A stretch of 57,343 nucleotides of DNA, taken from assembly GCA_949935795.1 (NCBI GenBank), contig CATLFX010000013.1:1-57343 (forward strand), in the 5' to 3' direction. Position 1 is the first letter of the stretch. Every line of letters begins with the position of its first letter. Positions 1-57,343 of the stretch are shown here, in pieces. The position numbers and the translations under genes were made by a program. The stretch is from an uncultured Oscillospiraceae bacterium (lineage in GTDB: Bacteria; Bacillota; Clostridia; Oscillospirales; Oscillospiraceae). The notes beneath the pieces were generated by a model. It was not told where the DNA came from. It worked only from the letters and a program-made list of their open reading frames with translations, and made no database searches.

Positions 1-1396
1 CGTCCAGGGCGTTGTTGGTCACCTTTACACTGTACTGCGCGTCCGCCGGAATAGAACCTGTGACGGACAGTACGCACACGCTGATGGGCGCGTCGGCGGT
101 CATGGGCTGGGCCAGCGTGACAGACGCCGCCGTGACGGACTTGGTAAAGCACAGGTTATGGACGGTGCTGGCCTTGTCGTCGCGGGCAGTGATGCTGAGG
201 GTGTGCTTTCCATTCAGCACCTTCACAAAGCTGAGCCCGGTCAATTGGAGACTGTTCGCCGCCCCGTCCACGGCGGCGAAGGGCCGCAGGACCATGCCGT
301 CAATCGACTCGGTGACGGTGATGGCGTCCCCCTCCTCGTCGCTGACGGAGTAGCCCACCGAAAAGCCCTCGTCCTTCACGCCCAGGTCGCTCCCGCTGGG
401 GAGGGCACAGGTAATAGCGGGGGGCGTGTTGTTGTCCACCATTCGGGTTCCGCTGGCGGTATAGCCGCTGTAGGCGTTCTCAGAGTCAAAAGCCCGGACC
501 CGGTAGGCCACGGACAGCCAGCCCTTGGTGGTGGCGTCGGTGAAGCCCAGGGCATCGCCCCGGAAGATCTCCGTCCAGGCCCCGCCGTCCACCTGCCGTT
601 CCAGGGCGTACCCGGTCAGATTGTTCTCGCCGTCGATGGAGGCGGTCCAGCTGACTTCCGCCGGGCCGCCGCCGAAAACAGTCTCGGGCACAGTGATGGA
701 TCCCGGCGCGGTGGGAGCGGTGTTATTGATGACAGTGACCTGGGCGCTGTTGCGGCAGCTGGAGTACAGCCCCTCGCTGTCATAGGCCCGAACGCGGTAC
801 ATGACGCTCTCGGTGCCGAAGGGCACGGTGTTGGTGGCGGACAGCCCCCCACCCTGGTAAATTTGCGTCCAGGCGGAGCCGCCGTCTGTGGAACGCTCCA
901 CGATGTAACCTTCCAGATTGCCCTGCTCGTCGGAGCTGGCGGTCCAGGACACGGTGACGCTCTTCCCGCCGTGGATGGTCTCGGGAATGGTAACGGCGGC
1001 TGGGGTGGTGGGAGGCGTGTTGGCAATAACCGCACCGTCGTCGCTGACAAAAAGGTTGGAGGGCAGAATCAAGGTGGGGCGGAGAAACTCTGATTGCGAG
1101 AACCTCAACGCGCTGTATGTACCACCAAAAACACACGTCCCTTGATACGCCTGAACTCCGTTGTAATACAATCCACGAAGCGTCCAGGTGTTGACATTGG
1201 CTTTTCTGTGTTCATCTGCGACAGACGGTTCAAAATATGCGAGATTTGCGCCATCAACAGGCATATCACAATTGAAGTGTGTTGCGCCAACCTCATAACA
1301 ACCAAGCAAAAAGGCCGTGCACTCGAGTCCATTGGCTCCAGTCTTAGCTCCAAAAACAGCAGTAGCATACGGGATTTTAGGTAATTTTGTAACTAT
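1..1396 (-). CDS. DUF6273/fibronectin type III surface protein, 5' end damaged, runs off left edge
   Basis: The minus frame is open from 1396 to the window edge. The first ~125 residues match the C-terminal part of DUF6273, with GANGL, FLLGCYEVG, TWTLRG and LRPTLILPSNLFVSDDG. Two fibronectin type III repeats follow (about 1010-715 and 715-430), then a further Ig-like stretch. Such proteins are usually exported or phage-associated adhesin-like proteins. The N-terminal half of DUF6273 is absent. The frame is closed by TGA at 1399-1397 and has no good start. A well-placed AAGGAG and ATG at 1400 open an eight-codon frame (stop 1379-1377) that is one base out of register with the domain. Either a frameshift or a truncation separates this gene from its start. 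Domain identity is good; exact function is unknown. Confidence 0.7.
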   Translation of the reverse strand, partial: MVTKLPKIPYATAVFGAKTGANGLECTAFLLGCYEVGATHFNCDMPVDGANLAYFEPSVADEHRKANVNTWTLRGLYYNGVQAYQGTCVFGGTYSALRFSQSEFLRPTLILPSNLFVSDDGAVIANTPPTTPAAVTIPETIHGGKSVTVSWTASSDEQGNLEGYIVERSTDGGSAWTQIYQGGGLSATNTVPFGTESVMYRVRAYDSEGLYSSCRNSAQVTVINNTAPTAPGSITVPETVFGGGPAEVSWTASIDGENNLTGYALERQVDGGAWTEIFRGDALGFTDATTKGWLSVAYRVRAFDSENAYSGYTASGTRMVDNNTPPAITCALPSGSDLGVKDEGFSVGYSVSDEEGDAITVTESIDGMVLRPFAAVDGAANSLQLTGLSFVKVLNGKHTLSITARDDKASTVHNLCFTKSVTAASVTLAQPMTADAPISVCVLSVTGSIPADAQYSVKVTNNALD

Positions 1397-1451
1397 TCAT
1401 TCTGCTGCTCCTTTTCTGTTGTGCGCCTCGGTTTTTTGTGATATGCTTAAT

Positions 1452-1551
1452 TGTGGATAAGTTTTTGACCTATCATCATTATATTAGCTCATTCACTAAA
1501 TGTCAAGAAAAATCTATGCTTATACACTAAATTTTTTGAGGAGGCCATTTT
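1452..1551 (+). promoter_or_regulatory. candidate promoter/operator region of the XRE regulator
   Basis: A candidate promoter is TTCACT (1492-1497), 17 bp, then TATGCT (1515-1520). The octamer CACTAAAT occurs twice (near 1494 and 1525), and TTAG-N8-CTAA overlaps the -35 region, which would suit autorepression by the XRE protein. A GAGGAGG ribosome site lies seven bases before the ATG at 1552. The region is markedly AT-rich compared with the rest of the window. Confidence 0.35.
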
Positions 1552-1974
1552 ATGAACCTTTATGACCGCGTGTGCGCCATAGCAAAGGAAAAAGACCTTG
1601 CAATTAGCAAAATAGAGCGGGAATGTAACCTCTCAAACGCAACAATTAGACGATGGGCAACACAAAATCCGAGCCTGGATAGCGTCCAGAAAGTAGCCCA
1701 TTACCTAAATATCTCGCTCGACTTCCTTGCCGGAAATAGTGAACAGGCTCAACTTACTTGTGACGGCGTACCGTTGTCGCAGATGGAGAATGATGTGATT
1801 GCTATGCTCCGCTTGTTGAACCCTCACGATCGAAAAAATGCTGTTGACATTATCACGATGTTCTACGAACAGGCGACCGGGAAAAAAGGCTCGATCTACT
1901 CGACATATATCGAAGACGAATACAGGCAGACAAGCGGGCCCGCCGAAGGCGGTAATCAGAGCGTGATCGCCTAA
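1552..1974 (+). CDS. XRE-family helix-turn-helix transcriptional regulator
   Basis: This 140-residue protein has an N-terminal Cro/C1-type helix-turn-helix: ISKIERECNLSNATIRRW, followed by the supporting helix SLDSVQKVAHYLNISLDFLAG (residues ~18-62). The middle (PLSQMENDVIAMLRLLNPHDR) resembles the C-terminal helical region of small Clostridia phage- or transposon-type repressors. The start is set by GAGGAGG seven bases upstream. Its base composition is much lower in GC than the neighbouring genes, which suggests it arrived with a mobile element. It is transcribed away from the damaged surface-protein gene, with which it shares a 150-bp intergenic region. The target is unknown; autoregulation is inferred. 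Confidence 0.85.
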   Translation: MNLYDRVCAIAKEKDLAISKIERECNLSNATIRRWATQNPSLDSVQKVAHYLNISLDFLAGNSEQAQLTCDGVPLSQMENDVIAMLRLLNPHDRKNAVDIITMFYEQATGKKGSIYSTYIEDEYRQTSGPAEGGNQSVIA

Positions 1975-2077
1975 ATTTTTTTGGCCTGCTTTGGTTAAAT
2001 AATTATCCGTTTTCATGTAGAATTGAAAACGGCGATTTCTTGCCGCCGCCGCGCCCCGCCAGCCGTTGAAAATAGGG

Positions 2078-2120
2078 CAATTCTACAATTCTACTCCGGT
2101 TTTGTGCGATTGTAGAATTG
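2078..2120. repeat. 12-bp perfect inverted repeat around GTAGAATTG motifs
   Basis: The arms CAATTCTACAAT and ATTGTAGAATTG are separated by 19 bases. The core motif also occurs at 2018-2027. This could be an operator cluster, a recombinase-binding site or a remnant of an element end; nothing here decides between these. Confidence 0.5.
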
Positions 2121-2401
2121 AAGCGGCCCCCGCGCCTCGCCGATACCGCCACCAGCCATCCCGGGGAGTAACGGTCAAGTAACGCCGCCAGCGGCCCGAT
2201 CTGCGCCGGTTCGCCCGGTTTGGGCCAAAATTCTAACGCTCTAACGGTGCGTCATTACGCTGGGCCCCCTTGCATTTCTCCTGCAGCCCTGCTATACTAT
2301 CCTCAAGGGCCGCGAAGCCCACGCCTTCTTGGTCTGCTGCTGTGACTTCCGGGGCGTGGCCGAGCGGCCCGCTTCAATTCCTGCCCGTCCCTGCCATCAA
2401 G

Positions 2402-2446
2402 AAAAGCCCCCGGATTGCCGTTTTTAAGCGGTTTTCCGGGGGTTTT
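2402..2446. terminator. bidirectional rho-independent terminator-like hairpin
   Basis: The stem CCCCCGGA (2407-2414) pairs with TCCGGGGG (2435-2442). It is flanked by AAAA on the left and TTTT on the right, so either strand could terminate. It lies some 300 bp beyond the end of the phosphonate operon on the minus strand. Confidence 0.5.
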
Positions 2447-2753
2447 CCTGTTTAGCCGGGTCGATGCCCGCCGCGCCGCGCCGCCGCCGACGTGCGGCCT
2501 CCAGCGGCCCCTGAGCATAAAAAAAGACGCCGACCGCCGTCGACGCCTTCGCGCTCAATGAATGTGAGAATGTGCGGGCCTTTCCCGCCTGAAATATGCC
2601 CGTTCCCATTGAAAAACGGGGGTTTTCCAGCACTTCCCCCGGTTCTCCCGGTTTATCCCGGTTTCTCAATTATCCTGTCCCCTTACAGCCGCGCAGTATT
2701 CGGTATTTGTGTTCAAAGCATATTGCTGCGGGAATTCCCATTCCTGGAAGCGC

Positions 2754-3869
2754 TCACCTGTCTCCCACAAGGCCCTCCATAAAAGCGGCCTTATTCTGCT
2801 GAGGCGTGGCAGTAGGCCGTCCCAGGTCGGCCCGCGCGCCCAGGGCGCACTTCACCTCGATAAAGGCGAGCTCCTTGGCGGCCTTTACCGCCTCCAGCGC
2901 TCTTTTCAGCTCCTCTGGGTTGTCCACAGAAAAAACACCAGGGTAGCCGCAGGCTTTGGCGATGGCCCGCAAATCCACCTTCCCCGCCACTGTGGGCATA
3001 CCACCCACGGACTCGTGGGCCTGATTGTTCAGCACAATGTGGACGAGATTTGCGGGCTGATTGGCCCCGATCAGCGCCATAGCCCCCAGGTGCATCAGCG
3101 CCGCCCCGTCCCCGTCCAGGCACCACACCCGGCGCTCCGGCTTTTGCAGCGCGATCCCCAGGGCGATGGACGAGCTGTGCCCCATGGACCCCACCGTCAG
3201 GAAGTCATGGCCGTGGCCCTGTCCCCGGGCCTCCCGCAGTTCGTACACCTCCCGGCTGGCCTTGCCCGTGGTGGACACCACCGGGTCCTCCCCGGATGCC
3301 TGGAGAATGTGTCCGATGGCCTCCTCCCGGCCCATGGAGTAAGGGTTGGTGTAAACGGTTTTCCCGCTGTACTCCAGCGCCCCCTTGCGCACCACAAAGG
3401 CCGCCTGTTTTCCCTGGGCGAACAGGGCGCCGTACTCCCCCAGCTTGGCCTGGATCTGCTCCTCCGTGGCGGTCTTGTCGATGACAAAGCACGGAATGTC
3501 CAGATCCTCCAGCAGTTTGAGGGTGATTTCCCCCTGAAACAGGTGCTGGGGTTCATCGTGGACCCCCGGCTCTCCCCGCCAGCCCACAATAAACAGGCAG
3601 GGGATACCGTACACCTTCCCGTTCAGCAGCGACGCTGCCGGGTTCACGATGTTCCCCAGTCCGCTGTTTTGCAGATACACCACCGGCGTCTTCCCCGTGG
3701 CCAGGTGGTAGCCCGCCGCCAGCGCCGCCGCGTTGCCCTCGTTGGCTGCGATGACGTGGTGGGCCGGGTCCAGCCCGTATTTGTCCATCAGGAAGCTGCA
3801 CAGCGCCTTCAGCTGGCTGTCCGGCACCCCAGCGAAAAATTCAAACTCCTGTAAAAAGTCCAGGGTCAT
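2754..3869 (-). CDS. ppd: phosphonopyruvate decarboxylase
   Basis: This 371-residue thiamine-diphosphate enzyme converts phosphonopyruvate to phosphonoacetaldehyde and CO2, the step that pulls the unfavourable PEP mutase equilibrium toward phosphonates. The N-terminal PYR domain carries the conserved glutamate in AANEGNAAALAAG (residues ~41-53). The C-terminal PP domain carries GDGAALMHLGAM and VLNNQAHESVGG. The length fits Ppd/AepY enzymes. The start overlaps the stop of the upstream radical SAM gene by four bases, with GGGAG six bases earlier, so the two are translationally coupled. It is the last gene of the run behind flagellin. No aminotransferase or dehydrogenase for the aldehyde is present in the window. 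Confidence 0.93.
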   Translation of the reverse strand: MTLDFLQEFEFFAGVPDSQLKALCSFLMDKYGLDPAHHVIAANEGNAAALAAGYHLATGKTPVVYLQNSGLGNIVNPAASLLNGKVYGIPCLFIVGWRGEPGVHDEPQHLFQGEITLKLLEDLDIPCFVIDKTATEEQIQAKLGEYGALFAQGKQAAFVVRKGALEYSGKTVYTNPYSMGREEAIGHILQASGEDPVVSTTGKASREVYELREARGQGHGHDFLTVGSMGHSSSIALGIALQKPERRVWCLDGDGAALMHLGAMALIGANQPANLVHIVLNNQAHESVGGMPTVAGKVDLRAIAKACGYPGVFSVDNPEELKRALEAVKAAKELAFIEVKCALGARADLGRPTATPQQNKAAFMEGLVGDR

Positions 3870-5290
3870 TGCTCCCTCACCTTCCGCTTGAAGTCGGTGG
3901 ACGACACTCCCTGGGTGTACTCCGGCTCGACCACCTCGCCGCCCCACGACCCCATCAGGTCGATGGCCTTCCGCCGCACCTCCGCCAGCGGGCCGGTGCG
4001 CCAGTCTGTGCCGTGGACCATGTAATCCGGCCGGTACCGCCGCAGGTTGTCCGAGTAGTCCTTGGTCTCCTGGCACACCACTTCGTCCACGTACTTCAGG
4101 CTCTCCAGCACGGTCTTCCGCTGTTCATAGTCCATGTAGGGCTCCGGCTTGTAGCTGCGGATGGCCTCGTCGCTGAACAGCCCCACCACCACCCGGCCCA
4201 GGGAGGCGGCAGTTTTCAGGATGTTGATGTGCCCCGGATGGAGGATATCCGCCGCCATGGGCACGTACACCAGCTTGGTGTAGGGGAACCCGGCGGCCTT
4301 GATCCGCTCCCGCACCTGCCTGTCCAGGAAGATGTCCGGGTTTTCCGTGGCGTACTCCGGCATCAGGGGCGCGGCGGGGGACTGGCAGTGGTGGACGCAG
4401 CCGTGGCACAGGGTGCCCTCCAGGCAGTCGTCCAGGAACATCCGCCGGACCTCTTTCATTTTATCACCATACCAGCCCTCTTTCAAGGACACTTTGTTCA
4501 AATCCGCCACAATCAGCATATTTTCAAAGTCCGCGTTCTCCACGGACAGGTAGCCCTCGCAGGTCACGCACAGCGCGTCGAAGGGCAGGTTGCACCGCCG
4601 GGTCTGCTCCTTGTCGTGGGTGCACTTCAGCTGCCAGTCGATCTCCGGCATGTAGCCCCCCTGGTTGTACACGTCCTTGAACACGATCTGGTCCGCCAGC
4701 CCGTCGAACACCTTGAAGTAATCGTCCCTTGTGTGTTCTGTGTACCGGGTGAGGATGCCGGTGAGGTAGATTTTGAAGTCCCGGCCGCTCTCCCGGCGGT
4801 ACTGGTTCAGGTATTTCAGGTGCTCCATCACCGTGTCGAAGTCGTCGCGCCCGTGGATGAACTCATAGAGCTTCCGCTCCGGCGCGTTGATGGAGAATTT
4901 CACGCTGTCCACCCCGGCGTCCACCACCGCCCGGATGCGCTCCGGCGTGGCCAGCGACCCGTTGGAGGTGAGGTACACGTAGGTGTACCCGATGTCCTTG
5001 GCCAGCTTCACATATTCCGCCAGCTCCGGCACGATGAAGGGCTCCCCGGTGGCGTACATGCCCACCTCCCGGGCGCCCAGCTCGTAGGCCTGCCGCAGGG
5101 CGCTCTCCACCATCTCCGGGGCCATCTTGCCCACCTTGCGCCTCATCTTCTGGTGGGCGCAGAACAGGCAGGCTTGGTTGCAGGCATTGGACAGCTCCAG
5201 CAGGAAGTTGGTGGTGGGGAATGGGGGCTCCAGGGTGTACAGCTCGTTCCGGTCCGCTTTTTTCAGCCGGACACGCTCTTGTAAGTCCAT
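3866..5290 (-). CDS. radical SAM/SPASM protein fused to a cytidylyltransferase domain
   Basis: This 474-residue two-part protein begins with a radical SAM core bearing CNQACLFC (Cys 37, 41, 44). It is followed by a cysteine-rich SPASM-type segment (Cys 223, 233, 241, 244, 289, 295, 298, 302), enough for auxiliary 4Fe-4S clusters. From about residue 338 it is a nucleotidyltransferase of the glycerol-3-phosphate cytidylyltransferase type, with HPGH at 351-354 and DYMVHGTDW. The family would join CMP to a phosphorylated or phosphonylated small molecule. The radical SAM half could modify that molecule or the acceptor; its chemistry cannot be told from sequence. There is no B12-binding domain, so a B12-dependent methyl transfer is less likely. 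The ATG at 5290 has AAAGGAG upstream. Confidence 0.85.
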   Translation of the reverse strand: MDLQERVRLKKADRNELYTLEPPFPTTNFLLELSNACNQACLFCAHQKMRRKVGKMAPEMVESALRQAYELGAREVGMYATGEPFIVPELAEYVKLAKDIGYTYVYLTSNGSLATPERIRAVVDAGVDSVKFSINAPERKLYEFIHGRDDFDTVMEHLKYLNQYRRESGRDFKIYLTGILTRYTEHTRDDYFKVFDGLADQIVFKDVYNQGGYMPEIDWQLKCTHDKEQTRRCNLPFDALCVTCEGYLSVENADFENMLIVADLNKVSLKEGWYGDKMKEVRRMFLDDCLEGTLCHGCVHHCQSPAAPLMPEYATENPDIFLDRQVRERIKAAGFPYTKLVYVPMAADILHPGHINILKTAASLGRVVVGLFSDEAIRSYKPEPYMDYEQRKTVLESLKYVDEVVCQETKDYSDNLRRYRPDYMVHGTDWRTGPLAEVRRKAIDLMGSWGGEVVEPEYTQGVSSTDFKRKVREQ

Positions 5291-5320
5291 AATTTGCTCT
5301 CCTTTTGGGCCTTTCGCCCG

Positions 5321-6628
5321 TTATTCTTCCGGAATGAGGGTCAATATCTCCTTGATGGGCATACAGTAGGCCTCGTCCGCCTCCTTGGCCCGGCGGCAGC
5401 GTAAAATGGCCTCCGCCGTCTTCCGCATGGCGGGGTAGCCGCTGCGGATCAGGTGGTTTGCGTAGATCACCACGTTGACCCCCCGCTCCTTCCACTCCGC
5501 CTCGGTGACCGAGTTGAAGGAGGTGGGCACGATCACCAGGACCGTGTGTTTGTCCCGCTCCCGGAACCGGCGGCAGAACTCAAAGATCTCGTCCGGCTCC
5601 TTCCGCCGGGAGTGGATCATGATCCCCCCGGCCCCCGCCTCCACGTAGGCAAAGGCCCGCGCCAGGGCGTCCTCCATCCCCTGCTCCAGGATCAGGCTCT
5701 CAATTCGGGCCACAATCATGAATTCGCTGGTTTTTAGAGCTCCTTTTCCTGCCGATATCTTATGACAGAAGTTCTCGACGCTGTCCTGCCGCTGGTTGGC
5801 CTCCGTCCCGAAGAGGGAATTGCGTTTCAGGCCAATTTTGTCCTCAATGATGACGGCGGACACCCCGATACGCTCCAAAGTGCGCACGGTGTACACAAAA
5901 TGCTCCGTCAGTCCCCCGGTGTCCCCGTCCAGGATCATGGGCTTGGTGGTCACCTCCATGATCTCGTTGATGGTGTTCATCCGGGAGGAGAAGTCCACCA
6001 GCTCGATGTCCGGCTTGCCCTTGGTGGTGGAGTCGCACAGGGAGGACACCCACATGCCGTCGAACTGCCGGACCTCCCCGTTCTCCATCACCGCCGTCTT
6101 CTCCGCGATGAGGCCCGTCAGCCCGTTGTGGGCCTCCATGCAGGTGATGAGCCCCTTGCGCTCGATCAGCCATTTCAGCCGGCCCCGCCGCAGGTCCGGG
6201 ATGGACGCCTGGGCTCGGGCCGCCGCCTCCAGCCGGTCGTACTCGTCGTTGTGGGAGTAGGGGAACTCCACCAGCTGCCCGCCGTACTCCGCCAGCAGGG
6301 CCAGGCACTCCTCCCGCACCGGTTTCTGGAAGCCCTCCCGCCAGTCGTCCCCGTGGACCACGTAGTCCGGCCGCAGCGCCCGCAGCGGCGCGGCGTAGCC
6401 GATCTCGTCCTGCTGGATGACCCGGGCCACCCCCTTCAGGCCGGCCACGATCTTCATCCGCTCCTCGCAGGTCAGCAGCGGATGCCGCTTGTAGGACGCC
6501 ACCACCTCGTCCGTCAGCACACCCACCGTCAGCTCCCCCAGCTGCGCCGCTTTGTGGATGATCTCCATGTGGCCCCCGTGGATCACGTCGGCCCCGATGG
6601 ACATGAATACCGTCTTTTTCTCTCCCAT
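5321..6628 (-). CDS. pepM: cytidylyltransferase-phosphoenolpyruvate mutase fusion
   Basis: This 435-residue fusion starts the pathway: PEP mutase rearranges phosphoenolpyruvate to phosphonopyruvate, forming the C-P bond. Residues 1-~140 are a CTP-type nucleotidyltransferase (HGGH at 17-20, DYVVHGDDW). Residues ~150-435 are the mutase, with DGDTGG near 234-239 and the diagnostic EDKIGLKRNSLFG (EDK 262-264, NS 270-271), which separates mutases from isocitrate-lyase relatives. Similar fusions are known from capsule and polysaccharide phosphonate loci, where the nucleotidyltransferase makes a CMP-phosphonate. It lies three bases after the CysC-like gene and 30 bases before the radical SAM gene. 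The catalytic motif is intact. Confidence 0.93.
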   Translation of the reverse strand: MGEKKTVFMSIGADVIHGGHMEIIHKAAQLGELTVGVLTDEVVASYKRHPLLTCEERMKIVAGLKGVARVIQQDEIGYAAPLRALRPDYVVHGDDWREGFQKPVREECLALLAEYGGQLVEFPYSHNDEYDRLEAAARAQASIPDLRRGRLKWLIERKGLITCMEAHNGLTGLIAEKTAVMENGEVRQFDGMWVSSLCDSTTKGKPDIELVDFSSRMNTINEIMEVTTKPMILDGDTGGLTEHFVYTVRTLERIGVSAVIIEDKIGLKRNSLFGTEANQRQDSVENFCHKISAGKGALKTSEFMIVARIESLILEQGMEDALARAFAYVEAGAGGIMIHSRRKEPDEIFEFCRRFRERDKHTVLVIVPTSFNSVTEAEWKERGVNVVIYANHLIRSGYPAMRKTAEAILRCRRAKEADEAYCMPIKEILTLIPEE

Positions 6629-6631
6629 GCC

Positions 6632-7147
6632 TCAGCCCTCCAAACTCAGCGCCGCGGCGCGCAGTATGGCGATCTGCTCCTCCGGCGTCCGCCCTCCGTT
6701 GTTGTCCAGCACCAGGTCCGGGGCGTCGGGCAGCTCCACCTGGAGCCCCACCCCGGCCACGTTGTCCGCGTTTTGGCTGTACAGCCCCTTCTGGTCCCGC
6801 CGCCGCAGGGTATCCATGGATGCTTGTATGTATACCTCGTAATAGCCCGGAATATTGGCCCGGTTCCACGCCCGCACGCTGTGGAACATGGAGATGGTGC
6901 AGCACACCACCGTCACCCCCTGCCCCGCCAGCAGCCCGCACAGCCGCCCGTAGCTCTCCGCCAGCTTCCGCCGGTCCGCCGCGTTAAAACCCAGCCCCGA
7001 GCCGAACACCGCGCGCATCTCGTCCCCGTCCAGGAACACCACCGTCTCCCCGGACCGGCGCAGCTCGTCCCGCCACAGCCGCCCGATGGTGGTCTTGCCC
7101 GCCCCGGACAGCCCCGTCAGCCAGTACACCCGATTTTGTCTCTCCAT
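6632..7147 (-). CDS. adenylylsulfate kinase-like protein (CysC family)
   Basis: This 171-residue P-loop kinase has GLSGAGKTT (residues 12-20) and FLDGDEMR, the usual APS-kinase layout in which APS is phosphorylated to PAPS, the sulfate donor. No ATP sulfurylase is nearby, so PAPS production would need one elsewhere. CysC-like kinases in glycan clusters may also act on other small substrates. It sits ten bases behind the sulfotransferase-like gene and three bases before pepM, so it belongs to the flagellin-linked operon. The start ATG at 7147 follows GAGGAG by six bases. The fold is certain; the substrate is inferred only. Confidence 0.82.
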   Translation of the reverse strand: MERQNRVYWLTGLSGAGKTTIGRLWRDELRRSGETVVFLDGDEMRAVFGSGLGFNAADRRKLAESYGRLCGLLAGQGVTVVCCTISMFHSVRAWNRANIPGYYEVYIQASMDTLRRRDQKGLYSQNADNVAGVGLQVELPDAPDLVLDNNGGRTPEEQIAILRAAALSLEG

Positions 7148-7157
7148 TGTCTTCTCC

Positions 7158-9179
7158 TCAGTGGTACAGCGGCTGTTCCAGCAGCGCCTCGTCCAGCTCC
7201 AGCTTCGGCATCATGTGCAGAGGCTGGCCATGCCGGTTCACAAAGCGCAGACCCCGCATCAGAATCTCCGAATTTTTCACACGGTTCTCCCGGAAGGACT
7301 TTACCTGGTTTTCCAACAGCTGGTTCTGCACGTCCAGCTCCACCTTCTCCTCCACTCGCTGATCGTTTACCGACACCGTGGCCTTTTTATAGATTTTCTT
7401 CCAGGTGTCCCGGATATAGTGGTCGATGGTGGTGAAGCCCTCCAGCAGCTCCTTCACCCGGTCCTCGTCCATGGGCCCGCCGTCGTAGTACTGGAAGCCG
7501 TAGCCGTAATATTCATAGGCGTCCCGCAGGAAATACTCGATATAGGTCCGCTCCGCGTCGTTGACGTACTCGTCATAGGTGCGGTACACCGCCGCCGGGT
7601 CAAAGCCCCGCACGTTCCCCGCCAGGGATTCCGGGTCCACCTCCCCGTTCAGCGAACAGTAGGTCATGCTCTGGGTGTAGGGCAGGTCCAAAAACGCCGC
7701 CAGCGCCGTAAATGTGGCTTTTGGGTTCAGCTTGGCGTCCTCAAAGCGCACCAGCGCGCTGTCCGCATACAGCCGGTCCAGCCAGTCCACCATGAAGCTG
7801 CGGTTCAGCACCCGCTGGCTCACCGCGTCCGGCACCACCGCCTGGGCCTCCCCCTCCTTGGCCTCCTTCTGAGAGCTCTGGTACATGAACTTCACCGTGG
7901 CCCCGTGGCTGGTGGTGAACCGCCGCATAGGGGTGAAGGTCTTGATGTACTTGAAGCCCCGGAAAATGGGGGACTGCACCGTCTTGTCGTACACCTCCGA
8001 CTTCAGCACCGTGCGATTCTTTTGATCCACCTGGAGGCTGTACACGATGTTCGGGAAGTGGGGCTGGAAAAACACCGCCGGGGCGATCCGCGCTGCTGGG
8101 TCCATGCTTTTCAGGGCTATGTCCGAGGTGAGGTACATGGCCACAAAAATGTCCTTGTCCGAAGGATTTTGTAGGCTGCGCAGCTCGTGGAGAATCCGGG
8201 TCGTCTGCGGGTCGTTGCCCGCCATCAGGGCCTGGGCCGCCTCCTTGGAGCTTTTGGCGTTAGCCAGCGCTGTGCGCCAGTTCCCAATCTGCTCCTCGAT
8301 GTCCTTCATCATCAGAGAGGGCATGGCAATCAAGTTGGGATGGCCGTCAAAAATCTCGTTGAAAAAGTCGCCGCCGTTGTGGGTGGACAGCTGGGTGTGC
8401 CAGATCAGCTTATTGACCTCCCGCACCGCCAGCGGCTTCACCGGGTACTGCCCGTAGTCCGCCCCGAACCGCTCCTTGAAGTCGATGGGGTACTGGGAAA
8501 CCTCGTCCCCAATCAAAAATACAAACTTTTCGTCCTCCAAAAGGGGCCGCAGGTTCAGGCATTGCAGATGGGCGCAGAACTCCGCCCAGTCCGTGTAGTG
8601 GAGATAGACGTGGTTGTCCCGGCCCACCCACTCGCTGGGCCGGACGCTGTCGTTCAGGTACTCCAGCTCGTACTGGGAATACACATCCCGCGCCAGCACG
8701 GGCTTTTCCAGGTCCTTGAAGAAGTTCCGGCTCACCACCGGGCGCTTGAAATCTATGTACTCCCCAAAGCGGTCCTCCTGAACGTGGTAGGGCACAAAGC
8801 GGTCGTCGTCAAAAGGATAGAACCGCAGGGGCAGAAATTCAAAGTCAAGAAAGTCCTTTCGGAACAAATAAGGGTACTTTGCCAGCAGCTTGCAGTTATT
8901 CTCGTACCGGGTTTTCAGCAGCTTCACGTTGGGCTCGTAGAACGCCTGGGTCATGATGGACAGGCAGTCCTCCTGAAAACAGCCCCGGCGGTACAGGTCG
9001 ATGAGGGCGCTGTAGCTCACCTTGTAGTCCCCGCCGTTCTGGAGGATGTACAGCGCCGCCTCCAGCTGAATGGCCGGGTCGTCCGCCCCGCTCTCGTGGA
9101 TGGCGACGGCGTACGCCTTGATGGCCCCCTCGGGCTGGTCCAGGGCGGCGAGCTGGCGGGCGATCTCGATGGCAGTCAT
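7158..9179 (-). CDS. large sulfotransferase-like protein, candidate flagellin-modifying transferase
   Basis: This 673-residue cytoplasmic protein has no signal peptide. The N-terminus (residues ~5-60) looks like TPR-type helical repeats. The middle contains HTQLSTHNGGDFFNEIFDGHP, reminiscent of the sulfotransferase region after the PAPS loop. A later stretch, LVRFEDAKLNPKATFTALAAFLDLP, is a good match to the C-terminal sulfotransferase motif. A normal 5'-PSB loop is not obvious, so the donor could differ from PAPS. It is the first gene after flagellin and its terminator. The start is ATG 9179, with AAGGA nine bases upstream; a TTG two codons earlier is less likely. Transfer of sulfate or a phosphonate group to a flagellar glycan is inferred from position. 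Confidence 0.65.
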   Translation of the reverse strand: MTAIEIARQLAALDQPEGAIKAYAVAIHESGADDPAIQLEAALYILQNGGDYKVSYSALIDLYRRGCFQEDCLSIMTQAFYEPNVKLLKTRYENNCKLLAKYPYLFRKDFLDFEFLPLRFYPFDDDRFVPYHVQEDRFGEYIDFKRPVVSRNFFKDLEKPVLARDVYSQYELEYLNDSVRPSEWVGRDNHVYLHYTDWAEFCAHLQCLNLRPLLEDEKFVFLIGDEVSQYPIDFKERFGADYGQYPVKPLAVREVNKLIWHTQLSTHNGGDFFNEIFDGHPNLIAMPSLMMKDIEEQIGNWRTALANAKSSKEAAQALMAGNDPQTTRILHELRSLQNPSDKDIFVAMYLTSDIALKSMDPAARIAPAVFFQPHFPNIVYSLQVDQKNRTVLKSEVYDKTVQSPIFRGFKYIKTFTPMRRFTTSHGATVKFMYQSSQKEAKEGEAQAVVPDAVSQRVLNRSFMVDWLDRLYADSALVRFEDAKLNPKATFTALAAFLDLPYTQSMTYCSLNGEVDPESLAGNVRGFDPAAVYRTYDEYVNDAERTYIEYFLRDAYEYYGYGFQYYDGGPMDEDRVKELLEGFTTIDHYIRDTWKKIYKKATVSVNDQRVEEKVELDVQNQLLENQVKSFRENRVKNSEILMRGLRFVNRHGQPLHMMPKLELDEALLEQPLYH

Positions 9180-9204
9180 AGTCAAGATTCCTTTCGGGTG
9201 GTTT

Positions 9205-9234
9205 AAAAAGGGGGGCGGGCCAAAGCCCGCCCCC
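9205..9234 (-). terminator. strong rho-independent terminator after flagellin
   Basis: On the minus strand a perfect 10-bp GC stem (GGGGGCGGGC against GCCCGCCCCC, 9211-9220 and 9225-9234) with a four-base loop is followed by C and TTTTT. It should end most flagellin transcripts and leave the modification genes to read-through or a weak promoter of their own. Confidence 0.85.
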
Positions 9235-9291
9235 GCTGTTGGGTCTATGCGATTTGTGCCAAGAACAGCTCACGCGGCGTTGTCTCGCTTC

Positions 9292-11451
9292 TTACTGGAG
9301 CAGCTGCAGCACGCCCTGAGGCACCTGGTTGGCCTGGGCCAGCATGGCCTGGGCGGACTGAATCAGGATGTTGTTCTTGGTGTAGGCCATCATTTCCTCG
9401 GCCACGTCCACGTCGCGGATGGTAGACTCGGCGTCCTGGATGTTCTCGGTCATGACGGACAGGTTGTTGATGGTGTGGTCCAGACGGTTCTGGGTGGCGC
9501 CCAGAGTACCGCGCACGTCGGACACGGTGTTGATAGCCTTCTTGATCTTGTCGATGGCGGCCTGAGCGGCTTCCTCGGTGTCGATCTTCAGCTTGCCCAC
9601 GCCGATGGACCCGGAGTGCATATCCTGCACGGCCACGTTCAGCTGGTTCCAGCTGTCGCTGGTGTCGCCAATCTGGAGGGTCAGGCCCTTGCCCAGAATC
9701 TGCGGAGCGGTGCGATCCTTGGCGGCGATGTTGACAGTCTTGCCATTCTCGTCCTTGCCTGTAGCCTTACCCTCAATGTTCAGATATGCCTTTCCATCAG
9801 CGTCCGTCTTCTTGGTCACAGTGTAGCCCTTGCCCGCAATGGCGGTCTTGATCGCGTCAATGTCCTCGCCGCCCTTAAAGGTGATCTTGTCGCTACCGAT
9901 GTTCAGCACGTTGCCTTCCTTGGCGGTGCCAGTGACATACAGCTTGGTGCTGGCAACAACCTCATCAGCGCCAGCGTCCTTGGCGGTAATCAACGCACGC
10001 ATCTTAGCCTCGCTATCGGCCTTGCTGGCGTTGGCGGCAGTGGTCACGTCGATGTGGAGCGTGGTGTTGCCGTCCTTCAGACCGATGGTGAAGATATTGG
10101 CAGTCTGGTGAGCACCGTTAGCATTACCATCGGGTTTTGCAGGAGAGCCGCTCTGGTGCGCGCCACCAGCCATAATCAGAGCAGCTTGACGGGCCTGGGC
10201 AGTGGCACCCTCCACCATGGACACGTCAATGGTCACGACAGTCTCGTTTCCATCTGTAGCAGCGGTGTAGGCATCGGCCTTAGAGTTGGAGGCCTCAGTC
10301 TTGAACACGTAGGTGGTACGGGTCGGAGTGGAGCCAGTAGCACCGGCGATGGTCAGCGTAAAACCGTCCTTCACCAAGCTACCAATGTTGATGTCAACAC
10401 CAGGACGCTGGGCAGGCTGATCGGCCACAGCGTTCTTGACGTCGGTGAGAGCATGGATTTCGGTCTTGCCGTCGGTGAGCTTGGTCTTAGAACCGACTGC
10501 CTCGACCGTAACACCCCTACCAATCGAATTATTGAAAGTATTTGCCTTGGTGACACCACTGGCACCGGAAACAGCAGTCGCCCAAGCTTGGGCCTTTGTC
10601 CCACCGACAGAGTCATAGTCGAACTTGACAGAAGTGCCAGTGACCGTATACTTCATGTACAGGCCACCGATCTTGATGGTGTTTGCACCATTGCCGTCAG
10701 TGCCTGTGGCGGCTGCATCCAGCGCTGCCTTAATCGCGTTCTTGATCTGGTTTGCACTCGCTTTGCCACCCGCCGCAACAGTATTCGTGCTAGTGGCATT
10801 AATGACAAGGGAGCCAGCAGTAATCTTGAATTTCACATTGGTTGCGGAACTATGGGTATTATTGATCTCAATATCGTTCAGATCAATCTTAAACGAAGGT
10901 GCCGTACCAGTAACGGATTTGCCACCATGGTAATTGCTGACAGCGGAAGTCAGATCAATGGTATCGGGATTAACTGCGGCGGTGTAGCTATCGCCACTGG
11001 AGATCTTGAACGTGTCGGTGTTCAGGCCCAGGGTGCCATCCAGCAGGTTGATGCCGTTGAAGTTGGAGCTGTCGGCGATGCGGTCGATCTCGTCCAGCAG
11101 CTGGTTGACTTCCTTCTGCATCTGGGCGCGGTCGGTGGTGTTGTCGTAGGTGCCGTTGGCGGACTGGGTGGCCAGCTCCACCATACGGTTGAGCATGTCG
11201 TGAACCTCAGTCAGAGCGCCCTCAGCGGTCTGCACCAGGCTGATGCCGTCCTTGGCGTTCTTCTGGGCGGTCTCCAGGCCGGTGATCTGGGCGCGCATCT
11301 TCTCGGAAATGGCCAGACCGGCGGCGTCGTCACCGGCGCGGTTGATCTTGTAGCCGGAGGAGAGCTTCTCCAGGTTCTTCTTCATCGCAGACACGTTGTT
11401 CGTGTAGTTGCGATAGGCACTCATTGCCATAATATTGTGCTGAATACGCAT
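9292..11451 (-). CDS. fliC: flagellin with a large variable central region
   Basis: This 719-residue protein is the filament subunit, exported by the flagellar type III system. The N-terminal D0/D1 region is classical: [45 protein letters not shown]. So is the C-terminal D1/D0 region: [56 protein letters not shown]. Residues ~165-610 form an expanded, Thr/Ser/Ala/Asn-rich centre that would face outward. Its GC content is visibly lower than the conserved ends, which suggests diversification or exchange. Typical flagellins have about 270-500 residues, so this one is unusually long. AAAAGGAG precedes the ATG. The genes directly behind it look dedicated to modifying it. Confidence 0.97.
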
Positions 11452-11707
11452 GATCTTAAACTCCTTTTCAAAAATTTATTTCGCGCTTCCGCCATCCATT
11501 GCGTCGGCGCGTAGGACTCCGGATGTTCGGGAACAACCTGGCCGGGGTGTTCCGTTCGTCCGGCGCTGGGGTACTATTTCAACCGGCCCGGAACCGGGTG
11601 AAACCGAATCTGCGCGGCGGTCCGCAGCCTCCCATCCCACATCTTGTGGAAGGAATCTTCTCCGACCGCCTACGCTAACTATATCGTCCCTCAATTTAAA
11701 AAATTAA
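11452..11707 (-). promoter_or_regulatory. flagellin sigma-28-like promoter and ~220-nt leader
   Basis: On the minus strand CTTAA (-35 core TTAA, 11704-11707), a 15-bp spacer and GACGATAT (11681-11688) resemble the sigma-D/sigma-28 pattern CTAAA-N15/16-CCGATAT. The leader of roughly 220 nt is unusually long. It has several GGA motifs, one of them beside the ribosome site, the arrangement expected for CsrA binding. There is no direct evidence of a CsrA site beyond these motifs. Confidence 0.4.
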
Positions 11708-11769
11708 GGGGTTTTGGAAGAATTTTTTGACGGGCTGTTTTTTCTCTTTGAACGCGGCCCTTTTTGACG

Positions 11770-11811
11770 CGGAAAAACCGCCGGAAACCTGCGGTCCCAG
11801 CGGTTTTTCCG
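11770..11811. terminator. inverted repeat, likely terminator of the TauE-type gene
   Basis: The perfect 12-bp arms CGGAAAAACCGC (11770-11781) and GCGGTTTTTCCG (11800-11811) lie 20 bases beyond the stop of the permease gene and upstream of the flagellin promoter. The A-run/stem/T-run layout fits termination on either strand. Confidence 0.55.
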
Positions 11812-11830
11812 TCTCGTGCAAGGGACCGGC

Positions 11831-12616
11831 TCAGCCGCCCATCCCCCGCCGCACATTATACACGCAGATCAGCACGATCAGCCCCATCAGGCCGATAAAC
11901 AGGCGGTCCACCAGCTTGTTGTCCATCTTCTTGTTGAGCATGCGGCCCACCATCCCCCCGCCGATGCCTCCGGCCACCATCACCGCCAGCACAGGCCAGC
12001 GGAAGTCAGGGACGGTGTGGGTGGCAAGGGTGGTGATGAGGCTGGCCAGCTGGCTGAACAGGATGATGTACAGGCTGTTGGCGGCGGCGGTTTTGGTGTC
12101 CATGCTGAAAAAGAAGTACAGAACCACCAAATTGATGGGCCCGCCGCCGATGCCCAGAAAGCTGGACATGATCCCCAGCGCCAGGCCGATGACCACGCAC
12201 GCCAATGGGGCAGTGATTTTGTGTGTGGGGATGCGGCTCTTATTCAGCGTGTACGCCAGCGTCCCCAGGGTGATGACCCCCAGGCAGGCCGCCTGGACCG
12301 CCCCCACCATGCCCTGGTCGGCGAACAGGGAGCGGACCAGCTCAAACAGCTGCTTGCCCGCCAGCCCGCCCAGAGCCGCGCCGATGGCCAGGGGCGTACC
12401 CACCCGCAGGTCCACCCCGCTGTCCCCCTTGGCCAGGGAGCGGGTGACGGAGTAGCAGCTCATGGACAGCACCGTACAGCCGGACAGGAAGCTGATGGCC
12501 GCCACCGTCTCCAATCCCAGCATGTCCAGCACCGGCTTGATGACCACGCCGCCGCCGATGCCGCAGATGGCCCCTGCCACGCTGGCCAGGAAGCTCACCA
12601 CGAAAAAGATTGCCAT
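11831..12616 (-). CDS. TauE/SafE-family sulfite/sulfonate exporter-like permease
   Basis: This 261-residue membrane protein has about eight predicted transmembrane segments in two homologous halves. Each half has the glycine motif typical of the family: AGAICGIGGGVVIKP near the start and SSFLGIGGGPINLVVLYF in the middle. Characterised members move sulfite, sulfoacetate or other organosulfur anions. AAGGGA lies shortly before the ATG at 12616; the longer upstream extension lacks a ribosome site. It is divergent from the ROK regulator across a 107-bp spacer, so it may respond to that regulator. The real substrate is unknown. Confidence 0.85.
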   Translation of the reverse strand: MAIFFVVSFLASVAGAICGIGGGVVIKPVLDMLGLETVAAISFLSGCTVLSMSCYSVTRSLAKGDSGVDLRVGTPLAIGAALGGLAGKQLFELVRSLFADQGMVGAVQAACLGVITLGTLAYTLNKSRIPTHKITAPLACVVIGLALGIMSSFLGIGGGPINLVVLYFFFSMDTKTAAANSLYIILFSQLASLITTLATHTVPDFRWPVLAVMVAGGIGGGMVGRMLNKKMDNKLVDRLFIGLMGLIVLICVYNVRRGMGG

Positions 12617-12635
12617 AGTCCCTTCCCTCCACGTC

Positions 12636-12664
12636 TTGACACCGGGCGGATATCCCGATATAAT
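12636..12664 (+). promoter_or_regulatory. perfect consensus sigma-70 promoter with a palindrome in the spacer
   Basis: TTGACA (12636-12641), exactly 17 bp, TATAAT (12659-12664). The spacer contains CGGGCGGATATCCCG, a near-dyad centred on GGATATCC that would place a repressor between the two promoter boxes. It drives the ROK gene at 12724 and could also affect the divergent permease. Confidence 0.8.
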
Positions 12665-12723
12665 AGAATAAATCAGCAAAAATCCCCGTTTTTTCTCCAA
12701 AAAACATGGGAGGCGGTGAAGAA

Positions 12724-13941
12724 ATGCAATTTGAACAGGGCAATAACCTGCCCCGGGTCAAGGTGACCAACCAGTCCTCCATCTTACAGATGGTGTACCA
12801 CTGCGGGCCCATCACCCGGGCGGACATCGCCAAGCGGCTGGACCTCACCCTGCCCACCATCACCACCAACATCAACACCATGATTGCCGCCGGCCTGGTG
12901 CGGGAGCTGGACTCCCCCGAGCCCGCCGACCGCCGCCACGGCCGCCGCAGCCGCCTGCTGGACATCGTCCCGGACGCCCGGCGCTTCATCGGCGTGGAGA
13001 TGACCGGCTCGGAGACCGCCGTCTGCCTCACCGACTACCGGGGCCGGGTGCTGGACCGCCGGGCGGCTCCCGCCCCCAGCCGGGACTACGAGGAAAATCT
13101 GGACGCGGCCTGCTCCATGGTCCGCGAACTGCTGGACCGGAACGGCGGCGCAGACGGCCTGGGGTTCTGCGTCCCCGGCCTGGTGGACAGTGAAACCGGC
13201 GTGCTGAAGGTGCGGCCCAGCTACAACTGGTACGACAAGCCCATACTCCGGGACATTGGGCGGCGGCTGGACCTCCAGTGCCCTGTCACGGTGGAGAACA
13301 ACGCCTGCGCCCGGGCCTACGGCGCATCTCTCTTCCAGCGGGAGCTGCTGAACAGCGCGCCCACCTTCGCCTATCTGTTCATCCACGCGGGCATCGCCTG
13401 CCCGCTGATCCTCAACACTTCCAGCGCCTTTGGGTCCATCGTGGGGGCGGGCGAGGTGGGCCACATGGTGATGGAGCCCAACGGCCCCCAGTGCACCTGC
13501 GGCAACCACGGCTGTCTGGAGGCCATCTCCAGCGACCGGGCCGTCATCGCCCGGTGCATGGACGCTCTGGCCCGGGGCGGGGCGCCGGTCCTCCGGTCCC
13601 TGTGCCCTGTGGGGGAGGAGCCCGGCATGGCCCGCATCCTTCAGGCCCAGCGGGACGGAGACGCCGACGTGTGCCGCGTGGTGGAGCGGGCCGTATACAC
13701 CCTGGGGCTGGCCATCGCCAACATTGACAACTTCACCTGTCCCCACGCCATGCTCATCGAGGGCAAGCTGTTCCGCAGCGAGGACAACCGGCGGCAGCTG
13801 CTGGAGGTGGTCCACCACAACGTCTGCAACGTGAAGCGGACCGACACCGACTTTGTGTTCGTGGAGCCGGACGAGTTCAGCGGCGCCCGAGGGGCGGCGG
13901 CGGTGGCCATTTTCCACGACCTCCAGTCGGCGGCGGAGTAA
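12724..13941 (+). CDS. ROK-family transcriptional regulator (NagC/XylR type)
   Basis: This 405-residue protein has an N-terminal winged helix (ITRADIAKRLDLTLPTITTNINTMIAAGLV, residues ~30-60) and a C-terminal ROK sugar-kinase-like domain. The zinc-binding element CTCGNHGCLE is present. The kinase sites are altered (IHAGIACPLIL replaces the usual glycine-rich ATP loop), so it is probably a regulator without kinase activity. It sits between TauE and nagA and faces the NagA/NagB/transporter operon, so an amino-sugar phosphate is a plausible effector. The ATG at 12724 is preferred because GGAGG lies ten bases before it; the ATG at 12706 has none. Confidence 0.9.
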   Translation: MQFEQGNNLPRVKVTNQSSILQMVYHCGPITRADIAKRLDLTLPTITTNINTMIAAGLVRELDSPEPADRRHGRRSRLLDIVPDARRFIGVEMTGSETAVCLTDYRGRVLDRRAAPAPSRDYEENLDAACSMVRELLDRNGGADGLGFCVPGLVDSETGVLKVRPSYNWYDKPILRDIGRRLDLQCPVTVENNACARAYGASLFQRELLNSAPTFAYLFIHAGIACPLILNTSSAFGSIVGAGEVGHMVMEPNGPQCTCGNHGCLEAISSDRAVIARCMDALARGGAPVLRSLCPVGEEPGMARILQAQRDGDADVCRVVERAVYTLGLAIANIDNFTCPHAMLIEGKLFRSEDNRRQLLEVVHHNVCNVKRTDTDFVFVEPDEFSGARGAAAVAIFHDLQSAAE

Positions 13942-13963
13942 ATCAACTCAAACCATTTCCCGG

Positions 13964-13992
13964 AACGCCGCGCATACGCGCGGCGTTTTTTT
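13964..13992 (+). terminator. rho-independent terminator between ROK gene and nagA
   Basis: A hairpin of AACGCCGCGC against GCGCGGCGT with a four-base loop is followed by TTTTTTT. It lies 22 bases after the ROK stop and ends just before the convergent nagA stop. Confidence 0.85.
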
Positions 13993-13997
13993 CGCGC

Positions 13998-15149
13998 TCA
14001 TTTTTCCAGCATCCGCCCCCGGCAGAACACCATGTCCACCCGGTTTTCCCCATCCAGCACCACCAGGTCGGCGTCCTTGCCGCCGGCAATAGAGCCCTTG
14101 CGGTCAAAGACCCCGATGAGCCTGGCCGGGTTCTCCGTCAGGGCGGGCAGCAGCTCCTCCACAGACCGCCCGGTAAAGGCGATGAGGTTGCGCAGGGCCG
14201 CGTCCTGGGTGAGGGTGCTCCCCGCCCGAACCCCGGTGTCCGCCAGCTTGGCGTCGCCGTCCTCCACCACCACCTCGTTCACTCCCAGGTGGTATTTCCC
14301 GTCGGGCAGGCCAGCCGCCATGATGGAATCGGTGATGGCCACCACCCGGTCCAGGCCCTTTGTCTTGATGAGCACACGCACCGCAGCGGGGTGCAGATGC
14401 CGCCCGTCGCAGATCATCTCGCAGTACACGTCGGACTCCAGCACCGCCCCCATGATAGCGGGCCGGTGCTGGTGGAACAGGCCCATGGCGTTGAAGGTGT
14501 GGGTGCATGCCGCCGCCCCGGCGGCGACGGCCTCCATAGACTGCTCGTAGCTGGCCCCGGAGTGGCCGATGGCGGGCACAATCCCCAGCCGCTTTGCCGC
14601 GGGGATCAGGTCCACCACCCCTTCCACTTCGGGAGAAAGGGTAATGTAGCGGATATTCCCCTCCGCCCGCTCCTGGTAAGCCCGCAGCAGGTCCGGGTCC
14701 CCTCTGCGCAGCAGGTGCTCCGGCATGGCCCCTTTGTACTCAGCGGCCAGGAAGGGGCCCTCCAGATGGATGCCCAGCAGCTCCGCCGTGGGCTGGTCCC
14801 CGGCTTTATGAGCTTTAAACTGGTCGATGCACCACTCCGTCTGCTCCACCGTATCGGTGAGCACCGAGCACAGCCAGGAGGTGGTGCCGTTCCCGGCGAA
14901 AAAGCGGCTGATCTTCTCCAAATCCTCCGCCGTCGCCCCGTTCACGTCCACTCCCACCGCGCCGTGGGTGTGCACGTCGATAAAACCGGGGACTACTCTT
15001 TTCTCGGACACGTCAACCACTTCCGCCCCAGCGGGGATCGAGGCGTCCGGCTCCAATACCTGCAATTTTCCGCCGCTCAGCCGGAGGGTTTTTTCCTCAA
15101 ACCTGCGCCCAAGGTACACCCGGCCGTTGACAAGATACGTTTCTCCCAT
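13998..15149 (-). CDS. nagA: N-acetylglucosamine-6-phosphate deacetylase
   Basis: This 383-residue amidohydrolase removes acetate from GlcNAc-6-phosphate (or a related amino-sugar phosphate) to give the GlcN-6-phosphate used by NagB. Metal and catalytic motifs are intact: GFIDVHTHGAVGVDVNG, GIHLEGPFL, IGHSGAS, CTHTFNAMG, and AITDSIMAAGLPDG with the catalytic Asp. The length matches the family. It begins six bases after nagB and ends the ten-gene minus-strand run. GAGGGG precedes the start. Confidence 0.95.
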   Translation of the reverse strand: MGETYLVNGRVYLGRRFEEKTLRLSGGKLQVLEPDASIPAGAEVVDVSEKRVVPGFIDVHTHGAVGVDVNGATAEDLEKISRFFAGNGTTSWLCSVLTDTVEQTEWCIDQFKAHKAGDQPTAELLGIHLEGPFLAAEYKGAMPEHLLRRGDPDLLRAYQERAEGNIRYITLSPEVEGVVDLIPAAKRLGIVPAIGHSGASYEQSMEAVAAGAAACTHTFNAMGLFHQHRPAIMGAVLESDVYCEMICDGRHLHPAAVRVLIKTKGLDRVVAITDSIMAAGLPDGKYHLGVNEVVVEDGDAKLADTGVRAGSTLTQDAALRNLIAFTGRSVEELLPALTENPARLIGVFDRKGSIAGGKDADLVVLDGENRVDMVFCRGRMLEK

Positions 15150-15155
15150 GGCCCC

Positions 15156-15977
15156 TCACTCCGGCAGATTGGCCACAAATTCCGTGGTGCGGATGAGGGC
15201 GTCCGGGTGGGTCTGCATGAGGGTGGCCGGGAAGTGGGCGGACACCTCGCCGTAGGCAGTGTGGCGCAGTACGGCCCTGTGCCAGTCACGGAACACCCCC
15301 AGGCGCACCTTTCGGGCATGGAAAATCTCATGCATGCCGATGGTGACGCACCAGCGGGGCATATCGTCGATGGCCCCGTTCAGGTCGCCGATGGCGTTGG
15401 CCGTCCGGGTCTCCGGGGAGATCTCCAGCACCCGGGTGTGGAGCTCCTTGAACTGGTCCGGGGTCAGCCCGTCCTGGGCCTCGTTGAAAGCCAGGTGGCC
15501 GTTGATGCCGATGCCGCCGAAGCAGATGTCCACACCGCCCAGCTGCTCAATGACCCGGGCCATGTTGTCCGGGTCGCTGGGGTCCGGGAACACCCGCTGG
15601 CTCTCCGGCATCACCAGCTCCGGCCTGATCTTGGAGTACACCGTCCGCTCCATAAATCCCCGGAAGCTGAGCTTGTCCTCCTTGGCGATCCATTGTTTAT
15701 CATCGGTGAGGTATTCGTCCATATTGAGGAACCAGACGTTTTTCAGGCTGATATTTTCGCCGTTCACCAGCTCCACAAAATAGGGGTACTGGCCCACGGG
15801 GCCCACCGGGCAGATGAACACGGTGGTCTCCCCCAGCGCGTTTTTGCGTTTGATCTCCTCCGCCATCTCCCGGGCCATGGCCTGGAACACGGCGGCGTTG
15901 TCCGCCAGCACCTCAATGGGCGCCTTGGGCGCGGCCAAAAGCCGCTCCCGGTCATAATAGTAGTAGTCGTGACGCAT
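15156..15977 (-). CDS. nagB: glucosamine-6-phosphate deaminase family protein
   Basis: This 273-residue protein isomerises and deaminates GlcN-6-phosphate to fructose-6-phosphate and ammonia. The family motifs are VWFLNMDEYL (catalytic Asp) and GGIGINGHLAFNEAQ. The sequence is a divergent NagB branch, somewhat longer at the N-terminus (MRHDYYYY), so a related amino-sugar phosphate cannot be excluded. A strong AAAGGAGG lies before the ATG. It is sandwiched between the DUF4838 gene (15 bases upstream) and nagA (six bases downstream), so they are co-transcribed. Confidence 0.88.
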   Translation of the reverse strand: MRHDYYYYDRERLLAAPKAPIEVLADNAAVFQAMAREMAEEIKRKNALGETTVFICPVGPVGQYPYFVELVNGENISLKNVWFLNMDEYLTDDKQWIAKEDKLSFRGFMERTVYSKIRPELVMPESQRVFPDPSDPDNMARVIEQLGGVDICFGGIGINGHLAFNEAQDGLTPDQFKELHTRVLEISPETRTANAIGDLNGAIDDMPRWCVTIGMHEIFHARKVRLGVFRDWHRAVLRHTAYGEVSAHFPATLMQTHPDALIRTTEFVANLPE

Positions 15978-15992
15978 GGCGTCATCCTCCTT

Positions 15993-17858
15993 TCAAGGCT
16001 GTCCGGGGCGGAACCCCGTATATTTCTCCGTGACCTCCAGCACCCGGTACACATCCAGCCAGGGCTGAAAATCCGGCTCCTTTTCACAAATCAATTCCCG
16101 GAAGTCCCGCCAGCTCTCCCCCGCTTTCTCCCGGTCCCCCCGGGCCAGGCGGCGCAGGGCCCGGGACAGCTTGAGCACATACTCGCGGTGATAGTCCAGC
16201 GCCTCCCAGAAGGGAGTGTCCCAGCCGCCGGGACCCCGGTGGGCATCCAGCGTTGGGGCAAAGTCCAGGCTCAGCTCCCGGACGGCCTCCATCCGGGCAG
16301 CCATCTCCTCATCCCGGCGCTCCCCCTTGCCGTTGACGTAATCGGTGCTGCTCAGGCTGGACAGCTGGAACAGATAGTCGGCCGCAAGGGGCCAGTCCTC
16401 CCCATAGGCGGCGGAAAAATACTCCTCCAGCAGCTGGTTCACGCCGGCGTTTTCGTCCATCAGCGTCCGGCCCAGAACGTAATTGGGAAAGAAATTGGGC
16501 AGACCCGCCCGCAGCTCCTGACAGCTCACATAGCCGTTGAGGCCCAGCTGCCGCAGCCGCTTCACATCCCCGCTGATGACCCGGGCCAGCTTCACGTAGC
16601 CAAAATCGCCATAGTGGGCCCGGCCCAGGGGGTAGTCATAGACAAAGCTGTCTCCGTCAAACTGTCCCTGCCAGCCCCGCAAGAAAGCCAGGTTCTCGTC
16701 CAGGCTGGTGGGCAGGGTGACACGGTTGCGCCGGTAGGCGGGGACAGGGAGCGCCTTTCCCACTTGGTAGGAGTGCTCAAAGGTACGGCTGATGGGGGCG
16801 AACATGAGGATAAACCGCTCCGGATGCTCCAGCCGGGCTGTTTTCGGAGGCCACAACAGCTCCTGGTAGAGCAGGAACACGATCTTGGTATCCAGACCTT
16901 CCGCGGTCAGGCGGCGGTCAATCTCATTGAGCAGCTCCACATATTGGTCGGAGGGCGTGGTTTTTTGACACCCTTCGCACTCGCACACGTTGTTGTACTC
17001 GTCCGCCAGCCAAACGTGGAGGTAGTCCACATTGGGATTCTCTTTCGCGTATTCCACCACCAGGGCGGCAAAGGAATCCACCGCTTCCCCGTTGTGGAAA
17101 CACAGGTTGGTGTTGGCGGGCACTCCCTTCCACAGCCCCCGCACCCCGTCCACCTGGGCCGCCAGGGGCCGTTTGTTCTCCGGCAGGGGTCTAGGGTCCG
17201 CGTCCCAGGACTGGGCCTCGTACCCCAGAGTCTCCCCCGTCCAGCCGTGGCCCACCTTGTGGAGGAGCAGGCCCCGGCGCTTGATCTCTCCTTCGGCCTC
17301 TTCCATCCAGGCCAAGGCATCCGCCGGGGTAAAGGGCTCCCTCTCCCGGAATGGGTTCCCCCGGTGCTCGTACCACCGGGCATAGAAAATGCAGGGCGAT
17401 TTAAATTGCAGGAAAAAGCTGTTGTACCCTGCCTTTGGGAGCCAGCCGATGAAATCCAGCACGTTCTCCCGGCTGTCCGCCCCCTCGATGCACACGCCCC
17501 GGTGGTAGAAGGACGCCCGGTGCTCGTATTTAAGGGCCAGCGCTTGACTGGTAACGGCGGGCACCACCTCGCAGTTTTTCATGGGGGCCAAAAACCGGCA
17601 CCCCAGGCGGCGCAGGCAGTCGTAGGCCCCCAGCAGCACTGAACGGGCGCAATTTCCGATAATCGCCCCGCCCTTCGGCCCGAGCTCCACGGAAAAACAA
17701 TCTGGCAAGTTCTTTTCCTTGTCAGGGATTACCTTTAGGGAGATAGAAAGCTCTCCCTCCTCCCCCGCCAGCATCCGGCTCAGGTAGTCCTTCAGCTCGG
17801 AGGCGGCAAAGACTGCGGGCGCGTCCGCGTCCGGGGGGCAGATGATCTTGATGTTCAA
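15993..17858 (-). CDS. DUF4838 domain protein, glycoside-hydrolase-like
   Basis: This 621-residue protein has an N-terminal alpha/beta region (NIKIICPPDADAPAVFAASELKDYL), typical of the accessory domain in front of hexosaminidase-like barrels. A long DUF4838 domain follows, carrying HVWLADEYNNVCECEGCQ. DUF4838 proteins are found near polysaccharide-use genes and are thought to be TIM-barrel glycosidases; activity is unproven. No signal peptide is visible, so it would act on an imported oligosaccharide or glycoside. A TTG at 17858 is chosen because AGGAG lies just upstream and the domain begins there; an in-frame ATG 23 codons earlier has no ribosome site. It lies between the substrate-binding protein and nagB. 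Confidence 0.8.
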   Translation of the reverse strand: MNIKIICPPDADAPAVFAASELKDYLSRMLAGEEGELSISLKVIPDKEKNLPDCFSVELGPKGGAIIGNCARSVLLGAYDCLRRLGCRFLAPMKNCEVVPAVTSQALALKYEHRASFYHRGVCIEGADSRENVLDFIGWLPKAGYNSFFLQFKSPCIFYARWYEHRGNPFREREPFTPADALAWMEEAEGEIKRRGLLLHKVGHGWTGETLGYEAQSWDADPRPLPENKRPLAAQVDGVRGLWKGVPANTNLCFHNGEAVDSFAALVVEYAKENPNVDYLHVWLADEYNNVCECEGCQKTTPSDQYVELLNEIDRRLTAEGLDTKIVFLLYQELLWPPKTARLEHPERFILMFAPISRTFEHSYQVGKALPVPAYRRNRVTLPTSLDENLAFLRGWQGQFDGDSFVYDYPLGRAHYGDFGYVKLARVISGDVKRLRQLGLNGYVSCQELRAGLPNFFPNYVLGRTLMDENAGVNQLLEEYFSAAYGEDWPLAADYLFQLSSLSSTDYVNGKGERRDEEMAARMEAVRELSLDFAPTLDAHRGPGGWDTPFWEALDYHREYVLKLSRALRRLARGDREKAGESWRDFRELICEKEPDFQPWLDVYRVLEVTEKYTGFRPGQP

Positions 17859-17894
17859 ACCGTTTTCTCCTCTCTCGGGAACAGGGCCGGAAAA

Positions 17895-17934
17895 GGCCCT
17901 ATGGGGCGGACCTGCATGCCGTCCCATAGGGTCC
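17895..17934 (-). terminator. intercistronic hairpin behind the substrate-binding protein gene
   Basis: A long imperfect stem (around CCCTATGGG and CCCATAGGG) with an eight-base loop lies in the 113-bp gap after the lipoprotein gene. On the minus strand it is followed by CTTTTCC rather than a full U-run. It may be an attenuator or a 3'-protecting hairpin that raises binding-protein levels relative to the downstream enzymes. Confidence 0.5.
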
Positions 17935-17971
17935 GTTCCTATGCGCTAAGCGTGTTCAGTTGGGATTTTTC

Positions 17972-19039
17972 TTACTTGAGGGCCTCTTCCATCACGTCGA
18001 ACAGGACGAAATCGCCCACGTCCTCCTTGGCCTCGCTGGCCTCGATGTTGCCGCCGGCCACCATGTCGTTCTGCATCCCCTCATAGTAGCCCTTGATGGT
18101 ACCGTCCTTCAGGCCGGCGCTGATATCCGCGATATTGAACCAGTGGGCGTCGCCCACCTGGAGCAGCTGCGCGTTCAGATCGGTCTTGGTCTCGGTGGCG
18201 CAGTACTGGGCCACGGTCTCATAGTTGTCCACCTGGGAGCCCCAGTCCATGCCCTTGAACAGAGCGCGGGTGAAGCGCACCAGAGTGTCGTGGTTCTCCT
18301 CGGCGTACTTGGGCAGGCAAATCCAGCTGGAGATGTTGGTGGAGCCGTCGGCAAACTCGATCTCCTTGGCGCCCTCCACCTGCTGGAGAATCTGAGCGGA
18401 ATAGGGGTTCCAGCACACGGCGGCGTCGATGCTGCCGGACACGGCGGCAGGCACGATGTTGTCGATGCTCAGGTCGTTCAGGATCACGTCGTCACGGGTG
18501 AGGCCGCCCACCTTCAGGGCGTTGTCCAGAGTGGACTCAGAGGAGGAGCCGGAGTTGAAGGCGATCTTCTTGCCCTTCAGGTCGGCCACGGACTCGATGC
18601 CGCTGTTGGGCAGCACCACTACCTTGTCGGTGGTGTGGACGGAGCTGGGGGCAAAGATGGTGGCCTTGCCCTGAATGCACAGCTTGTGGGCGCCCTTGCC
18701 GATGTAGGCCAGGTCGATGGAGCCGCCCTCCATGGCCGCGATCTCAGAGGGTCCGTCCTGGAAGGGGGTCAGCTCGATGGTGATGCCCGCCTCCTCAAAG
18801 AAGCCCTGCTCGATGGTGGACAGCACGCCCCAGAGGGAGGCGTAGTTGGCCATGTAGCCGATGCGCAGGGTGATGGGCTCTTCGGCGGGCTCGGGCTCCT
18901 TGGACTCGGCGGGGGCCGCGGACTGGGTCACTTCCTTGGACTCGGCGGGGGCCTTGGACTCGGCGGGCTTGTCGCCGCCGCAGGCCGCCAGGCCCAGCAT
19001 CATGACCAGGGCCAGCAACAGTGCGGTGAGTTTCTTCAT
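17972..19039 (-). CDS. NitT/TauT-type ABC transporter substrate-binding lipoprotein
   Basis: This 355-residue lipoprotein begins MKKLTALLLALVMMLGLAAC, with Cys as the lipidation site. A low-complexity linker follows, rich in PAESK repeats (residues ~25-55), then a periplasmic-binding fold with LRIGYMANYASLWG, EIAAMEGGSIDLAYIG and VDLKGKKIAFN-like segments. This is the SsuA/TauA/NMT1 branch, whose members bind sulfonates, nitrate, pyrimidine precursors or other small anions and heterocycles. GGAGG lies close before the ATG. It is followed by a hairpin and precedes the DUF4838/NagB/NagA genes. Ligand unknown. Confidence 0.9.
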   Translation of the reverse strand: MKKLTALLLALVMMLGLAACGGDKPAESKAPAESKEVTQSAAPAESKEPEPAEEPITLRIGYMANYASLWGVLSTIEQGFFEEAGITIELTPFQDGPSEIAAMEGGSIDLAYIGKGAHKLCIQGKATIFAPSSVHTTDKVVVLPNSGIESVADLKGKKIAFNSGSSSESTLDNALKVGGLTRDDVILNDLSIDNIVPAAVSGSIDAAVCWNPYSAQILQQVEGAKEIEFADGSTNISSWICLPKYAEENHDTLVRFTRALFKGMDWGSQVDNYETVAQYCATETKTDLNAQLLQVGDAHWFNIADISAGLKDGTIKGYYEGMQNDMVAGGNIEASEAKEDVGDFVLFDVMEEALK

Positions 19040-19109
19040 TTCATTTTCCTCCTTGAATTTGGTTGAAGCTGCCTGTATGTCAACCGTGGGAACACGGTCA
19101 GGCACATAT

Positions 19110-19904
19110 TTACTTACGGACCTCCAGGTACTCCTGGTAGACCTCGTTCCAGATTTCCGCCTTCAGCTCCATGAACCGGGGGTCGCTCTTGGTGGCCTGG
19201 TCCCGGGGATAGGGGATGTCGATATCCACAATACGCTTGATGCGCCCAGGCCGGGCGGACATGATAACCACCCGCTGGGCCAGCAGCACGGCCTCGTCCA
19301 CGTCGTGGGTGATGAAGAAGCAGGTTTTCTGCTCCTCCTCCCAGGTCTTGAGCAGCTCGGTCTGGAGCTGGGCCCTGGTCTGGGCGTCCAGCGCGCCAAA
19401 GGGCTCGTCCATCAGCAGCACCTCGGGGTTGTTGGCGTAGGCCCGGGCAATGGCCACCCGCTGCTTCATGCCGCCGGACAGCTCCTTGGGGAAGGAGTTT
19501 TCAAAGTCCTCCAGGCCCACCATTTTGATGTACTTGCGGGCGATCTCCTCGCACTGGGCCTTGGGCATACGCTTCATCTGGGGGCCGAACATGACGTTTT
19601 GCAGCACGGTCTGCCAGGGGAACAGGGCATACTGCTGGAACACCACGCCCCGCTTCACATCGGTGCCTTTGATGATCTCGCCGTCCAGATAGCACTCGCC
19701 GGAGCTGGCCTCATGGAGGCCGGCCAGGATGTTCAGCAAAGTGGATTTACCGCAGCCGGAGGGGCCCACCACACAGATAAACTCGTTCTCCATAATGTCC
19801 AGGTTGACGCCGTTGAGGGCCACCGTGGTGCCATGATCGCCATGGTACTCCTTCTTGACGTCCTTGATCTGGATCTTTACGCTTCTTCCCGCTTCTCCTG
19901 CCAT
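19110..19904 (-). CDS. ABC transporter ATP-binding protein, NitT/TauT type
   Basis: This 264-residue ATPase has Walker A GPSGCGKST, Q-loop FQQYALFPW, signature LSGGMKQRVAIARA, Walker B VLLMDEPFGALD and the switch histidine in FITHDVDEA. The closest family is SsuB/TauB/ThiZ-like. Its first 28 bases overlap the permease gene, indicating translational coupling, with GGAGG eight bases before the start. It powers the importer formed with the neighbouring permease and binding protein. Confidence 0.95.
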   Translation of the reverse strand: MAGEAGRSVKIQIKDVKKEYHGDHGTTVALNGVNLDIMENEFICVVGPSGCGKSTLLNILAGLHEASSGECYLDGEIIKGTDVKRGVVFQQYALFPWQTVLQNVMFGPQMKRMPKAQCEEIARKYIKMVGLEDFENSFPKELSGGMKQRVAIARAYANNPEVLLMDEPFGALDAQTRAQLQTELLKTWEEEQKTCFFITHDVDEAVLLAQRVVIMSARPGRIKRIVDIDIPYPRDQATKSDPRFMELKAEIWNEVYQEYLEVRK

Positions 19905-20707
19905 GAGGTCAGCCTCCTTTCAATAAGATCCACAAAGATGTTCAGCAGTGTGCCGATGATACCGATTAGAATGATGTAACCCAGCATGGCGTTGGTCTCA
20001 AAGGTGCCCTGGAGGTAGCGGATGCGCATACCCAGGCCGGCCTGGGCGCCGGTGGACTCCGCCGCCAGCAGGGTGGTCAGCCCCGCGCTCAGGCCCAGCC
20101 GCACGGCGGTGAGGATAAAGGGCACCGTAGCGGGCAGGGTGATGCGGAAGAAGATGTCCATGTCGTTGGCGCCCAGCACCTTGGCCGCCTTGACCAGGGT
20201 GTTGTCGATGTTGCGGATGCCGTGGAAGATGGTGATGCACATGGTCATAAAGGTGCAGATCCAGATCAGCACGATGGCCGGAGTACGGCCCACGCCCAGC
20301 ATGATGACGATGAGGGGCGCGTAGGCCAGGGCGGGGATATTGCGGATGAAGTTGATCCAAGGCTCGATGATCTTGCGCACCGGGGTGTACCACGCCATGA
20401 GGAAGGCCACCGGCAAGGCGGTGATAAAGCCCAGGCCGAAGCCCGCGGCCACACAGATCATACTGCTGGCGAAGTCCTCCCAGAGGGCGTTGCGTTCGAT
20501 CATGGTCTTCATGCCCTGGAGCACCGAGGGCCTGCCCTGGATGGAGATCAGGAACGGGAAGCTGCGCCCGGTCTTTTCTCCGATGGACAGCAGGAACAGC
20601 ACCAGCAGCGCTACCACCAGGGACAACAGCAGCCACAGCTTGTTGATGGTCTTTGCCCGTTTTTCCGCCTGGGTCAGAGGTCTTTTTGCCTGTTTTGTTT
20701 TGCTCAT
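19877..20707 (-). CDS. ABC transporter permease, NitT/TauT type
   Basis: This 276-residue inner-membrane protein has an N-terminal charged tail and about six transmembrane helices. The cytoplasmic coupling motif of this class reads VKAAKVLGANDMDIFFRITLPA. It belongs to the SsuC/TauC branch and pairs with the ATPase it overlaps. AAAGGAAGG precedes the ATG at 20707. It follows the LarA-type gene by 46 bases, within the same operon. Confidence 0.94.
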   Translation of the reverse strand: MSKTKQAKRPLTQAEKRAKTINKLWLLLSLVVALLVLFLLSIGEKTGRSFPFLISIQGRPSVLQGMKTMIERNALWEDFASSMICVAAGFGLGFITALPVAFLMAWYTPVRKIIEPWINFIRNIPALAYAPLIVIMLGVGRTPAIVLIWICTFMTMCITIFHGIRNIDNTLVKAAKVLGANDMDIFFRITLPATVPFILTAVRLGLSAGLTTLLAAESTGAQAGLGMRIRYLQGTFETNAMLGYIILIGIIGTLLNIFVDLIERRLTSWQEKREEA

Positions 20708-20753
20708 ACGACACCTTCCTTTACTCTTTTCTTAGTTCCATCATTTTTTCAGG

Positions 20754-22238
20754 TCAGCAGCCGCAGCCGCCGCACCCGTTGGTGCCGTCATAGGGCTGGT
20801 CCTTCATACACAGGTGGACCGCGCCCACCTTGAAGGTCTTGGGCAGGGCCAGGATATTCGGGTCCGGCCCCACGAACTTCTTTTTCGCGTCCTCCAGCGC
20901 CTCCTCAAAGGTGGCCCGGGTCTTGAGACCCATCCCTCGGGCGATGCCCGGCTCCTGAGCGCCCACAATATAGATGGCGGCGGTGTTCATCTCGGCGATG
21001 TGGCCGCAGCTCATCATGGAGAAGCCGTGGAAGGGGTGGAAGGCGTTGCAGAAGCGGTATTTCCGGATGTACTCCTGGTTGGTGGCGAAGTACTCGCCGT
21101 AGCGGTTCATGTCGGGCAGGATGTTCATGTGGTCATGCTGGAACATCTCGTACAGCTCCCGTAAGTAGGGCCAGCGCTCGTCGTGGAAGTAGCCGTTGCA
21201 GATGGAGGAGCAGATAATGACGCAGTTGTCCTTCATCACCCGCTTGTGGCGGATGACCTGGGCGCTGAGCGCCTGCATCATCTGGATGGGGTTGGTGCCC
21301 ATGCCGTCGCCATAGTGGAATGCCTGGGGCATGCCGAACACCATCACGTCATATTTCTTCTCCGCCCAGGGCACGTAGGTGCGCTTGTCGGCGATCTCCC
21401 AGGAGACGGGCATCATCTCTTTGGCGTAGCCGGAGAAAATGGCGATCTGCCGGGAGTAGGTGTCCAGCACCGCGTCGCAGCAGAAGAAGGGGTGGCCCAT
21501 CTTCTCCTCCATCCACATGCCGATCTCGTCGAACTTGGTGCGCATCAGGTTCTTGCCGGACACCGGGGTGAAGTCCGCCCGGTGCATCACGTCGGGGACG
21601 TGGTGGCTGGCGATGCTCCGCCAGTGGGTAATGCCCGTAGCGCAGTGCTTGTAGCCGCCGGAGTAACCGCCATAGGGATTGCCCTGGGTGTGGCCGATGA
21701 GGATGGGGATGTCCGCGTCGAACACGTACTTGTTCATCAGCACCGGGTCGCCCCGCCGGGTGGTCCCCAAATCCACCATGTGCTCATAGTCCTCGCTGTC
21801 GTGGGAGGTGATTTGGTTGGTCCAATAGAACTCGTTGAACAGCTCTTCACCCAGAATCTGCTTCATCTCGGAAACAGTGGCCCTAGGGTGCAGACCGTTG
21901 GAGAACAGCAGCAGGATATCCTTTTTCTCCACCCCGGCGGCGTACAGCTCATCCAGGCAAGCCCGGATGGACACCTTGCGGTGAGCGGTGGGCTGGCAGC
22001 CGCCCTTGACGATGTCCGGGATGACGAACACCACCGTCTTGCCGGGACCGGCCAGCTCTTTCAGGGCGGGCATCCCGATGGGATTGCGGATGGACTCCAG
22101 GGTGGCATTGTACAGGCTGTCCCAGTCCTGGGGCAGGCAGGGCGGATCGGGGACGGTCTCCCCGGGGATGAACACGTCGGTGCTGTCGGGCAGGTCGGCG
22201 GCCATCAGGCCGTGACCGTATTCAAACTCTAATTTCAT
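20754..22238 (-). CDS. LarA-family (DUF2088) nickel-pincer racemase/epimerase homolog
   Basis: This 494-residue protein is of the lactate-racemase family. Likely counterparts of the LarA active-site residues are His117 (SNGLHPRA), His183 (IGHTQGNPYG), Lys197 in SGGYKH, the cofactor-carrying lysine position, and His212 (ASHHVP). Family members use a nickel-pincer nucleotide to racemise or epimerise 2-hydroxy acids, including sugar acids. No LarB/C/E maturation genes are in the window. The extreme C-terminus is GCGGCGC, a metal-binding-looking tail not typical of LarA. It lies between the TIM-like isomerase and the transporter genes, so it probably acts on the imported or an early intermediate compound. 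Confidence 0.82.
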   Translation of the reverse strand: MKLEFEYGHGLMAADLPDSTDVFIPGETVPDPPCLPQDWDSLYNATLESIRNPIGMPALKELAGPGKTVVFVIPDIVKGGCQPTAHRKVSIRACLDELYAAGVEKKDILLLFSNGLHPRATVSEMKQILGEELFNEFYWTNQITSHDSEDYEHMVDLGTTRRGDPVLMNKYVFDADIPILIGHTQGNPYGGYSGGYKHCATGITHWRSIASHHVPDVMHRADFTPVSGKNLMRTKFDEIGMWMEEKMGHPFFCCDAVLDTYSRQIAIFSGYAKEMMPVSWEIADKRTYVPWAEKKYDVMVFGMPQAFHYGDGMGTNPIQMMQALSAQVIRHKRVMKDNCVIICSSICNGYFHDERWPYLRELYEMFQHDHMNILPDMNRYGEYFATNQEYIRKYRFCNAFHPFHGFSMMSCGHIAEMNTAAIYIVGAQEPGIARGMGLKTRATFEEALEDAKKKFVGPDPNILALPKTFKVGAVHLCMKDQPYDGTNGCGGCGC

Positions 22239-22261
22239 GTGCGCCCTCCTTTGTTGGTCGT

Positions 22262-22333
22262 GTTCTTTTTCTTTTTGAAAAAAGAAAAAGAACCAAAAAG
22301 AAAAACTTTTGGCCGCGAAACTGCGTTTCGCGT
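22262..22333 (-). repeat. dispersed hairpin element, minus orientation, with CGCGAAAC palindrome
   Basis: An AT-rich hairpin (TTCTTTTTCTTTTTGAAAAA and its partner arm) is followed by AAAAACTTTTGG and the palindrome CGCGAAACTGCGTTTCGCG. It occupies the gap between the LarA-type and TIM-type genes and is an inverted homologue of the copy at 23184-23247. Confidence 0.7.
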
Positions 22334-23170
22334 TTACTCGCCCAAATAGAGACGGATGATCTCCAAATATTCATCGGGGTAGAAGCCGATCTCGCCCTGG
22401 AACCGGGTCAGGGCGATGAGGCCGCCATCGATCTCTTCAATGGAGGCCAGCATGGCGGCGTTATCCGCCTTCAAACCGCCGCCATACACCACGTCCATAC
22501 CGCCGGTGCGTTCCTTTACGAACCGGGCAATTTTAGTGATGTAGTCCTTGCCCGCCGGGGTCTTGCCCGGCCCAATGGACCACACCGGCTCGTAGCCAAT
22601 GACCACCCGGCTCTTGTCCACGCCCTCCAGGCCCACATCCAGCTGCTCGCCCAGCACCTGCTCCCACTGGGGCTGTTCCTCGCTGGTCTCGCCGATACAG
22701 TACAGCACCGTCAGCCCCGCGTCCTGAGCGCATTTGATCTCCTGGTTCAGCAGGCGGTTTACTGCGCTCATATCCGTCACGCCCGCCTCAGCCAGAATGC
22801 CCTTTTTATCGTTGCGCTCCTCGCAGTGACCGATGAGAGTAGCTGTACAGCCCATAGCCTTTACAATGGAGGCCGGGCGGTTGGTGGTAAAGGCCCCAAA
22901 GTTGCCCCCCACCGCCGTGTTCATGCGGTATACTCCCTGACTGCCCAACTGTACCGGGCTCCCCTCCGTCAACGCAGAGACCGCCCCCAGCAAATGGGCC
23001 TCCGGCAGGTACTGCACAAACTCCACCTTGGCGGGGTCGTACTTTTTCAGCGCCTCCTGGGTGCCCTTCACCACCGCCGCGCCCCAGTCCTTCACCGGGG
23101 CCAGCCGGTTTACGCCACCCAGCTCCACCGGCACGTCGAACCGTTTCAGATTTAAATATATATGTTTCAT
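22334..23170 (-). CDS. divergent triosephosphate isomerase-family protein
   Basis: This 278-residue protein follows the TIM architecture. Asn/Lys are in YLNLKRF (for GNWK), the catalytic His in LIGHCEERND (for IGHSERR), the catalytic Glu in VVIGYEPVWSIG, and the phosphate loop in YGGGLKADNA. All acid-base residues of TIM are kept, but the surroundings differ, including Cys for Ser after His and Gly-Gly for Gly-Ser in the phosphate loop. It could be true TpiA, or a relative acting on another ketose phosphate such as the tetrulose-phosphate isomerases of erythritol pathways. It is flanked by inverted copies of the dispersed element. GGGAG lies seven bases before the start. Confidence 0.85.
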   Translation of the reverse strand: MKHIYLNLKRFDVPVELGGVNRLAPVKDWGAAVVKGTQEALKKYDPAKVEFVQYLPEAHLLGAVSALTEGSPVQLGSQGVYRMNTAVGGNFGAFTTNRPASIVKAMGCTATLIGHCEERNDKKGILAEAGVTDMSAVNRLLNQEIKCAQDAGLTVLYCIGETSEEQPQWEQVLGEQLDVGLEGVDKSRVVIGYEPVWSIGPGKTPAGKDYITKIARFVKERTGGMDVVYGGGLKADNAAMLASIEEIDGGLIALTRFQGEIGFYPDEYLEIIRLYLGE

Positions 23171-23183
23171 ATCAAATCTCCCA

Positions 23184-23247
23184 AACGCGAAACGAAGTTT
23201 CGCGGTCTAAAAGTTCTTTTCGGTTCCTTTTCTTTCAAGAAAAGGAA
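23184..23247 (+). repeat. dispersed hairpin element with CGCGAAAC palindrome
   Basis: The palindrome CGCGAAACGAAGTTTCGCG is followed by AAAAGTTCTTTTCGG and a perfect hairpin of TTCCTTTTCTT and AAGAAAAGGAA (23224-23247). It ends 12 bases beyond the stop of the minus-strand phosphofructokinase gene. It is the inverted partner of the copy on the other side of the TIM-type gene. Confidence 0.7.
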
Positions 23248-23259
23248 TAAACAGCAGCC

Positions 23260-24420
23260 TTACCTGAGCAGTGCGTACTCCGGGAAATCCCCGCCCATCA
23301 GGGGCATGGCGTAGTCGAAAAATCCGCCGGCGATCTGATTGCCGTCCACGATCCACCCCAGGGGGAACTTCTTCTCCACGTTAGCCACCTTGTCCAGGGG
23401 CACCAGGGACAAGCTGCTGGAGTAGGCGGGCGTTCGCACCGCGTCGATGGCCACCATGTAGCCGCTCTCCCCGTTCAGGGCCGACTCCACCGCGAATTTG
23501 CCCACGGCGTAGGCCTCCTCCCGGTCCACCTGGGACACGTAGGGGATACTGGCCCGACCCAGAAGCCCCGGCTTTTCCGCCCGGGACTTGAGGCCCAGCT
23601 TCTGGATAATCTGGTCGGTGATGTGCTGGGCCGTACCCCCAGGCACCGTGTGGCCGAAACCATCCACAATCCCCGTATCCGCCAGGGGCTTGCCGTCCAG
23701 GCCGCAAATCCCCTCACTTACGGTAACCAGCAGACCCTTGCCCTTTGCATAGGCTTTTTCAATATCCGCCAGCATCTTATCTTCGTCCACCGGCACCTCC
23801 GGCAGGTAGGTCAGCACCTGGCAGTCGGTGAGCCGCCCCGCCAGCGCGCTGGCGGCGGTGACCCACCCGGCGTTGCGGCCCATCAGCTCCAGCACCACCA
23901 CGTGGATGGGCAGGCCGGAGGCGTCCAGGGCCAACTCAGCGGCGCTCAGGGCAGCGTACCGGGCGGCGGAGCCGAAGCCCGGGCAGTGGTCGGTGAGGTC
24001 CAGGTCATTGTCCATGGTCTTGGGGATGCCAATGACCCGGACGTCCAGCCCCTCCTTTTTCGCCAGCTCGTTCACCTTGTTGCAGGTGTCCATGGAGTCG
24101 TTGCCGCCGTTGTAGAAGAAGCAGTCGATGTCAAACTTTTTCAGCGTCTCCAGTACCGTGGGGTAATCCGCGCCGGTGAGCTTCCGGCGGCAGGAGCCGA
24201 TGGCGGAGGCGGGGGTGTGCCCCAACTTGGCAATGGTGGCGGCGGGTACGCCGGTGAGATCAATGAGGTCTCCGGCCAGGATTCCCTCCGCGCCAAACCG
24301 GGCGGCGTAGATTTTATCCACCTGGCCGGACGCCCGGGCTCCCTCCACCACACCCTGGAGGGAGCAGTTGATGACGGCGGTGGGCCCGCCGCCGTGGGCC
24401 ACTAAAACATTTTTACCCAT
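23260..24420 (-). CDS. pfp: pyrophosphate-type 6-phosphofructokinase
   Basis: This 386-residue PfkA-superfamily protein phosphorylates fructose-6-phosphate or a related sugar phosphate. It has VAHGGGPTAVINCSLQG, the nucleotide-site variant YNGGNDSMDT (GGND rather than the GGDG of ATP enzymes), and the substrate motif GIPKTMDNDLDLTDHCPGFGSA. The GGND/KTMDND combination is that of the Clostridia group usually annotated as PPi-dependent. It lies between an aldolase and a TIM-like isomerase, an obvious lower-glycolysis-like module that could serve a dedicated sugar. GGAG precedes the ATG by seven bases. Confidence 0.9.
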   Translation of the reverse strand: MGKNVLVAHGGGPTAVINCSLQGVVEGARASGQVDKIYAARFGAEGILAGDLIDLTGVPAATIAKLGHTPASAIGSCRRKLTGADYPTVLETLKKFDIDCFFYNGGNDSMDTCNKVNELAKKEGLDVRVIGIPKTMDNDLDLTDHCPGFGSAARYAALSAAELALDASGLPIHVVVLELMGRNAGWVTAASALAGRLTDCQVLTYLPEVPVDEDKMLADIEKAYAKGKGLLVTVSEGICGLDGKPLADTGIVDGFGHTVPGGTAQHITDQIIQKLGLKSRAEKPGLLGRASIPYVSQVDREEAYAVGKFAVESALNGESGYMVAIDAVRTPAYSSSLSLVPLDKVANVEKKFPLGWIVDGNQIAGGFFDYAMPLMGGDFPEYALLR

Positions 24421-24486
24421 TCTATTTCTCCAATTATTGTAGAATTACGTCGCCGGACGGTAATTTTAGTAACTCTTCCCCTGCCC

Positions 24487-24789
24487 GTCAGCGAACTAAA
24501 GTTCTCTTTGCCTGTATTCCCTCAGCATTTCGCTGCCGGGCAGTGATGTCACAGGTTTCATCTTCGTTCCGTCAGCAAACCAAAACTTTTTTACCTGCAT
24601 TCTCTCAGCATTTCGTCGCCGGGCAGTGATGTCACAGATTTCATCTTCGTTCCGTCAGCAAACCAAAACTTTTTTGCTTGCATTCCCTCAGCATTTCGTC
24701 GTCGGGCAGTGATGTTACAGGTTTCATCTATGCTCCGTCAGCGAACTAAAGTTCTTTTTGCCTACTTTTTCTTTCAAGAAAAAGTAGGT
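24487..24789 (+). repeat. tandem 83-84-bp repeats ending in the dispersed hairpin element
   Basis: Three diverged copies start at 24487, 24571 and 24654. Each begins GTCAGC and contains CTCAGCATTTCGTCGCCGGG-like and GATGTCACAG-type segments. A fourth partial copy starts at 24737 and carries the full hairpin (24761-24788). They fill the 384-bp gap between the phosphofructokinase start and the aldolase end. No coding frame is seen. Confidence 0.85.
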
Positions 24790-24804
24790 CAAGAAAAAGG
24801 AACG

Positions 24805-25962
24805 TTAGATGCCCTTCTTCCGATACCGCTCCGCCATCTCGTCCAGGCCGACGGACTCGATCAGCGGGGCCTTGCCCACAGAGTCGAACTCCACAATCAG
24901 CGTGCCCACAACCTCTTTCACGCCGCGTTCGATGCAGTCCACCACACGGGCCACGTCGTCGTCGGGCACATTGCCGTACATGACGGTGTCCATGATGGGA
25001 GGCAGAAAGACCCGGGGGTCGAAAGCGGAGGGATTGTCCAGCAACAGCTTGTAGATGGGGCCAATGGAGACGCTGTCCCGAAGGGCGGCGCAGTCCCGGA
25101 ACAGCTCCCGCAGGTTGCGGGTGACAGCCAAACGGATGTCGGTGTCCACATTGATCTTGCGGATGCCCAGCTTGGACACCTCTTTGAGCTGCTCCTTCTT
25201 GATGCCGTAGGCGTCGTGGATGTCGCCGCCCAAAGCGTTGATCTCGCTGACGATGTACTGGGGCACGGTGGAGGAGCCGTGGCTCACCAGGGTGCCCTCG
25301 ATGCCCTCGTGCATCATGCACTCCTTAGTGGCGATGGCGATCTCCTTGCGGATCACAGTGTCCTTGCCCTTGTTGGCCCCGTGCTTGGTGCCGTAGCTGA
25401 TGGCCAGGGCGTCCACCCCGGTCTGACGGAAGAATTTCACCGCGTCCATGGGGTTTGTGTAGGTGGAGTTGGCGGCGAACACGTGGTCCTCCACTCCGGC
25501 CAGCACACCCAGTTCGCCCTCCACGGTAACGCCCCGCTCATGGGCGTACTTCACCACTTCTCGGGTAAGTTCCACGTTCTCATCGAAGGGCAGGGACGAG
25601 CCGTCGATCATGACGGAGGTGTAACCACCGGCAATAGCGGCCACACAGGAATCCAAATTTTTGCCGTGGTCCAAGTGGAGGGCCACCGGGATGGGGCTGT
25701 GCTCGGCGTACTTCTTCACCGCGTTGGCGATGTTCAGCGCACCCTTCTTTTTGTCCTCCAGGGTGCCCTGGGCGAAGTCGGTGCGGCCGCCCATGAAGGC
25801 GTTGGCCAGGTCCGCCCCCTGAAGGATGGCGGCGGAGCGGAACATCTCGTGGACCTCGATCACCGCCTTGGCCTGGCACACGGCGTTGACGTTAAAGGCC
25901 CCTTGGGCGTAGTTGTACTTCTCGGTGGCATCTAGGATGGCTTTCATTGGAACAAGCGGCAT
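24805..25962 (-). CDS. fba: class II fructose-bisphosphate aldolase-family protein
   Basis: This 385-residue zinc aldolase cleaves a ketose bisphosphate to DHAP plus an aldehyde. It has AQGAFNVNAVCQ, the metal motif ALHLDHGKN, VMIDGSSLPFDENV, VEGELGVLAG, YGTKHG and KINVDTDIRLA. It is 60-80 residues longer than typical class II enzymes because of a C-terminal region after the barrel. Some Clostridia aldolases share this extension, but the substrate could be non-standard. The ATG at 25962 has GGAAGGA six bases upstream. It is the first gene of the ten-gene run and has its own promoter upstream. Confidence 0.9.
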   Translation of the reverse strand: MPLVPMKAILDATEKYNYAQGAFNVNAVCQAKAVIEVHEMFRSAAILQGADLANAFMGGRTDFAQGTLEDKKKGALNIANAVKKYAEHSPIPVALHLDHGKNLDSCVAAIAGGYTSVMIDGSSLPFDENVELTREVVKYAHERGVTVEGELGVLAGVEDHVFAANSTYTNPMDAVKFFRQTGVDALAISYGTKHGANKGKDTVIRKEIAIATKECMMHEGIEGTLVSHGSSTVPQYIVSEINALGGDIHDAYGIKKEQLKEVSKLGIRKINVDTDIRLAVTRNLRELFRDCAALRDSVSIGPIYKLLLDNPSAFDPRVFLPPIMDTVMYGNVPDDDVARVVDCIERGVKEVVGTLIVEFDSVGKAPLIESVGLDEMAERYRKKGI

Positions 25963-26050
25963 TAGGTATCCTTCCTTTCGCTTTCGTGGGCGGGCCGGAC
26001 GGCCCTGTGTTTAGAAGCGGTACATGAGGGGTCTCCCCTGGAAAATTTTA

Positions 26051-26079
26051 ATTATTTAATTTATTTAAGAATACCTCAA
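26051..26079 (-). promoter_or_regulatory. candidate promoter of the aldolase-to-nagA operon
   Basis: On the minus strand TTGAGG (26074-26079), 17 bp, AATAAT (26051-26056), within an AT-rich island in otherwise GC-rich sequence. The transcript would have a leader of about 85 nt before the aldolase ATG. Confidence 0.5.
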
Positions 26080-26148
26080 ACTCTTCTCCAGCGCAAGCAG
26101 TAAAACTGCCTAGGATTTTCCGCCATTTCTTGTGCACAACGCCTAAAG

Positions 26149-26976
26149 TCAGGGCACAAACCCCTCAAAAATAGACGTGACTCCCGCCTGATCCAAGGTC
26201 TCCATGGTCTCCCGCTCCCGGACGGTCCAGTCCACCTCGTGGACGCCGTACAGCGCCCGCATCCACCGCAGGCTCAAATTTCCCCTATCCTTCCAGTTGT
26301 AGGCGATAAAGTCCGGGCGGGTAAAGGCGGTGGTAAGCAGGTTGGTGAGCACAAACCGGGCCGGAATGGACAAATTACTCACCTCGCTGTCCCGGAGGAA
26401 ATTCTGGCTCAGCTGGCCCCGGAGCACCCAGGGATACCGCTCCTTCAGCCGCAGCAGCGCCGCCGGATGGAAGGATTCCACGCAATAGACGCCGTTCCAG
26501 CCCTCCAGCGCCGCCATGACGGCGTCGGTGAGGGCGTTTGCGTTGCCGCCCTCCACTTTCAGCTCAATGACCAGGGGCGTCTTGCCCTCAAACAGCCCTA
26601 GAACCTCCTCGAACAGGGGGATTAGCTCTTCCGTCCCCATCAGCGGATAGTCCATGAGCTCCTCTTCGACGAGGTCCTCAATGCGCGCCTTTTTGCCGCA
26701 CACCCGGGTGAGGTCGCTGTCGTGGACCACCGCCAGATTGCCGTCCGCCATCAGGTGAACGTCCAGCTCTGCGCCGAAGCCGTGGTCAATGGCCCGCTGG
26801 AACGCCGCCATGGAGTTCTCCGGGACGCCCAGCTTCATGTCGTGGAGTCCCCGGTGGGCATAGCGCACACCCTCCAGCTTCTCCCAACCTGGCTGGTTCC
26901 GCCGGGGCTTCAGCAGCAGGCTCCAGGCCCCCAGCACGCCCGCGCAGCCCAGCGCCGCTTTTGTCATCTTATTCAT
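26149..26976 (-). CDS. membrane-anchored glycerophosphodiester phosphodiesterase
   Basis: This 275-residue GDPD-family enzyme hydrolyses glycerophosphodiesters to glycerol-3-phosphate and an alcohol. An N-terminal hydrophobic segment (ALGCAGVLGAWSLLL) anchors it. The catalytic domain has RYAHRGLHDMKLGVPENSMAAFQRA, GAELDVHLMADGNLAVVHDSDLTRV and LVIELKVEGG, holding the His/Glu/Asp metal site. The ATG at 26976 has GGGAG nine bases upstream. It is the last gene of a HAD-MFS-GDPD unit; phospholipid head-group or teichoic-acid salvage is a reasonable role. Confidence 0.9.
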   Translation of the reverse strand: MNKMTKAALGCAGVLGAWSLLLKPRRNQPGWEKLEGVRYAHRGLHDMKLGVPENSMAAFQRAIDHGFGAELDVHLMADGNLAVVHDSDLTRVCGKKARIEDLVEEELMDYPLMGTEELIPLFEEVLGLFEGKTPLVIELKVEGGNANALTDAVMAALEGWNGVYCVESFHPAALLRLKERYPWVLRGQLSQNFLRDSEVSNLSIPARFVLTNLLTTAFTRPDFIAYNWKDRGNLSLRWMRALYGVHEVDWTVRERETMETLDQAGVTSIFEGFVP

Positions 26977-27055
26977 ACTCTCTATCTCCCTAGCCCAACG
27001 CCTCAAAACGCTGCCGTTTTGCTGTCGGGCGCAAATTTTATGGGTTGAACCACAA

Positions 27056-27356
27056 ACAAACTAAGTTCTTTTTCGGTTCCTTTTTGTCACGCTTCGCCTG
27101 TTCGCCACGCGCGGCTTCCCGCTGACTCGGGCAAAACCCATCCGGGCCTCCGGCCCTCCTTGGGCTTTTGCCCTCGCTCTGGTCCATCCGCGCTGCTCAC
27201 GACGGCTCAGCGCTTCTCTGTTTTCGTTCAAGAAAAAGTACGCTGTGGGTCAAACAACCTGTCCGTTGCCGGGCGGCAGTGGAACAGCACCTGCCTGCGG
27301 ATGTCAGCGAACTAAAGTTCTTTTTCGGTTCCTTTTTCTTTCAAGAAAAAGGAACC
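27056..27356 (+). repeat. two copies of the dispersed hairpin element, the first split by an insert
   Basis: A left arm (AAGTTCTTTTTCGGTTCC, from about 27063) is interrupted at about 27087 by ~140 bp of GC-rich sequence. The right arm resumes at about 27227 (GTTCAAGAAAAAGTACG). A complete second copy follows, beginning GTCAGCGAACTAAAG (27303) and ending in a perfect 14-bp-arm hairpin, 27327-27356, directly behind the MFS stop. No gene is seen in this 380-bp gap. Confidence 0.7.
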
Positions 27357-27359
27357 ATA

Positions 27360-28703
27360 TCAATCGTCCATATCCTCAAAAGCGTCCAGTCCCTTCTTCA
27401 CCTCCGCCCTGCTGTCTCCGTGGCGGACAAACAGCATGGTGATAAAGCTCATGGCCACGAAAAACGCGGCGTAGGGGAACAAAATCTGGTAGCTGATATG
27501 CTTCATCAACGTCCCCGCCAGCACCGGAGTGACCACCTGGGCCGTCATGGACGCGGTGTAGTAGTAGCCGGTGAACTTGCCCACGTCCGACCCCTTGCAC
27601 ATCTCCACCACCATGGGCAGGGAATTGACGTTGATGGCCGCCCAGGCCAGGCCCACCAGGGCAAAAACCACATACATGGGGGCTGTGATGGTGTGGGCGG
27701 CGCGGGTCATGAAGAAGCCCGCAGCAAAGCAGGCGGTGAGCAGGATTACTCCCGCTTGAATGGTGCGCTTCCGCCCGAATTTGGAGGCCACGACCCCGAT
27801 GGGGATATAGGATACGATGGCCCCCACGGTGGCCACCATCAGGCAGGTGTTGGTACCGCCGATCCCCTCCCCCATCACCTGGGACACATAAGTGGAAAAC
27901 CAGGTGGTGACGCCATTATAGCCCACGAACCACAGGGCGATGGAGGCCAGCAGAAAGCCCAGGCTCCTCTTCACCGGCCCGGGCAGCACCTCGCCGCCGC
28001 TGCCGTCGTCCTTAGCCAGGTTCCACTCCGGGTGCTTTTTCTCCAGCGCCCGGTTTTCCTCCGCCAGCTTGGGTTCCCGGATGGTGAACAGCAGCACCCC
28101 CACCGACGCCAGCATAATGAGGGACACCAGGAAAAACAGCGGCTGGTAGTCCACATGGACCAGCCCGTGGGTCTTCTCCCTGGGATAGAGCAGTACGCTG
28201 ATGCCCAGATAGAGCACGCCGCCCACCGCCCCCATCAGGTTGATGATGGCGTTTCCTTTGGAGCGCAGGGGCTTGGGGGTGACGTCGGGCATGAGGGCCA
28301 CGGCGGGCGAGCGGTAGGTGCCCATGGCGATGAGCAGCAGGCCCAGCACGATGACAAAGCTCACCAGCTTGAAGGGGGCGGCCTGCCGGAAGTAGCTGTT
28401 GTCCAGCACGGGCAGCAGGTTCATCAGCACCACCGCCCCGGCGGTGCCCGCCAGGATGTAGGGGGTGCGCCGTCCCAGCTTTGTGTTGGTGCGGTCGGAC
28501 AGGCCCCCAAAGAAGGGCAGCAGGAACAGGGCCAGGATGTTGTCCGCCGCCATGATGGCCCCGGTGAGAGACTCGTCCATCTGGAAGGTGTTTTTCAGGA
28601 TGAGGGGCACCAGGTTGTCGTACATCTGCCAGAAAGAGCAGATGGACAGAAACGCCAAGCCCACCAGAATGGTCCGCTTGTTGTTCAGCTTCAGCTCATT
28701 CAT
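27360..28703 (-). CDS. MFS transporter of the SLC45/GPH-like sugar transporter type
   Basis: This 447-residue membrane protein has about 12 predicted helices. The family loop reads GGLSDRTNTKLGRRTPYIL between helices 2 and 3, and a second RKR-containing loop (ASKFGRKRTIQ) lies in the C-terminal half. SLC45-like and GPH carriers move sugars or glycosides with a cation. It sits between a HAD phosphatase (adjacent, two bases) and a glycerophosphodiesterase, so a phosphorylated or glycerol-linked substrate is possible. The start has only a weak purine-rich ribosome site and probably depends on coupling to the HAD gene. Confidence 0.85.
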   Translation of the reverse strand: MNELKLNNKRTILVGLAFLSICSFWQMYDNLVPLILKNTFQMDESLTGAIMAADNILALFLLPFFGGLSDRTNTKLGRRTPYILAGTAGAVVLMNLLPVLDNSYFRQAAPFKLVSFVIVLGLLLIAMGTYRSPAVALMPDVTPKPLRSKGNAIINLMGAVGGVLYLGISVLLYPREKTHGLVHVDYQPLFFLVSLIMLASVGVLLFTIREPKLAEENRALEKKHPEWNLAKDDGSGGEVLPGPVKRSLGFLLASIALWFVGYNGVTTWFSTYVSQVMGEGIGGTNTCLMVATVGAIVSYIPIGVVASKFGRKRTIQAGVILLTACFAAGFFMTRAAHTITAPMYVVFALVGLAWAAINVNSLPMVVEMCKGSDVGKFTGYYYTASMTAQVVTPVLAGTLMKHISYQILFPYAAFFVAMSFITMLFVRHGDSRAEVKKGLDAFEDMDD

Positions 28704-28705
28704 AC

Positions 28706-29542
28706 TTACACGCTCTTTTCCTCAATTTGGCGGGCGGACTCAGCCCGCTCCTCCTCCCAGGCCCTGTGGAGGGCGGCCAGGCTGTCGAACACCCAGGTGG
28801 GCTTTACCTCGCTGGACTCCAGGTCCGCCAGCGTCCCCTCCCCGGACAGGACGAAGGCGGTGTCCACCCCGGCGTTGAATCCCGCGGTGATGTCGGTGTA
28901 CAGCCGGTCCCCCACCATCACCGTCTTTTCCGGGGGAACTCCCGCCCGGGCCATGGCCAGCCGCGCCATGGCGGGCTGGGGCTTGCCAATCACCCGGGGA
29001 CGCCGCCCGGTGGCCCGGAAAAGCATCTCGCACACGCTGCCGCAGTCGGGCACGGACCCGTACCAGGTGGGGCACACCCAATCCGGGTTGGCGGCGATGA
29101 AATCCACCCCCCGGTTCAGCAGGATGCAGGCGTCCTCCAGCTTCTGGAAGGCCAGCTCGGTGTCGAAGCCGATGACCAGGCAGTCCACCTTGTCCTCCCG
29201 GCGGTCCGTCACAGGGATGCCCGCCGCCCGGAGCTGGCCCTGAAAGCTTTTTGTGCCGAACACATAGCACAGCCGGTACGCGGGCCCGGACAGCAGGTCG
29301 GCGATCAGTGCGTCCACCGAGGTGACGAACTCCTCCCGCACCGCGTGGACGCCCATCCCCGCCAGCTTGTTGATATAGTCCTGCCCCGACTTGGAGGAAT
29401 TGTTGGTGAGAAACCGGTATTTACACCCGTTTCTCTTCACCGCCTCCAAAAAAGGGATGGTCCAGGGGAACAGGTCCCGGTCCAGATAGATGGTGCCGTC
29501 CATATCCAGCAGAAACAGCTCCTTGTCTCCCAGCCGCGCCAT
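28706..29542 (-). CDS. HAD superfamily IIA phosphatase (NagD-like)
   Basis: This 278-residue protein has the HAD motifs: FLLDMDGTIYL (catalytic Asp pair), LTNNSSKSG (motif II), GKPQPAM (motif III Lys) and TVMVGDRLYTDI (motif IV). The IIA cap domain is present and the length fits NagD/AraL/phosphoglycolate or glycerol-phosphate phosphatases. It is the first gene of the HAD-MFS-GDPD operon, so dephosphorylating a sugar or glycerol phosphate is plausible. The ATG has GGGAGGGA upstream. Confidence 0.9.
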   Translation of the reverse strand: MARLGDKELFLLDMDGTIYLDRDLFPWTIPFLEAVKRNGCKYRFLTNNSSKSGQDYINKLAGMGVHAVREEFVTSVDALIADLLSGPAYRLCYVFGTKSFQGQLRAAGIPVTDRREDKVDCLVIGFDTELAFQKLEDACILLNRGVDFIAANPDWVCPTWYGSVPDCGSVCEMLFRATGRRPRVIGKPQPAMARLAMARAGVPPEKTVMVGDRLYTDITAGFNAGVDTAFVLSGEGTLADLESSEVKPTWVFDSLAALHRAWEEERAESARQIEEKSV

Positions 29543-29604
29543 CTGTCTCCCTCCCTGTCCCCGGCGGCGGAGGAAAGTATTTTCCTTCCGCCAATGTGAA
29601 ATTT

Positions 29605-29633
29605 ATTTTAGCACACTTTTCCCGCGCTGTCTA
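29605..29633 (-). promoter_or_regulatory. promoter of the HAD-MFS-GDPD operon
   Basis: On the minus strand TAGACA (29628-29633), 17 bp, TAAAAT (29605-29610), about 60 bases before the HAD start codon. Each hexamer is one base off consensus. Confidence 0.6.
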
Positions 29634-29685
29634 CGAAATTTGTAAAAATTGACTGAAACTTCCGGCTATTTCCTGCCCGCTCCCA

Positions 29686-29714
29686 TTGTTTTTACCATTG
29701 CGTTATGGTAATCT
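29686..29714 (+). promoter_or_regulatory. promoter with a 20-bp dyad in its spacer
   Basis: TTGTTT (29686-29691), 17 bp, TAATCT (29709-29714). The inverted repeat TTACCAT-N6-ATGGTAA (29692-29711) fills the spacer, as an operator would. It precedes the secreted membrane-protein gene at 29805. Confidence 0.45.
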
Positions 29715-29804
29715 ATTCCTGCGGGGAAATTCCCGCCCTGCCGCGCCGGGGCTGGGCGCATTTTCACCGCATGGAGGATATCTTGTACAAAAAAGGAGGT
29801 TTTC

Positions 29805-30668
29805 ATGAAAAAGAAGCCAAGCTCTCTTGCCCGCGCACTCCCTGCCCTGCTGCTGTGCCTGCTCTGCCTGGTCCCCACCGCTTACGCCGACATGGGGCCC
29901 AAGCCGGAGGTCACCATCACCGTGGTCAACGCCCCGGAGGGGACGCTCTATCTGGACCTGTTGACCGAGGAAACGCCTACGGAGCATCCCTATTCCAACC
30001 TCGACAACTATGACCCAGCCATCCTGGAAAGCCTGCGCTCCCTGGAGGGAGACGGCTGGGTGCTGGCCTACTCCACCGGGGTGTCTGGTCCGCCTGTGTT
30101 CGGCGATCTCCGCCCCCGGGAGGACGGAACGTGGCATTTCAGCTATCACGGCGTGCCCGTCGCGTTCCGTGTGGCCGCCGCTACCGCTGACGAGGCCAGG
30201 GCCGTGGAAGAGATCTATACCCGGCCGTTCGTCTGCCACATCGTTTACGACTGGGAGGCCAACACGGTCCAGGAGGCTACGCCCCCGCTCCTGCGGTTTT
30301 TCGTCCGGCTGGCCTCCACCCTTCTCCCCACCCTGGTCATCGAGGGTGTGATTTTCTGGCTGTTCGGCTTCCAGAAAATGAAAAGCTGGATTGTGTTCCT
30401 CATCGTCAACATCGCTACGCAAATCGGCCTGCACCTGGCCGCGGGGGTGTCGATTTCCCTGTCCGGCTGGCATTTTTTCAACTACTTCTTCGTTGCCATA
30501 CTCCCGGAGCTTGTCATCTGGGCAGTCGAGGCGGCCGCCTACGCCTGTCTCGTGCAGGAGCGCTCCCGCGGGCGGCGGGTGGGGTACGCTTTCGCTGCCA
30601 ACATCGCCAGTTTCGCGCTGGGTTACTTTCCCCTCCACCTGCTCTACGGTTTTCTGAAAAGCCTGTGA
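29805..30668 (+). CDS. uncharacterised exported membrane protein
   Basis: I do not recognise a characterised family. The 287-residue protein starts with a clear signal peptide (SLARALPALLLCLLCLVPTAYA, cleavage about residue 28). It then has an extracytoplasmic domain of ~130 residues beginning MGPKPEVTITVVNAPEGTLYLDL. Four hydrophobic segments follow in the second half (LVIEGVIFWLFGF, IVFLIVNIATQIGLHLAAGV, FVAILPELVIWAVEAAAYACL, FAANIASFALGYFPLHLLYG). Similar proteins occur in Clostridia as hypothetical membrane proteins. AAGGAGG lies before the ATG. It is monocistronic and converges on ribU. Confidence 0.8.
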   Translation: MKKKPSSLARALPALLLCLLCLVPTAYADMGPKPEVTITVVNAPEGTLYLDLLTEETPTEHPYSNLDNYDPAILESLRSLEGDGWVLAYSTGVSGPPVFGDLRPREDGTWHFSYHGVPVAFRVAAATADEARAVEEIYTRPFVCHIVYDWEANTVQEATPPLLRFFVRLASTLLPTLVIEGVIFWLFGFQKMKSWIVFLIVNIATQIGLHLAAGVSISLSGWHFFNYFFVAILPELVIWAVEAAAYACLVQERSRGRRVGYAFAANIASFALGYFPLHLLYGFLKSL

Positions 30669-30670
30669 TG

Positions 30671-30706
30671 AAAAAGTCCCCCCTCCGGCTGAGCCGGAGG
30701 GGGGAC
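30671..30706 (-). terminator. rho-independent terminator between convergent genes
   Basis: A long perfect GC stem (GTCCCCCCTCCGGC against GCCGGAGGGGGGAC, 30676-30706) has a three-base loop. On the minus strand it is followed by TTTTT, so it terminates ribU; it also blocks the plus-strand gene. Confidence 0.9.
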
Positions 30707-30714
30707 AAGCTGTG

Positions 30715-31437
30715 TTACCGCATGCGCAGCAGGCGTTCAATGTGCTTGTAGAGGAAGAAAGTGACCACCGACACCAGCGCTCCCTTGAGCAGGTTGAAGG
30801 GGACCACGGCGAACAGCACCAGGGTATTGACGCTGACGATGGCGGGATTGACGGCGGTGCCCATGCCGATGATGACATCCAGCGGCTGGCCGAACAGGAC
30901 GGAGAAGGCGGGAATCAGGTAGACGGCGTTGAACAGGCTGCCGAACACGGTCATGGCGGCGGTGCCAATCCCCATGCCGATGATAGCGCCGGTCTTGGTT
31001 TTGTTCGCGAAATACGCCACCGAGGCGGGCAGGATGAAGGAACAGCCCACCACAAAGTTGGCCAGGTCGCCCACAAAGGCGGTGGACGTGCCTTTCAGAA
31101 ACAGCTTCAGCACCACCTTCAGGAACTCACATACCACCCCGGCCACCGGGCCCATGGAGAAGGAGCAGATGAGCACCGGAATCTCGCTGAAATCCAGCTC
31201 ATAGAAGCCGGGGGCGAAGGGCAGAGGGAACTCGAAGTACATCAGCACGGCGGCGATGGCGGCGAAAATGCCTACGTAAGCCGTCCTGCGGGCGGGGGAC
31301 TGTTTCTCCGGCTTGAGCCACAGCCGCTCCAGCAGCACGGCCAGCGCGAATACGCCCGCGAACACCGCCAGGCACATCAGCAGGAACATGGCGTTGTCCA
31401 CCACCGCCGCCAAAAGCTTTTCTGGATTTTCCAACAT
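30715..31437 (-). CDS. ribU: riboflavin ECF transporter S component
   Basis: This 240-residue membrane protein is the substrate-binding subunit that captures riboflavin for an energy-coupling-factor importer. Family features are FPLPFAPGFYELDFSEIPVLI and FLKGTSTAFVGDLANFVVGC, within about six helices. An N-terminal extension with one extra helix (residues ~10-35) precedes the usual start of RibU. The FMN riboswitch upstream supports the flavin assignment. The ATG at 31437 follows GGGAGG by seven bases; the ATG five codons earlier has no site. ECF ATPases must be encoded elsewhere. Confidence 0.92.
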   Translation of the reverse strand: MLENPEKLLAAVVDNAMFLLMCLAVFAGVFALAVLLERLWLKPEKQSPARRTAYVGIFAAIAAVLMYFEFPLPFAPGFYELDFSEIPVLICSFSMGPVAGVVCEFLKVVLKLFLKGTSTAFVGDLANFVVGCSFILPASVAYFANKTKTGAIIGMGIGTAAMTVFGSLFNAVYLIPAFSVLFGQPLDVIIGMGTAVNPAIVSVNTLVLFAVVPFNLLKGALVSVVTFFLYKHIERLLRMR

Positions 31438-31464
31438 AAAAATACCTCCCAAAGTAGTTTGAAA

Positions 31465-31490
31465 CGCCTGAAAGCACTGTCTTCCAGGCG
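31465..31490 (-). terminator. riboswitch expression-platform hairpin
   Basis: On the minus strand CGCCTGGAAG pairs with CTTTCAGGCG and is followed by TTTC, between the FMN aptamer and the ribU ribosome site. It is the likely terminator formed when FMN is bound, though the U-run is short. Confidence 0.55.
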
Positions 31491-31516
31491 CGACACTACC
31501 TCAAGAGGGGTCACGC

Positions 31517-31626
31517 GTCTTCTTCCATCCGGACTATACCGTTGGTCCCGGAGTTTCACCGAGTCAACCGCTCGCGCGGGTCGCGGACTGTACCGCCAGT
31601 GGGGAATTTCACCCCGCCCTGAAGAC
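31517..31626 (-). ncRNA. FMN riboswitch (RFN element)
   Basis: The minus strand carries the full conserved FMN aptamer. P1 arms are GTCTTC and GAAGAC. The conserved blocks AGGGCGGGGTGAAATTCCCC, ACTGGCGGTA, AGTCCGCGACCCG, GGTGAAACTCCGGGACC, AACGGTATAGTCCGGATG and GAAGA appear in order. It controls ribU, lowering expression when FMN is plentiful. Confidence 0.97.
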
Positions 31627-31650
31627 AATCATTCACTTGTTCCGCCCCAT

Positions 31651-31679
31651 ATTATATGCTCTGCCTATAAAAAATGCAA
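31651..31679 (-). promoter_or_regulatory. ribU promoter
   Basis: On the minus strand TTGCAT (31674-31679), 17 bp, TATAAT (31651-31656), starting transcription just before the FMN aptamer. Confidence 0.75.
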
Positions 31680-31733
31680 GTCTTTTTTCATCGAATACAG
31701 CCTCAATTTTTAAAACTAACGTTCTATTTTCTC

Positions 31734-31762
31734 TTGACATTTTCCCAATCGTATAGTACAAT
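31734..31762 (+). promoter_or_regulatory. promoter of the SLOG-family gene
   Basis: TTGACA (31734-31739), 17 bp, TACAAT (31757-31762), about 30 bases before the ATG at 31792. It is divergent from the ribU promoter. Confidence 0.75.
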
Positions 31763-31791
31763 TGTATCTAGCATTACGGGGAGGGACTGCC

Positions 31792-32331
31792 ATGGCAACC
31801 GACGAGAGCCGCACCTGCTGTTTCACCGGCCACCGGCCGGACAAGCTGCCCTGGGGGCTGAACGAAAACGACCCCCGCTGCGCCGCGCTGAAGGCCAGCC
31901 TGAGCCGGGAGCTGGACGGGCTGTACCGCCGGGGATTCCGGCACTTCATCTCCGGCATGGCCATGGGCTGTGACCTGTACTTCGCCGAGGCCGCGCTGGC
32001 CCTGCGGGAGCGATTCCCCGGTGTGACGGTAGAGGGGGCGGTCCCCTGCCCCACCCAGGCCCAGAAATGGCCGGAGGCCCTCCGCCGCCGGTGGCGGGCC
32101 CTTCTGGACGCCTGCGACCTGGAGACGGTGGTCCAGCGCAATTACGACCGCTGGTGCATGCTCCGCCGGGACCGCTATATGGTGGACCGCTCCGCCGCCG
32201 TGCTGGCGGTGTTCGACGGTACCCCCGGGGGAACCCAGTACACCCTGAACTACGCCATGGACAAAAAGCGGGAGATCCTGCTGCTGGACCCCGCCCGGCC
32301 GGACCGGGCCGCCGCCCATTTCACCATATGA
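31792..32331 (+). CDS. SLOG-domain protein, DUF1273/YpsA-like
   Basis: This 179-residue protein has the YpsA/DUF1273 start CCFTGHRPDKLPWG, the nucleotide-binding segment FISGMAMGCDLYFAEAAL, and the distal VLAVFDGTPGGTQYTLNYA. SLOG domains bind nucleotide-derived or NAD-related ligands; YpsA affects cell division and stress in Bacillus. No cellular role can be assigned here. The ATG at 31792 has GGGAGG six bases upstream and is preferred over the ATG ten codons earlier. It ends in a hairpin shared with the convergent small gene. Confidence 0.85.
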   Translation: MATDESRTCCFTGHRPDKLPWGLNENDPRCAALKASLSRELDGLYRRGFRHFISGMAMGCDLYFAEAALALRERFPGVTVEGAVPCPTQAQKWPEALRRRWRALLDACDLETVVQRNYDRWCMLRRDRYMVDRSAAVLAVFDGTPGGTQYTLNYAMDKKREILLLDPARPDRAAAHFTI

Positions 32332-32363
32332 AGCGCCCCGCCGGGTTGTCCGGCGGGGCGCTT
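32331..32363. terminator. 14-bp GC hairpin between convergent genes
   Basis: AAGCGCCCCGCCGG pairs perfectly with CCGGCGGGGCGCTT around a five-base loop. It overlaps the SLOG stop codon and lies four bases from the stop of the minus-strand small gene. U-runs are poor on both sides. Confidence 0.65.
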
Positions 32364-32366
32364 CCC

Positions 32367-32546
32367 TCACATTTTGAACGAGCCGTTGAAGTGCTCCACG
32401 ACCTCGCCCACGGCCTTGATGGCTTTTCCCGCCGCCTTCTGGGCGGTGTGCTTTTTCTTCTTGGGCATCATCATCAGGCCGATGGCCCCGGCCGCCGCCA
32501 TGGTGGCCCCGGCGATGGGCAGCATGGCTTTTTTGTCCATTCTCAT
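32367..32546 (-). CDS. small 59-residue protein with one membrane-type segment
   Basis: It begins MRMDKKAMLPIAGATMAAAG and continues into AIGLMMMPKKKK, then an amphipathic Lys/Ala-rich helix (AQKAAGKAIKAVGEVVEHF). A glycine/alanine hydrophobic stretch (residues ~8-27) followed by a lysine cluster suggests a single-pass or membrane-surface peptide with the C-terminus inside. AAGGAG lies nine bases before the ATG at 32546. The composition and ribosome site support a real gene although it is short. It resembles small hypothetical proteins common in this family of bacteria; function unknown. Confidence 0.75.
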   Translation of the reverse strand: MRMDKKAMLPIAGATMAAAGAIGLMMMPKKKKHTAQKAAGKAIKAVGEVVEHFNGSFKM

Positions 32547-32615
32547 GACTCATCACTCCTTCGCCCTGCTAGCTTGCCCCGTTTTCCGGGAAAGAGTGAG
32601 ATTTTCAGCTGGAAA

Positions 32616-33368
32616 CTATTTCAAAATCAGCGACACCGGGCAGTGGTCGCTGCCCTGAATGTCCGGGTGGATGGCCGCCTCCTCCACCCGCTCTCCCAGC
32701 CGGTCGGAGACGATAAAATAGTCGATGCGCCATCCGGCGTTCTTCTCCCGGGCTTTGAAGCGGTAGCTCCACCAGGAGTAGGCCCCCTCCCTGTCCGGGT
32801 ACAGCAGACGGAAGCTGTCGGTAAAGCCGGAGGACAGCAGGCGGGTCATGGCGGCGCGCTCCTCGTCGGAGAAGCCGGCATTTCCACGGTTGGTCTTGGG
32901 GTTTTTCAGGTCGATCTCCTCATGGGCCACGTTCAGGTCCCCGCAGTACACCACCGGCTTGGTCCGGTCCAGGCTTTTCAGGTAGTCCAGCAGGGCCTCC
33001 TCCCACTCCAGGCGGTAGCCCAGCCGGGCCAGCTCGTTCTGGGCGTTGGGGGTGTAGCAGTCCACCAGCCAGAACTCCGGGTACTCCAGCGTGATGAGCC
33101 GCCCCTCGTGGTCGTGCTTGTCCATATCCATCCCGTAGGACACGGACAGAGGTTCCTCACGGGCGAAGACGGCGGTGCCGGAGTAGCCCTTCTTGTCCGC
33201 CGAGTTCCAATACTCGTGGTAGCCGGGCAGCTCCACCTCAGCCTGGCCCCGCTCCATCTTGGTCTCCTGGAGGCAGATGAAGTCGGCGTCCAGCCCCAGC
33301 ACCGAGTCCGCAAAGCCCTTTTTCAGACAGGCCCGCAGGCCGTTCACATTCCAGGACACGAATTTCAT
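32616..33368 (-). CDS. xth: exodeoxyribonuclease III
   Basis: This 250-residue AP endonuclease/3' exonuclease is for base-excision repair. The complete motif set is KFVSWNVNGLRACLKKG, CLQETKM (metal Glu), VDCYTPNAQ, YCGDLNVAHEEIDL (catalytic Asp/Asn), AGWRIDYFIVS and the C-terminal GSDHCPV (catalytic His). The start overlaps the stop of the upstream glycosyltransferase by four bases, so the two are translationally coupled. Length and motifs are typical. Confidence 0.96.
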   Translation of the reverse strand: MKFVSWNVNGLRACLKKGFADSVLGLDADFICLQETKMERGQAEVELPGYHEYWNSADKKGYSGTAVFAREEPLSVSYGMDMDKHDHEGRLITLEYPEFWLVDCYTPNAQNELARLGYRLEWEEALLDYLKSLDRTKPVVYCGDLNVAHEEIDLKNPKTNRGNAGFSDEERAAMTRLLSSGFTDSFRLLYPDREGAYSWWSYRFKAREKNAGWRIDYFIVSDRLGERVEEAAIHPDIQGSDHCPVSLILK

Positions 33369-34735
33369 GCCAATTCCCCCTGTTTTTTCACTTGGCGCAG
33401 CTGCCGGACCAGCACCCACACCGAGATGACCAGCGCCGCCAGCATGGCCAGGGCCTCCAGGGCCATGCCGAACTGGGCGCTTCCTATGGTGAGGATGAAA
33501 TTATATTTCTGCCGCAGATAGACCACATAGCTGGCCAGGGACGCGCCCCCCGCCAGCACCGCCACCGGCAGGCGGCGCACATTGGCGCAGGCCCAGCACA
33601 GGGTGAACACGTCGGCCAGGAAGAAATAGCGCTCGTGCATGTGGGGCAGAAGGAAGGGTACGCCGATGCACAAAATCACCGCCATGGTCATGGTGATCTC
33701 CCGGTCCAGCCGGTCCTTCAGCCAGAAGCCCAGCCCCAGCAGAATCAGCACCAGCACCGCCGCCGCGGCGATGCCCAGGGCGGAGGCCAGCTTTCCCTCC
33801 GCCAGCCCCTCGTGGAAAGCCCTGGGGATAAACTGGTATACGCTGGCCGCGTTGAGCACCAGGTGGGGCACCTCCGTCATCTGGTTGAAATAGATGCCCA
33901 GGATATCCCCCAGGGGCTTGCCCAAAAAGACGGCGGGCAGGATGGTGGCCAGGTAAGTGACGGGAAACACCCACAGCTCCCAGAATTTTACCTTTTTCGC
34001 CAGCCACAGCACCCCCCACAGGGGGAGGATGAAGATGGCCTGAAGCTTGAAGGAGAAGGCCACCGCCATCAGCGCTACCGAGGTCTTGTTTTTCCCCTCC
34101 AGCACCAGGGCGGCGGCGTGGATGGCCAGAGCCCCGTAGATCACGTCGCACTGCCCCCAGTAGGCCCCGTTGAGCACCACCACAGGCAGCAGCAGGGCGG
34201 CGGCGAAGGCGGTCAGGGGAGCGCCGCTCCCCTGACGGTCCCTGACCAGGGACCGCACCAGCCGGAAGCAGCCCCAGGCCAACACCACGTCGAACAGGAT
34301 GGACAGCAGCTTGTACATATACAGGTCGGGTACGCCGATGTAGGACATGAAGGCGATATAGTAGAGGTAGGGCACATTGTAATTGCCCACGTTGCTGGCC
34401 AGGGTGCTGAAACCGCCGTAGGTGCGGAAAAATTCTGCCCAGTGCTTCAAAAAGGAGACATAGTCCCCGCTGATATAGTCCAGGCTCAGGGCCCGGAACA
34501 GCATGGCCGCCCCGATGGGCAGCAGCAGAATTAACAGCGCGTCCCCCCTGACGCCCTCCAGCCGCAGCAGGAGCAGGGACAGCCCCGCCAAGGCGATCAG
34601 CACCACCGCGATGCCCGCCCGGTCCAGCGGCCCGCCCTGGTCCAGCGCCATACACGCCGCGGCAGTGAGCGCCAGCAGCGCCCCGCCCGCCCCGGCGCAC
34701 ACCGGGGGCAGATACTTCTTCCACTGTTGATTCAT
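33365..34735 (-). CDS. multi-pass membrane glycosyltransferase (COG5542 mannosyltransferase-like)
   Basis: This 456-residue protein has roughly 11-12 transmembrane helices. A conserved first periplasmic loop reads SGDYVSFLKHWAEFFRTYGG, with the acidic residue typical of GT-C enzymes, followed by YNVPYLYYIAFMSY. A later segment, GQCDVIYGALAIHAA, is also characteristic. Such GT-C proteins use polyprenyl-phosphate sugars outside the membrane. No glycan operon surrounds it; it is coupled to exonuclease III. The start MNQQWKKY at 34735 has GGAGGAACGAGC upstream, whereas the longer frame has none. Confidence 0.8.
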   Translation of the reverse strand: MNQQWKKYLPPVCAGAGGALLALTAAACMALDQGGPLDRAGIAVVLIALAGLSLLLLRLEGVRGDALLILLLPIGAAMLFRALSLDYISGDYVSFLKHWAEFFRTYGGFSTLASNVGNYNVPYLYYIAFMSYIGVPDLYMYKLLSILFDVVLAWGCFRLVRSLVRDRQGSGAPLTAFAAALLLPVVVLNGAYWGQCDVIYGALAIHAAALVLEGKNKTSVALMAVAFSFKLQAIFILPLWGVLWLAKKVKFWELWVFPVTYLATILPAVFLGKPLGDILGIYFNQMTEVPHLVLNAASVYQFIPRAFHEGLAEGKLASALGIAAAAVLVLILLGLGFWLKDRLDREITMTMAVILCIGVPFLLPHMHERYFFLADVFTLCWACANVRRLPVAVLAGGASLASYVVYLRQKYNFILTIGSAQFGMALEALAMLAALVISVWVLVRQLRQVKKQGELA

Positions 34736-34767
34736 GCTCGTTCCTCCTGATACCGCAGTTCGCTCCA

Positions 34768-35259
34768 TCATACCACAGCCGTCCCCGCTTGTCCAGCCTC
34801 TCCGCCCTGGGTGTGGATATACATCCGGGAGGGCTCCGCCTCTCCGTCCCCCTGAACCATGCACAGAAACCGCCAGCCGTACCGCTCATAAAAAGAATCG
34901 TGATCGGTGAGCAGATAGAGGGTGTCCACACCCAATTCCGCCATGTCCGCACAGACCAACCCCAGCAGTTCCCCGGCTATCCCCTGACAGCGCCGCGCCT
35001 CCTCCACGTAAACCGCGCACACGTTGGGGCTCAGGTCCTTTCGGGGGTGGAAGTCGTTCTCAATGACCCCCATGCCGCCCACGATTTCATCCCCATCCAC
35101 AGCCGCGTACCACTGGGGCGCCGCCCCGCCGCCTGTACAGCACTCCGCCATGCTCTCCCGGTACGCCTCCAGCGGGACGCCCCATTTTTCGTGGAACCAC
35201 TCTGCCGCCCGGTCCAGCAGCTCGGGGTGCTCCCTGATTTTCCATATTACACAGCTCAA
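34768..35259 (-). CDS. GNAT-family N-acetyltransferase
   Basis: This 163-residue protein has a GNAT core: EIVGGMGVIENDFH, VCAVYVEEARRCQGIAGELL (acetyl-CoA loop, RRCQGIAG standing for the usual Q/R-x-x-G-x-G/A) and YLLTDHDSFYERYGW. The start is the TTG at 35259. It overlaps the stop of the pseudouridine synthase gene (TTGA) and has AAGGAG about nine bases before it; no in-frame ATG with a site exists. Substrate unknown, possibly a small amine or antibiotic. Confidence 0.82.
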   Translation of the reverse strand: MSCVIWKIREHPELLDRAAEWFHEKWGVPLEAYRESMAECCTGGGAAPQWYAAVDGDEIVGGMGVIENDFHPRKDLSPNVCAVYVEEARRCQGIAGELLGLVCADMAELGVDTLYLLTDHDSFYERYGWRFLCMVQGDGEAEPSRMYIHTQGGEAGQAGTAVV

Positions 35260-36227
35260 TCCGCTCTCTCCTTTGGAAAATACGCCTGGACAAAGTCCAC
35301 ATCCTCCACCGTCCACTCCCGGCCGTTGAGGACGTTCAGCGGCCCCGCGTCCGTGGTAAAGTCAAACCGCAGCTTGTAGGAGTACAACGCCTGGAACCTG
35401 CGGTCATAGCGCTTGCCGTCCCGCTCCCGGCCATACTTTCCGTCCCCCAGCAGGGGGTGCCCGGCGGCGGCGAACTGGGCCCGGATCTGATGGGTCCGCC
35501 CGGTGATAAGGTCGCACTCCACCAGGGACAGGCCGTTTCGCGTCTCCAGTGTGCGGTACAGCGTCACCGCCGTCTTCCCGCCGGGAACAGGGCGGTCATA
35601 TACCTTCACCTGAGCTTTATCCTCATCCTTTAAAATGTACCCCTTCAACTGCCCCTCCCTGGGCTTCATGGTCCCGTGGACCACGCAGAGGTACAGCTTT
35701 TGCAGCTCCCGGTCCCGGATCTTCTGGTTCATCACCCGCAGGGCCTCGGCGGTCTTGGCGGCGATGACGATGCCCCCGGTGTTGCGGTCAATGCGGTTGC
35801 AAAGAGCGGGGGCAAAGGAGTTCTCCCAGTAGGGGGACCACTCCTTTTTCTGATACAGATAGGCCTGGACGTGGGTGATGAGGGTGTTCACCCGCTCCTT
35901 GTCGTCGGGGTGGACCACCATGCCCGGGCGCTTGTTGAGGAGCATCAGGTGTTCGTCCTCATACAGGATGTCCAGCTGGGGCTTGAACACGGACAAAAAG
36001 GCGTTTTCCGGGGTGGGGCGGTCAAAAAACTCGTCGTTGATGTACAGCTGGAGCAGGTCCCCCTTCTGGAGGCGCACGTCCCGCTTGGAGCCCTTGCCGT
36101 TCACCTTCACCCGCTTGAGGCGGATATATTTTTGGGCCAGGGGCGCTGGGAGGAGGGGCATGGTCTTAGCCAGCCAGCGGTCCAGCCGCTGGCCCGCGTC
36201 GTTGGGGCCGATGGTGAATTCCTTCAT
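35256..36227 (-). CDS. RluD/RluA-family pseudouridine synthase
   Basis: This 323-residue RNA-modifying enzyme has an N-terminal S4 domain (QRLDRWLAKTMPLLPAPLAQKYIRLKRVKVNG). It is followed by the catalytic domain with CNRIDRNTGGIVIAAKTAEA, which contains the catalytic Asp, and LVECDLITGRTHQIRAQFAAAGHPLLGD. It is of the RluC/RluD type acting on 23S rRNA; the exact site cannot be told. GGAGGAG precedes the ATG at 36227. The GNAT gene overlaps its end. Confidence 0.92.
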   Translation of the reverse strand: MKEFTIGPNDAGQRLDRWLAKTMPLLPAPLAQKYIRLKRVKVNGKGSKRDVRLQKGDLLQLYINDEFFDRPTPENAFLSVFKPQLDILYEDEHLMLLNKRPGMVVHPDDKERVNTLITHVQAYLYQKKEWSPYWENSFAPALCNRIDRNTGGIVIAAKTAEALRVMNQKIRDRELQKLYLCVVHGTMKPREGQLKGYILKDEDKAQVKVYDRPVPGGKTAVTLYRTLETRNGLSLVECDLITGRTHQIRAQFAAAGHPLLGDGKYGRERDGKRYDRRFQALYSYKLRFDFTTDAGPLNVLNGREWTVEDVDFVQAYFPKERAD

Positions 36228-36326
36228 GGCGGGCTCCTCCTCCAAAAATTCCAGATTCCCGGACATTGTATCAGAAAACAATGGAAAAGGCAAGGGAGCG
36301 CGGCGTCCGCCGCGCTCCTGTCTGCG

Positions 36327-36953
36327 TTATGCCAGGTGTTCGATATCGCCGGACTGGATTGCCTCCAGATTGGCGGCGATCCGCTCTACGGGCCAGTCCC
36401 ACCATTTCAGTTCCAGCAGGCGCTCAATGACATCGTCGCTGAAGCGTTTGCGGATGGGCTTGGCCGGGACACCGCCCACGATGGTATAGGGCGGCACGTC
36501 CTTCGTCACCACGGCCCGCGTACCGATGACGGCCCCGTCCCCGATGGTCACGCCCGCCAAAATGACGGCCTCGTAGCCGATCCACACGTCGCTGCCCACC
36601 ACGATGTCCCCCTTGTTGTCCCAGGCCCGGGGGATGTCCTCCACAGGCAGGCCCCACTCCTCAAAGAAGATGGGGAAGGGATAGGTGGACAAACTGCCCA
36701 GGGAGTGGTTGGCGCTGTTGAACAAAAATTTCGCGCCGCAGGCGATGGAGCAGAACTTGCCGATCACCAGCCGCTCCTGATTGATGGGGTAGTGGTAGAG
36801 CACGTTGTTGCGCTGAAAGTCCCTGGGGTCGTGGACAAAGTCGTCATAGGTGGTGTACTCTCCCACGGTGATGGAGGGATCGGTCACCACGTTTTGCAGG
36901 TAGACGGTGCTGTGGCCCTGGGAGCGGGGATAAATTTTCCATTGCGGGATCAT
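36327..36953 (-). CDS. Vat-family xenobiotic (streptogramin A) O-acetyltransferase
   Basis: This 208-residue left-handed beta-helix acetyltransferase matches Vat/CatB enzymes along its length: ILYHYPI-type [36 protein letters not shown] (catalytic His), [41 protein letters not shown] and WWDWP. Known Vat proteins inactivate streptogramin A antibiotics, but many chromosomal relatives have unknown substrates. It has its own promoter and a leader ORF whose stop overlaps its start, and CAGGAGG lies within that ORF. Resistance is inferred from family only. Confidence 0.85.
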
Positions 36954-37021
36954 CTGATAACCTCCTGAGAATCGTTTATTTTGTGACGATCCCGCAAAAG
37001 GCAATGCATCGCTTCACGCAT
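36950..37021 (-). CDS. putative 23-residue leader peptide upstream of the Vat-type gene
   Basis: An ATG at 37021 opens a 24-codon frame, [20 protein letters not shown] and three more residues. Its TGA overlaps the Vat start as ATGA. A GAGG lies just upstream. The ribosome site for the Vat gene (CAGGAGG) is inside this frame, so its translation would affect Vat initiation. The pattern resembles leaders that let ribosome-targeting antibiotics induce resistance genes. It is too short for statistical certainty. Confidence 0.45.
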
Positions 37022-37048
37022 ACCACCTCGCCTGAACAAGATACGCCC

Positions 37049-37077
37049 AGCATAGCACGACGCCCCGGTTTTTTCAA
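37049..37077 (-). promoter_or_regulatory. promoter of the Vat-type gene
   Basis: On the minus strand TTGAAA (37072-37077), 17 bp, TATGCT (37049-37054). It overlaps the 3' end of tepA and gives a leader of about 90 nt. Confidence 0.65.
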
Positions 37078-37796
37078 GTGGCTTCCCGCTCCTGCCGCTC
37101 CCTCTCCTCTCTCATCCGCCGGTGGAGGCAGGCCAGCGCGTCGGACAGCCCTCCCAAGTGGTCGATGAGCCCCAGCTCCACCGCCTCCTGGCCGTAGATG
37201 ACGCTGCCCACGTCGGCGGCCATCTCCCCGGTGTTGAGCATCAGGTGTTCAAAGTCCTCCCGGCTGATGCGGCTGTTCCGGGTGACGAAGTCGCAGATCC
37301 GATCCTGAATGCGCTCAAAGTAGTGGAAGGTCTGGCTCACCCCGATGACCAGCCCGTTGAGCCGCACCGGGTGGATGGTCATGGCCCCGGAGGGAACGAT
37401 GAAGGACTCCTTGGCAGCCACCGCCAGGGGCACTCCGATGGAGTGCCCGCCCCCCAGCACCAGGGACACGGTGGGCTTGCGCATACCGGAGATCATCTCC
37501 GCGATGGCCAGTCCCGCCTCGATGTCGCCCCCCATGGTGTTGAGCAGGATCAGCAGGCCGTCCGCCTCATCGCTCTCCTCCAGACTGGCCAAAAAGGGCA
37601 GGATGTGCTCATATTTGGTGGTCTTTGCCCCGGAGCGCTCCTCCTGGTGGCCCTCGATGGTGCCCACGATGGTCAGAGTGTGGATGGCGCCGTCCCTGGT
37701 CTTGACGGTGCTGGCCCCCAGGTCCACAATGTCCTGCCGAAACTGGTCCTGCTCCTCGTTTTCGCCGCTCTCCGCCGGTCTGGTCTCCTCAGTCAT
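37074..37796 (-). CDS. tepA: ClpP/SppA-fold serine protease, TepA-like
   Basis: This 240-residue Clp-protease-family protein resembles Bacillus TepA (translocation-enhancing protein). Central features are LLILLNTMGGDIEAGLAIAEMI, the probable nucleophile segment LGGGHSIGVPLAVAAK and IVPSGAMTIHPV (catalytic His). The C-terminus is charged. It would act as a cytoplasmic multimeric protease. Its start codon is preceded by a hairpin that contains the only plausible ribosome site, GGGGG. No partner gene is adjacent. Confidence 0.87.
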   Translation of the reverse strand: MTEETRPAESGENEEQDQFRQDIVDLGASTVKTRDGAIHTLTIVGTIEGHQEERSGAKTTKYEHILPFLASLEESDEADGLLILLNTMGGDIEAGLAIAEMISGMRKPTVSLVLGGGHSIGVPLAVAAKESFIVPSGAMTIHPVRLNGLVIGVSQTFHYFERIQDRICDFVTRNSRISREDFEHLMLNTGEMAADVGSVIYGQEAVELGLIDHLGGLSDALACLHRRMREERERQEREAT

Positions 37797-37801
37797 GGAT
37801 A

Positions 37802-37840
37802 AACCCCCTTTTGCGGTAGCTTTTCCGCAAAAGGGGGGTT
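37802..37840 (-). promoter_or_regulatory. hairpin enclosing the tepA ribosome-binding site
   Basis: On the minus strand a 15-bp stem (CCCCCCTTTTGCGG against CCGCAAAAGGGGG) has an eight-base loop and ends six bases before the tepA ATG. The GGGGG of its right arm is the only candidate Shine-Dalgarno. The right arm is followed by TTTATCC, so weak termination is an alternative role. Confidence 0.5.
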
Positions 37841-37859
37841 TTATAAGTGCAAAAGGCCC

Positions 37860-38084
37860 TTCTTTTTCCCGAGAGAAACAGAAGCAAAAAGAGCTTTAGA
37901 CACGCTTCCAGCGCGGGCAGTGGAATACAGCTATGCGGCGGCCGCGATAGAAGGCCGAAATATGAAAAAATAACATATAATTTGATTCCTGTTCGTGGCC
38001 GGGCGGGGACTTCCAGTGTTTGTCTCAATCGTCAGCGGTCTAAAAGTTCTTTTTCGGTTCCTTTTTCTTACAAGAAAAAGGAAC
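37860..38084. repeat. dispersed hairpin element behind the aminopeptidase gene, with a decayed inverted copy
   Basis: The complete element (GTGGCCGGGCGG near 37998, GTCAGCGGTC at 38031, hairpin of GTTCCTTTTTCTT and AAGAAAAAGGAAC at 38057-38084) ends 13 bases beyond the aminopeptidase stop. A degenerate opposite-orientation copy lies around 37860-37900. The 301-bp gap contains no gene. Confidence 0.65.
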
Positions 38085-38097
38085 GCCCGCCCTCGTA

Positions 38098-39501
38098 TTA
38101 CGCCTGGTACACCGCCTTGCAGGCGGCGTAGGTCATATAGCAGTCCAGCTTGGACACCGTCTCGAAGGGGGCGTGCATGCTCAATACGGGCACGCCCGCG
38201 TCCAGGGTGTCGATGTTGCGGTTGGCCATGTAGCAGGCCACCGTGCCGCCGCCGCCCTTGTCCGCCGCGCCCAGCTCGGCCATCTGCCACAGAATGCCCT
38301 TGTCGTCCAGCAGGCGGCGGACATACGCTACCAGTTCAGCGCTGGCGTCGGAGGCACCGCTCTTACCCCGGGCCCCGGTGTACTTGCACAGCCCCACGCC
38401 GTAGTTCACCCGGGCGGAGTTGTTCTTCTCGTACACGTCGGCAAAGTTGGGGTCGAAGGCGGCGGTCACGTCGGTGGACAGGCAGAAGGACTTCTCCAGG
38501 CACACCCGCAGGGGCACCTTCTGGTGCATGCACAGGTCGCCCATAAAGGTATCGAAAAAGGCGGACTGCATGCCGGACACGCCCTCGGAACCGATCTCCT
38601 CCTTGTCCGCCAGCACACACACGGCGGTGCGCATGGGCACGTCCTCCAGGTCCAGCAGGGCCTTCAGCCCGGCGTAGCCGCATACCCGGTCGTCGTGGCC
38701 GTAGGCCCCGATGAGGGAGCGGTCAAAGCCGATATCGGCGGCGTTGAAGGCGGGGACCGCCTCGATCTCAGCGGAGATGAAGTCCGGCTCCCGGATTTTG
38801 TAGTGGTCGTACAGCATTTTCATCACCGCCAGCTTCACCCGGTCCGCGCCGTCGTCGCCCCTCAGGGGACGGCTGCCCACCAGGATATTCAGGCTCTCGG
38901 CGGGAATGGCCTCCCCCAGGGGCTTTTTGGACTGCTCCGCCCCCAGGTGGGGCAGCAGGTCGTCGATGGTGAACAGGGGGTCGCCGGGGTGGGAACCCAC
39001 CGACACATTGACAATAGACCCGTCCTTCATGGCCACCACGCCCCGCAGCTCCAGGGGGATGGTCACCCACTGGTACTTGCGCAGGCCGCCATAGTAGTGG
39101 GTCTTGAAGAAGGCCAGCTCGCTGTCCTCATACAGCGGGGCGGGCTTCAGGTCCAGCCTGGGGCTGTCGATATGGGAGGCGGAGATGGACACCCCCTGGT
39201 CCAGGGGGGTGGAGCCGATGACGGCCAGATTGACGGCCCGGTTCCGGTTCACCCGGTACACCTTGGAGCCGGGATGGAGCTCCATGCCCCGCTCCAGGGG
39301 GACAAAGCCCGCCGCCTCGGCCAGCTCCACCGTGTACTCCACGCAGGTGCGCTCCGTCTTTCCACGGTCCAAAAAGGTCTTGTAGCCCTCGCAGTAGTCG
39401 AAAATGGCCCGTTCGGTGGCCTCGTCCACCACGTCCCAGCCGTTCTTTTTCTGGGTCAGCAGCGCCTCCCGCAGCTGCTGGCCCTGGGTCTTCTCTTCCA
39501 T
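38098..39501 (-). CDS. M18-family aminopeptidase
   Basis: This 467-residue metallopeptidase of the aspartyl-aminopeptidase family removes N-terminal, usually acidic, residues in the cytoplasm. Zinc-site segments are ISASHIDSPRLDLKP, GAYGHDDRVCGYAGLKALLD, VLADKEEIGSEGVSGMQS and the C-terminal SMHAPFETVSKLDCYM. The start ATG at 39501 has AAGGAGG nine bases upstream; a longer frame has no such site. It follows coaE by one base and ends at a dispersed hairpin element. Confidence 0.94.
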   Translation of the reverse strand: MEEKTQGQQLREALLTQKKNGWDVVDEATERAIFDYCEGYKTFLDRGKTERTCVEYTVELAEAAGFVPLERGMELHPGSKVYRVNRNRAVNLAVIGSTPLDQGVSISASHIDSPRLDLKPAPLYEDSELAFFKTHYYGGLRKYQWVTIPLELRGVVAMKDGSIVNVSVGSHPGDPLFTIDDLLPHLGAEQSKKPLGEAIPAESLNILVGSRPLRGDDGADRVKLAVMKMLYDHYKIREPDFISAEIEAVPAFNAADIGFDRSLIGAYGHDDRVCGYAGLKALLDLEDVPMRTAVCVLADKEEIGSEGVSGMQSAFFDTFMGDLCMHQKVPLRVCLEKSFCLSTDVTAAFDPNFADVYEKNNSARVNYGVGLCKYTGARGKSGASDASAELVAYVRRLLDDKGILWQMAELGAADKGGGGTVACYMANRNIDTLDAGVPVLSMHAPFETVSKLDCYMTYAACKAVYQA

Positions 39502-39502
39502 T

Positions 39503-40108
39503 TCAGATGTCCTCCTTGTCAAGAATTTGCGTCAGCAACTTACGGGCTCCGGCCTCCAGTTCGGCCTGGGTCCCGTCGTTGCGCAGGGTATAGGTACACC
39601 GCGCCTCAAACCAGGCGTCCGGCTTCTGGGCGTCCGCCCGCGAGCGGGCGTACTCCTCCGAAATGCCCTCCCGGGCCATGATGCGCCCCACCCGGACCTC
39701 CTTGGAGGCGGTGACGGCAATGGTCACGTCACACAGCCTCCCCGCCCCGCTCTCCAGCAGGGCGACGGCGTCCAGGGCGATGGCGGGACGGCCCTCGGCC
39801 CCGGCCTGGGCAATGAGCCGCTCCAGCTCGGCGACAATGTGCCGGTGGGTGACGGCGTTCAAATCCTCCAGGGCGGATTGGTCCCCGAATACAATAGCAC
39901 CAAGCGCCTTCCGGCGCAAGCCGCCATTTTCATCAAAAATACCGCCGCCGAACCGGGCTTTCAGCTCATTTTGCATGGAGACGTCCCTGCGGAGCAGCTC
40001 ATGGTACAAAACGTCGCAGTCCGCCACCGCCCCGCCCATGTCCCGCAACACGTTCAGCACGGTGGTCTTGCCCGCCCCGGTGGGGCCGGTGATGCCGACG
40101 ACGGTCAT
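39503..40108 (-). CDS. coaE: dephospho-CoA kinase
   Basis: This 201-residue P-loop kinase catalyses the last step of coenzyme A synthesis. Motifs are VVGITGPTGAGKTTV, VADCDVLYHELL, LNAVTHRHIVAELE and IALDAVALLESGAGRLCD. The length is normal. The ATG overlaps the DUF4180 stop by four bases, and the aminopeptidase gene follows immediately, so the three form one operon. Confidence 0.94.
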   Translation of the reverse strand: MTVVGITGPTGAGKTTVLNVLRDMGGAVADCDVLYHELLRRDVSMQNELKARFGGGIFDENGGLRRKALGAIVFGDQSALEDLNAVTHRHIVAELERLIAQAGAEGRPAIALDAVALLESGAGRLCDVTIAVTASKEVRVGRIMAREGISEEYARSRADAQKPDAWFEARCTYTLRNDGTQAELEAGARKLLTQILDKEDI

Positions 40109-40464
40109 GCTCCCACCCGCTCCAGCCAGGCCAGGGCCGCGTCCTCGCCGGACTGGAAGCAAATGTGGCGGCCCTCATTGCTCTCCCGGATAAAGTCCCG
40201 CAGTGGCTTGCTGGTATAGCCGGAAAAGTCCCCCACAATGGCCAGCTTTACCTGATAGTTGACAAATTTTTGGAGCACCTCCCCCGCCAGCCCGGTGGAC
40301 AGGCGGAAAAAGGACTCGTCCAGCTGCTCTTTAAACAGCACGATGGCGGAACAGCCCGTCTCGTACCGGACCGCGGCCAGCAGCTCCACGGCGGAGGGGC
40401 CGCTGGTGATGAGCACACCCGGCTCCCGCACAATGGCAATCTGGTTTTTAACCTCTATGTTCAT
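40105..40464 (-). CDS. DUF4180 domain protein
   Basis: This 119-residue cytoplasmic protein has the DUF4180 pattern: VLITSGPSAVELLAAVRYETGC, IVLFKEQLDESFFRLSTGLAGEVLQKFVNY and KLAIVGDFSGYTSKPLRDFIRESNEG. The family resembles STAS-like alpha/beta folds, but function is unknown. It is coupled to coaE by a four-base overlap and lies 18 bases after the HAD-Sua5 fusion gene, so it may share that transcript. Confidence 0.88.
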   Translation of the reverse strand: MNIEVKNQIAIVREPGVLITSGPSAVELLAAVRYETGCSAIVLFKEQLDESFFRLSTGLAGEVLQKFVNYQVKLAIVGDFSGYTSKPLRDFIRESNEGRHICFQSGEDAALAWLERVGA

Positions 40465-40482
40465 TTTAAATCTTATTTCCTT

Positions 40483-41757
40483 TCATTCATTCTCAAGCTT
40501 ACCGGGGCCCAGCACGGCCTCCAGCTTTTCCCGGCTCAGCCCGCCCTGCCTCAGAATACGGTAGGGCGCAGCAGTCAAGTCCAAAATGGTGGACTCCACC
40601 CCCACATCACAGGGTCCGCCGTCCAACACCGCGTCGATCTTCCCGGCCAGCTGTCCCAGCACCTCCCCGGCGTTTTTCGGGCTGGGCTTTCCCGACAGGT
40701 TGGCGGAGGGACAGGCCAGCGGGTGGGTCAGCGCTTTAATGACCGCCAGCGTATCCGGGTGGTCGGGACAGCGCACCCCCTGGGTGTCACCCCCGGCGGT
40801 GACAACAGGGGGCAGTGTTTTGTTCCCCCATAAAATCATGGTCAGCGGCCCAGGCCAAAAGGCTTCCGCCAGCTTATATGCGTCCTCCGGGATGTCCCGG
40901 CACACCGTCTCCACCATGTCCATACCATCCACCAGCACGCTCAGCGGTTTGCTTTCCGGACGGCCTTTCGCCTCGTAGACGGCCTGAACGGCGGTCCCCA
41001 GGGTGGCGTCGGCGGCCAGCCCGTACACGGTCTCGGTGGGCACCGCCGCCAGACGGCCCATGCCCAGCAGTCCCGCCGCGAACATGGCCTGGCTGCCGGT
41101 GAGCAGGGCGGTGCCGGTGACGATGGCGGCCAGCTGGTCCGGGCTGTGGATGATCCAGTCCGCCCCGGCGTCCTTCAGCTCGTCCCGCTCCCGGAAGCCC
41201 CAGAGTACGCCGCACACTGTCAGCCCGCCGTTTTTGCCCGTGAGCACGTCCACCCCGCTGTCCCCCACAAACAGGGTGGCCTCGGGCTGAGCGCCAATCT
41301 GGCCCATCAGGGCATGGAGCAGCGTAGGGTCCGGTTTCAGCGGCGCGTCGGGCAGCGCCCCCTGGACGTAGTCAAACACACCGGGGAAATAGTGCTCCAC
41401 CACCGGACCGGCCAGGGCGTGGGCCTTGTTGGACAGCACCGCCAGACGCACCCCAGCCCCTTTCAGCGCGTCCAGCAGGGCGGCCACCCCGGGATAAGGG
41501 GCGGTCTTGTCCTCTTTGTGCTCGCCGTAGTAAGTGGAAAACTCCACCAGCGCCTGGGCCAGTTCCTCCTCCCCCAGCCCGTCGGGGGTAAACCGGGACA
41601 CCAAATTGGGGATGCCGTTGCCCACCATGTACTTGAACTGGTCCACCGTGTGGGTGGGCCAGCCGTGGGACTGGCAGACGTGGTTTCCCGCATCTGCCAG
41701 ATCGTCAATGGTATTCAAAAGGGTGCCGTCTAAATCAAAAATCACATGAGTATACAT
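40483..41757 (-). CDS. HAD phosphatase fused to a Sua5/YrdC threonylcarbamoyl-AMP synthase domain
   Basis: This 424-residue fusion has two parts. Residues 1-~212 are a Gph-like HAD phosphatase (IFDLDGTLLNT, VLSNKAHAL, LKPDP, FVGDSGVD). Residues ~213-424 are a Sua5/YciO/YrdC domain with AVPTETVYGLAADA, KGRPESKPLSVLV, WPGPLTMIL, CPSANLSGKPSP and VESTILDL, the TsaC activity that starts tRNA t6A synthesis. There is no stop between them, and the normal N-terminal lead of Sua5 is replaced by the end of the HAD domain. The ATG at 41757 has GGGAG eight bases upstream. The HAD part may be for damage control or phosphoglycolate removal. Confidence 0.9.
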   Translation of the reverse strand: MYTHVIFDLDGTLLNTIDDLADAGNHVCQSHGWPTHTVDQFKYMVGNGIPNLVSRFTPDGLGEEELAQALVEFSTYYGEHKEDKTAPYPGVAALLDALKGAGVRLAVLSNKAHALAGPVVEHYFPGVFDYVQGALPDAPLKPDPTLLHALMGQIGAQPEATLFVGDSGVDVLTGKNGGLTVCGVLWGFRERDELKDAGADWIIHSPDQLAAIVTGTALLTGSQAMFAAGLLGMGRLAAVPTETVYGLAADATLGTAVQAVYEAKGRPESKPLSVLVDGMDMVETVCRDIPEDAYKLAEAFWPGPLTMILWGNKTLPPVVTAGGDTQGVRCPDHPDTLAVIKALTHPLACPSANLSGKPSPKNAGEVLGQLAGKIDAVLDGGPCDVGVESTILDLTAAPYRILRQGGLSREKLEAVLGPGKLENE

Positions 41758-41785
41758 AATCCAAACTCCCATATACGAGCGTTTT

Positions 41786-42171
41786 CTTCCTTTTTTCTTT
41801 GAAAAGAAAAAAGGAAGCGAAAAAAGAAACTTTTAGACTACTTTTTCTCAGGCGTTCTCTCCGTCGCCAGGCGGAAAAAACAGGATTTCGCACTGTACCA
41901 TCAGCGAACTAAAGTTCTTTTTTCCTACTATTTCTTTCAGGAAAAAGACTGTTTCCCACGCATTCTGTCCGTCGCCGGGCGGAAATAAAGCAGGATTTCA
42001 CACTGTACCGTCAGCGAGCTAAAGTTCTTTTTGCCTACTTTTTCTTTCAAGAAAAAGTACTGTATCTCAGGCGTTCTCTACGTCGCCGGGCGAAAATGAA
42101 ACAGGGTTTTATACTGTACCGTCAGCGAGCTAAAGTTCTTTTTGCCTACTTTTTCTTTCAAGAAAAAGTAG
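41786..42171. repeat. tandem ~110-bp repeats plus hairpin elements between prfA and the HAD-Sua5 gene
   Basis: A minus-orientation hairpin (41786-41817) is followed by units starting near 41900, 42010 and 42121. Each unit holds TCAGCGA(A/G)CT, AAAGTTCTTTTTG and a CTTTTTCTTTCAAGAAAAAG-type hairpin, and GTCGCCGGGCG lies between. The last hairpin overlaps the prfA stop codon. The 400-bp gap contains no gene. Confidence 0.85.
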
Positions 42172-43225
42172 GGCCTTCGGCCAGCTGTTCCGCCTGGCGG
42201 GCGGTAGTGAGGGCATCGATGATCTCATCCAGGTCGCCGTCCATCACCGCGTCCAGCTTGTACAGCGTCAGCCCCACCCGGTGGTCGGTGAGCCGCCCCT
42301 GGGGAAAATTGTAGGTGCGGATGCGCTCGTTGCGCATACCCGAACCCACCTGACTGCGGCGGTTCTCGCCGTATTCGGACTGGATGCGCTCCTGCTCCCG
42401 GTCGTAGAGGATGGAGGCCAGCAGCCGCATGGCCTTCTCCCGATTTTGGAACTGGGAGCGCTCCTGCTGGCACTCCACCACCGTGCCCGTTGGCCTGTGG
42501 ATCAGCCGCACGGCGGAGGAGGTCTTGTTGATGTGCTGGCCACCCGCCCCGGAGGAGCGGAACACCTGCATCTCCACATCGGCGGGGTTGATTTCCACAT
42601 CCACCGTCTCCATCTCGGGCAGCACCGCCACCGTGACGGTGGAGGTGTGCACCCGCCCGCCGGACTCCGTTTCCGGCACCCGCTGGACCCGGTGAACGCC
42701 GCTCTCGAACTTCATCCGGGACCAGGCACCGTCCCCCTCGATGGTGAAGGAAATCTCCTTTACGCCGCCAAGCTCGGTCTCGTTGGCGGCGTTGACCTCC
42801 ACCCTCCAGCCCCGCTTTTCCGCGTACATGGTGTACATCCGGGTGAGGGAGTGGGCAAACAGGGCGGATTCCTCCCCCCCTACCCCGGCGCGTATCTCCA
42901 TGATCACGTTCTTACCGTCGTTGGGGTCTTTGGGCAAAAGCAAAATTTTGATTTCACGCTCCAACCGCTCGATGTCCTCCTTGGCCTGGGCCAGCTCTTG
43001 CTGGGCAAGTTCCTTCATCTCCGGGTCGGAAAGCAGTTCCTCCGCGTCCGCCAAATCGCTTTGCGCCTTACACAGCGCCCGGTAGGCGGCGACCAGCGGC
43101 TCCAGCTCCTTCTGCTCCCGGTTGAGACGGGACACCAGCTCGGGATCGCCGTAGGTCTCGTTGGCGGCCAGCCGGGCTTCCAACTCTTGATAGCGCAACT
43201 CTATATTTTTCAGATTTTCTGTCAT
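42158..43225 (-). CDS. prfA: peptide chain release factor 1
   Basis: This 355-residue protein reads UAA and UAG stop codons. The GGQ motif is [20 protein letters not shown], and flanking segments include [12 protein letters not shown] and [19 protein letters not shown]. The start [19 protein letters not shown] matches the family; AGGTGA lies five bases before it. An ATG six codons upstream is also possible. The final residues and stop lie inside a copy of the dispersed hairpin element, so the extreme C-terminus (EGPTFS) may be partly repeat-derived. Confidence 0.95.
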
Positions 43226-43243
43226 GGCTTCACCTATTTTCAT

Positions 43244-43933
43244 TTACCGGTCAAACAGGAAGGATTTCACCAGCGCCAGCGGCTCCCGGAAGAACATCTG
43301 CACCCTGGAGGGAGCGTGGCTCACCGGGGCGGGCAGGGTGGATACGTTGTCCAGCCGCCCCGTGGCCCGCTGCCACAGCATGAGGATGCGGGCCAGGTGG
43401 AAGTCGCTGGATACCAGCACGTAGCTGCATTTGTCGGGGAGAAGGATGGAGTCCCAAGGGCCCATCTGGCCGCACAGGGAATCCCATGTGTTTTGAATGT
43501 TCTGCTGCGTATTCCTGGACTTATCCTCCATCAGGATGGTGTTCCCGCTCACCCCGCGGGCGGTGAGGTAGTCGTACATGGCCTGGGCTTCGGACTGATG
43601 CTCGTCGTCCCCCTTGCCGCCGGTGACCACAATTTTGATGTCCGGATGCTCCTCCCAGTAGGCTAGAGCTGTCTCCAGCCGGTCCCGGAGCAGGATGGAC
43701 GGGCCGTCCTTTCGCACCTGACAGCCAAAAATGATCATGATCTCCGGCCCGCCGCCGTTTTCAGCGGTCCGGCCCCGGCTTCCCAGGGAGATGGCAATCT
43801 CCAGCGCCCCGAACAACACCAGGCCCAGCCCCAGCAGAATCAGCAGAGCGGCCAGCCAGTGCCGCTTTTTGTTCTGGGGGCTATTGCCCTTATAGTGCCG
43901 GTAGCTTTTCATACTATTGGTCGTACTGCTCAT
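43244..43933 (-). CDS. DUF218/YdcF-SanA-like membrane-anchored protein
   Basis: This 229-residue protein has one N-terminal transmembrane helix (LAALLILLGLGLVLFGALEIAI) and an outside DUF218 domain. The domain has MIIFGCQVRKDGPSILLRDRLETAL, IVVTGGKGDDEHQSEAQAM and VSSDFHLARILMLW. Relatives such as SanA and YdcF affect envelope permeability or bind nucleotide-like ligands. The start overlaps the ABC-F stop by four bases and the next gene is prfA, so it is part of an abcF-DUF218-prfA transcript. Confidence 0.87.
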   Translation of the reverse strand: MSSTTNSMKSYRHYKGNSPQNKKRHWLAALLILLGLGLVLFGALEIAISLGSRGRTAENGGGPEIMIIFGCQVRKDGPSILLRDRLETALAYWEEHPDIKIVVTGGKGDDEHQSEAQAMYDYLTARGVSGNTILMEDKSRNTQQNIQNTWDSLCGQMGPWDSILLPDKCSYVLVSSDFHLARILMLWQRATGRLDNVSTLPAPVSHAPSRVQMFFREPLALVKSFLFDR

Positions 43934-45840
43934 CCCCGGGCCTCCTCCAGCTCCGCCGCCAGCCGCTCCCACTCCGCGTACAGGTGGGCCAGCTCGTCCT
44001 CCACAGACTCCCGCTCCTTATACACGTCCTGGAGCTTGAGGTAATCGGACGCGGCGTCCTCCGCCTCCTGGGCCAGCTCGTCCAGCCGGACTTCCGCCTT
44101 TTCCACCGCCCGCTCGGCGGCGCGGACCTGCTTTTCCAGCTCCTTGGTGCCGCCGGGGCGTTTTTGCTTCAGCTTGTCCTCCTTGGGCTTTTCCGGCTCC
44201 ACAGGGGCGGACTTGGAATTTTTCAACTGCTCCTGCCGCTCCCGGAAGGCCCGGAACTCGCTGTAGGTGCCCCGGAAGTCGGTGATCTGTCCGTTCTCCA
44301 GCATCCAAACCCGGGTGGCAAATTTTTCGATGAAATAGCGGTCGTGGGAGACGAACAGCAGGTTGCCGCCGTATTCCTCCACGGCTTCCTCGATCCACTC
44401 CCGGGAGTCGATGTCCAGATGGTTGGTGGGCTCGTCCAAAATGAGGAGGTTGATCCGGCTGTCCATCAGCATACACAGCCGCAGACGGGACTGCTCCCCG
44501 CCGGACAGGGCGGACACCTCCTTGAACACGTCCTCTCCCCGGAACTTGAAGGAGGCCAGACGGTCCCGGGCCTCCTGGGTGGTGCAGTTCTGGGCGTAGA
44601 GCATGGTGTCCACCAGGTTCCGGTCTGGCCGGTCGAAATGGATGATCTGGGGCAGGTATCCGATGCGGATGGAGGGGCCCAGATAGATGGACCCGGAATC
44701 AGGCGCCTCCTCGCCCATGATGATCTTGATGAAGGTGGATTTGCCGGTCCCGTTGTCCCCCAACAGGGCGATGCGCTCCCCGCCGGTCACATCCAGGTTG
44801 ACGTGGTCGAACAGAGTGCGCTCTCCGAAGGATTTTTTCAGCTCCGTCACCACCATGGCCTCGTCGCCGTGGAACTCCCGCTCCCCGAACCGGGTGGCCA
44901 GCTTCTTTTCCTTGGTGGGCTTGTCGGTGGTGCGCATACGCTCAATGCGCCGTTCCATGTTGATGGCCCGGCGGTATTGCTTGTCGTTGCCCTTGAAGGC
45001 CCACAGGCGCATCTGCTCCGCCGCAGCCTCCAGTTGGGCGATCTTGGCCTGTTCCTTCTCGTATTGCTTCAGACGTTCCTGATAACGCCGCTCCTTCTCC
45101 TCCACATAAAAGGAGTAGTTGCCGGAGTACAGCTCCGCCTTGCCCTCCTGAATCTCCGCCACCCGCTTGACCACCTTGTCCAAAAACCAGCGGTCATGGG
45201 AAATGGCCAGGACCGTGCCCTTGAACCGCTCCAGATAGCCCTCCAGCCACTCGGTGGCGTTCAGGTCCAGGTGGTTGGTGGGCTCGTCCAACAAAAGGAT
45301 GTCGGTGTCCTCCAGGATGAGCCGGGCCAGATTGATGCGGGTCTTTTCCCCGCCGGACAGGGCGTCGAAGGGCCGGGAGCGCATATCCTGATTGATGCCC
45401 AGACCGTTGCACACCTTATTCAGTCTGGTCTCCGTGTCATAGCCGCCCCCCAGCTCAAAGGCGGCAGTGAGTTTGTCGTACCGGGCCATTACCTGGGGGT
45501 CGGCGTTCTCGCCCATCTGGGCGGCCAGGTCTGCCAGCTCCCGCTCCATGGCGTGAAGAGGGGCGAAGGCGGTATCCAGCACATCCCGCACAGTGTAACC
45601 CCCGGGATAGACCGGAATTTGGGAAATGAGCCCCAGTCGTTTGCCGGGGGCGATGGCAATGGTCCCCTCGTCGGGGCGGACCTGCCCGGTCATCATGCGG
45701 AAGATGGTGGTCTTGCCCGCGCCGTTGCGGCCCAGCAGGCCCACCCGCTCCCCTTCCTCAACCTGGAGGGAGAATCCGTCCAATATTCGTTTGCCGACCT
45801 CAAATTCCTTGACAAGGCCGGTCAGCTGTATGTCAATCAT
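43930..45840 (-). CDS. ABC-F family ATPase
   Basis: This 636-residue cytoplasmic protein has two ABC domains and no membrane segments. The first has GLLGRNGAGKTTIFRMM and LSGGEKTRINLARLI. The inter-domain linker (about residues 245-320, EKERRYQERLKQYEKEQAKI) is the P-site-tRNA-interaction type. The second has LLGDNGTGKSTFIKII and LSGGEQSRLRLCML. A long charged coiled coil follows (KELEKQVRAAERAVEKAEVR onward), as in Uup-like members. ABC-F proteins act on the ribosome; this one is most like housekeeping Uup/EttA-type factors rather than a resistance gene. Confidence 0.92.
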   Translation of the reverse strand: MIDIQLTGLVKEFEVGKRILDGFSLQVEEGERVGLLGRNGAGKTTIFRMMTGQVRPDEGTIAIAPGKRLGLISQIPVYPGGYTVRDVLDTAFAPLHAMERELADLAAQMGENADPQVMARYDKLTAAFELGGGYDTETRLNKVCNGLGINQDMRSRPFDALSGGEKTRINLARLILEDTDILLLDEPTNHLDLNATEWLEGYLERFKGTVLAISHDRWFLDKVVKRVAEIQEGKAELYSGNYSFYVEEKERRYQERLKQYEKEQAKIAQLEAAAEQMRLWAFKGNDKQYRRAINMERRIERMRTTDKPTKEKKLATRFGEREFHGDEAMVVTELKKSFGERTLFDHVNLDVTGGERIALLGDNGTGKSTFIKIIMGEEAPDSGSIYLGPSIRIGYLPQIIHFDRPDRNLVDTMLYAQNCTTQEARDRLASFKFRGEDVFKEVSALSGGEQSRLRLCMLMDSRINLLILDEPTNHLDIDSREWIEEAVEEYGGNLLFVSHDRYFIEKFATRVWMLENGQITDFRGTYSEFRAFRERQEQLKNSKSAPVEPEKPKEDKLKQKRPGGTKELEKQVRAAERAVEKAEVRLDELAQEAEDAASDYLKLQDVYKERESVEDELAHLYAEWERLAAELEEARG

Positions 45841-45867
45841 GGGTAAATGTTCTCCTTACGAAGGTTC

Positions 45868-46171
45868 CTTCCTTTTTTCTTTGAAAAGAAAAAAGGATGC
45901 GAAAAAAGAAACTTTTGACTCGTTTCCACTGTGTCTGACTACAAAAAGACTGCGTCGGCCATGTAAGCAGTTGGTAGCCTAGCACACGCTTTTCCGTATT
46001 CTGTGCCTTTCCGTCGGCGCTCTAAAGTTCTTCTTGGATACTTTTTCTTTCAAAAAAACTTCGGCAATACTGAGCAGTTCGTGGCCGGGCGCATGTTTTT
46101 CCATGTTCTGTACCTGTTCGTCAGCGATTTAAAGTTCTTTTTGGATACTTTTTCTTTCAAGAAAAAGTATC
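45868..46171. repeat. dispersed hairpin elements between murF and the ABC-F gene
   Basis: A minus-orientation hairpin (45871-45896) is followed by plus-orientation copies at 46011-46053 (right arm degraded) and 46111-46171. The last has a perfect hairpin (ATACTTTTTCTT and AAGAAAAAGTAT, 46146-46171) touching the murF stop codon. The 329-bp gap contains no gene. Confidence 0.8.
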
Positions 46172-47561
46172 ATCCCGGCACGTTGGACAGCAGGAAGTCC
46201 ACGATTTTCTCGAAGGCCATGGAGCGGGACGCTTTGACCAGAATGGTCACGCCCGCCCGCACCTCCCGGGACAGGGCGTTTTTCGCCGCGTCCAAAGTGG
46301 GATAATAATCGGACTGCTCCAGCCCCGCGGCCTTGGCCCCCTCGGCCATGAAGCGGGCCAGGTCGCCCACGGCGATGAGCCGGTCCGCCCCGGCCTGGGC
46401 GAAATAGCCCCCCACCGCCCGGTGGAACTGCTCCGAGCCGGGGCCCAGCTCCTTCATGTCCCCCACTACAGCCACCTTCCGACGCTTTTGGCCCGCGTCT
46501 CCCAGCACGGCGGCGGCGGCCCGCATGGATTGAGGGTTGGCGTTGTAGGCGTCGTTTAAAATCACGATATCGCCCTTACAGCGCAGGATATTCATCCTCA
46601 TCTTGGTGGGCAGGAAGGCCCCGATGCCCCGGACGATCTCGTCGGGGGCCATGCCTAGGGCCTCCCCCACGGCGGCGGCCATGAGGGTGGGATAGATCAT
46701 ATGACTGCCCAGGGCGGGAATATTGGCCTCGAACTGGCTCCGGGGGGTCTTGACCCGGCAGGACAGGTGGCCCGCGCCGTCGCTGCTCAGGTCGCAGGCG
46801 GTGTAATCCAGCCCCTGGCCGCTCCCCACAAACAACGTGCGCTGGGGGAGCTCTCCCCTGAGGGTGGCAAGCAGGGGGTCATCCCCGTTGAGAACCGCCA
46901 GGCCGTCCTTTTTCAGGTGGGGGAAGATCTCGCACTTGGCCTTAAAAATGTTCTCCCGGCTGCCCAGATTCTCAATGTGGGCGTCGCCGATGTTGGTAAT
47001 CAGGGCCATATCCGGCTCCACCAGCTTGCCCAGGTAGTCAATCTCCCCGGCGTGGTCCATGCCCATCTCCACCACGCACACCTCGTGCCGCTTTTCCAGC
47101 TTCAGCAGGGTAAGGGGCACGCCGATGTCATTGTTAAAGTTGCCCTCCGTCTTGTGGACGCAGAACTTGGCCCCCAGCACCGCCGCCGTCATGTCCTTTG
47201 TGGTGGTCTTGCCCACCGAACCGGTGATGGCGATGAAGGGGATGGGGAACAGCTGTTTATAGTACCGGGCCAGCTCCCACAGGGCGCGCTGGGTGGAGCG
47301 CACCTTGATGTAGAACTTGCCGGGCAGATAGCTCTCCCGCTCCCGGGCGGTGAGGCACCCCGCCGCCCCGGCCTCCAGGGCGGCGTTGATGAACGAGTGG
47401 CCGTCGAACCGCTCCCCCTCCAGGGGGATAAACAGGCAGCCCGGTTCGATGTTCCGGCTGTCGGTGCTCACCTGGACCGCCGCAGCCTCCAAATCGTCAA
47501 AGTCCCCCAGCAGGGTCCCGTTTACCGCCTCCAGCAGCTGTCTCAGTGTCAGTGCCTCCAT
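46170..47561 (-). CDS. murF: UDP-MurNAc-tripeptide--D-alanyl-D-alanine ligase
   Basis: This 463-residue Mur ligase attaches D-Ala-D-Ala to the UDP-MurNAc-tripeptide. Motifs are VSTDSRNIEPGCLFIPLEGERFDGH, the ATP loop AITGSVGKTTTKDM, TEGNFNNDIGVPLTLL, VVEMGMDHAGEIDYL and LNDAYNANPQSM. It follows the ligase gene ddl, which supplies its substrate, by about 165 bases. The start MEALTLRQLLEAV has AGGAG upstream. A dispersed hairpin touches its stop codon. Confidence 0.96.
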   Translation of the reverse strand: MEALTLRQLLEAVNGTLLGDFDDLEAAAVQVSTDSRNIEPGCLFIPLEGERFDGHSFINAALEAGAAGCLTARERESYLPGKFYIKVRSTQRALWELARYYKQLFPIPFIAITGSVGKTTTKDMTAAVLGAKFCVHKTEGNFNNDIGVPLTLLKLEKRHEVCVVEMGMDHAGEIDYLGKLVEPDMALITNIGDAHIENLGSRENIFKAKCEIFPHLKKDGLAVLNGDDPLLATLRGELPQRTLFVGSGQGLDYTACDLSSDGAGHLSCRVKTPRSQFEANIPALGSHMIYPTLMAAAVGEALGMAPDEIVRGIGAFLPTKMRMNILRCKGDIVILNDAYNANPQSMRAAAAVLGDAGQKRRKVAVVGDMKELGPGSEQFHRAVGGYFAQAGADRLIAVGDLARFMAEGAKAAGLEQSDYYPTLDAAKNALSREVRAGVTILVKASRSMAFEKIVDFLLSNVPG

Positions 47562-47725
47562 AATGATGGCGCTCCTCTCATTTTCCCAATTGCAACAGTG
47601 CATCCTTGTCACGCTCCGATTGGACGCACGGTCGGGTCGCTTTCCCTCCGTCTCGCTTCACAAACAGGATCGCGGCGCGATCTTTGGTTTGTAAAGCTCG
47701 CTGCGGTCCAAGCTCCCCTGTGCGT

Positions 47726-48772
47726 CTATCGTCGCGCTTCCCGTGCGTCCAAGGACGCCTCAATGATCCGCTCGCACAGCTCGCCGTAGCCGATACCCAC
47801 CGCCGCCGCCTCCTGGGGCAGAAGGCTGGTGGGGGTCATGCCGGGCAGGGTGTTGATCTCCAAAAACCAGGGGGTGCCGTCCTCAGTGACAATGAAGTCC
47901 GCCCGGGAGTACACCGACAGACCCAAAGCGTGAAATACCGTCAGCGCCGCCTCGCCCAGTCGGGCCTCCCAATCCGCCGGAATGGGAGCGGGGCAGATTT
48001 CCTCCGCCGCGCCGGGCTGGTATTTGTTCTCGTAGTCGTAAAAGCCGGTCTTGGGGATGATCTCGATGGAGGGCAGGGCCCGGTCCTCCAAAATGCCCAC
48101 CTGGATCTCCCGCCCGGCTATGTACTGCTCCACCACGCACACGCCGCCGAAGTCCAGGCACTGGGCGAGGGCGGCGGACAGGGCCTGACGGTCGTGGACG
48201 ATGGACACGCCGATGGAGGAGCCGGAGGCGGAGGGCTTCACCACGCAGGGCAGCTCCAGCCGCTGGGTCAGGGCGGGGATATCGGCCGCGGTATACCGCA
48301 CCAGCTCCCACTTTGGAGTGCGCACCCCCAGAGGGGCCGCCAGCCGCTTGGTCAGGTCCTTATCCATGGCGATGGCGCTGCCCAGATAACCCGCCCCGGT
48401 GTAGGGGATGCCCATGAGGTCGAAGGCGGCCTGAACCCGGCCGTCCTCGCCGCAGGCGCCGTGGAGGCCCAAAAACACCACGTCCGCCATGCAGCACGCC
48501 TCCAGCACACCGGGGCCGAACTGGCTTTCTCCGCCGGCCGCCCGGGACGCCTTCACAGCTTCCAGATCCGGGGCCTGACGGCCGATCTTCGTCAGCTCCT
48601 CCGGGATGGGGGCGGAAAACAGGGCCTGGGGGTCCCCCTCCGTCCCCAAATACATATCGATCAGCGCGGCCTCATGCCCCCGCTCCCGCAGGGCGGCGCA
48701 CACCTTGCAGCCGCTGGACAGGGATACGTTCCGTTCCGGGCTGAGCCCGCCGGCCAAAACAACAATTTTCAT
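47726..48772 (-). CDS. ddl: D-alanine--D-alanine ligase
   Basis: This 348-residue ATP-grasp enzyme makes D-Ala-D-Ala for peptidoglycan. Motifs are VVLAGGLSPERNVSLSSG, FLGLHGACGEDGRVQ, CVVKPSASGSSIGVS and FLEINTLPGMTPTSLLPQE. The omega-loop FYDYENKY has Lys-Tyr, the pattern of D-Ala-D-Ala rather than vancomycin-type D-Ala-D-Lac enzymes. AAGGAG lies eight bases before the ATG. It leads a ddl-murF transcript from the promoter at 48828-48856. Confidence 0.96.
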   Translation of the reverse strand: MKIVVLAGGLSPERNVSLSSGCKVCAALRERGHEAALIDMYLGTEGDPQALFSAPIPEELTKIGRQAPDLEAVKASRAAGGESQFGPGVLEACCMADVVFLGLHGACGEDGRVQAAFDLMGIPYTGAGYLGSAIAMDKDLTKRLAAPLGVRTPKWELVRYTAADIPALTQRLELPCVVKPSASGSSIGVSIVHDRQALSAALAQCLDFGGVCVVEQYIAGREIQVGILEDRALPSIEIIPKTGFYDYENKYQPGAAEEICPAPIPADWEARLGEAALTVFHALGLSVYSRADFIVTEDGTPWFLEINTLPGMTPTSLLPQEAAAVGIGYGELCERIIEASLDAREARR

Positions 48773-48827
48773 GGTGATAGCTCCTTACCGTCTGCCTATT
48801 CTACTCCTATTTTATGCTTGAATGTAA

Positions 48828-48856
48828 ATTATACCACAACGAAACAGAAGAAACAA
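48828..48856 (-). promoter_or_regulatory. ddl-murF promoter
   Basis: On the minus strand TTGTTT (48851-48856), 17 bp, TATAAT (48828-48833), about 55 bases before the ddl start codon. Confidence 0.75.
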
Positions 48857-48873
48857 GAGGCAACAGGCAGGAC

Positions 48874-48904
48874 AAAAGCCCCCGCTCCCCGCAGGGGCCT
48901 TTTG
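48874..48904 (-). terminator. rho-independent terminator after the DUF4363 gene
   Basis: On the minus strand AAAAGGCCCC and GGGGGCTTTT pair around an ~11-base loop, with the T-run ending the right arm. It lies 14 bases beyond the DUF4363 stop. Confidence 0.7.
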
Positions 48905-48917
48905 GAAGCGCTCTTTC

Positions 48918-49304
48918 TCATAGTATATTCGTCAGTGTGGGAAGCTCCGCCTCCACCAGCAACCCCAACTGAGTGAGCAGCCGGGCGTTGGAGGCGGCGT
49001 ATTCGGCGGGCTGTTTCTCCGCCCCCTCCAGGAAGGCGAGCGTCTCGTCCAGCGAGATGAGGACGGCGTCGATGTCCTCGTGGCGCAGGGTAACGTGCAG
49101 GTAACCCTCATGCTTCATCCAGAGGTCCTTGACCTCCCGGGTGAGCCGGGCCGCTCCCTCCCAGTCCTCCTGACCGGCCATCTCCTGGGCTTTGGAAAGC
49201 CGTCCGGCCAGCTCTTCTGTAAAATCGTTCAGATGCCAGACGTGAAGCCCGGACAACACCGCCAGCAAAAGGACCAGCGCGGCGGAGATATAAAGCCGTC
49301 TCAT
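48918..49304 (-). CDS. DUF4363 family protein
   Basis: This 128-residue protein has an N-terminal anchor or signal (RRLYISAALVLLLAVLSGLHVW) and an all-helical outside region with DWEGAARLTREVKDLWMKHEGYLHVTLRHEDID. DUF4363 proteins are small Clostridia and Bacilli proteins often paired with DUF421 genes. The start overlaps the DUF421 stop by four bases, so the two are co-translated. Function unknown. Confidence 0.85.
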   Translation of the reverse strand: MRRLYISAALVLLLAVLSGLHVWHLNDFTEELAGRLSKAQEMAGQEDWEGAARLTREVKDLWMKHEGYLHVTLRHEDIDAVLISLDETLAFLEGAEKQPAEYAASNARLLTQLGLLVEAELPTLTNIL

Positions 49305-49984
49305 TTTTTCACCTCCCTTTTGGGAACGCAGCAGGTGCCGCCGGTCTCGTCCACAGTGAGCAGAAACGCCTGCCGGGGAGAGTGGAGACCGTGGGCCGCC
49401 AGCTGCTTTTCCAGCCAATTGTGCTCATATCCCGCCCCCTTCAAATTGTGCTCCAGCAGCCGCCCGTCGCTGATAAGAACCACGGGCAGGCCGGTCTCCT
49501 GGACGGACACCCCCATCTGGGCGGCGGTGACGGGCTTGTCGGCGGCGAAGGGGAGGACGGACAGCTGCCCATTCGTTTCCAGCAGGGCGAATTTGATGGA
49601 TTTGAAGTCGGAATATCCCTTTATGCGCAGCTCCTCCATGAGCTCGTCGATGGTGAGGCGGTTCTTTCGCAGCTCCGCCTCTAAAACCTGCCCGTTTTCC
49701 ACGATAATGGAGGGCTTGCCGCACAGCAGGGTCCGGAATTTGATGGACCGGGTGCACAGCACCGAAATGATAGAGGACAGCGCCAGCAGCACCACGATGG
49801 GGATCAGCCCGGACAGCAAGGGGATGCCGTTGTCCTGCATGGGGACGGAGGCCAGGTCGGCGATGATGAGGGTGAGCACCAGCTCGGAGGGCTCCAACTG
49901 TCCAATCTGGTGCTTGCCCAGCAGGCGGATGCCCGCGATGATAAACAGGTAGAGCAGCACCGTGCGTATGAGTACCACGAACAT
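49301..49984 (-). CDS. DUF421 (YetF-family) membrane protein
   Basis: This 227-residue protein has three N-terminal helices (VVLIRTVLLYLFIIAGIRLLGK, LSELVLTLIIADLASVP-like, LIPIVVLLALSSIISVL). They are followed by a cytoplasmic domain with RTLLCGKPSIIVENGQVLEAEL and LTIDELMEELRIKGYSDF. YetF-family proteins are linked to spore or germination membranes in Bacillus, without a defined reaction. The ATG at 49984 has GGGAGG seven bases upstream. It is divergent from carA. Confidence 0.9.
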   Translation of the reverse strand: MFVVLIRTVLLYLFIIAGIRLLGKHQIGQLEPSELVLTLIIADLASVPMQDNGIPLLSGLIPIVVLLALSSIISVLCTRSIKFRTLLCGKPSIIVENGQVLEAELRKNRLTIDELMEELRIKGYSDFKSIKFALLETNGQLSVLPFAADKPVTAAQMGVSVQETGLPVVLISDGRLLEHNLKGAGYEHNWLEKQLAAHGLHSPRQAFLLTVDETGGTCCVPKREVKK

Positions 49985-50114
49985 ATAAAAAACCTCCCTG
50001 AGAGTCAAGGTTGAACTGCCGCTTGAACATTTTGCCCTTGAGATGGGGCGGATATGCCTACAGTTTGTCCAAACCTCCAATTTTCGTGAGAACAGCAAAA
50101 AGAGAGCGAGATTT

Positions 50115-50143
50115 TCTTGATTTTTGAAGGTGAGGCCAGTAAA
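50115..50143 (+). promoter_or_regulatory. carA promoter
   Basis: TTGATT (50115-50120), 17 bp, TAAAAT (50138-50143), about 35 bases before the GTG start. The leader is too short for a PyrR-type attenuator. Confidence 0.6.
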
Positions 50144-50177
50144 ATAGACAAAGTAAAAATAAAGGTGGGATGCGAGC

Positions 50178-51266
50178 GTGAAAGCGACTTTGATTTTGTC
50201 CAACGGCGCGGTGTTCCGTGGAGACGCCATCGGCGCCATGGGTGACCGGGTGTGCGAGATGGTGTTCAACACCTCCATGACCGGATACCAGGAGATCTTG
50301 ACCGACCCCTCCTACGCCGGGCAGGGCGTGGTCATGTCCTATCCCCTCATGGGCAATTACGGCGTGAACCACGAGGACAACGAGTCCGTCCGGCCCTGGG
50401 CGGAGGCGCTGGTGGTGCGCCATTTGTCCCCCATGGGCAGCAATTTCCGCTGTGAGGGCAGCCTGGGCGACTATTTGCGCGAACATGATATCGTGGGCAT
50501 TCAGGGTGTGGATACCCGTGCCTTGACAAAGCTTCTCCGCAGCCAGGGGACCATGAACGGCATGATCACCTGTGCGGAGCATTTTCATGTCCGGGAGGTC
50601 ATGGACAAGCTGGCGGCCTACCGGGTGTCCGGCACCGTGGAGCGGGTAACCCGGGAGCAGGTCCAGGTATACGCGCCCATCGGCGACCTGAATTACCGGG
50701 TGGCGCTGATGGACTATGGCGTCAAGCAGAACATGATCGAGTGCCTGCGCAAACGGGGGTGCGAGGTGACGGTGTTCCCCGCCCACACCCCGGCCAAGGA
50801 TGTTTTGGACGGCGGCTTTGACGGCGTAATGCTGTCCAACGGCCCCGGCGACCCGGCGGACAATGTGGACATCATCAAGGAAGTCCGGGCGCTGTACGAG
50901 TCCAATATCCCCCTGTTTGCCGTGTGCCTGGGCCATCAGCTTTTAGCGCTGGCCACAGGCGCGAAAACCCATAAAATGGTGTTCGGCCACCGGGGCGGCA
51001 ACCATCCGGTCAAAGACCTGGAGGCGGGCCGCTGCTTCATCACCAGCCAGAACCACGGCTATGTGGTGGACGGGGACAGCGTGGACCCCTCAGTGGCCCA
51101 GGTGTCCCACATGAACGTGAACGACGGCACGGTGGAGGGTTTGAAATACAAGCGGCCCAACTGTTTTACGGTCCAGTTCCACCCCGAGGCCAGCCCCGGC
51201 CCGGAGGATACGGAATACCTGTTCGACCGCTTCATCGTTTCCATGGGAGGTAGGGACAATGCCTAA
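50178..51266 (+). CDS. carA: carbamoyl-phosphate synthase small subunit
   Basis: This 362-residue glutaminase subunit delivers ammonia to CarB for pyrimidine and arginine synthesis. N-terminal CPSase segment: FNTSMTGYQEILTDPSYAGQ. GATase segment: MLSNGPGDPAD, FAVCLGHQLLALATGA (nucleophile Cys) and VQFHPEASPGPEDT. GTG is used as start, with AAAGGTGG upstream. Its stop (in AATGCCTAA) overlaps the ATG of a short reading frame that leads into carB. Confidence 0.96.
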   Translation: MKATLILSNGAVFRGDAIGAMGDRVCEMVFNTSMTGYQEILTDPSYAGQGVVMSYPLMGNYGVNHEDNESVRPWAEALVVRHLSPMGSNFRCEGSLGDYLREHDIVGIQGVDTRALTKLLRSQGTMNGMITCAEHFHVREVMDKLAAYRVSGTVERVTREQVQVYAPIGDLNYRVALMDYGVKQNMIECLRKRGCEVTVFPAHTPAKDVLDGGFDGVMLSNGPGDPADNVDIIKEVRALYESNIPLFAVCLGHQLLALATGAKTHKMVFGHRGGNHPVKDLEAGRCFITSQNHGYVVDGDSVDPSVAQVSHMNVNDGTVEGLKYKRPNCFTVQFHPEASPGPEDTEYLFDRFIVSMGGRDNA

Positions 51267-51340
51267 GACTTTGAATATGAATTTCCCCGCCCCCTGCGGG
51301 GGCGGGGAACCCCAGATCATCGACTTGGGAGGTGCCCGCA

Positions 51341-51348
<8 letters not shown>
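51259..51348 (+). CDS. 29-codon mini-ORF linking carA and carB
   Basis: An ATG overlaps the carA stop, and the frame ends with a TAA overlapping the carB start. Both junctions read AATGCCTAAG, preceded by a GGGAGGT ribosome site. The peptide ([20 protein letters not shown] plus nine residues) has no recognisable function. A CCCCGCCCCC/GGGGGCGGGG hairpin lies inside. Probably a coupling device or a by-product of a small duplication. Confidence 0.4.
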
Positions 51349-54550
<3,202 letters not shown>

Positions 54551-54636
54551 GCCTGACATCCGGCAGCGAAAGGGGCAGGGAGCAGCGTCCCGCCCCCTGC
54601 GTCCACGGCGAATGTTTAAAAAGGAGAGAGTGAAGC

Positions 54637-55227
54637 ATGAACGAAGCGCCTGTGAAAAAGACAAATGCCGTCTATCTGCTGCTGACCATCCTTGTCCCCA
54701 TTGTGTTCATTGCCGTGATGGGGTTCATCGGCGCCGCTTTCTTCCGTGACGGAGGGGCGGGTGCGGTGATCTGCCTCTTGTGCCCCTCGGTGGCGGCCGT
54801 GGCCTGGTGGATTCTGGGCCCCACCGCCATCTGGAATCAGAAGAAAAAGAAGATGATGAAGGACTTGGACGCCCAAGGCTTTTACCGCAATCAAACTTTC
54901 TATGGCGGCAACCAGACCGTGGTGGTGGACGTTCAGCACGGCAAGGTGGCACTGCTGTTCTTCTGGAATCCCTTTGAACTGTTCGTCCTTCCGGCCGGGC
55001 GCATCACCAAGGCCTGGGCTGAGGACGGCGCGGGCGGCGCGGGCTTCATGCGGGGCACCAACCGGGTGGGCTTTCTGTTTCTCATCGACAATGTCAAAGT
55101 GCGGGTGAACACCTTCACCTCCAACCAGCGCTGGAAAATGGACGACCCCAAGATTCTGGAGGCCATCTCCAAGGCGGACATGATGGTGCAGATCCTGGAA
55201 ACGGCCAAGCAGGCCTCGGGTTCCTGA
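54637..55227 (+). CDS. uncharacterised two-helix membrane protein
   Basis: I do not recognise a named family. The 196-residue protein has two hydrophobic helices near the N-terminus (VYLLLTILVPIVFIAVMGFIGAAF, GAVICLLCPSVAAVAWWIL). A basic cluster (NQKKKKMMKD) follows, then a ~120-residue cytoplasmic domain with YGGNQTVVVDVQHGKVALLFFWNPFELFVLPAGRI, which looks beta-rich and PH-like. A good AAGGAG ribosome site precedes the ATG. It is one base upstream of the next gene, between carB and guaA, so they may be co-transcribed. Confidence 0.75.
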   Translation: MNEAPVKKTNAVYLLLTILVPIVFIAVMGFIGAAFFRDGGAGAVICLLCPSVAAVAWWILGPTAIWNQKKKKMMKDLDAQGFYRNQTFYGGNQTVVVDVQHGKVALLFFWNPFELFVLPAGRITKAWAEDGAGGAGFMRGTNRVGFLFLIDNVKVRVNTFTSNQRWKMDDPKILEAISKADMMVQILETAKQASGS

Positions 55228-55228
55228 T

Positions 55229-55579
55229 ATGGGGCTGTTCAGCAGGATGCTTGCCCGGCTCCAGGACAACTGGTGCCGGGACTGCAAGCGCGAGATGGAG
55301 GAGGCCCGCCGGCGGCTGTTTGCCCTGCCCAACCAGACGGTGGGCCACTATGTGGAACACAAGGACCCCGGCTACTACATGGAGGAGCTGTGGACGATAG
55401 AAAGCAAAGGGGATATCCCGCCGGGGATGTACGCCTGCGGGGCCATCCAGTACCGCTGCCCCCAGTGCGGCAGGCGGATCACGGTGCTGGACCCCTTTCT
55501 CCCTGTTCGTGACAAAGAAAAGCACGAGGGCGCCCTGGTCTTTGAGGACAGGGCGCTGGATGATTTCCTCTGGCGGTAA
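55229..55579 (+). CDS. small zinc-ribbon-like protein of unknown function
   Basis: This 116-residue protein has two CxxC pairs, CRDCKRE near residue 16 and CPQCGRR near residue 77, that could bind one zinc as a split ribbon. The middle reads [37 protein letters not shown]. It begins one base after the previous gene and ends 13 bases before guaA. No family is recognised. The start ATG at 55229 has a GG-rich sequence within the end of the previous gene. Confidence 0.75.
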
Positions 55580-55592
55580 AAGGAGTGAGCAT

Positions 55593-57134
55593 ATGAGCCA
55601 TCAGCTTGTCATTGTCCTGGATTTCGGCGGGCAGTATAACCAGCTCATCGCCCGGCGGGTGCGGGAGTGCGGGGTATACTGCGAGGTCAAGCCCTACACC
55701 ACCCCCCTGGCCCAGTTAAAAGCCATGGACCCCATCGGCATCATCTTCACCGGGGGGCCCAATTCGGTGTATCTGGACAGCTCTCCCAAGGTGGACCCTG
55801 AGGTTTTCACCTGGGGTGTGCCCATTCTGGGCATCTGCTACGGCTGCCAGCTGATGGCCCACCTGCTGGGCGGCCGGGTCACCGCCGCCCAGGACGATTC
55901 CGCCCGAGAGTACGGCAAGACGGAGACCCAATTCGACACCGGCTGCGCCCTGTTCCAGGGCCTGCCGGACACCGGCGTCACCTGGATGAGCCACGGGGAC
56001 TACATGGAGCGGGCGCCCGAGGGCTTCGCCCTCACGGCCCATTCCTCCGCCTGCCCTACCGCGGCCATCGCCGACGAGGCGCGGGGATTCTACGGGGTCC
56101 AGTTCCACCCCGAGGTGAACCATACCCAGCACGGTACCGATATGATCCGCAGCTTTCTCTACAAGGTGTGCCACGCGGCTGGGGACTGGACCATGGAGGA
56201 CTACAAGCGCACCGCGGTCAAAGCCCTGCGGGAAAAAATCGGGGACGGCAAGGTGCTGCTGGCCCTCAGCGGCGGGGTGGACTCCTCCGTGGCGGCGGCC
56301 CTGCTGGCCGAGGCGGTGGGCGGACAGCTCACCTGCGTCTTTGTGGACCATGGCCTCATGCGGAAAAACGAGGGGGACGAGGTGGAAGCCGCGTTCTCCA
56401 AATGGGCCTTGAATTTCGTCCGGGTGGACGCGGCGGAGCGGTTCCTGTCCAAGCTGACCGGGGTTGAGGAGCCAGAGCGCAAACGGAAAATCATCGGTGA
56501 GGAGTTCATCCGGGTATTCGAGGAGGAGGCCAAAAAGGCGGGGGCCATGGACTTCTTAGCCCAGGGCACCATCTACCCTGACGTCATCGAGTCCGGGGCG
56601 GGAGACGCCGCCGTCATCAAGAGCCACCACAACGTGGGCGGCCTGCCGGACCACGTGGATTTTAAGGAGATTGTGGAGCCTCTGCGGCTTCTGTTCAAAG
56701 ACGAGGTGCGCCAGCTGGGCCGGGAGCTGGGCCTGCCGGAGTATCTGGTGGCCCGCCAGCCCTTCCCCGGTCCGGGGCTGGCCATCCGGGTCGTCGGGGA
56801 GGTCACCCGGGAGAAGCTGGACATGCTCCGGGAGGCGGACGCCATCTTCCGGGAGGAGATGGCTGCCTCCGGTCAGGACCAATACCTGAGCCAGTTTTTC
56901 GCCGCCCTCACCAACATACGCTCGGTGGGGGTGATGGGGGACGGCCGGACCTACGATTATGCCGTGGCCCTCCGGGCGGTGACCACCGACGATTTCATGA
57001 CGGCGGACTGGGCCCGTATCCCCTACAATCTGCTGGACCGGGTAGGTGTGCGCATTGTCAATGAGGTGAAGGGGGTCAACCGGGCTTTGTACGACATCAC
57101 CAGCAAGCCCCCGGCGACGATTGAGTGGGAATGA
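55593..57134 (+). CDS. guaA: GMP synthase (glutamine-hydrolysing)
   Basis: This 513-residue enzyme converts XMP to GMP. The class I amidotransferase domain (residues 1-~195) has [34 protein letters not shown] (nucleophile Cys) and [10 protein letters not shown]. The ATP-pyrophosphatase domain has [19 protein letters not shown]. The C-terminal dimer domain has [16 protein letters not shown] and ends [14 protein letters not shown]. The start [11 protein letters not shown] at 55593 has AAAAGGAG eight bases upstream. Confidence 0.97.
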
Positions 57135-57249
57135 CCGTCAAAACGGCGCAAACCCGCATGAATACAGGGTTTTTGACCTGTCACTTTGCCTTGTGATACT
57201 GGTTTGATACTATTCGTTTCAACCCGGTCACACAAGAGAATGATTGCAA

Positions 57250-57318
57250 AGGGCAAGCGAACCGCCCTGCTGAACGACAAATTCAGCAGGGCGGTTTTGC
57301 TTGCCCTATTTTTCTTTT
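57250..57318 (+). terminator. rho-independent terminator after guaA
   Basis: A long two-part stem (AGGGCAAGC with GCTTGCCCT, and ACCGCCCTGCTGAA with TTCAGCAGGGCGGT) closes on a seven-base loop, followed by ATTTTTCTTTT. It is about 115 bases beyond the guaA stop. Confidence 0.9.
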
Positions 57319-57343
57319 CTCCAGGGTACATAGTATTTCGATT

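Follow-up and report, generated by a model that had tools for sequence, protein, structure and literature searches.

In Campylobacter jejuni, the CysC-like enzyme Cj1415 is the kinase that 3'-phosphorylates CDP-phosphoramidate, while LicD is the transferase of Lic-type surface decoration. CDP-phosphoramidate 3'-phosphate, from which C. jejuni probably transfers its phosphoramidate, is the product of Cj1415–1418 (PMC11800397), a cytidine diphosphoramidate kinase has been reported (PMC6429109), and Cj1421 and Cj1422 are needed for the attachment of O-methyl phosphoramidate in this organism. Phosphonates are activated with CMP by Fom1 (fosfomycin) and PntC, with a cytidylyltransferase (CyTase) fused to PEP mutase (PepM), and in decoration of the Lic/Pnt type a small molecule activated with CMP or CDP is transferred to a structure on the cell surface (PMC6697681). 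With regard to flagella, the type A modification of Clostridioides difficile flagellin (cd0240–cd0244) involves a phosphorus-linked group (PMC4441256), and the type A glycan of its flagellin FliC carries 2-aminoethylphosphonate (2-AEP) on GlcNAc (PMC8861647). The first-pass annotation of the locus described here knew of no phosphonate-modified flagellin, a statement that this glycan overturns. C. difficile itself came out negative for pepM (PMC8861647), which raises the question of where its AEP comes from.

The locus lies in a window of 57,343 nucleotides, the whole stretch of DNA that was analysed, and its six genes, at positions 2754–11451 as first read, are all carried by the minus strand. 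The presumed acceptor, the flagellin gene fliC (9292..11451; 719 aa; PF00669, 4.7e-45; PF00700, 7.2e-29), is followed by the gene of a divergent sulfotransferase-superfamily-like protein, hereafter ST (7158..9179; 673 aa), which is the proposed phospho- or phosphonyltransferase acting on flagellin. Next come a CysC-like P-loop kinase (6632..7147; PF01583, 1.4e-28), the proposed cytidine 3'-kinase, a fusion of a CTP_transf_like domain (ct1) with PEP mutase (5321..6628), a fusion of a radical SAM protein with a second CyTase domain, ct2 (3866..5290; PF04055, 1.3e-21; PF01467, 4.9e-15), and phosphonopyruvate decarboxylase (2754..3869). The tight same-direction spacing noted at first reading was confirmed, with gaps of 10, 3 and 30 bases and a single overlap of 4 bases, and the motifs EDKIGLKRNS, HGGH and HPGH were all found in the translations. 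The idea of one operon behind flagellin stands as regards gene order; flagellin itself lies outside the tight operon, which properly begins at ST, since the 112 bases between the two genes contain a G+C stem and a T run resembling a terminator (9205..9236, minus strand). This stem perhaps limits read-through from flagellin into ST. A scripted hairpin and T-run test is passed by 14 of 19 flagellin–ST intergenic stretches and, by eye, four of the other five have a similar G+C stem and that of locus L033 a weaker one. Among 22 flagellins (323–719 aa, some shortened by contig ends), that of the window, described at first as unusually long, ranks first in length, but six others exceed 640 aa.

The proposed synthesis of a phosphonate is supported by curated models: the PEP mutase scores 400 bits against TIGR02320 (cut-off 319.55) and the decarboxylase 466.6 bits against TIGR03297 (cut-off 312.5). 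The former contains EDKxxxxxNS, a PEP mutase motif according to PMC6697681. Cytidylyl activation is likewise supported, since ct1 and ct2 both match PDB chain 5x3d best among CyTases (2.8e-40 and 1.5e-44, respectively). This chain, labelled phosphoenolpyruvate phosphomutase in the PDB, is taken here to be the CyTase of Fom1. The ISST motif is absent from ct1; ct2 carries HPGH and VSST, its stretch YTQGVSSTDFK being aligned to YTPGISSTRL, and hence shows at sequence level the features of a Fom1-type CyTase (HxGH and ISST), which makes it likely a CTP:phosphonate cytidylyltransferase. AEP was considered as the product of the window and set aside, as no PhnW/AepZ aminotransferase (TIGR03301) over the cut-off was found in the window genome (G000, 70% complete) or in genomes G106 and G222 (best 38.7 bits); in G050 this enzyme is present (424 bits). 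The group made in the window is probably a phosphonate other than aminoethylphosphonate, and a hydroxyethylphosphonate-like product is proposed because no AEP aminotransferase was found in these three genomes.

Relatives of the window place these genes in a wider context. The 28 distinct ST loci comprise the window, L016–L041 and L043 (L034 and L042 share a contig and were counted once, as were L032 and L141), and their cassette members were mostly placed by tblastn or by clustering with scanned representatives, rather than individually scanned. Flagellin, ST and the CysC-like kinase form a constant core, while the remainder is an interchangeable cassette, either of the PepM, ribitol or another CDP type or with a methyltransferase. 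The PepM cassette is found in seven loci (window, L017, L027, L028, L034, L039 and L043), ribulose-phosphate epimerase with IspD-like and Zn-dehydrogenase genes in five (L020, L025, L026, L035 and L037), IspD-like and SDR genes in six (L018, L022, L024, L029, L033 and L036), and other IspD-like genes in three (L023, also with a CTP_transf_like fusion, L030 and L040). Moreover, an NTP-transferase–aminotransferase fusion occurs in L019 and a CysC–methyltransferase fusion, with no cytidylyltransferase, in three loci (L016, L021 and L031); three cassettes are unassigned (L038, L032 with a broken ST, and L041, whose contig stops within ST). A cytidylyltransferase-type enzyme is present in 22 of the 28 loci, or in 23 if L038 is included, whose one gene groups with the CTP_transf_like fusion seen in L023. 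The PepM operon, first taken to be the system as such, therefore holds as a phosphonate cassette but not as the conserved unit, which is ST with the CysC-like kinase, PepM being one of several options. The kinase and ST are retained when the cassette is replaced, so that the substrate common to both enzymes should be whatever the different cassettes have in common.

The link to flagellin, suspected from the window, recurs in other genomes. A flagellin gene lies before ST in 22 of the 23 loci with a readable upstream side, window included (it is unreadable in L018, L026, L027, L034 and L043), and a CysC-like gene follows ST in 27 of 28, the last being the truncated L041. Locus L040 has an ST without an adjacent flagellin gene, and no flagellin was detected in that genome. 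Additional loci (L139, L140 and L142–L146), counted apart from the 28, have flagellin before ST in five of six resolvable cases (L139, L140, L142, L143 and L145); the upstream side of L144 is unreadable, and L146 contains a tandem ST pair with no flagellin neighbour and no CysC match. Flagellin matches occur in 9/10 true-ST genomes versus 56/250 across the family (p = 7e-6), or in 7/10 versus 53/250 when only matches over the cut-off are counted (p = 0.001); an eleventh ST match, a sulfotransferase-like protein of 179 aa in G182, was not counted as ST. The arrangement, which recurs in other family genomes, is not due to chance. Adjacency confined to this one genome, which would have counted against the first reading, is not what was found for PepM itself: the cassettes of the six other PepM loci also lie behind ST–CysC, and flagellin precedes the genes in L017, L028 and L039 but comes after them in L027, while the contigs of L034 and L043 begin within ST. 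The records of several relatives carry the name Oscillospiraceae, and one carrier of the core is a cultured commensal, Flintibacter muris DSM 110149 (L024).

The ST protein of the window (P0005) has no family match in Pfam, NCBIfam or PHROGs. It matches the G182 protein (locus L082) with 37.6 bits (E 9.4e-10), and a profile of ST residues 255–570 scores this protein at 68.9 bits among 17 sequences tested; the G182 protein in turn matches PF13469 (1.7e-7) and PF00685 (1.2e-6). By way of this single bridging sequence, ST would be a distant relative of sulfotransferases. When ST was compared profile to profile with proteins of PF13469, no informative match emerged (probability <1%), and an ST profile searched against the PDB returned chance-level matches alone (E 0.88 and 0.99). 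Outside the family, ST occurs in 1 of 391 class genomes, which is the window's own, with no relatives in plasmids and viral contigs, and its N-terminal 250 residues were never found separate from the remainder (12/340 genomes).

On these comparisons, the locus is read, with about even chances of being right, as an operon that decorates flagellin and whose donor cassettes can be exchanged, and ST would transfer the group from a 3'-phosphorylated cytidine donor. As follows from their families, PEP mutase and phosphonopyruvate decarboxylase would yield phosphonoacetaldehyde, which a putative host reductase would probably turn into a hydroxyethylphosphonate-like molecule. The similarity to 5x3d and Fom1-type enzymes suggests that ct2, fused to the radical SAM protein, would couple the phosphonate to CMP, and the radical SAM part would tailor it. 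The CysC-like kinase would then phosphorylate the cytidine 3'-OH, as in the Campylobacter Cj1415–1418 pathway, to give a PAPS-like donor from which ST would move the phosphonyl group to hydroxyls of flagellin or of a flagellin glycan. This step would release 3'-phospho-CMP, which a PHP-type bisphosphate phosphatase may recycle. A PHP gene is found within the cluster in 12 of the 28 ST loci, across cassette types, and comes nearest to RNase RNM and 3',5'-nucleoside bisphosphate phosphatase (both at 174 bits, short of the cut-offs of 375 and 400; the L042 protein scores 173.9 bits against NF041577, cut-off 400), with 9etk, 7ug9, 3e0f and 2yb1 as best PDB matches; it was not found in the window nor in the assembled part of the 70%-complete window genome. 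In relatives, the same kinase and ST pair would handle other CMP- or CDP-linked groups. More tentatively, and with somewhat less than an even chance, 3'-phospho-cytidine carriers of phosphonates, polyol phosphates and methyl phosphate may act as PAPS-like donors for a flagellin-dedicated transferase of sulfotransferase fold, fed from a refillable cassette slot, with several flagellin–ST units in some genomes.

The adjoining CysC-like and sulfotransferase-like genes could also indicate that flagellin is sulfated, the kinase making PAPS, ST being an ordinary sulfotransferase and the phosphonate genes independent neighbours, and the window kinase (P0004) does exceed the cut-off of NF004041, a subfamily named adenylyl-sulfate kinase (168 bits, cut-off 127). 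However, it falls under that of TIGR00455 apsK (99 bits, cut-off 138.7), and comparison with the solved APS kinases 7yq0 and 8a8h reveals that residues conserved in both are missing from all 27 CysC-like proteins, in which the N of HNR is gone, M replaces the P of SPY and the lid has 7–8 residues instead of 12; the P-loop is intact in 25 and DGD in 26, the misses being incomplete gene models. Moreover, neither Sat (PF01747) nor CysD over the cut-off was found in any of 24 ST genomes (the 28 loci without those of L018, L022, L034 and L043), only three of the eight of known quality being at least 90% complete. Six of these genomes have CysD matches below the cut-off, of which that in G203, with 190.6 bits, favours sulfation and the other five stay under 25 bits. 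On account of the lost residues, the shortened lid and the lack of an APS source (Sat, or CysD over the cut-off) in the 24 genomes, identity as an APS kinase is unlikely. The view of ST as a PAPS-dependent sulfotransferase is also disfavoured, given the lack of a Pfam match and loops that deviate from the 5'-PSB and 3'-PB motifs, [KR]SGTT and RNP...S, whose places are taken, as judged by eye, by [HD]NGGD and an FTPMRR-type stretch. With the kinase altered and no Sat or over-cut-off CysD in these genomes, sulfation is very unlikely and was abandoned as the main reading.

The phosphonate could instead sit on a flagellin glycan and not on the protein, as in the type A modification of C. difficile, where GlcNAc carries 2-AEP (PMC8861647), and glycosyltransferase or nucleotide-sugar genes do occur within the clusters of some relatives (L019 and L029). 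The same donor chemistry may apply to such a glycan. However, the six window genes include no glycosyltransferase recognisable with Pfam and, therefore, glycan attachment is possible, if doubtful, and not indicated by the window itself. The early proposal that a CMP-phosphonate is put on flagellin is partly supported, in its synthesis, its activation and the flagellin link. It is unlikely that the CysC-like enzyme acts on a small molecule or acceptor instead of a nucleotide, with ST as a binding protein or a non-PAPS-type enzyme. The great divergence of ST would suit this, but the kinase is kept across cassettes with differing small molecules, neither the phosphonate nor the ribitol-type route is known to require an additional kinase, and the bisphosphate-phosphatase-like gene within 12 of the 28 clusters suits a nucleotide 3'-phosphate. 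Finally, a cell-surface phosphonate cassette may have come to lie behind flagellin by chance, as PepM is away from ST and flagellin in 6 of 10 sampled PepM-positive family genomes (those over the cut-off), with no ST, CysC-like or flagellin match in the stretch around it, and a terminator-like stem follows flagellin. This is rendered extremely unlikely by the 22 of 23 resolvable loci in which ST–CysC lies behind flagellin with different cassettes, and by the tree of 23 complete ST sequences (L034 and L043 left out; 10 of 20 inner branches starred, 8 open), where PepM requires at least three changes, so that the cassette was gained or lost here more than once.

If the favoured 3'-phosphocytidine mechanism is true, the window would encode a route from PEP to phosphonate on flagellin, which bears on where the AEP of C. 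difficile flagellin comes from, and PAPS-like chemistry, known for sulfate and phosphoramidate, would also cover phosphonates and polyol phosphates attached to protein. Chemically variable flagella would be predicted in Oscillospiraceae, with possible consequences for motility, adhesion and recognition by the host. In comparison with Lic/Pnt-type decoration, the window transferase is sulfotransferase-like and has a dedicated CysC-like kinase, with no LicD-type Pfam match among the proteins of the operon. The likeness to Fom1 and PntC lies in the two CyTase domains, for which 5x3d, taken to be Fom1, is the best PDB match; whereas Fom1 has its CyTase on PepM, in the window it is the radical SAM protein that carries the CyTase domain bearing the ISST-type motif. 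The C. difficile type A modification and its 2-AEP variant resemble the system proposed for the window in that flagellin receives groups attached through phosphorus, a phosphonate among them, but they use a glycosyltransferase-based GlcNAc core, while the window encodes PepM beside flagellin and ST–CysC as the proposed attachment pair. In C. jejuni the target is the capsule and the group phosphoramidate, in contrast to flagellin and phosphonate here, and the two systems are likened by their pathway chemistry, in which a cytidine-activated phosphorus group would, as proposed for the window, be carried on a 3'-phosphorylated, PAPS-like donor.

The six minus-strand genes listed in the first-pass annotation are present as described in gene calls, family matches and motifs, with intergenic spacings of 10, 3 and 30 bases within the set and a single overlap of 4 bases. 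The gene for the divergent sulfotransferase-like protein (ST, P0005) lies 112 bases downstream of the flagellin gene, and a terminator-like stem occupies the interval. At 11681-11707 of the window (minus strand), 5’ of the flagellin gene, the arrangement TTAA-15 bases-GACGATAT resembles by eye a sigma-28 flagellar promoter. The window set is a real, recurrent and probably functional flagellin-decorating operon. At the gene level its phosphonate part has good support, both PEP mutase (PepM) and phosphonopyruvate decarboxylase scoring above curated cut-offs, and the donor chemistry and the attachment to flagellin are inferred. Elsewhere in the window, positions 1-1100 (minus strand) have by eye the look of fibronectin-type repeats, from a putative large surface protein truncated where the contig ends. 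Three more flagellin-N matches occur on contigs C49, C39 and C10 of the window's genome, those of C49 and C39 at contig ends, so that assembly breaks may have removed further flagellin loci.

ST comprises 673 aa and has no match in Pfam, NCBIfam or PHROGs, and direct profile-profile comparison with sulfotransferases gave no useful match. A bridge is provided by a protein of genome G182 (locus L082), matched by Pfam sulfotransferase models (1.7e-7 and 1.2e-6), which P0005 finds with 37.6 bits (E 9.4e-10, within that genome) and a profile of ST residues 255-570 with 68.9 bits (E 3.6e-22, a search over just 17 sequences). In a by-eye alignment, the PAPS loops of ST are changed, with [HD]NGGD in place of [KR]SGTT, the PAPS-loop motif of sulfotransferases.

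Eleven of 250 family genomes gave ST matches (G182, among them, holding only the sulfotransferase-like protein), as did 19 loci of GTDB contigs and one of 391 class genomes, which is that of the window; none was found in the plasmids or viral contigs searched. This yields 28 distinct loci, window included, after removal of one duplicate. A flagellin gene lies 5’ of ST in 22 of the 23 loci with a readable upstream side, and a CysC-like kinase gene lies 3’ in 27 of 28, the contig of L041 stopping within ST; a small ORF separates the two genes in L019 and L036, and the gap reaches about 1.2 kb in L023. The upstream exception is an ST-CysC-IspD locus (L040:12783-15057) whose ST match lacks the N-terminal part and in whose genome (G244) no flagellin was detected. 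In loci from a later search, ST follows flagellin in five of six resolvable cases, the exception being a tandem pair of ST genes (L146:1558-5557) on a 9.4-kb contig where no flagellin or CysC-like gene was detected. Flagellin matches occur in 9 of 10 genomes with a true ST versus 56 of 250 family genomes (p = 7e-6), two of the nine (G106 and G222) having only weak, partial matches and contigs that stop within ST; counting only matches above cut-off, the figures are 7 of 10 versus 53 of 250 (p = 0.001). One genome (G688) carries four flagellin-ST units (L139, L140, L141, which is L032, titled Pseudoflavonifractor sp. 524-17, and L142); in two ST is in pieces and the other two extend to contig ends. 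These units could act as a source of flagellar variation.

The cassette that follows the CysC-like gene differs among the 28 loci. Seven carry CyTase-PepM types, and five combine ribulose-phosphate epimerase, an IspD-like cytidylyltransferase and a Zn-dehydrogenase, which looks like CDP-ribitol-type synthesis. IspD-like plus SDR genes occur in six, other IspD-like genes in three and an NTP-transferase-aminotransferase fusion in one; three cassettes are unclear. The remaining three loci have CysC-methyltransferase fusions, recognized by Pfam scan in L016 (12045-13199) and by clustering and length in L021 (5387-6538) and L031 (6537-7679); no cytidylyltransferase was found nearby, and these loci might make a methyl-phosphate-type donor. 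In a tree of 23 complete ST sequences, with 10 of 20 inner branches starred and PepM marked on five rows, the PepM label requires at least three changes going by starred branches, implying repeated gain or loss of the PepM cassette. ST of the window and of L016 are 75% identical, whereas their CysC proteins share just 52% and their cassettes differ.

In the window's cassette, the CyTase (CTP_transf_like) domains fused to PepM and to radical SAM, as well as the whole proteins, both find PDB 5x3d as best match, which we take to be the Fom1 CyTase. The product of that enzyme is CMP-hydroxyethylphosphonate, as given in PMC6697681. The ISST-type motif is kept in the radical SAM fusion and absent from the window's PepM fusion and from all 10 other readable ones (L077, out of frame in the alignment, is not counted). 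The radical SAM-CyTase fusion occurs in 3 of 250 family genomes (the window's, G106 and G222, where it is divided between two contigs), always in the window's operon type. None of the three has PhnW above cut-off, so that AEP would not be expected from them, and a hydroxyethylphosphonate derivative is the putative product. Locus L039 carries a full AEP set (PhnW-AepZ 424 bits, cut-off 360.8).

Sulfation, with APS as the substrate of the CysC-like kinase, has in its favour that the window's kinase (P0004) passes the NF004041 cut-off, this subfamily being named adenylyl-sulfate kinase; it falls below the TIGR00455 cut-off. The 27 CysC-like proteins retain the kinase signature, 25 with the P-loop and 26 with DGD; where either is missing, the gene model is incomplete. 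Set against the solved kinases 7yq0 and 8a8h, however, every one of the 27 has lost the N of HNR, shows M where SPY has its P, and carries a lid shortened from 12 to 7-8 residues. Neither Sat (PF01747) nor CysD above cut-off was found in the 24 ST genomes searched (out of 28 loci), several of them incomplete assemblies (at least 90% complete in three of the eight of known quality); below cut-off, CysD matches occur in six, with 190.6 bits in G203 and under 25 bits in the other five. Overall, APS is an unlikely substrate.

Because the kinase and ST are constant and the small molecule varies, both should act on a feature common to the cassettes. Enzymes of cytidylyltransferase-type families occur in 22 of 28, those of NTP_transf type presumably using CTP, and the kinase would phosphorylate the cytidine 3’-OH of the donor. 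A PHP-type gene, related to 3’,5’-nucleoside bisphosphate phosphatase and RNase RNM yet below both cut-offs, forms part of the cluster at 12 of the 28 loci, which span several cassette types (L020, L021, L024, L025, L026, L029, L031, L033, L034, L035, L037 and L038). A copy at least 56% identical occurs in six of seven genomes searched, all except the window's, in whose assembled part none was found. It lies within the operon in G106; in G222 it stands on contig C124, about 1.1 kb beyond the remaining piece of the radical SAM fusion gene and, thus, probably in the same operon, divided between two contigs; and in G050, G638, G640 and G647 it lies on a contig or stretch away from ST.

Literature matches listed for flagellin together with a phosphonate or PEP mutase (pepM), with sulfotransferase plus adenylylsulfate kinase, or with CDP-ribitol, do not describe the present gene arrangement in their titles and abstract openings, preprints and most subscription papers lying outside this coverage. 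The first-pass annotation knew of no phosphonate-modified flagellin, yet one is already described from C. difficile (PMC8861647); according to the Discussion of that paper, this species is negative for pepM and the source of its flagellin AEP is left open. For the proposed 3’-phosphorylated donor, a precedent is known from Campylobacter, where Cj1415-1418 are reported to form CDP-phosphoramidate 3’-phosphate, the likely donor for capsule phosphoramidate (PMC11800397).
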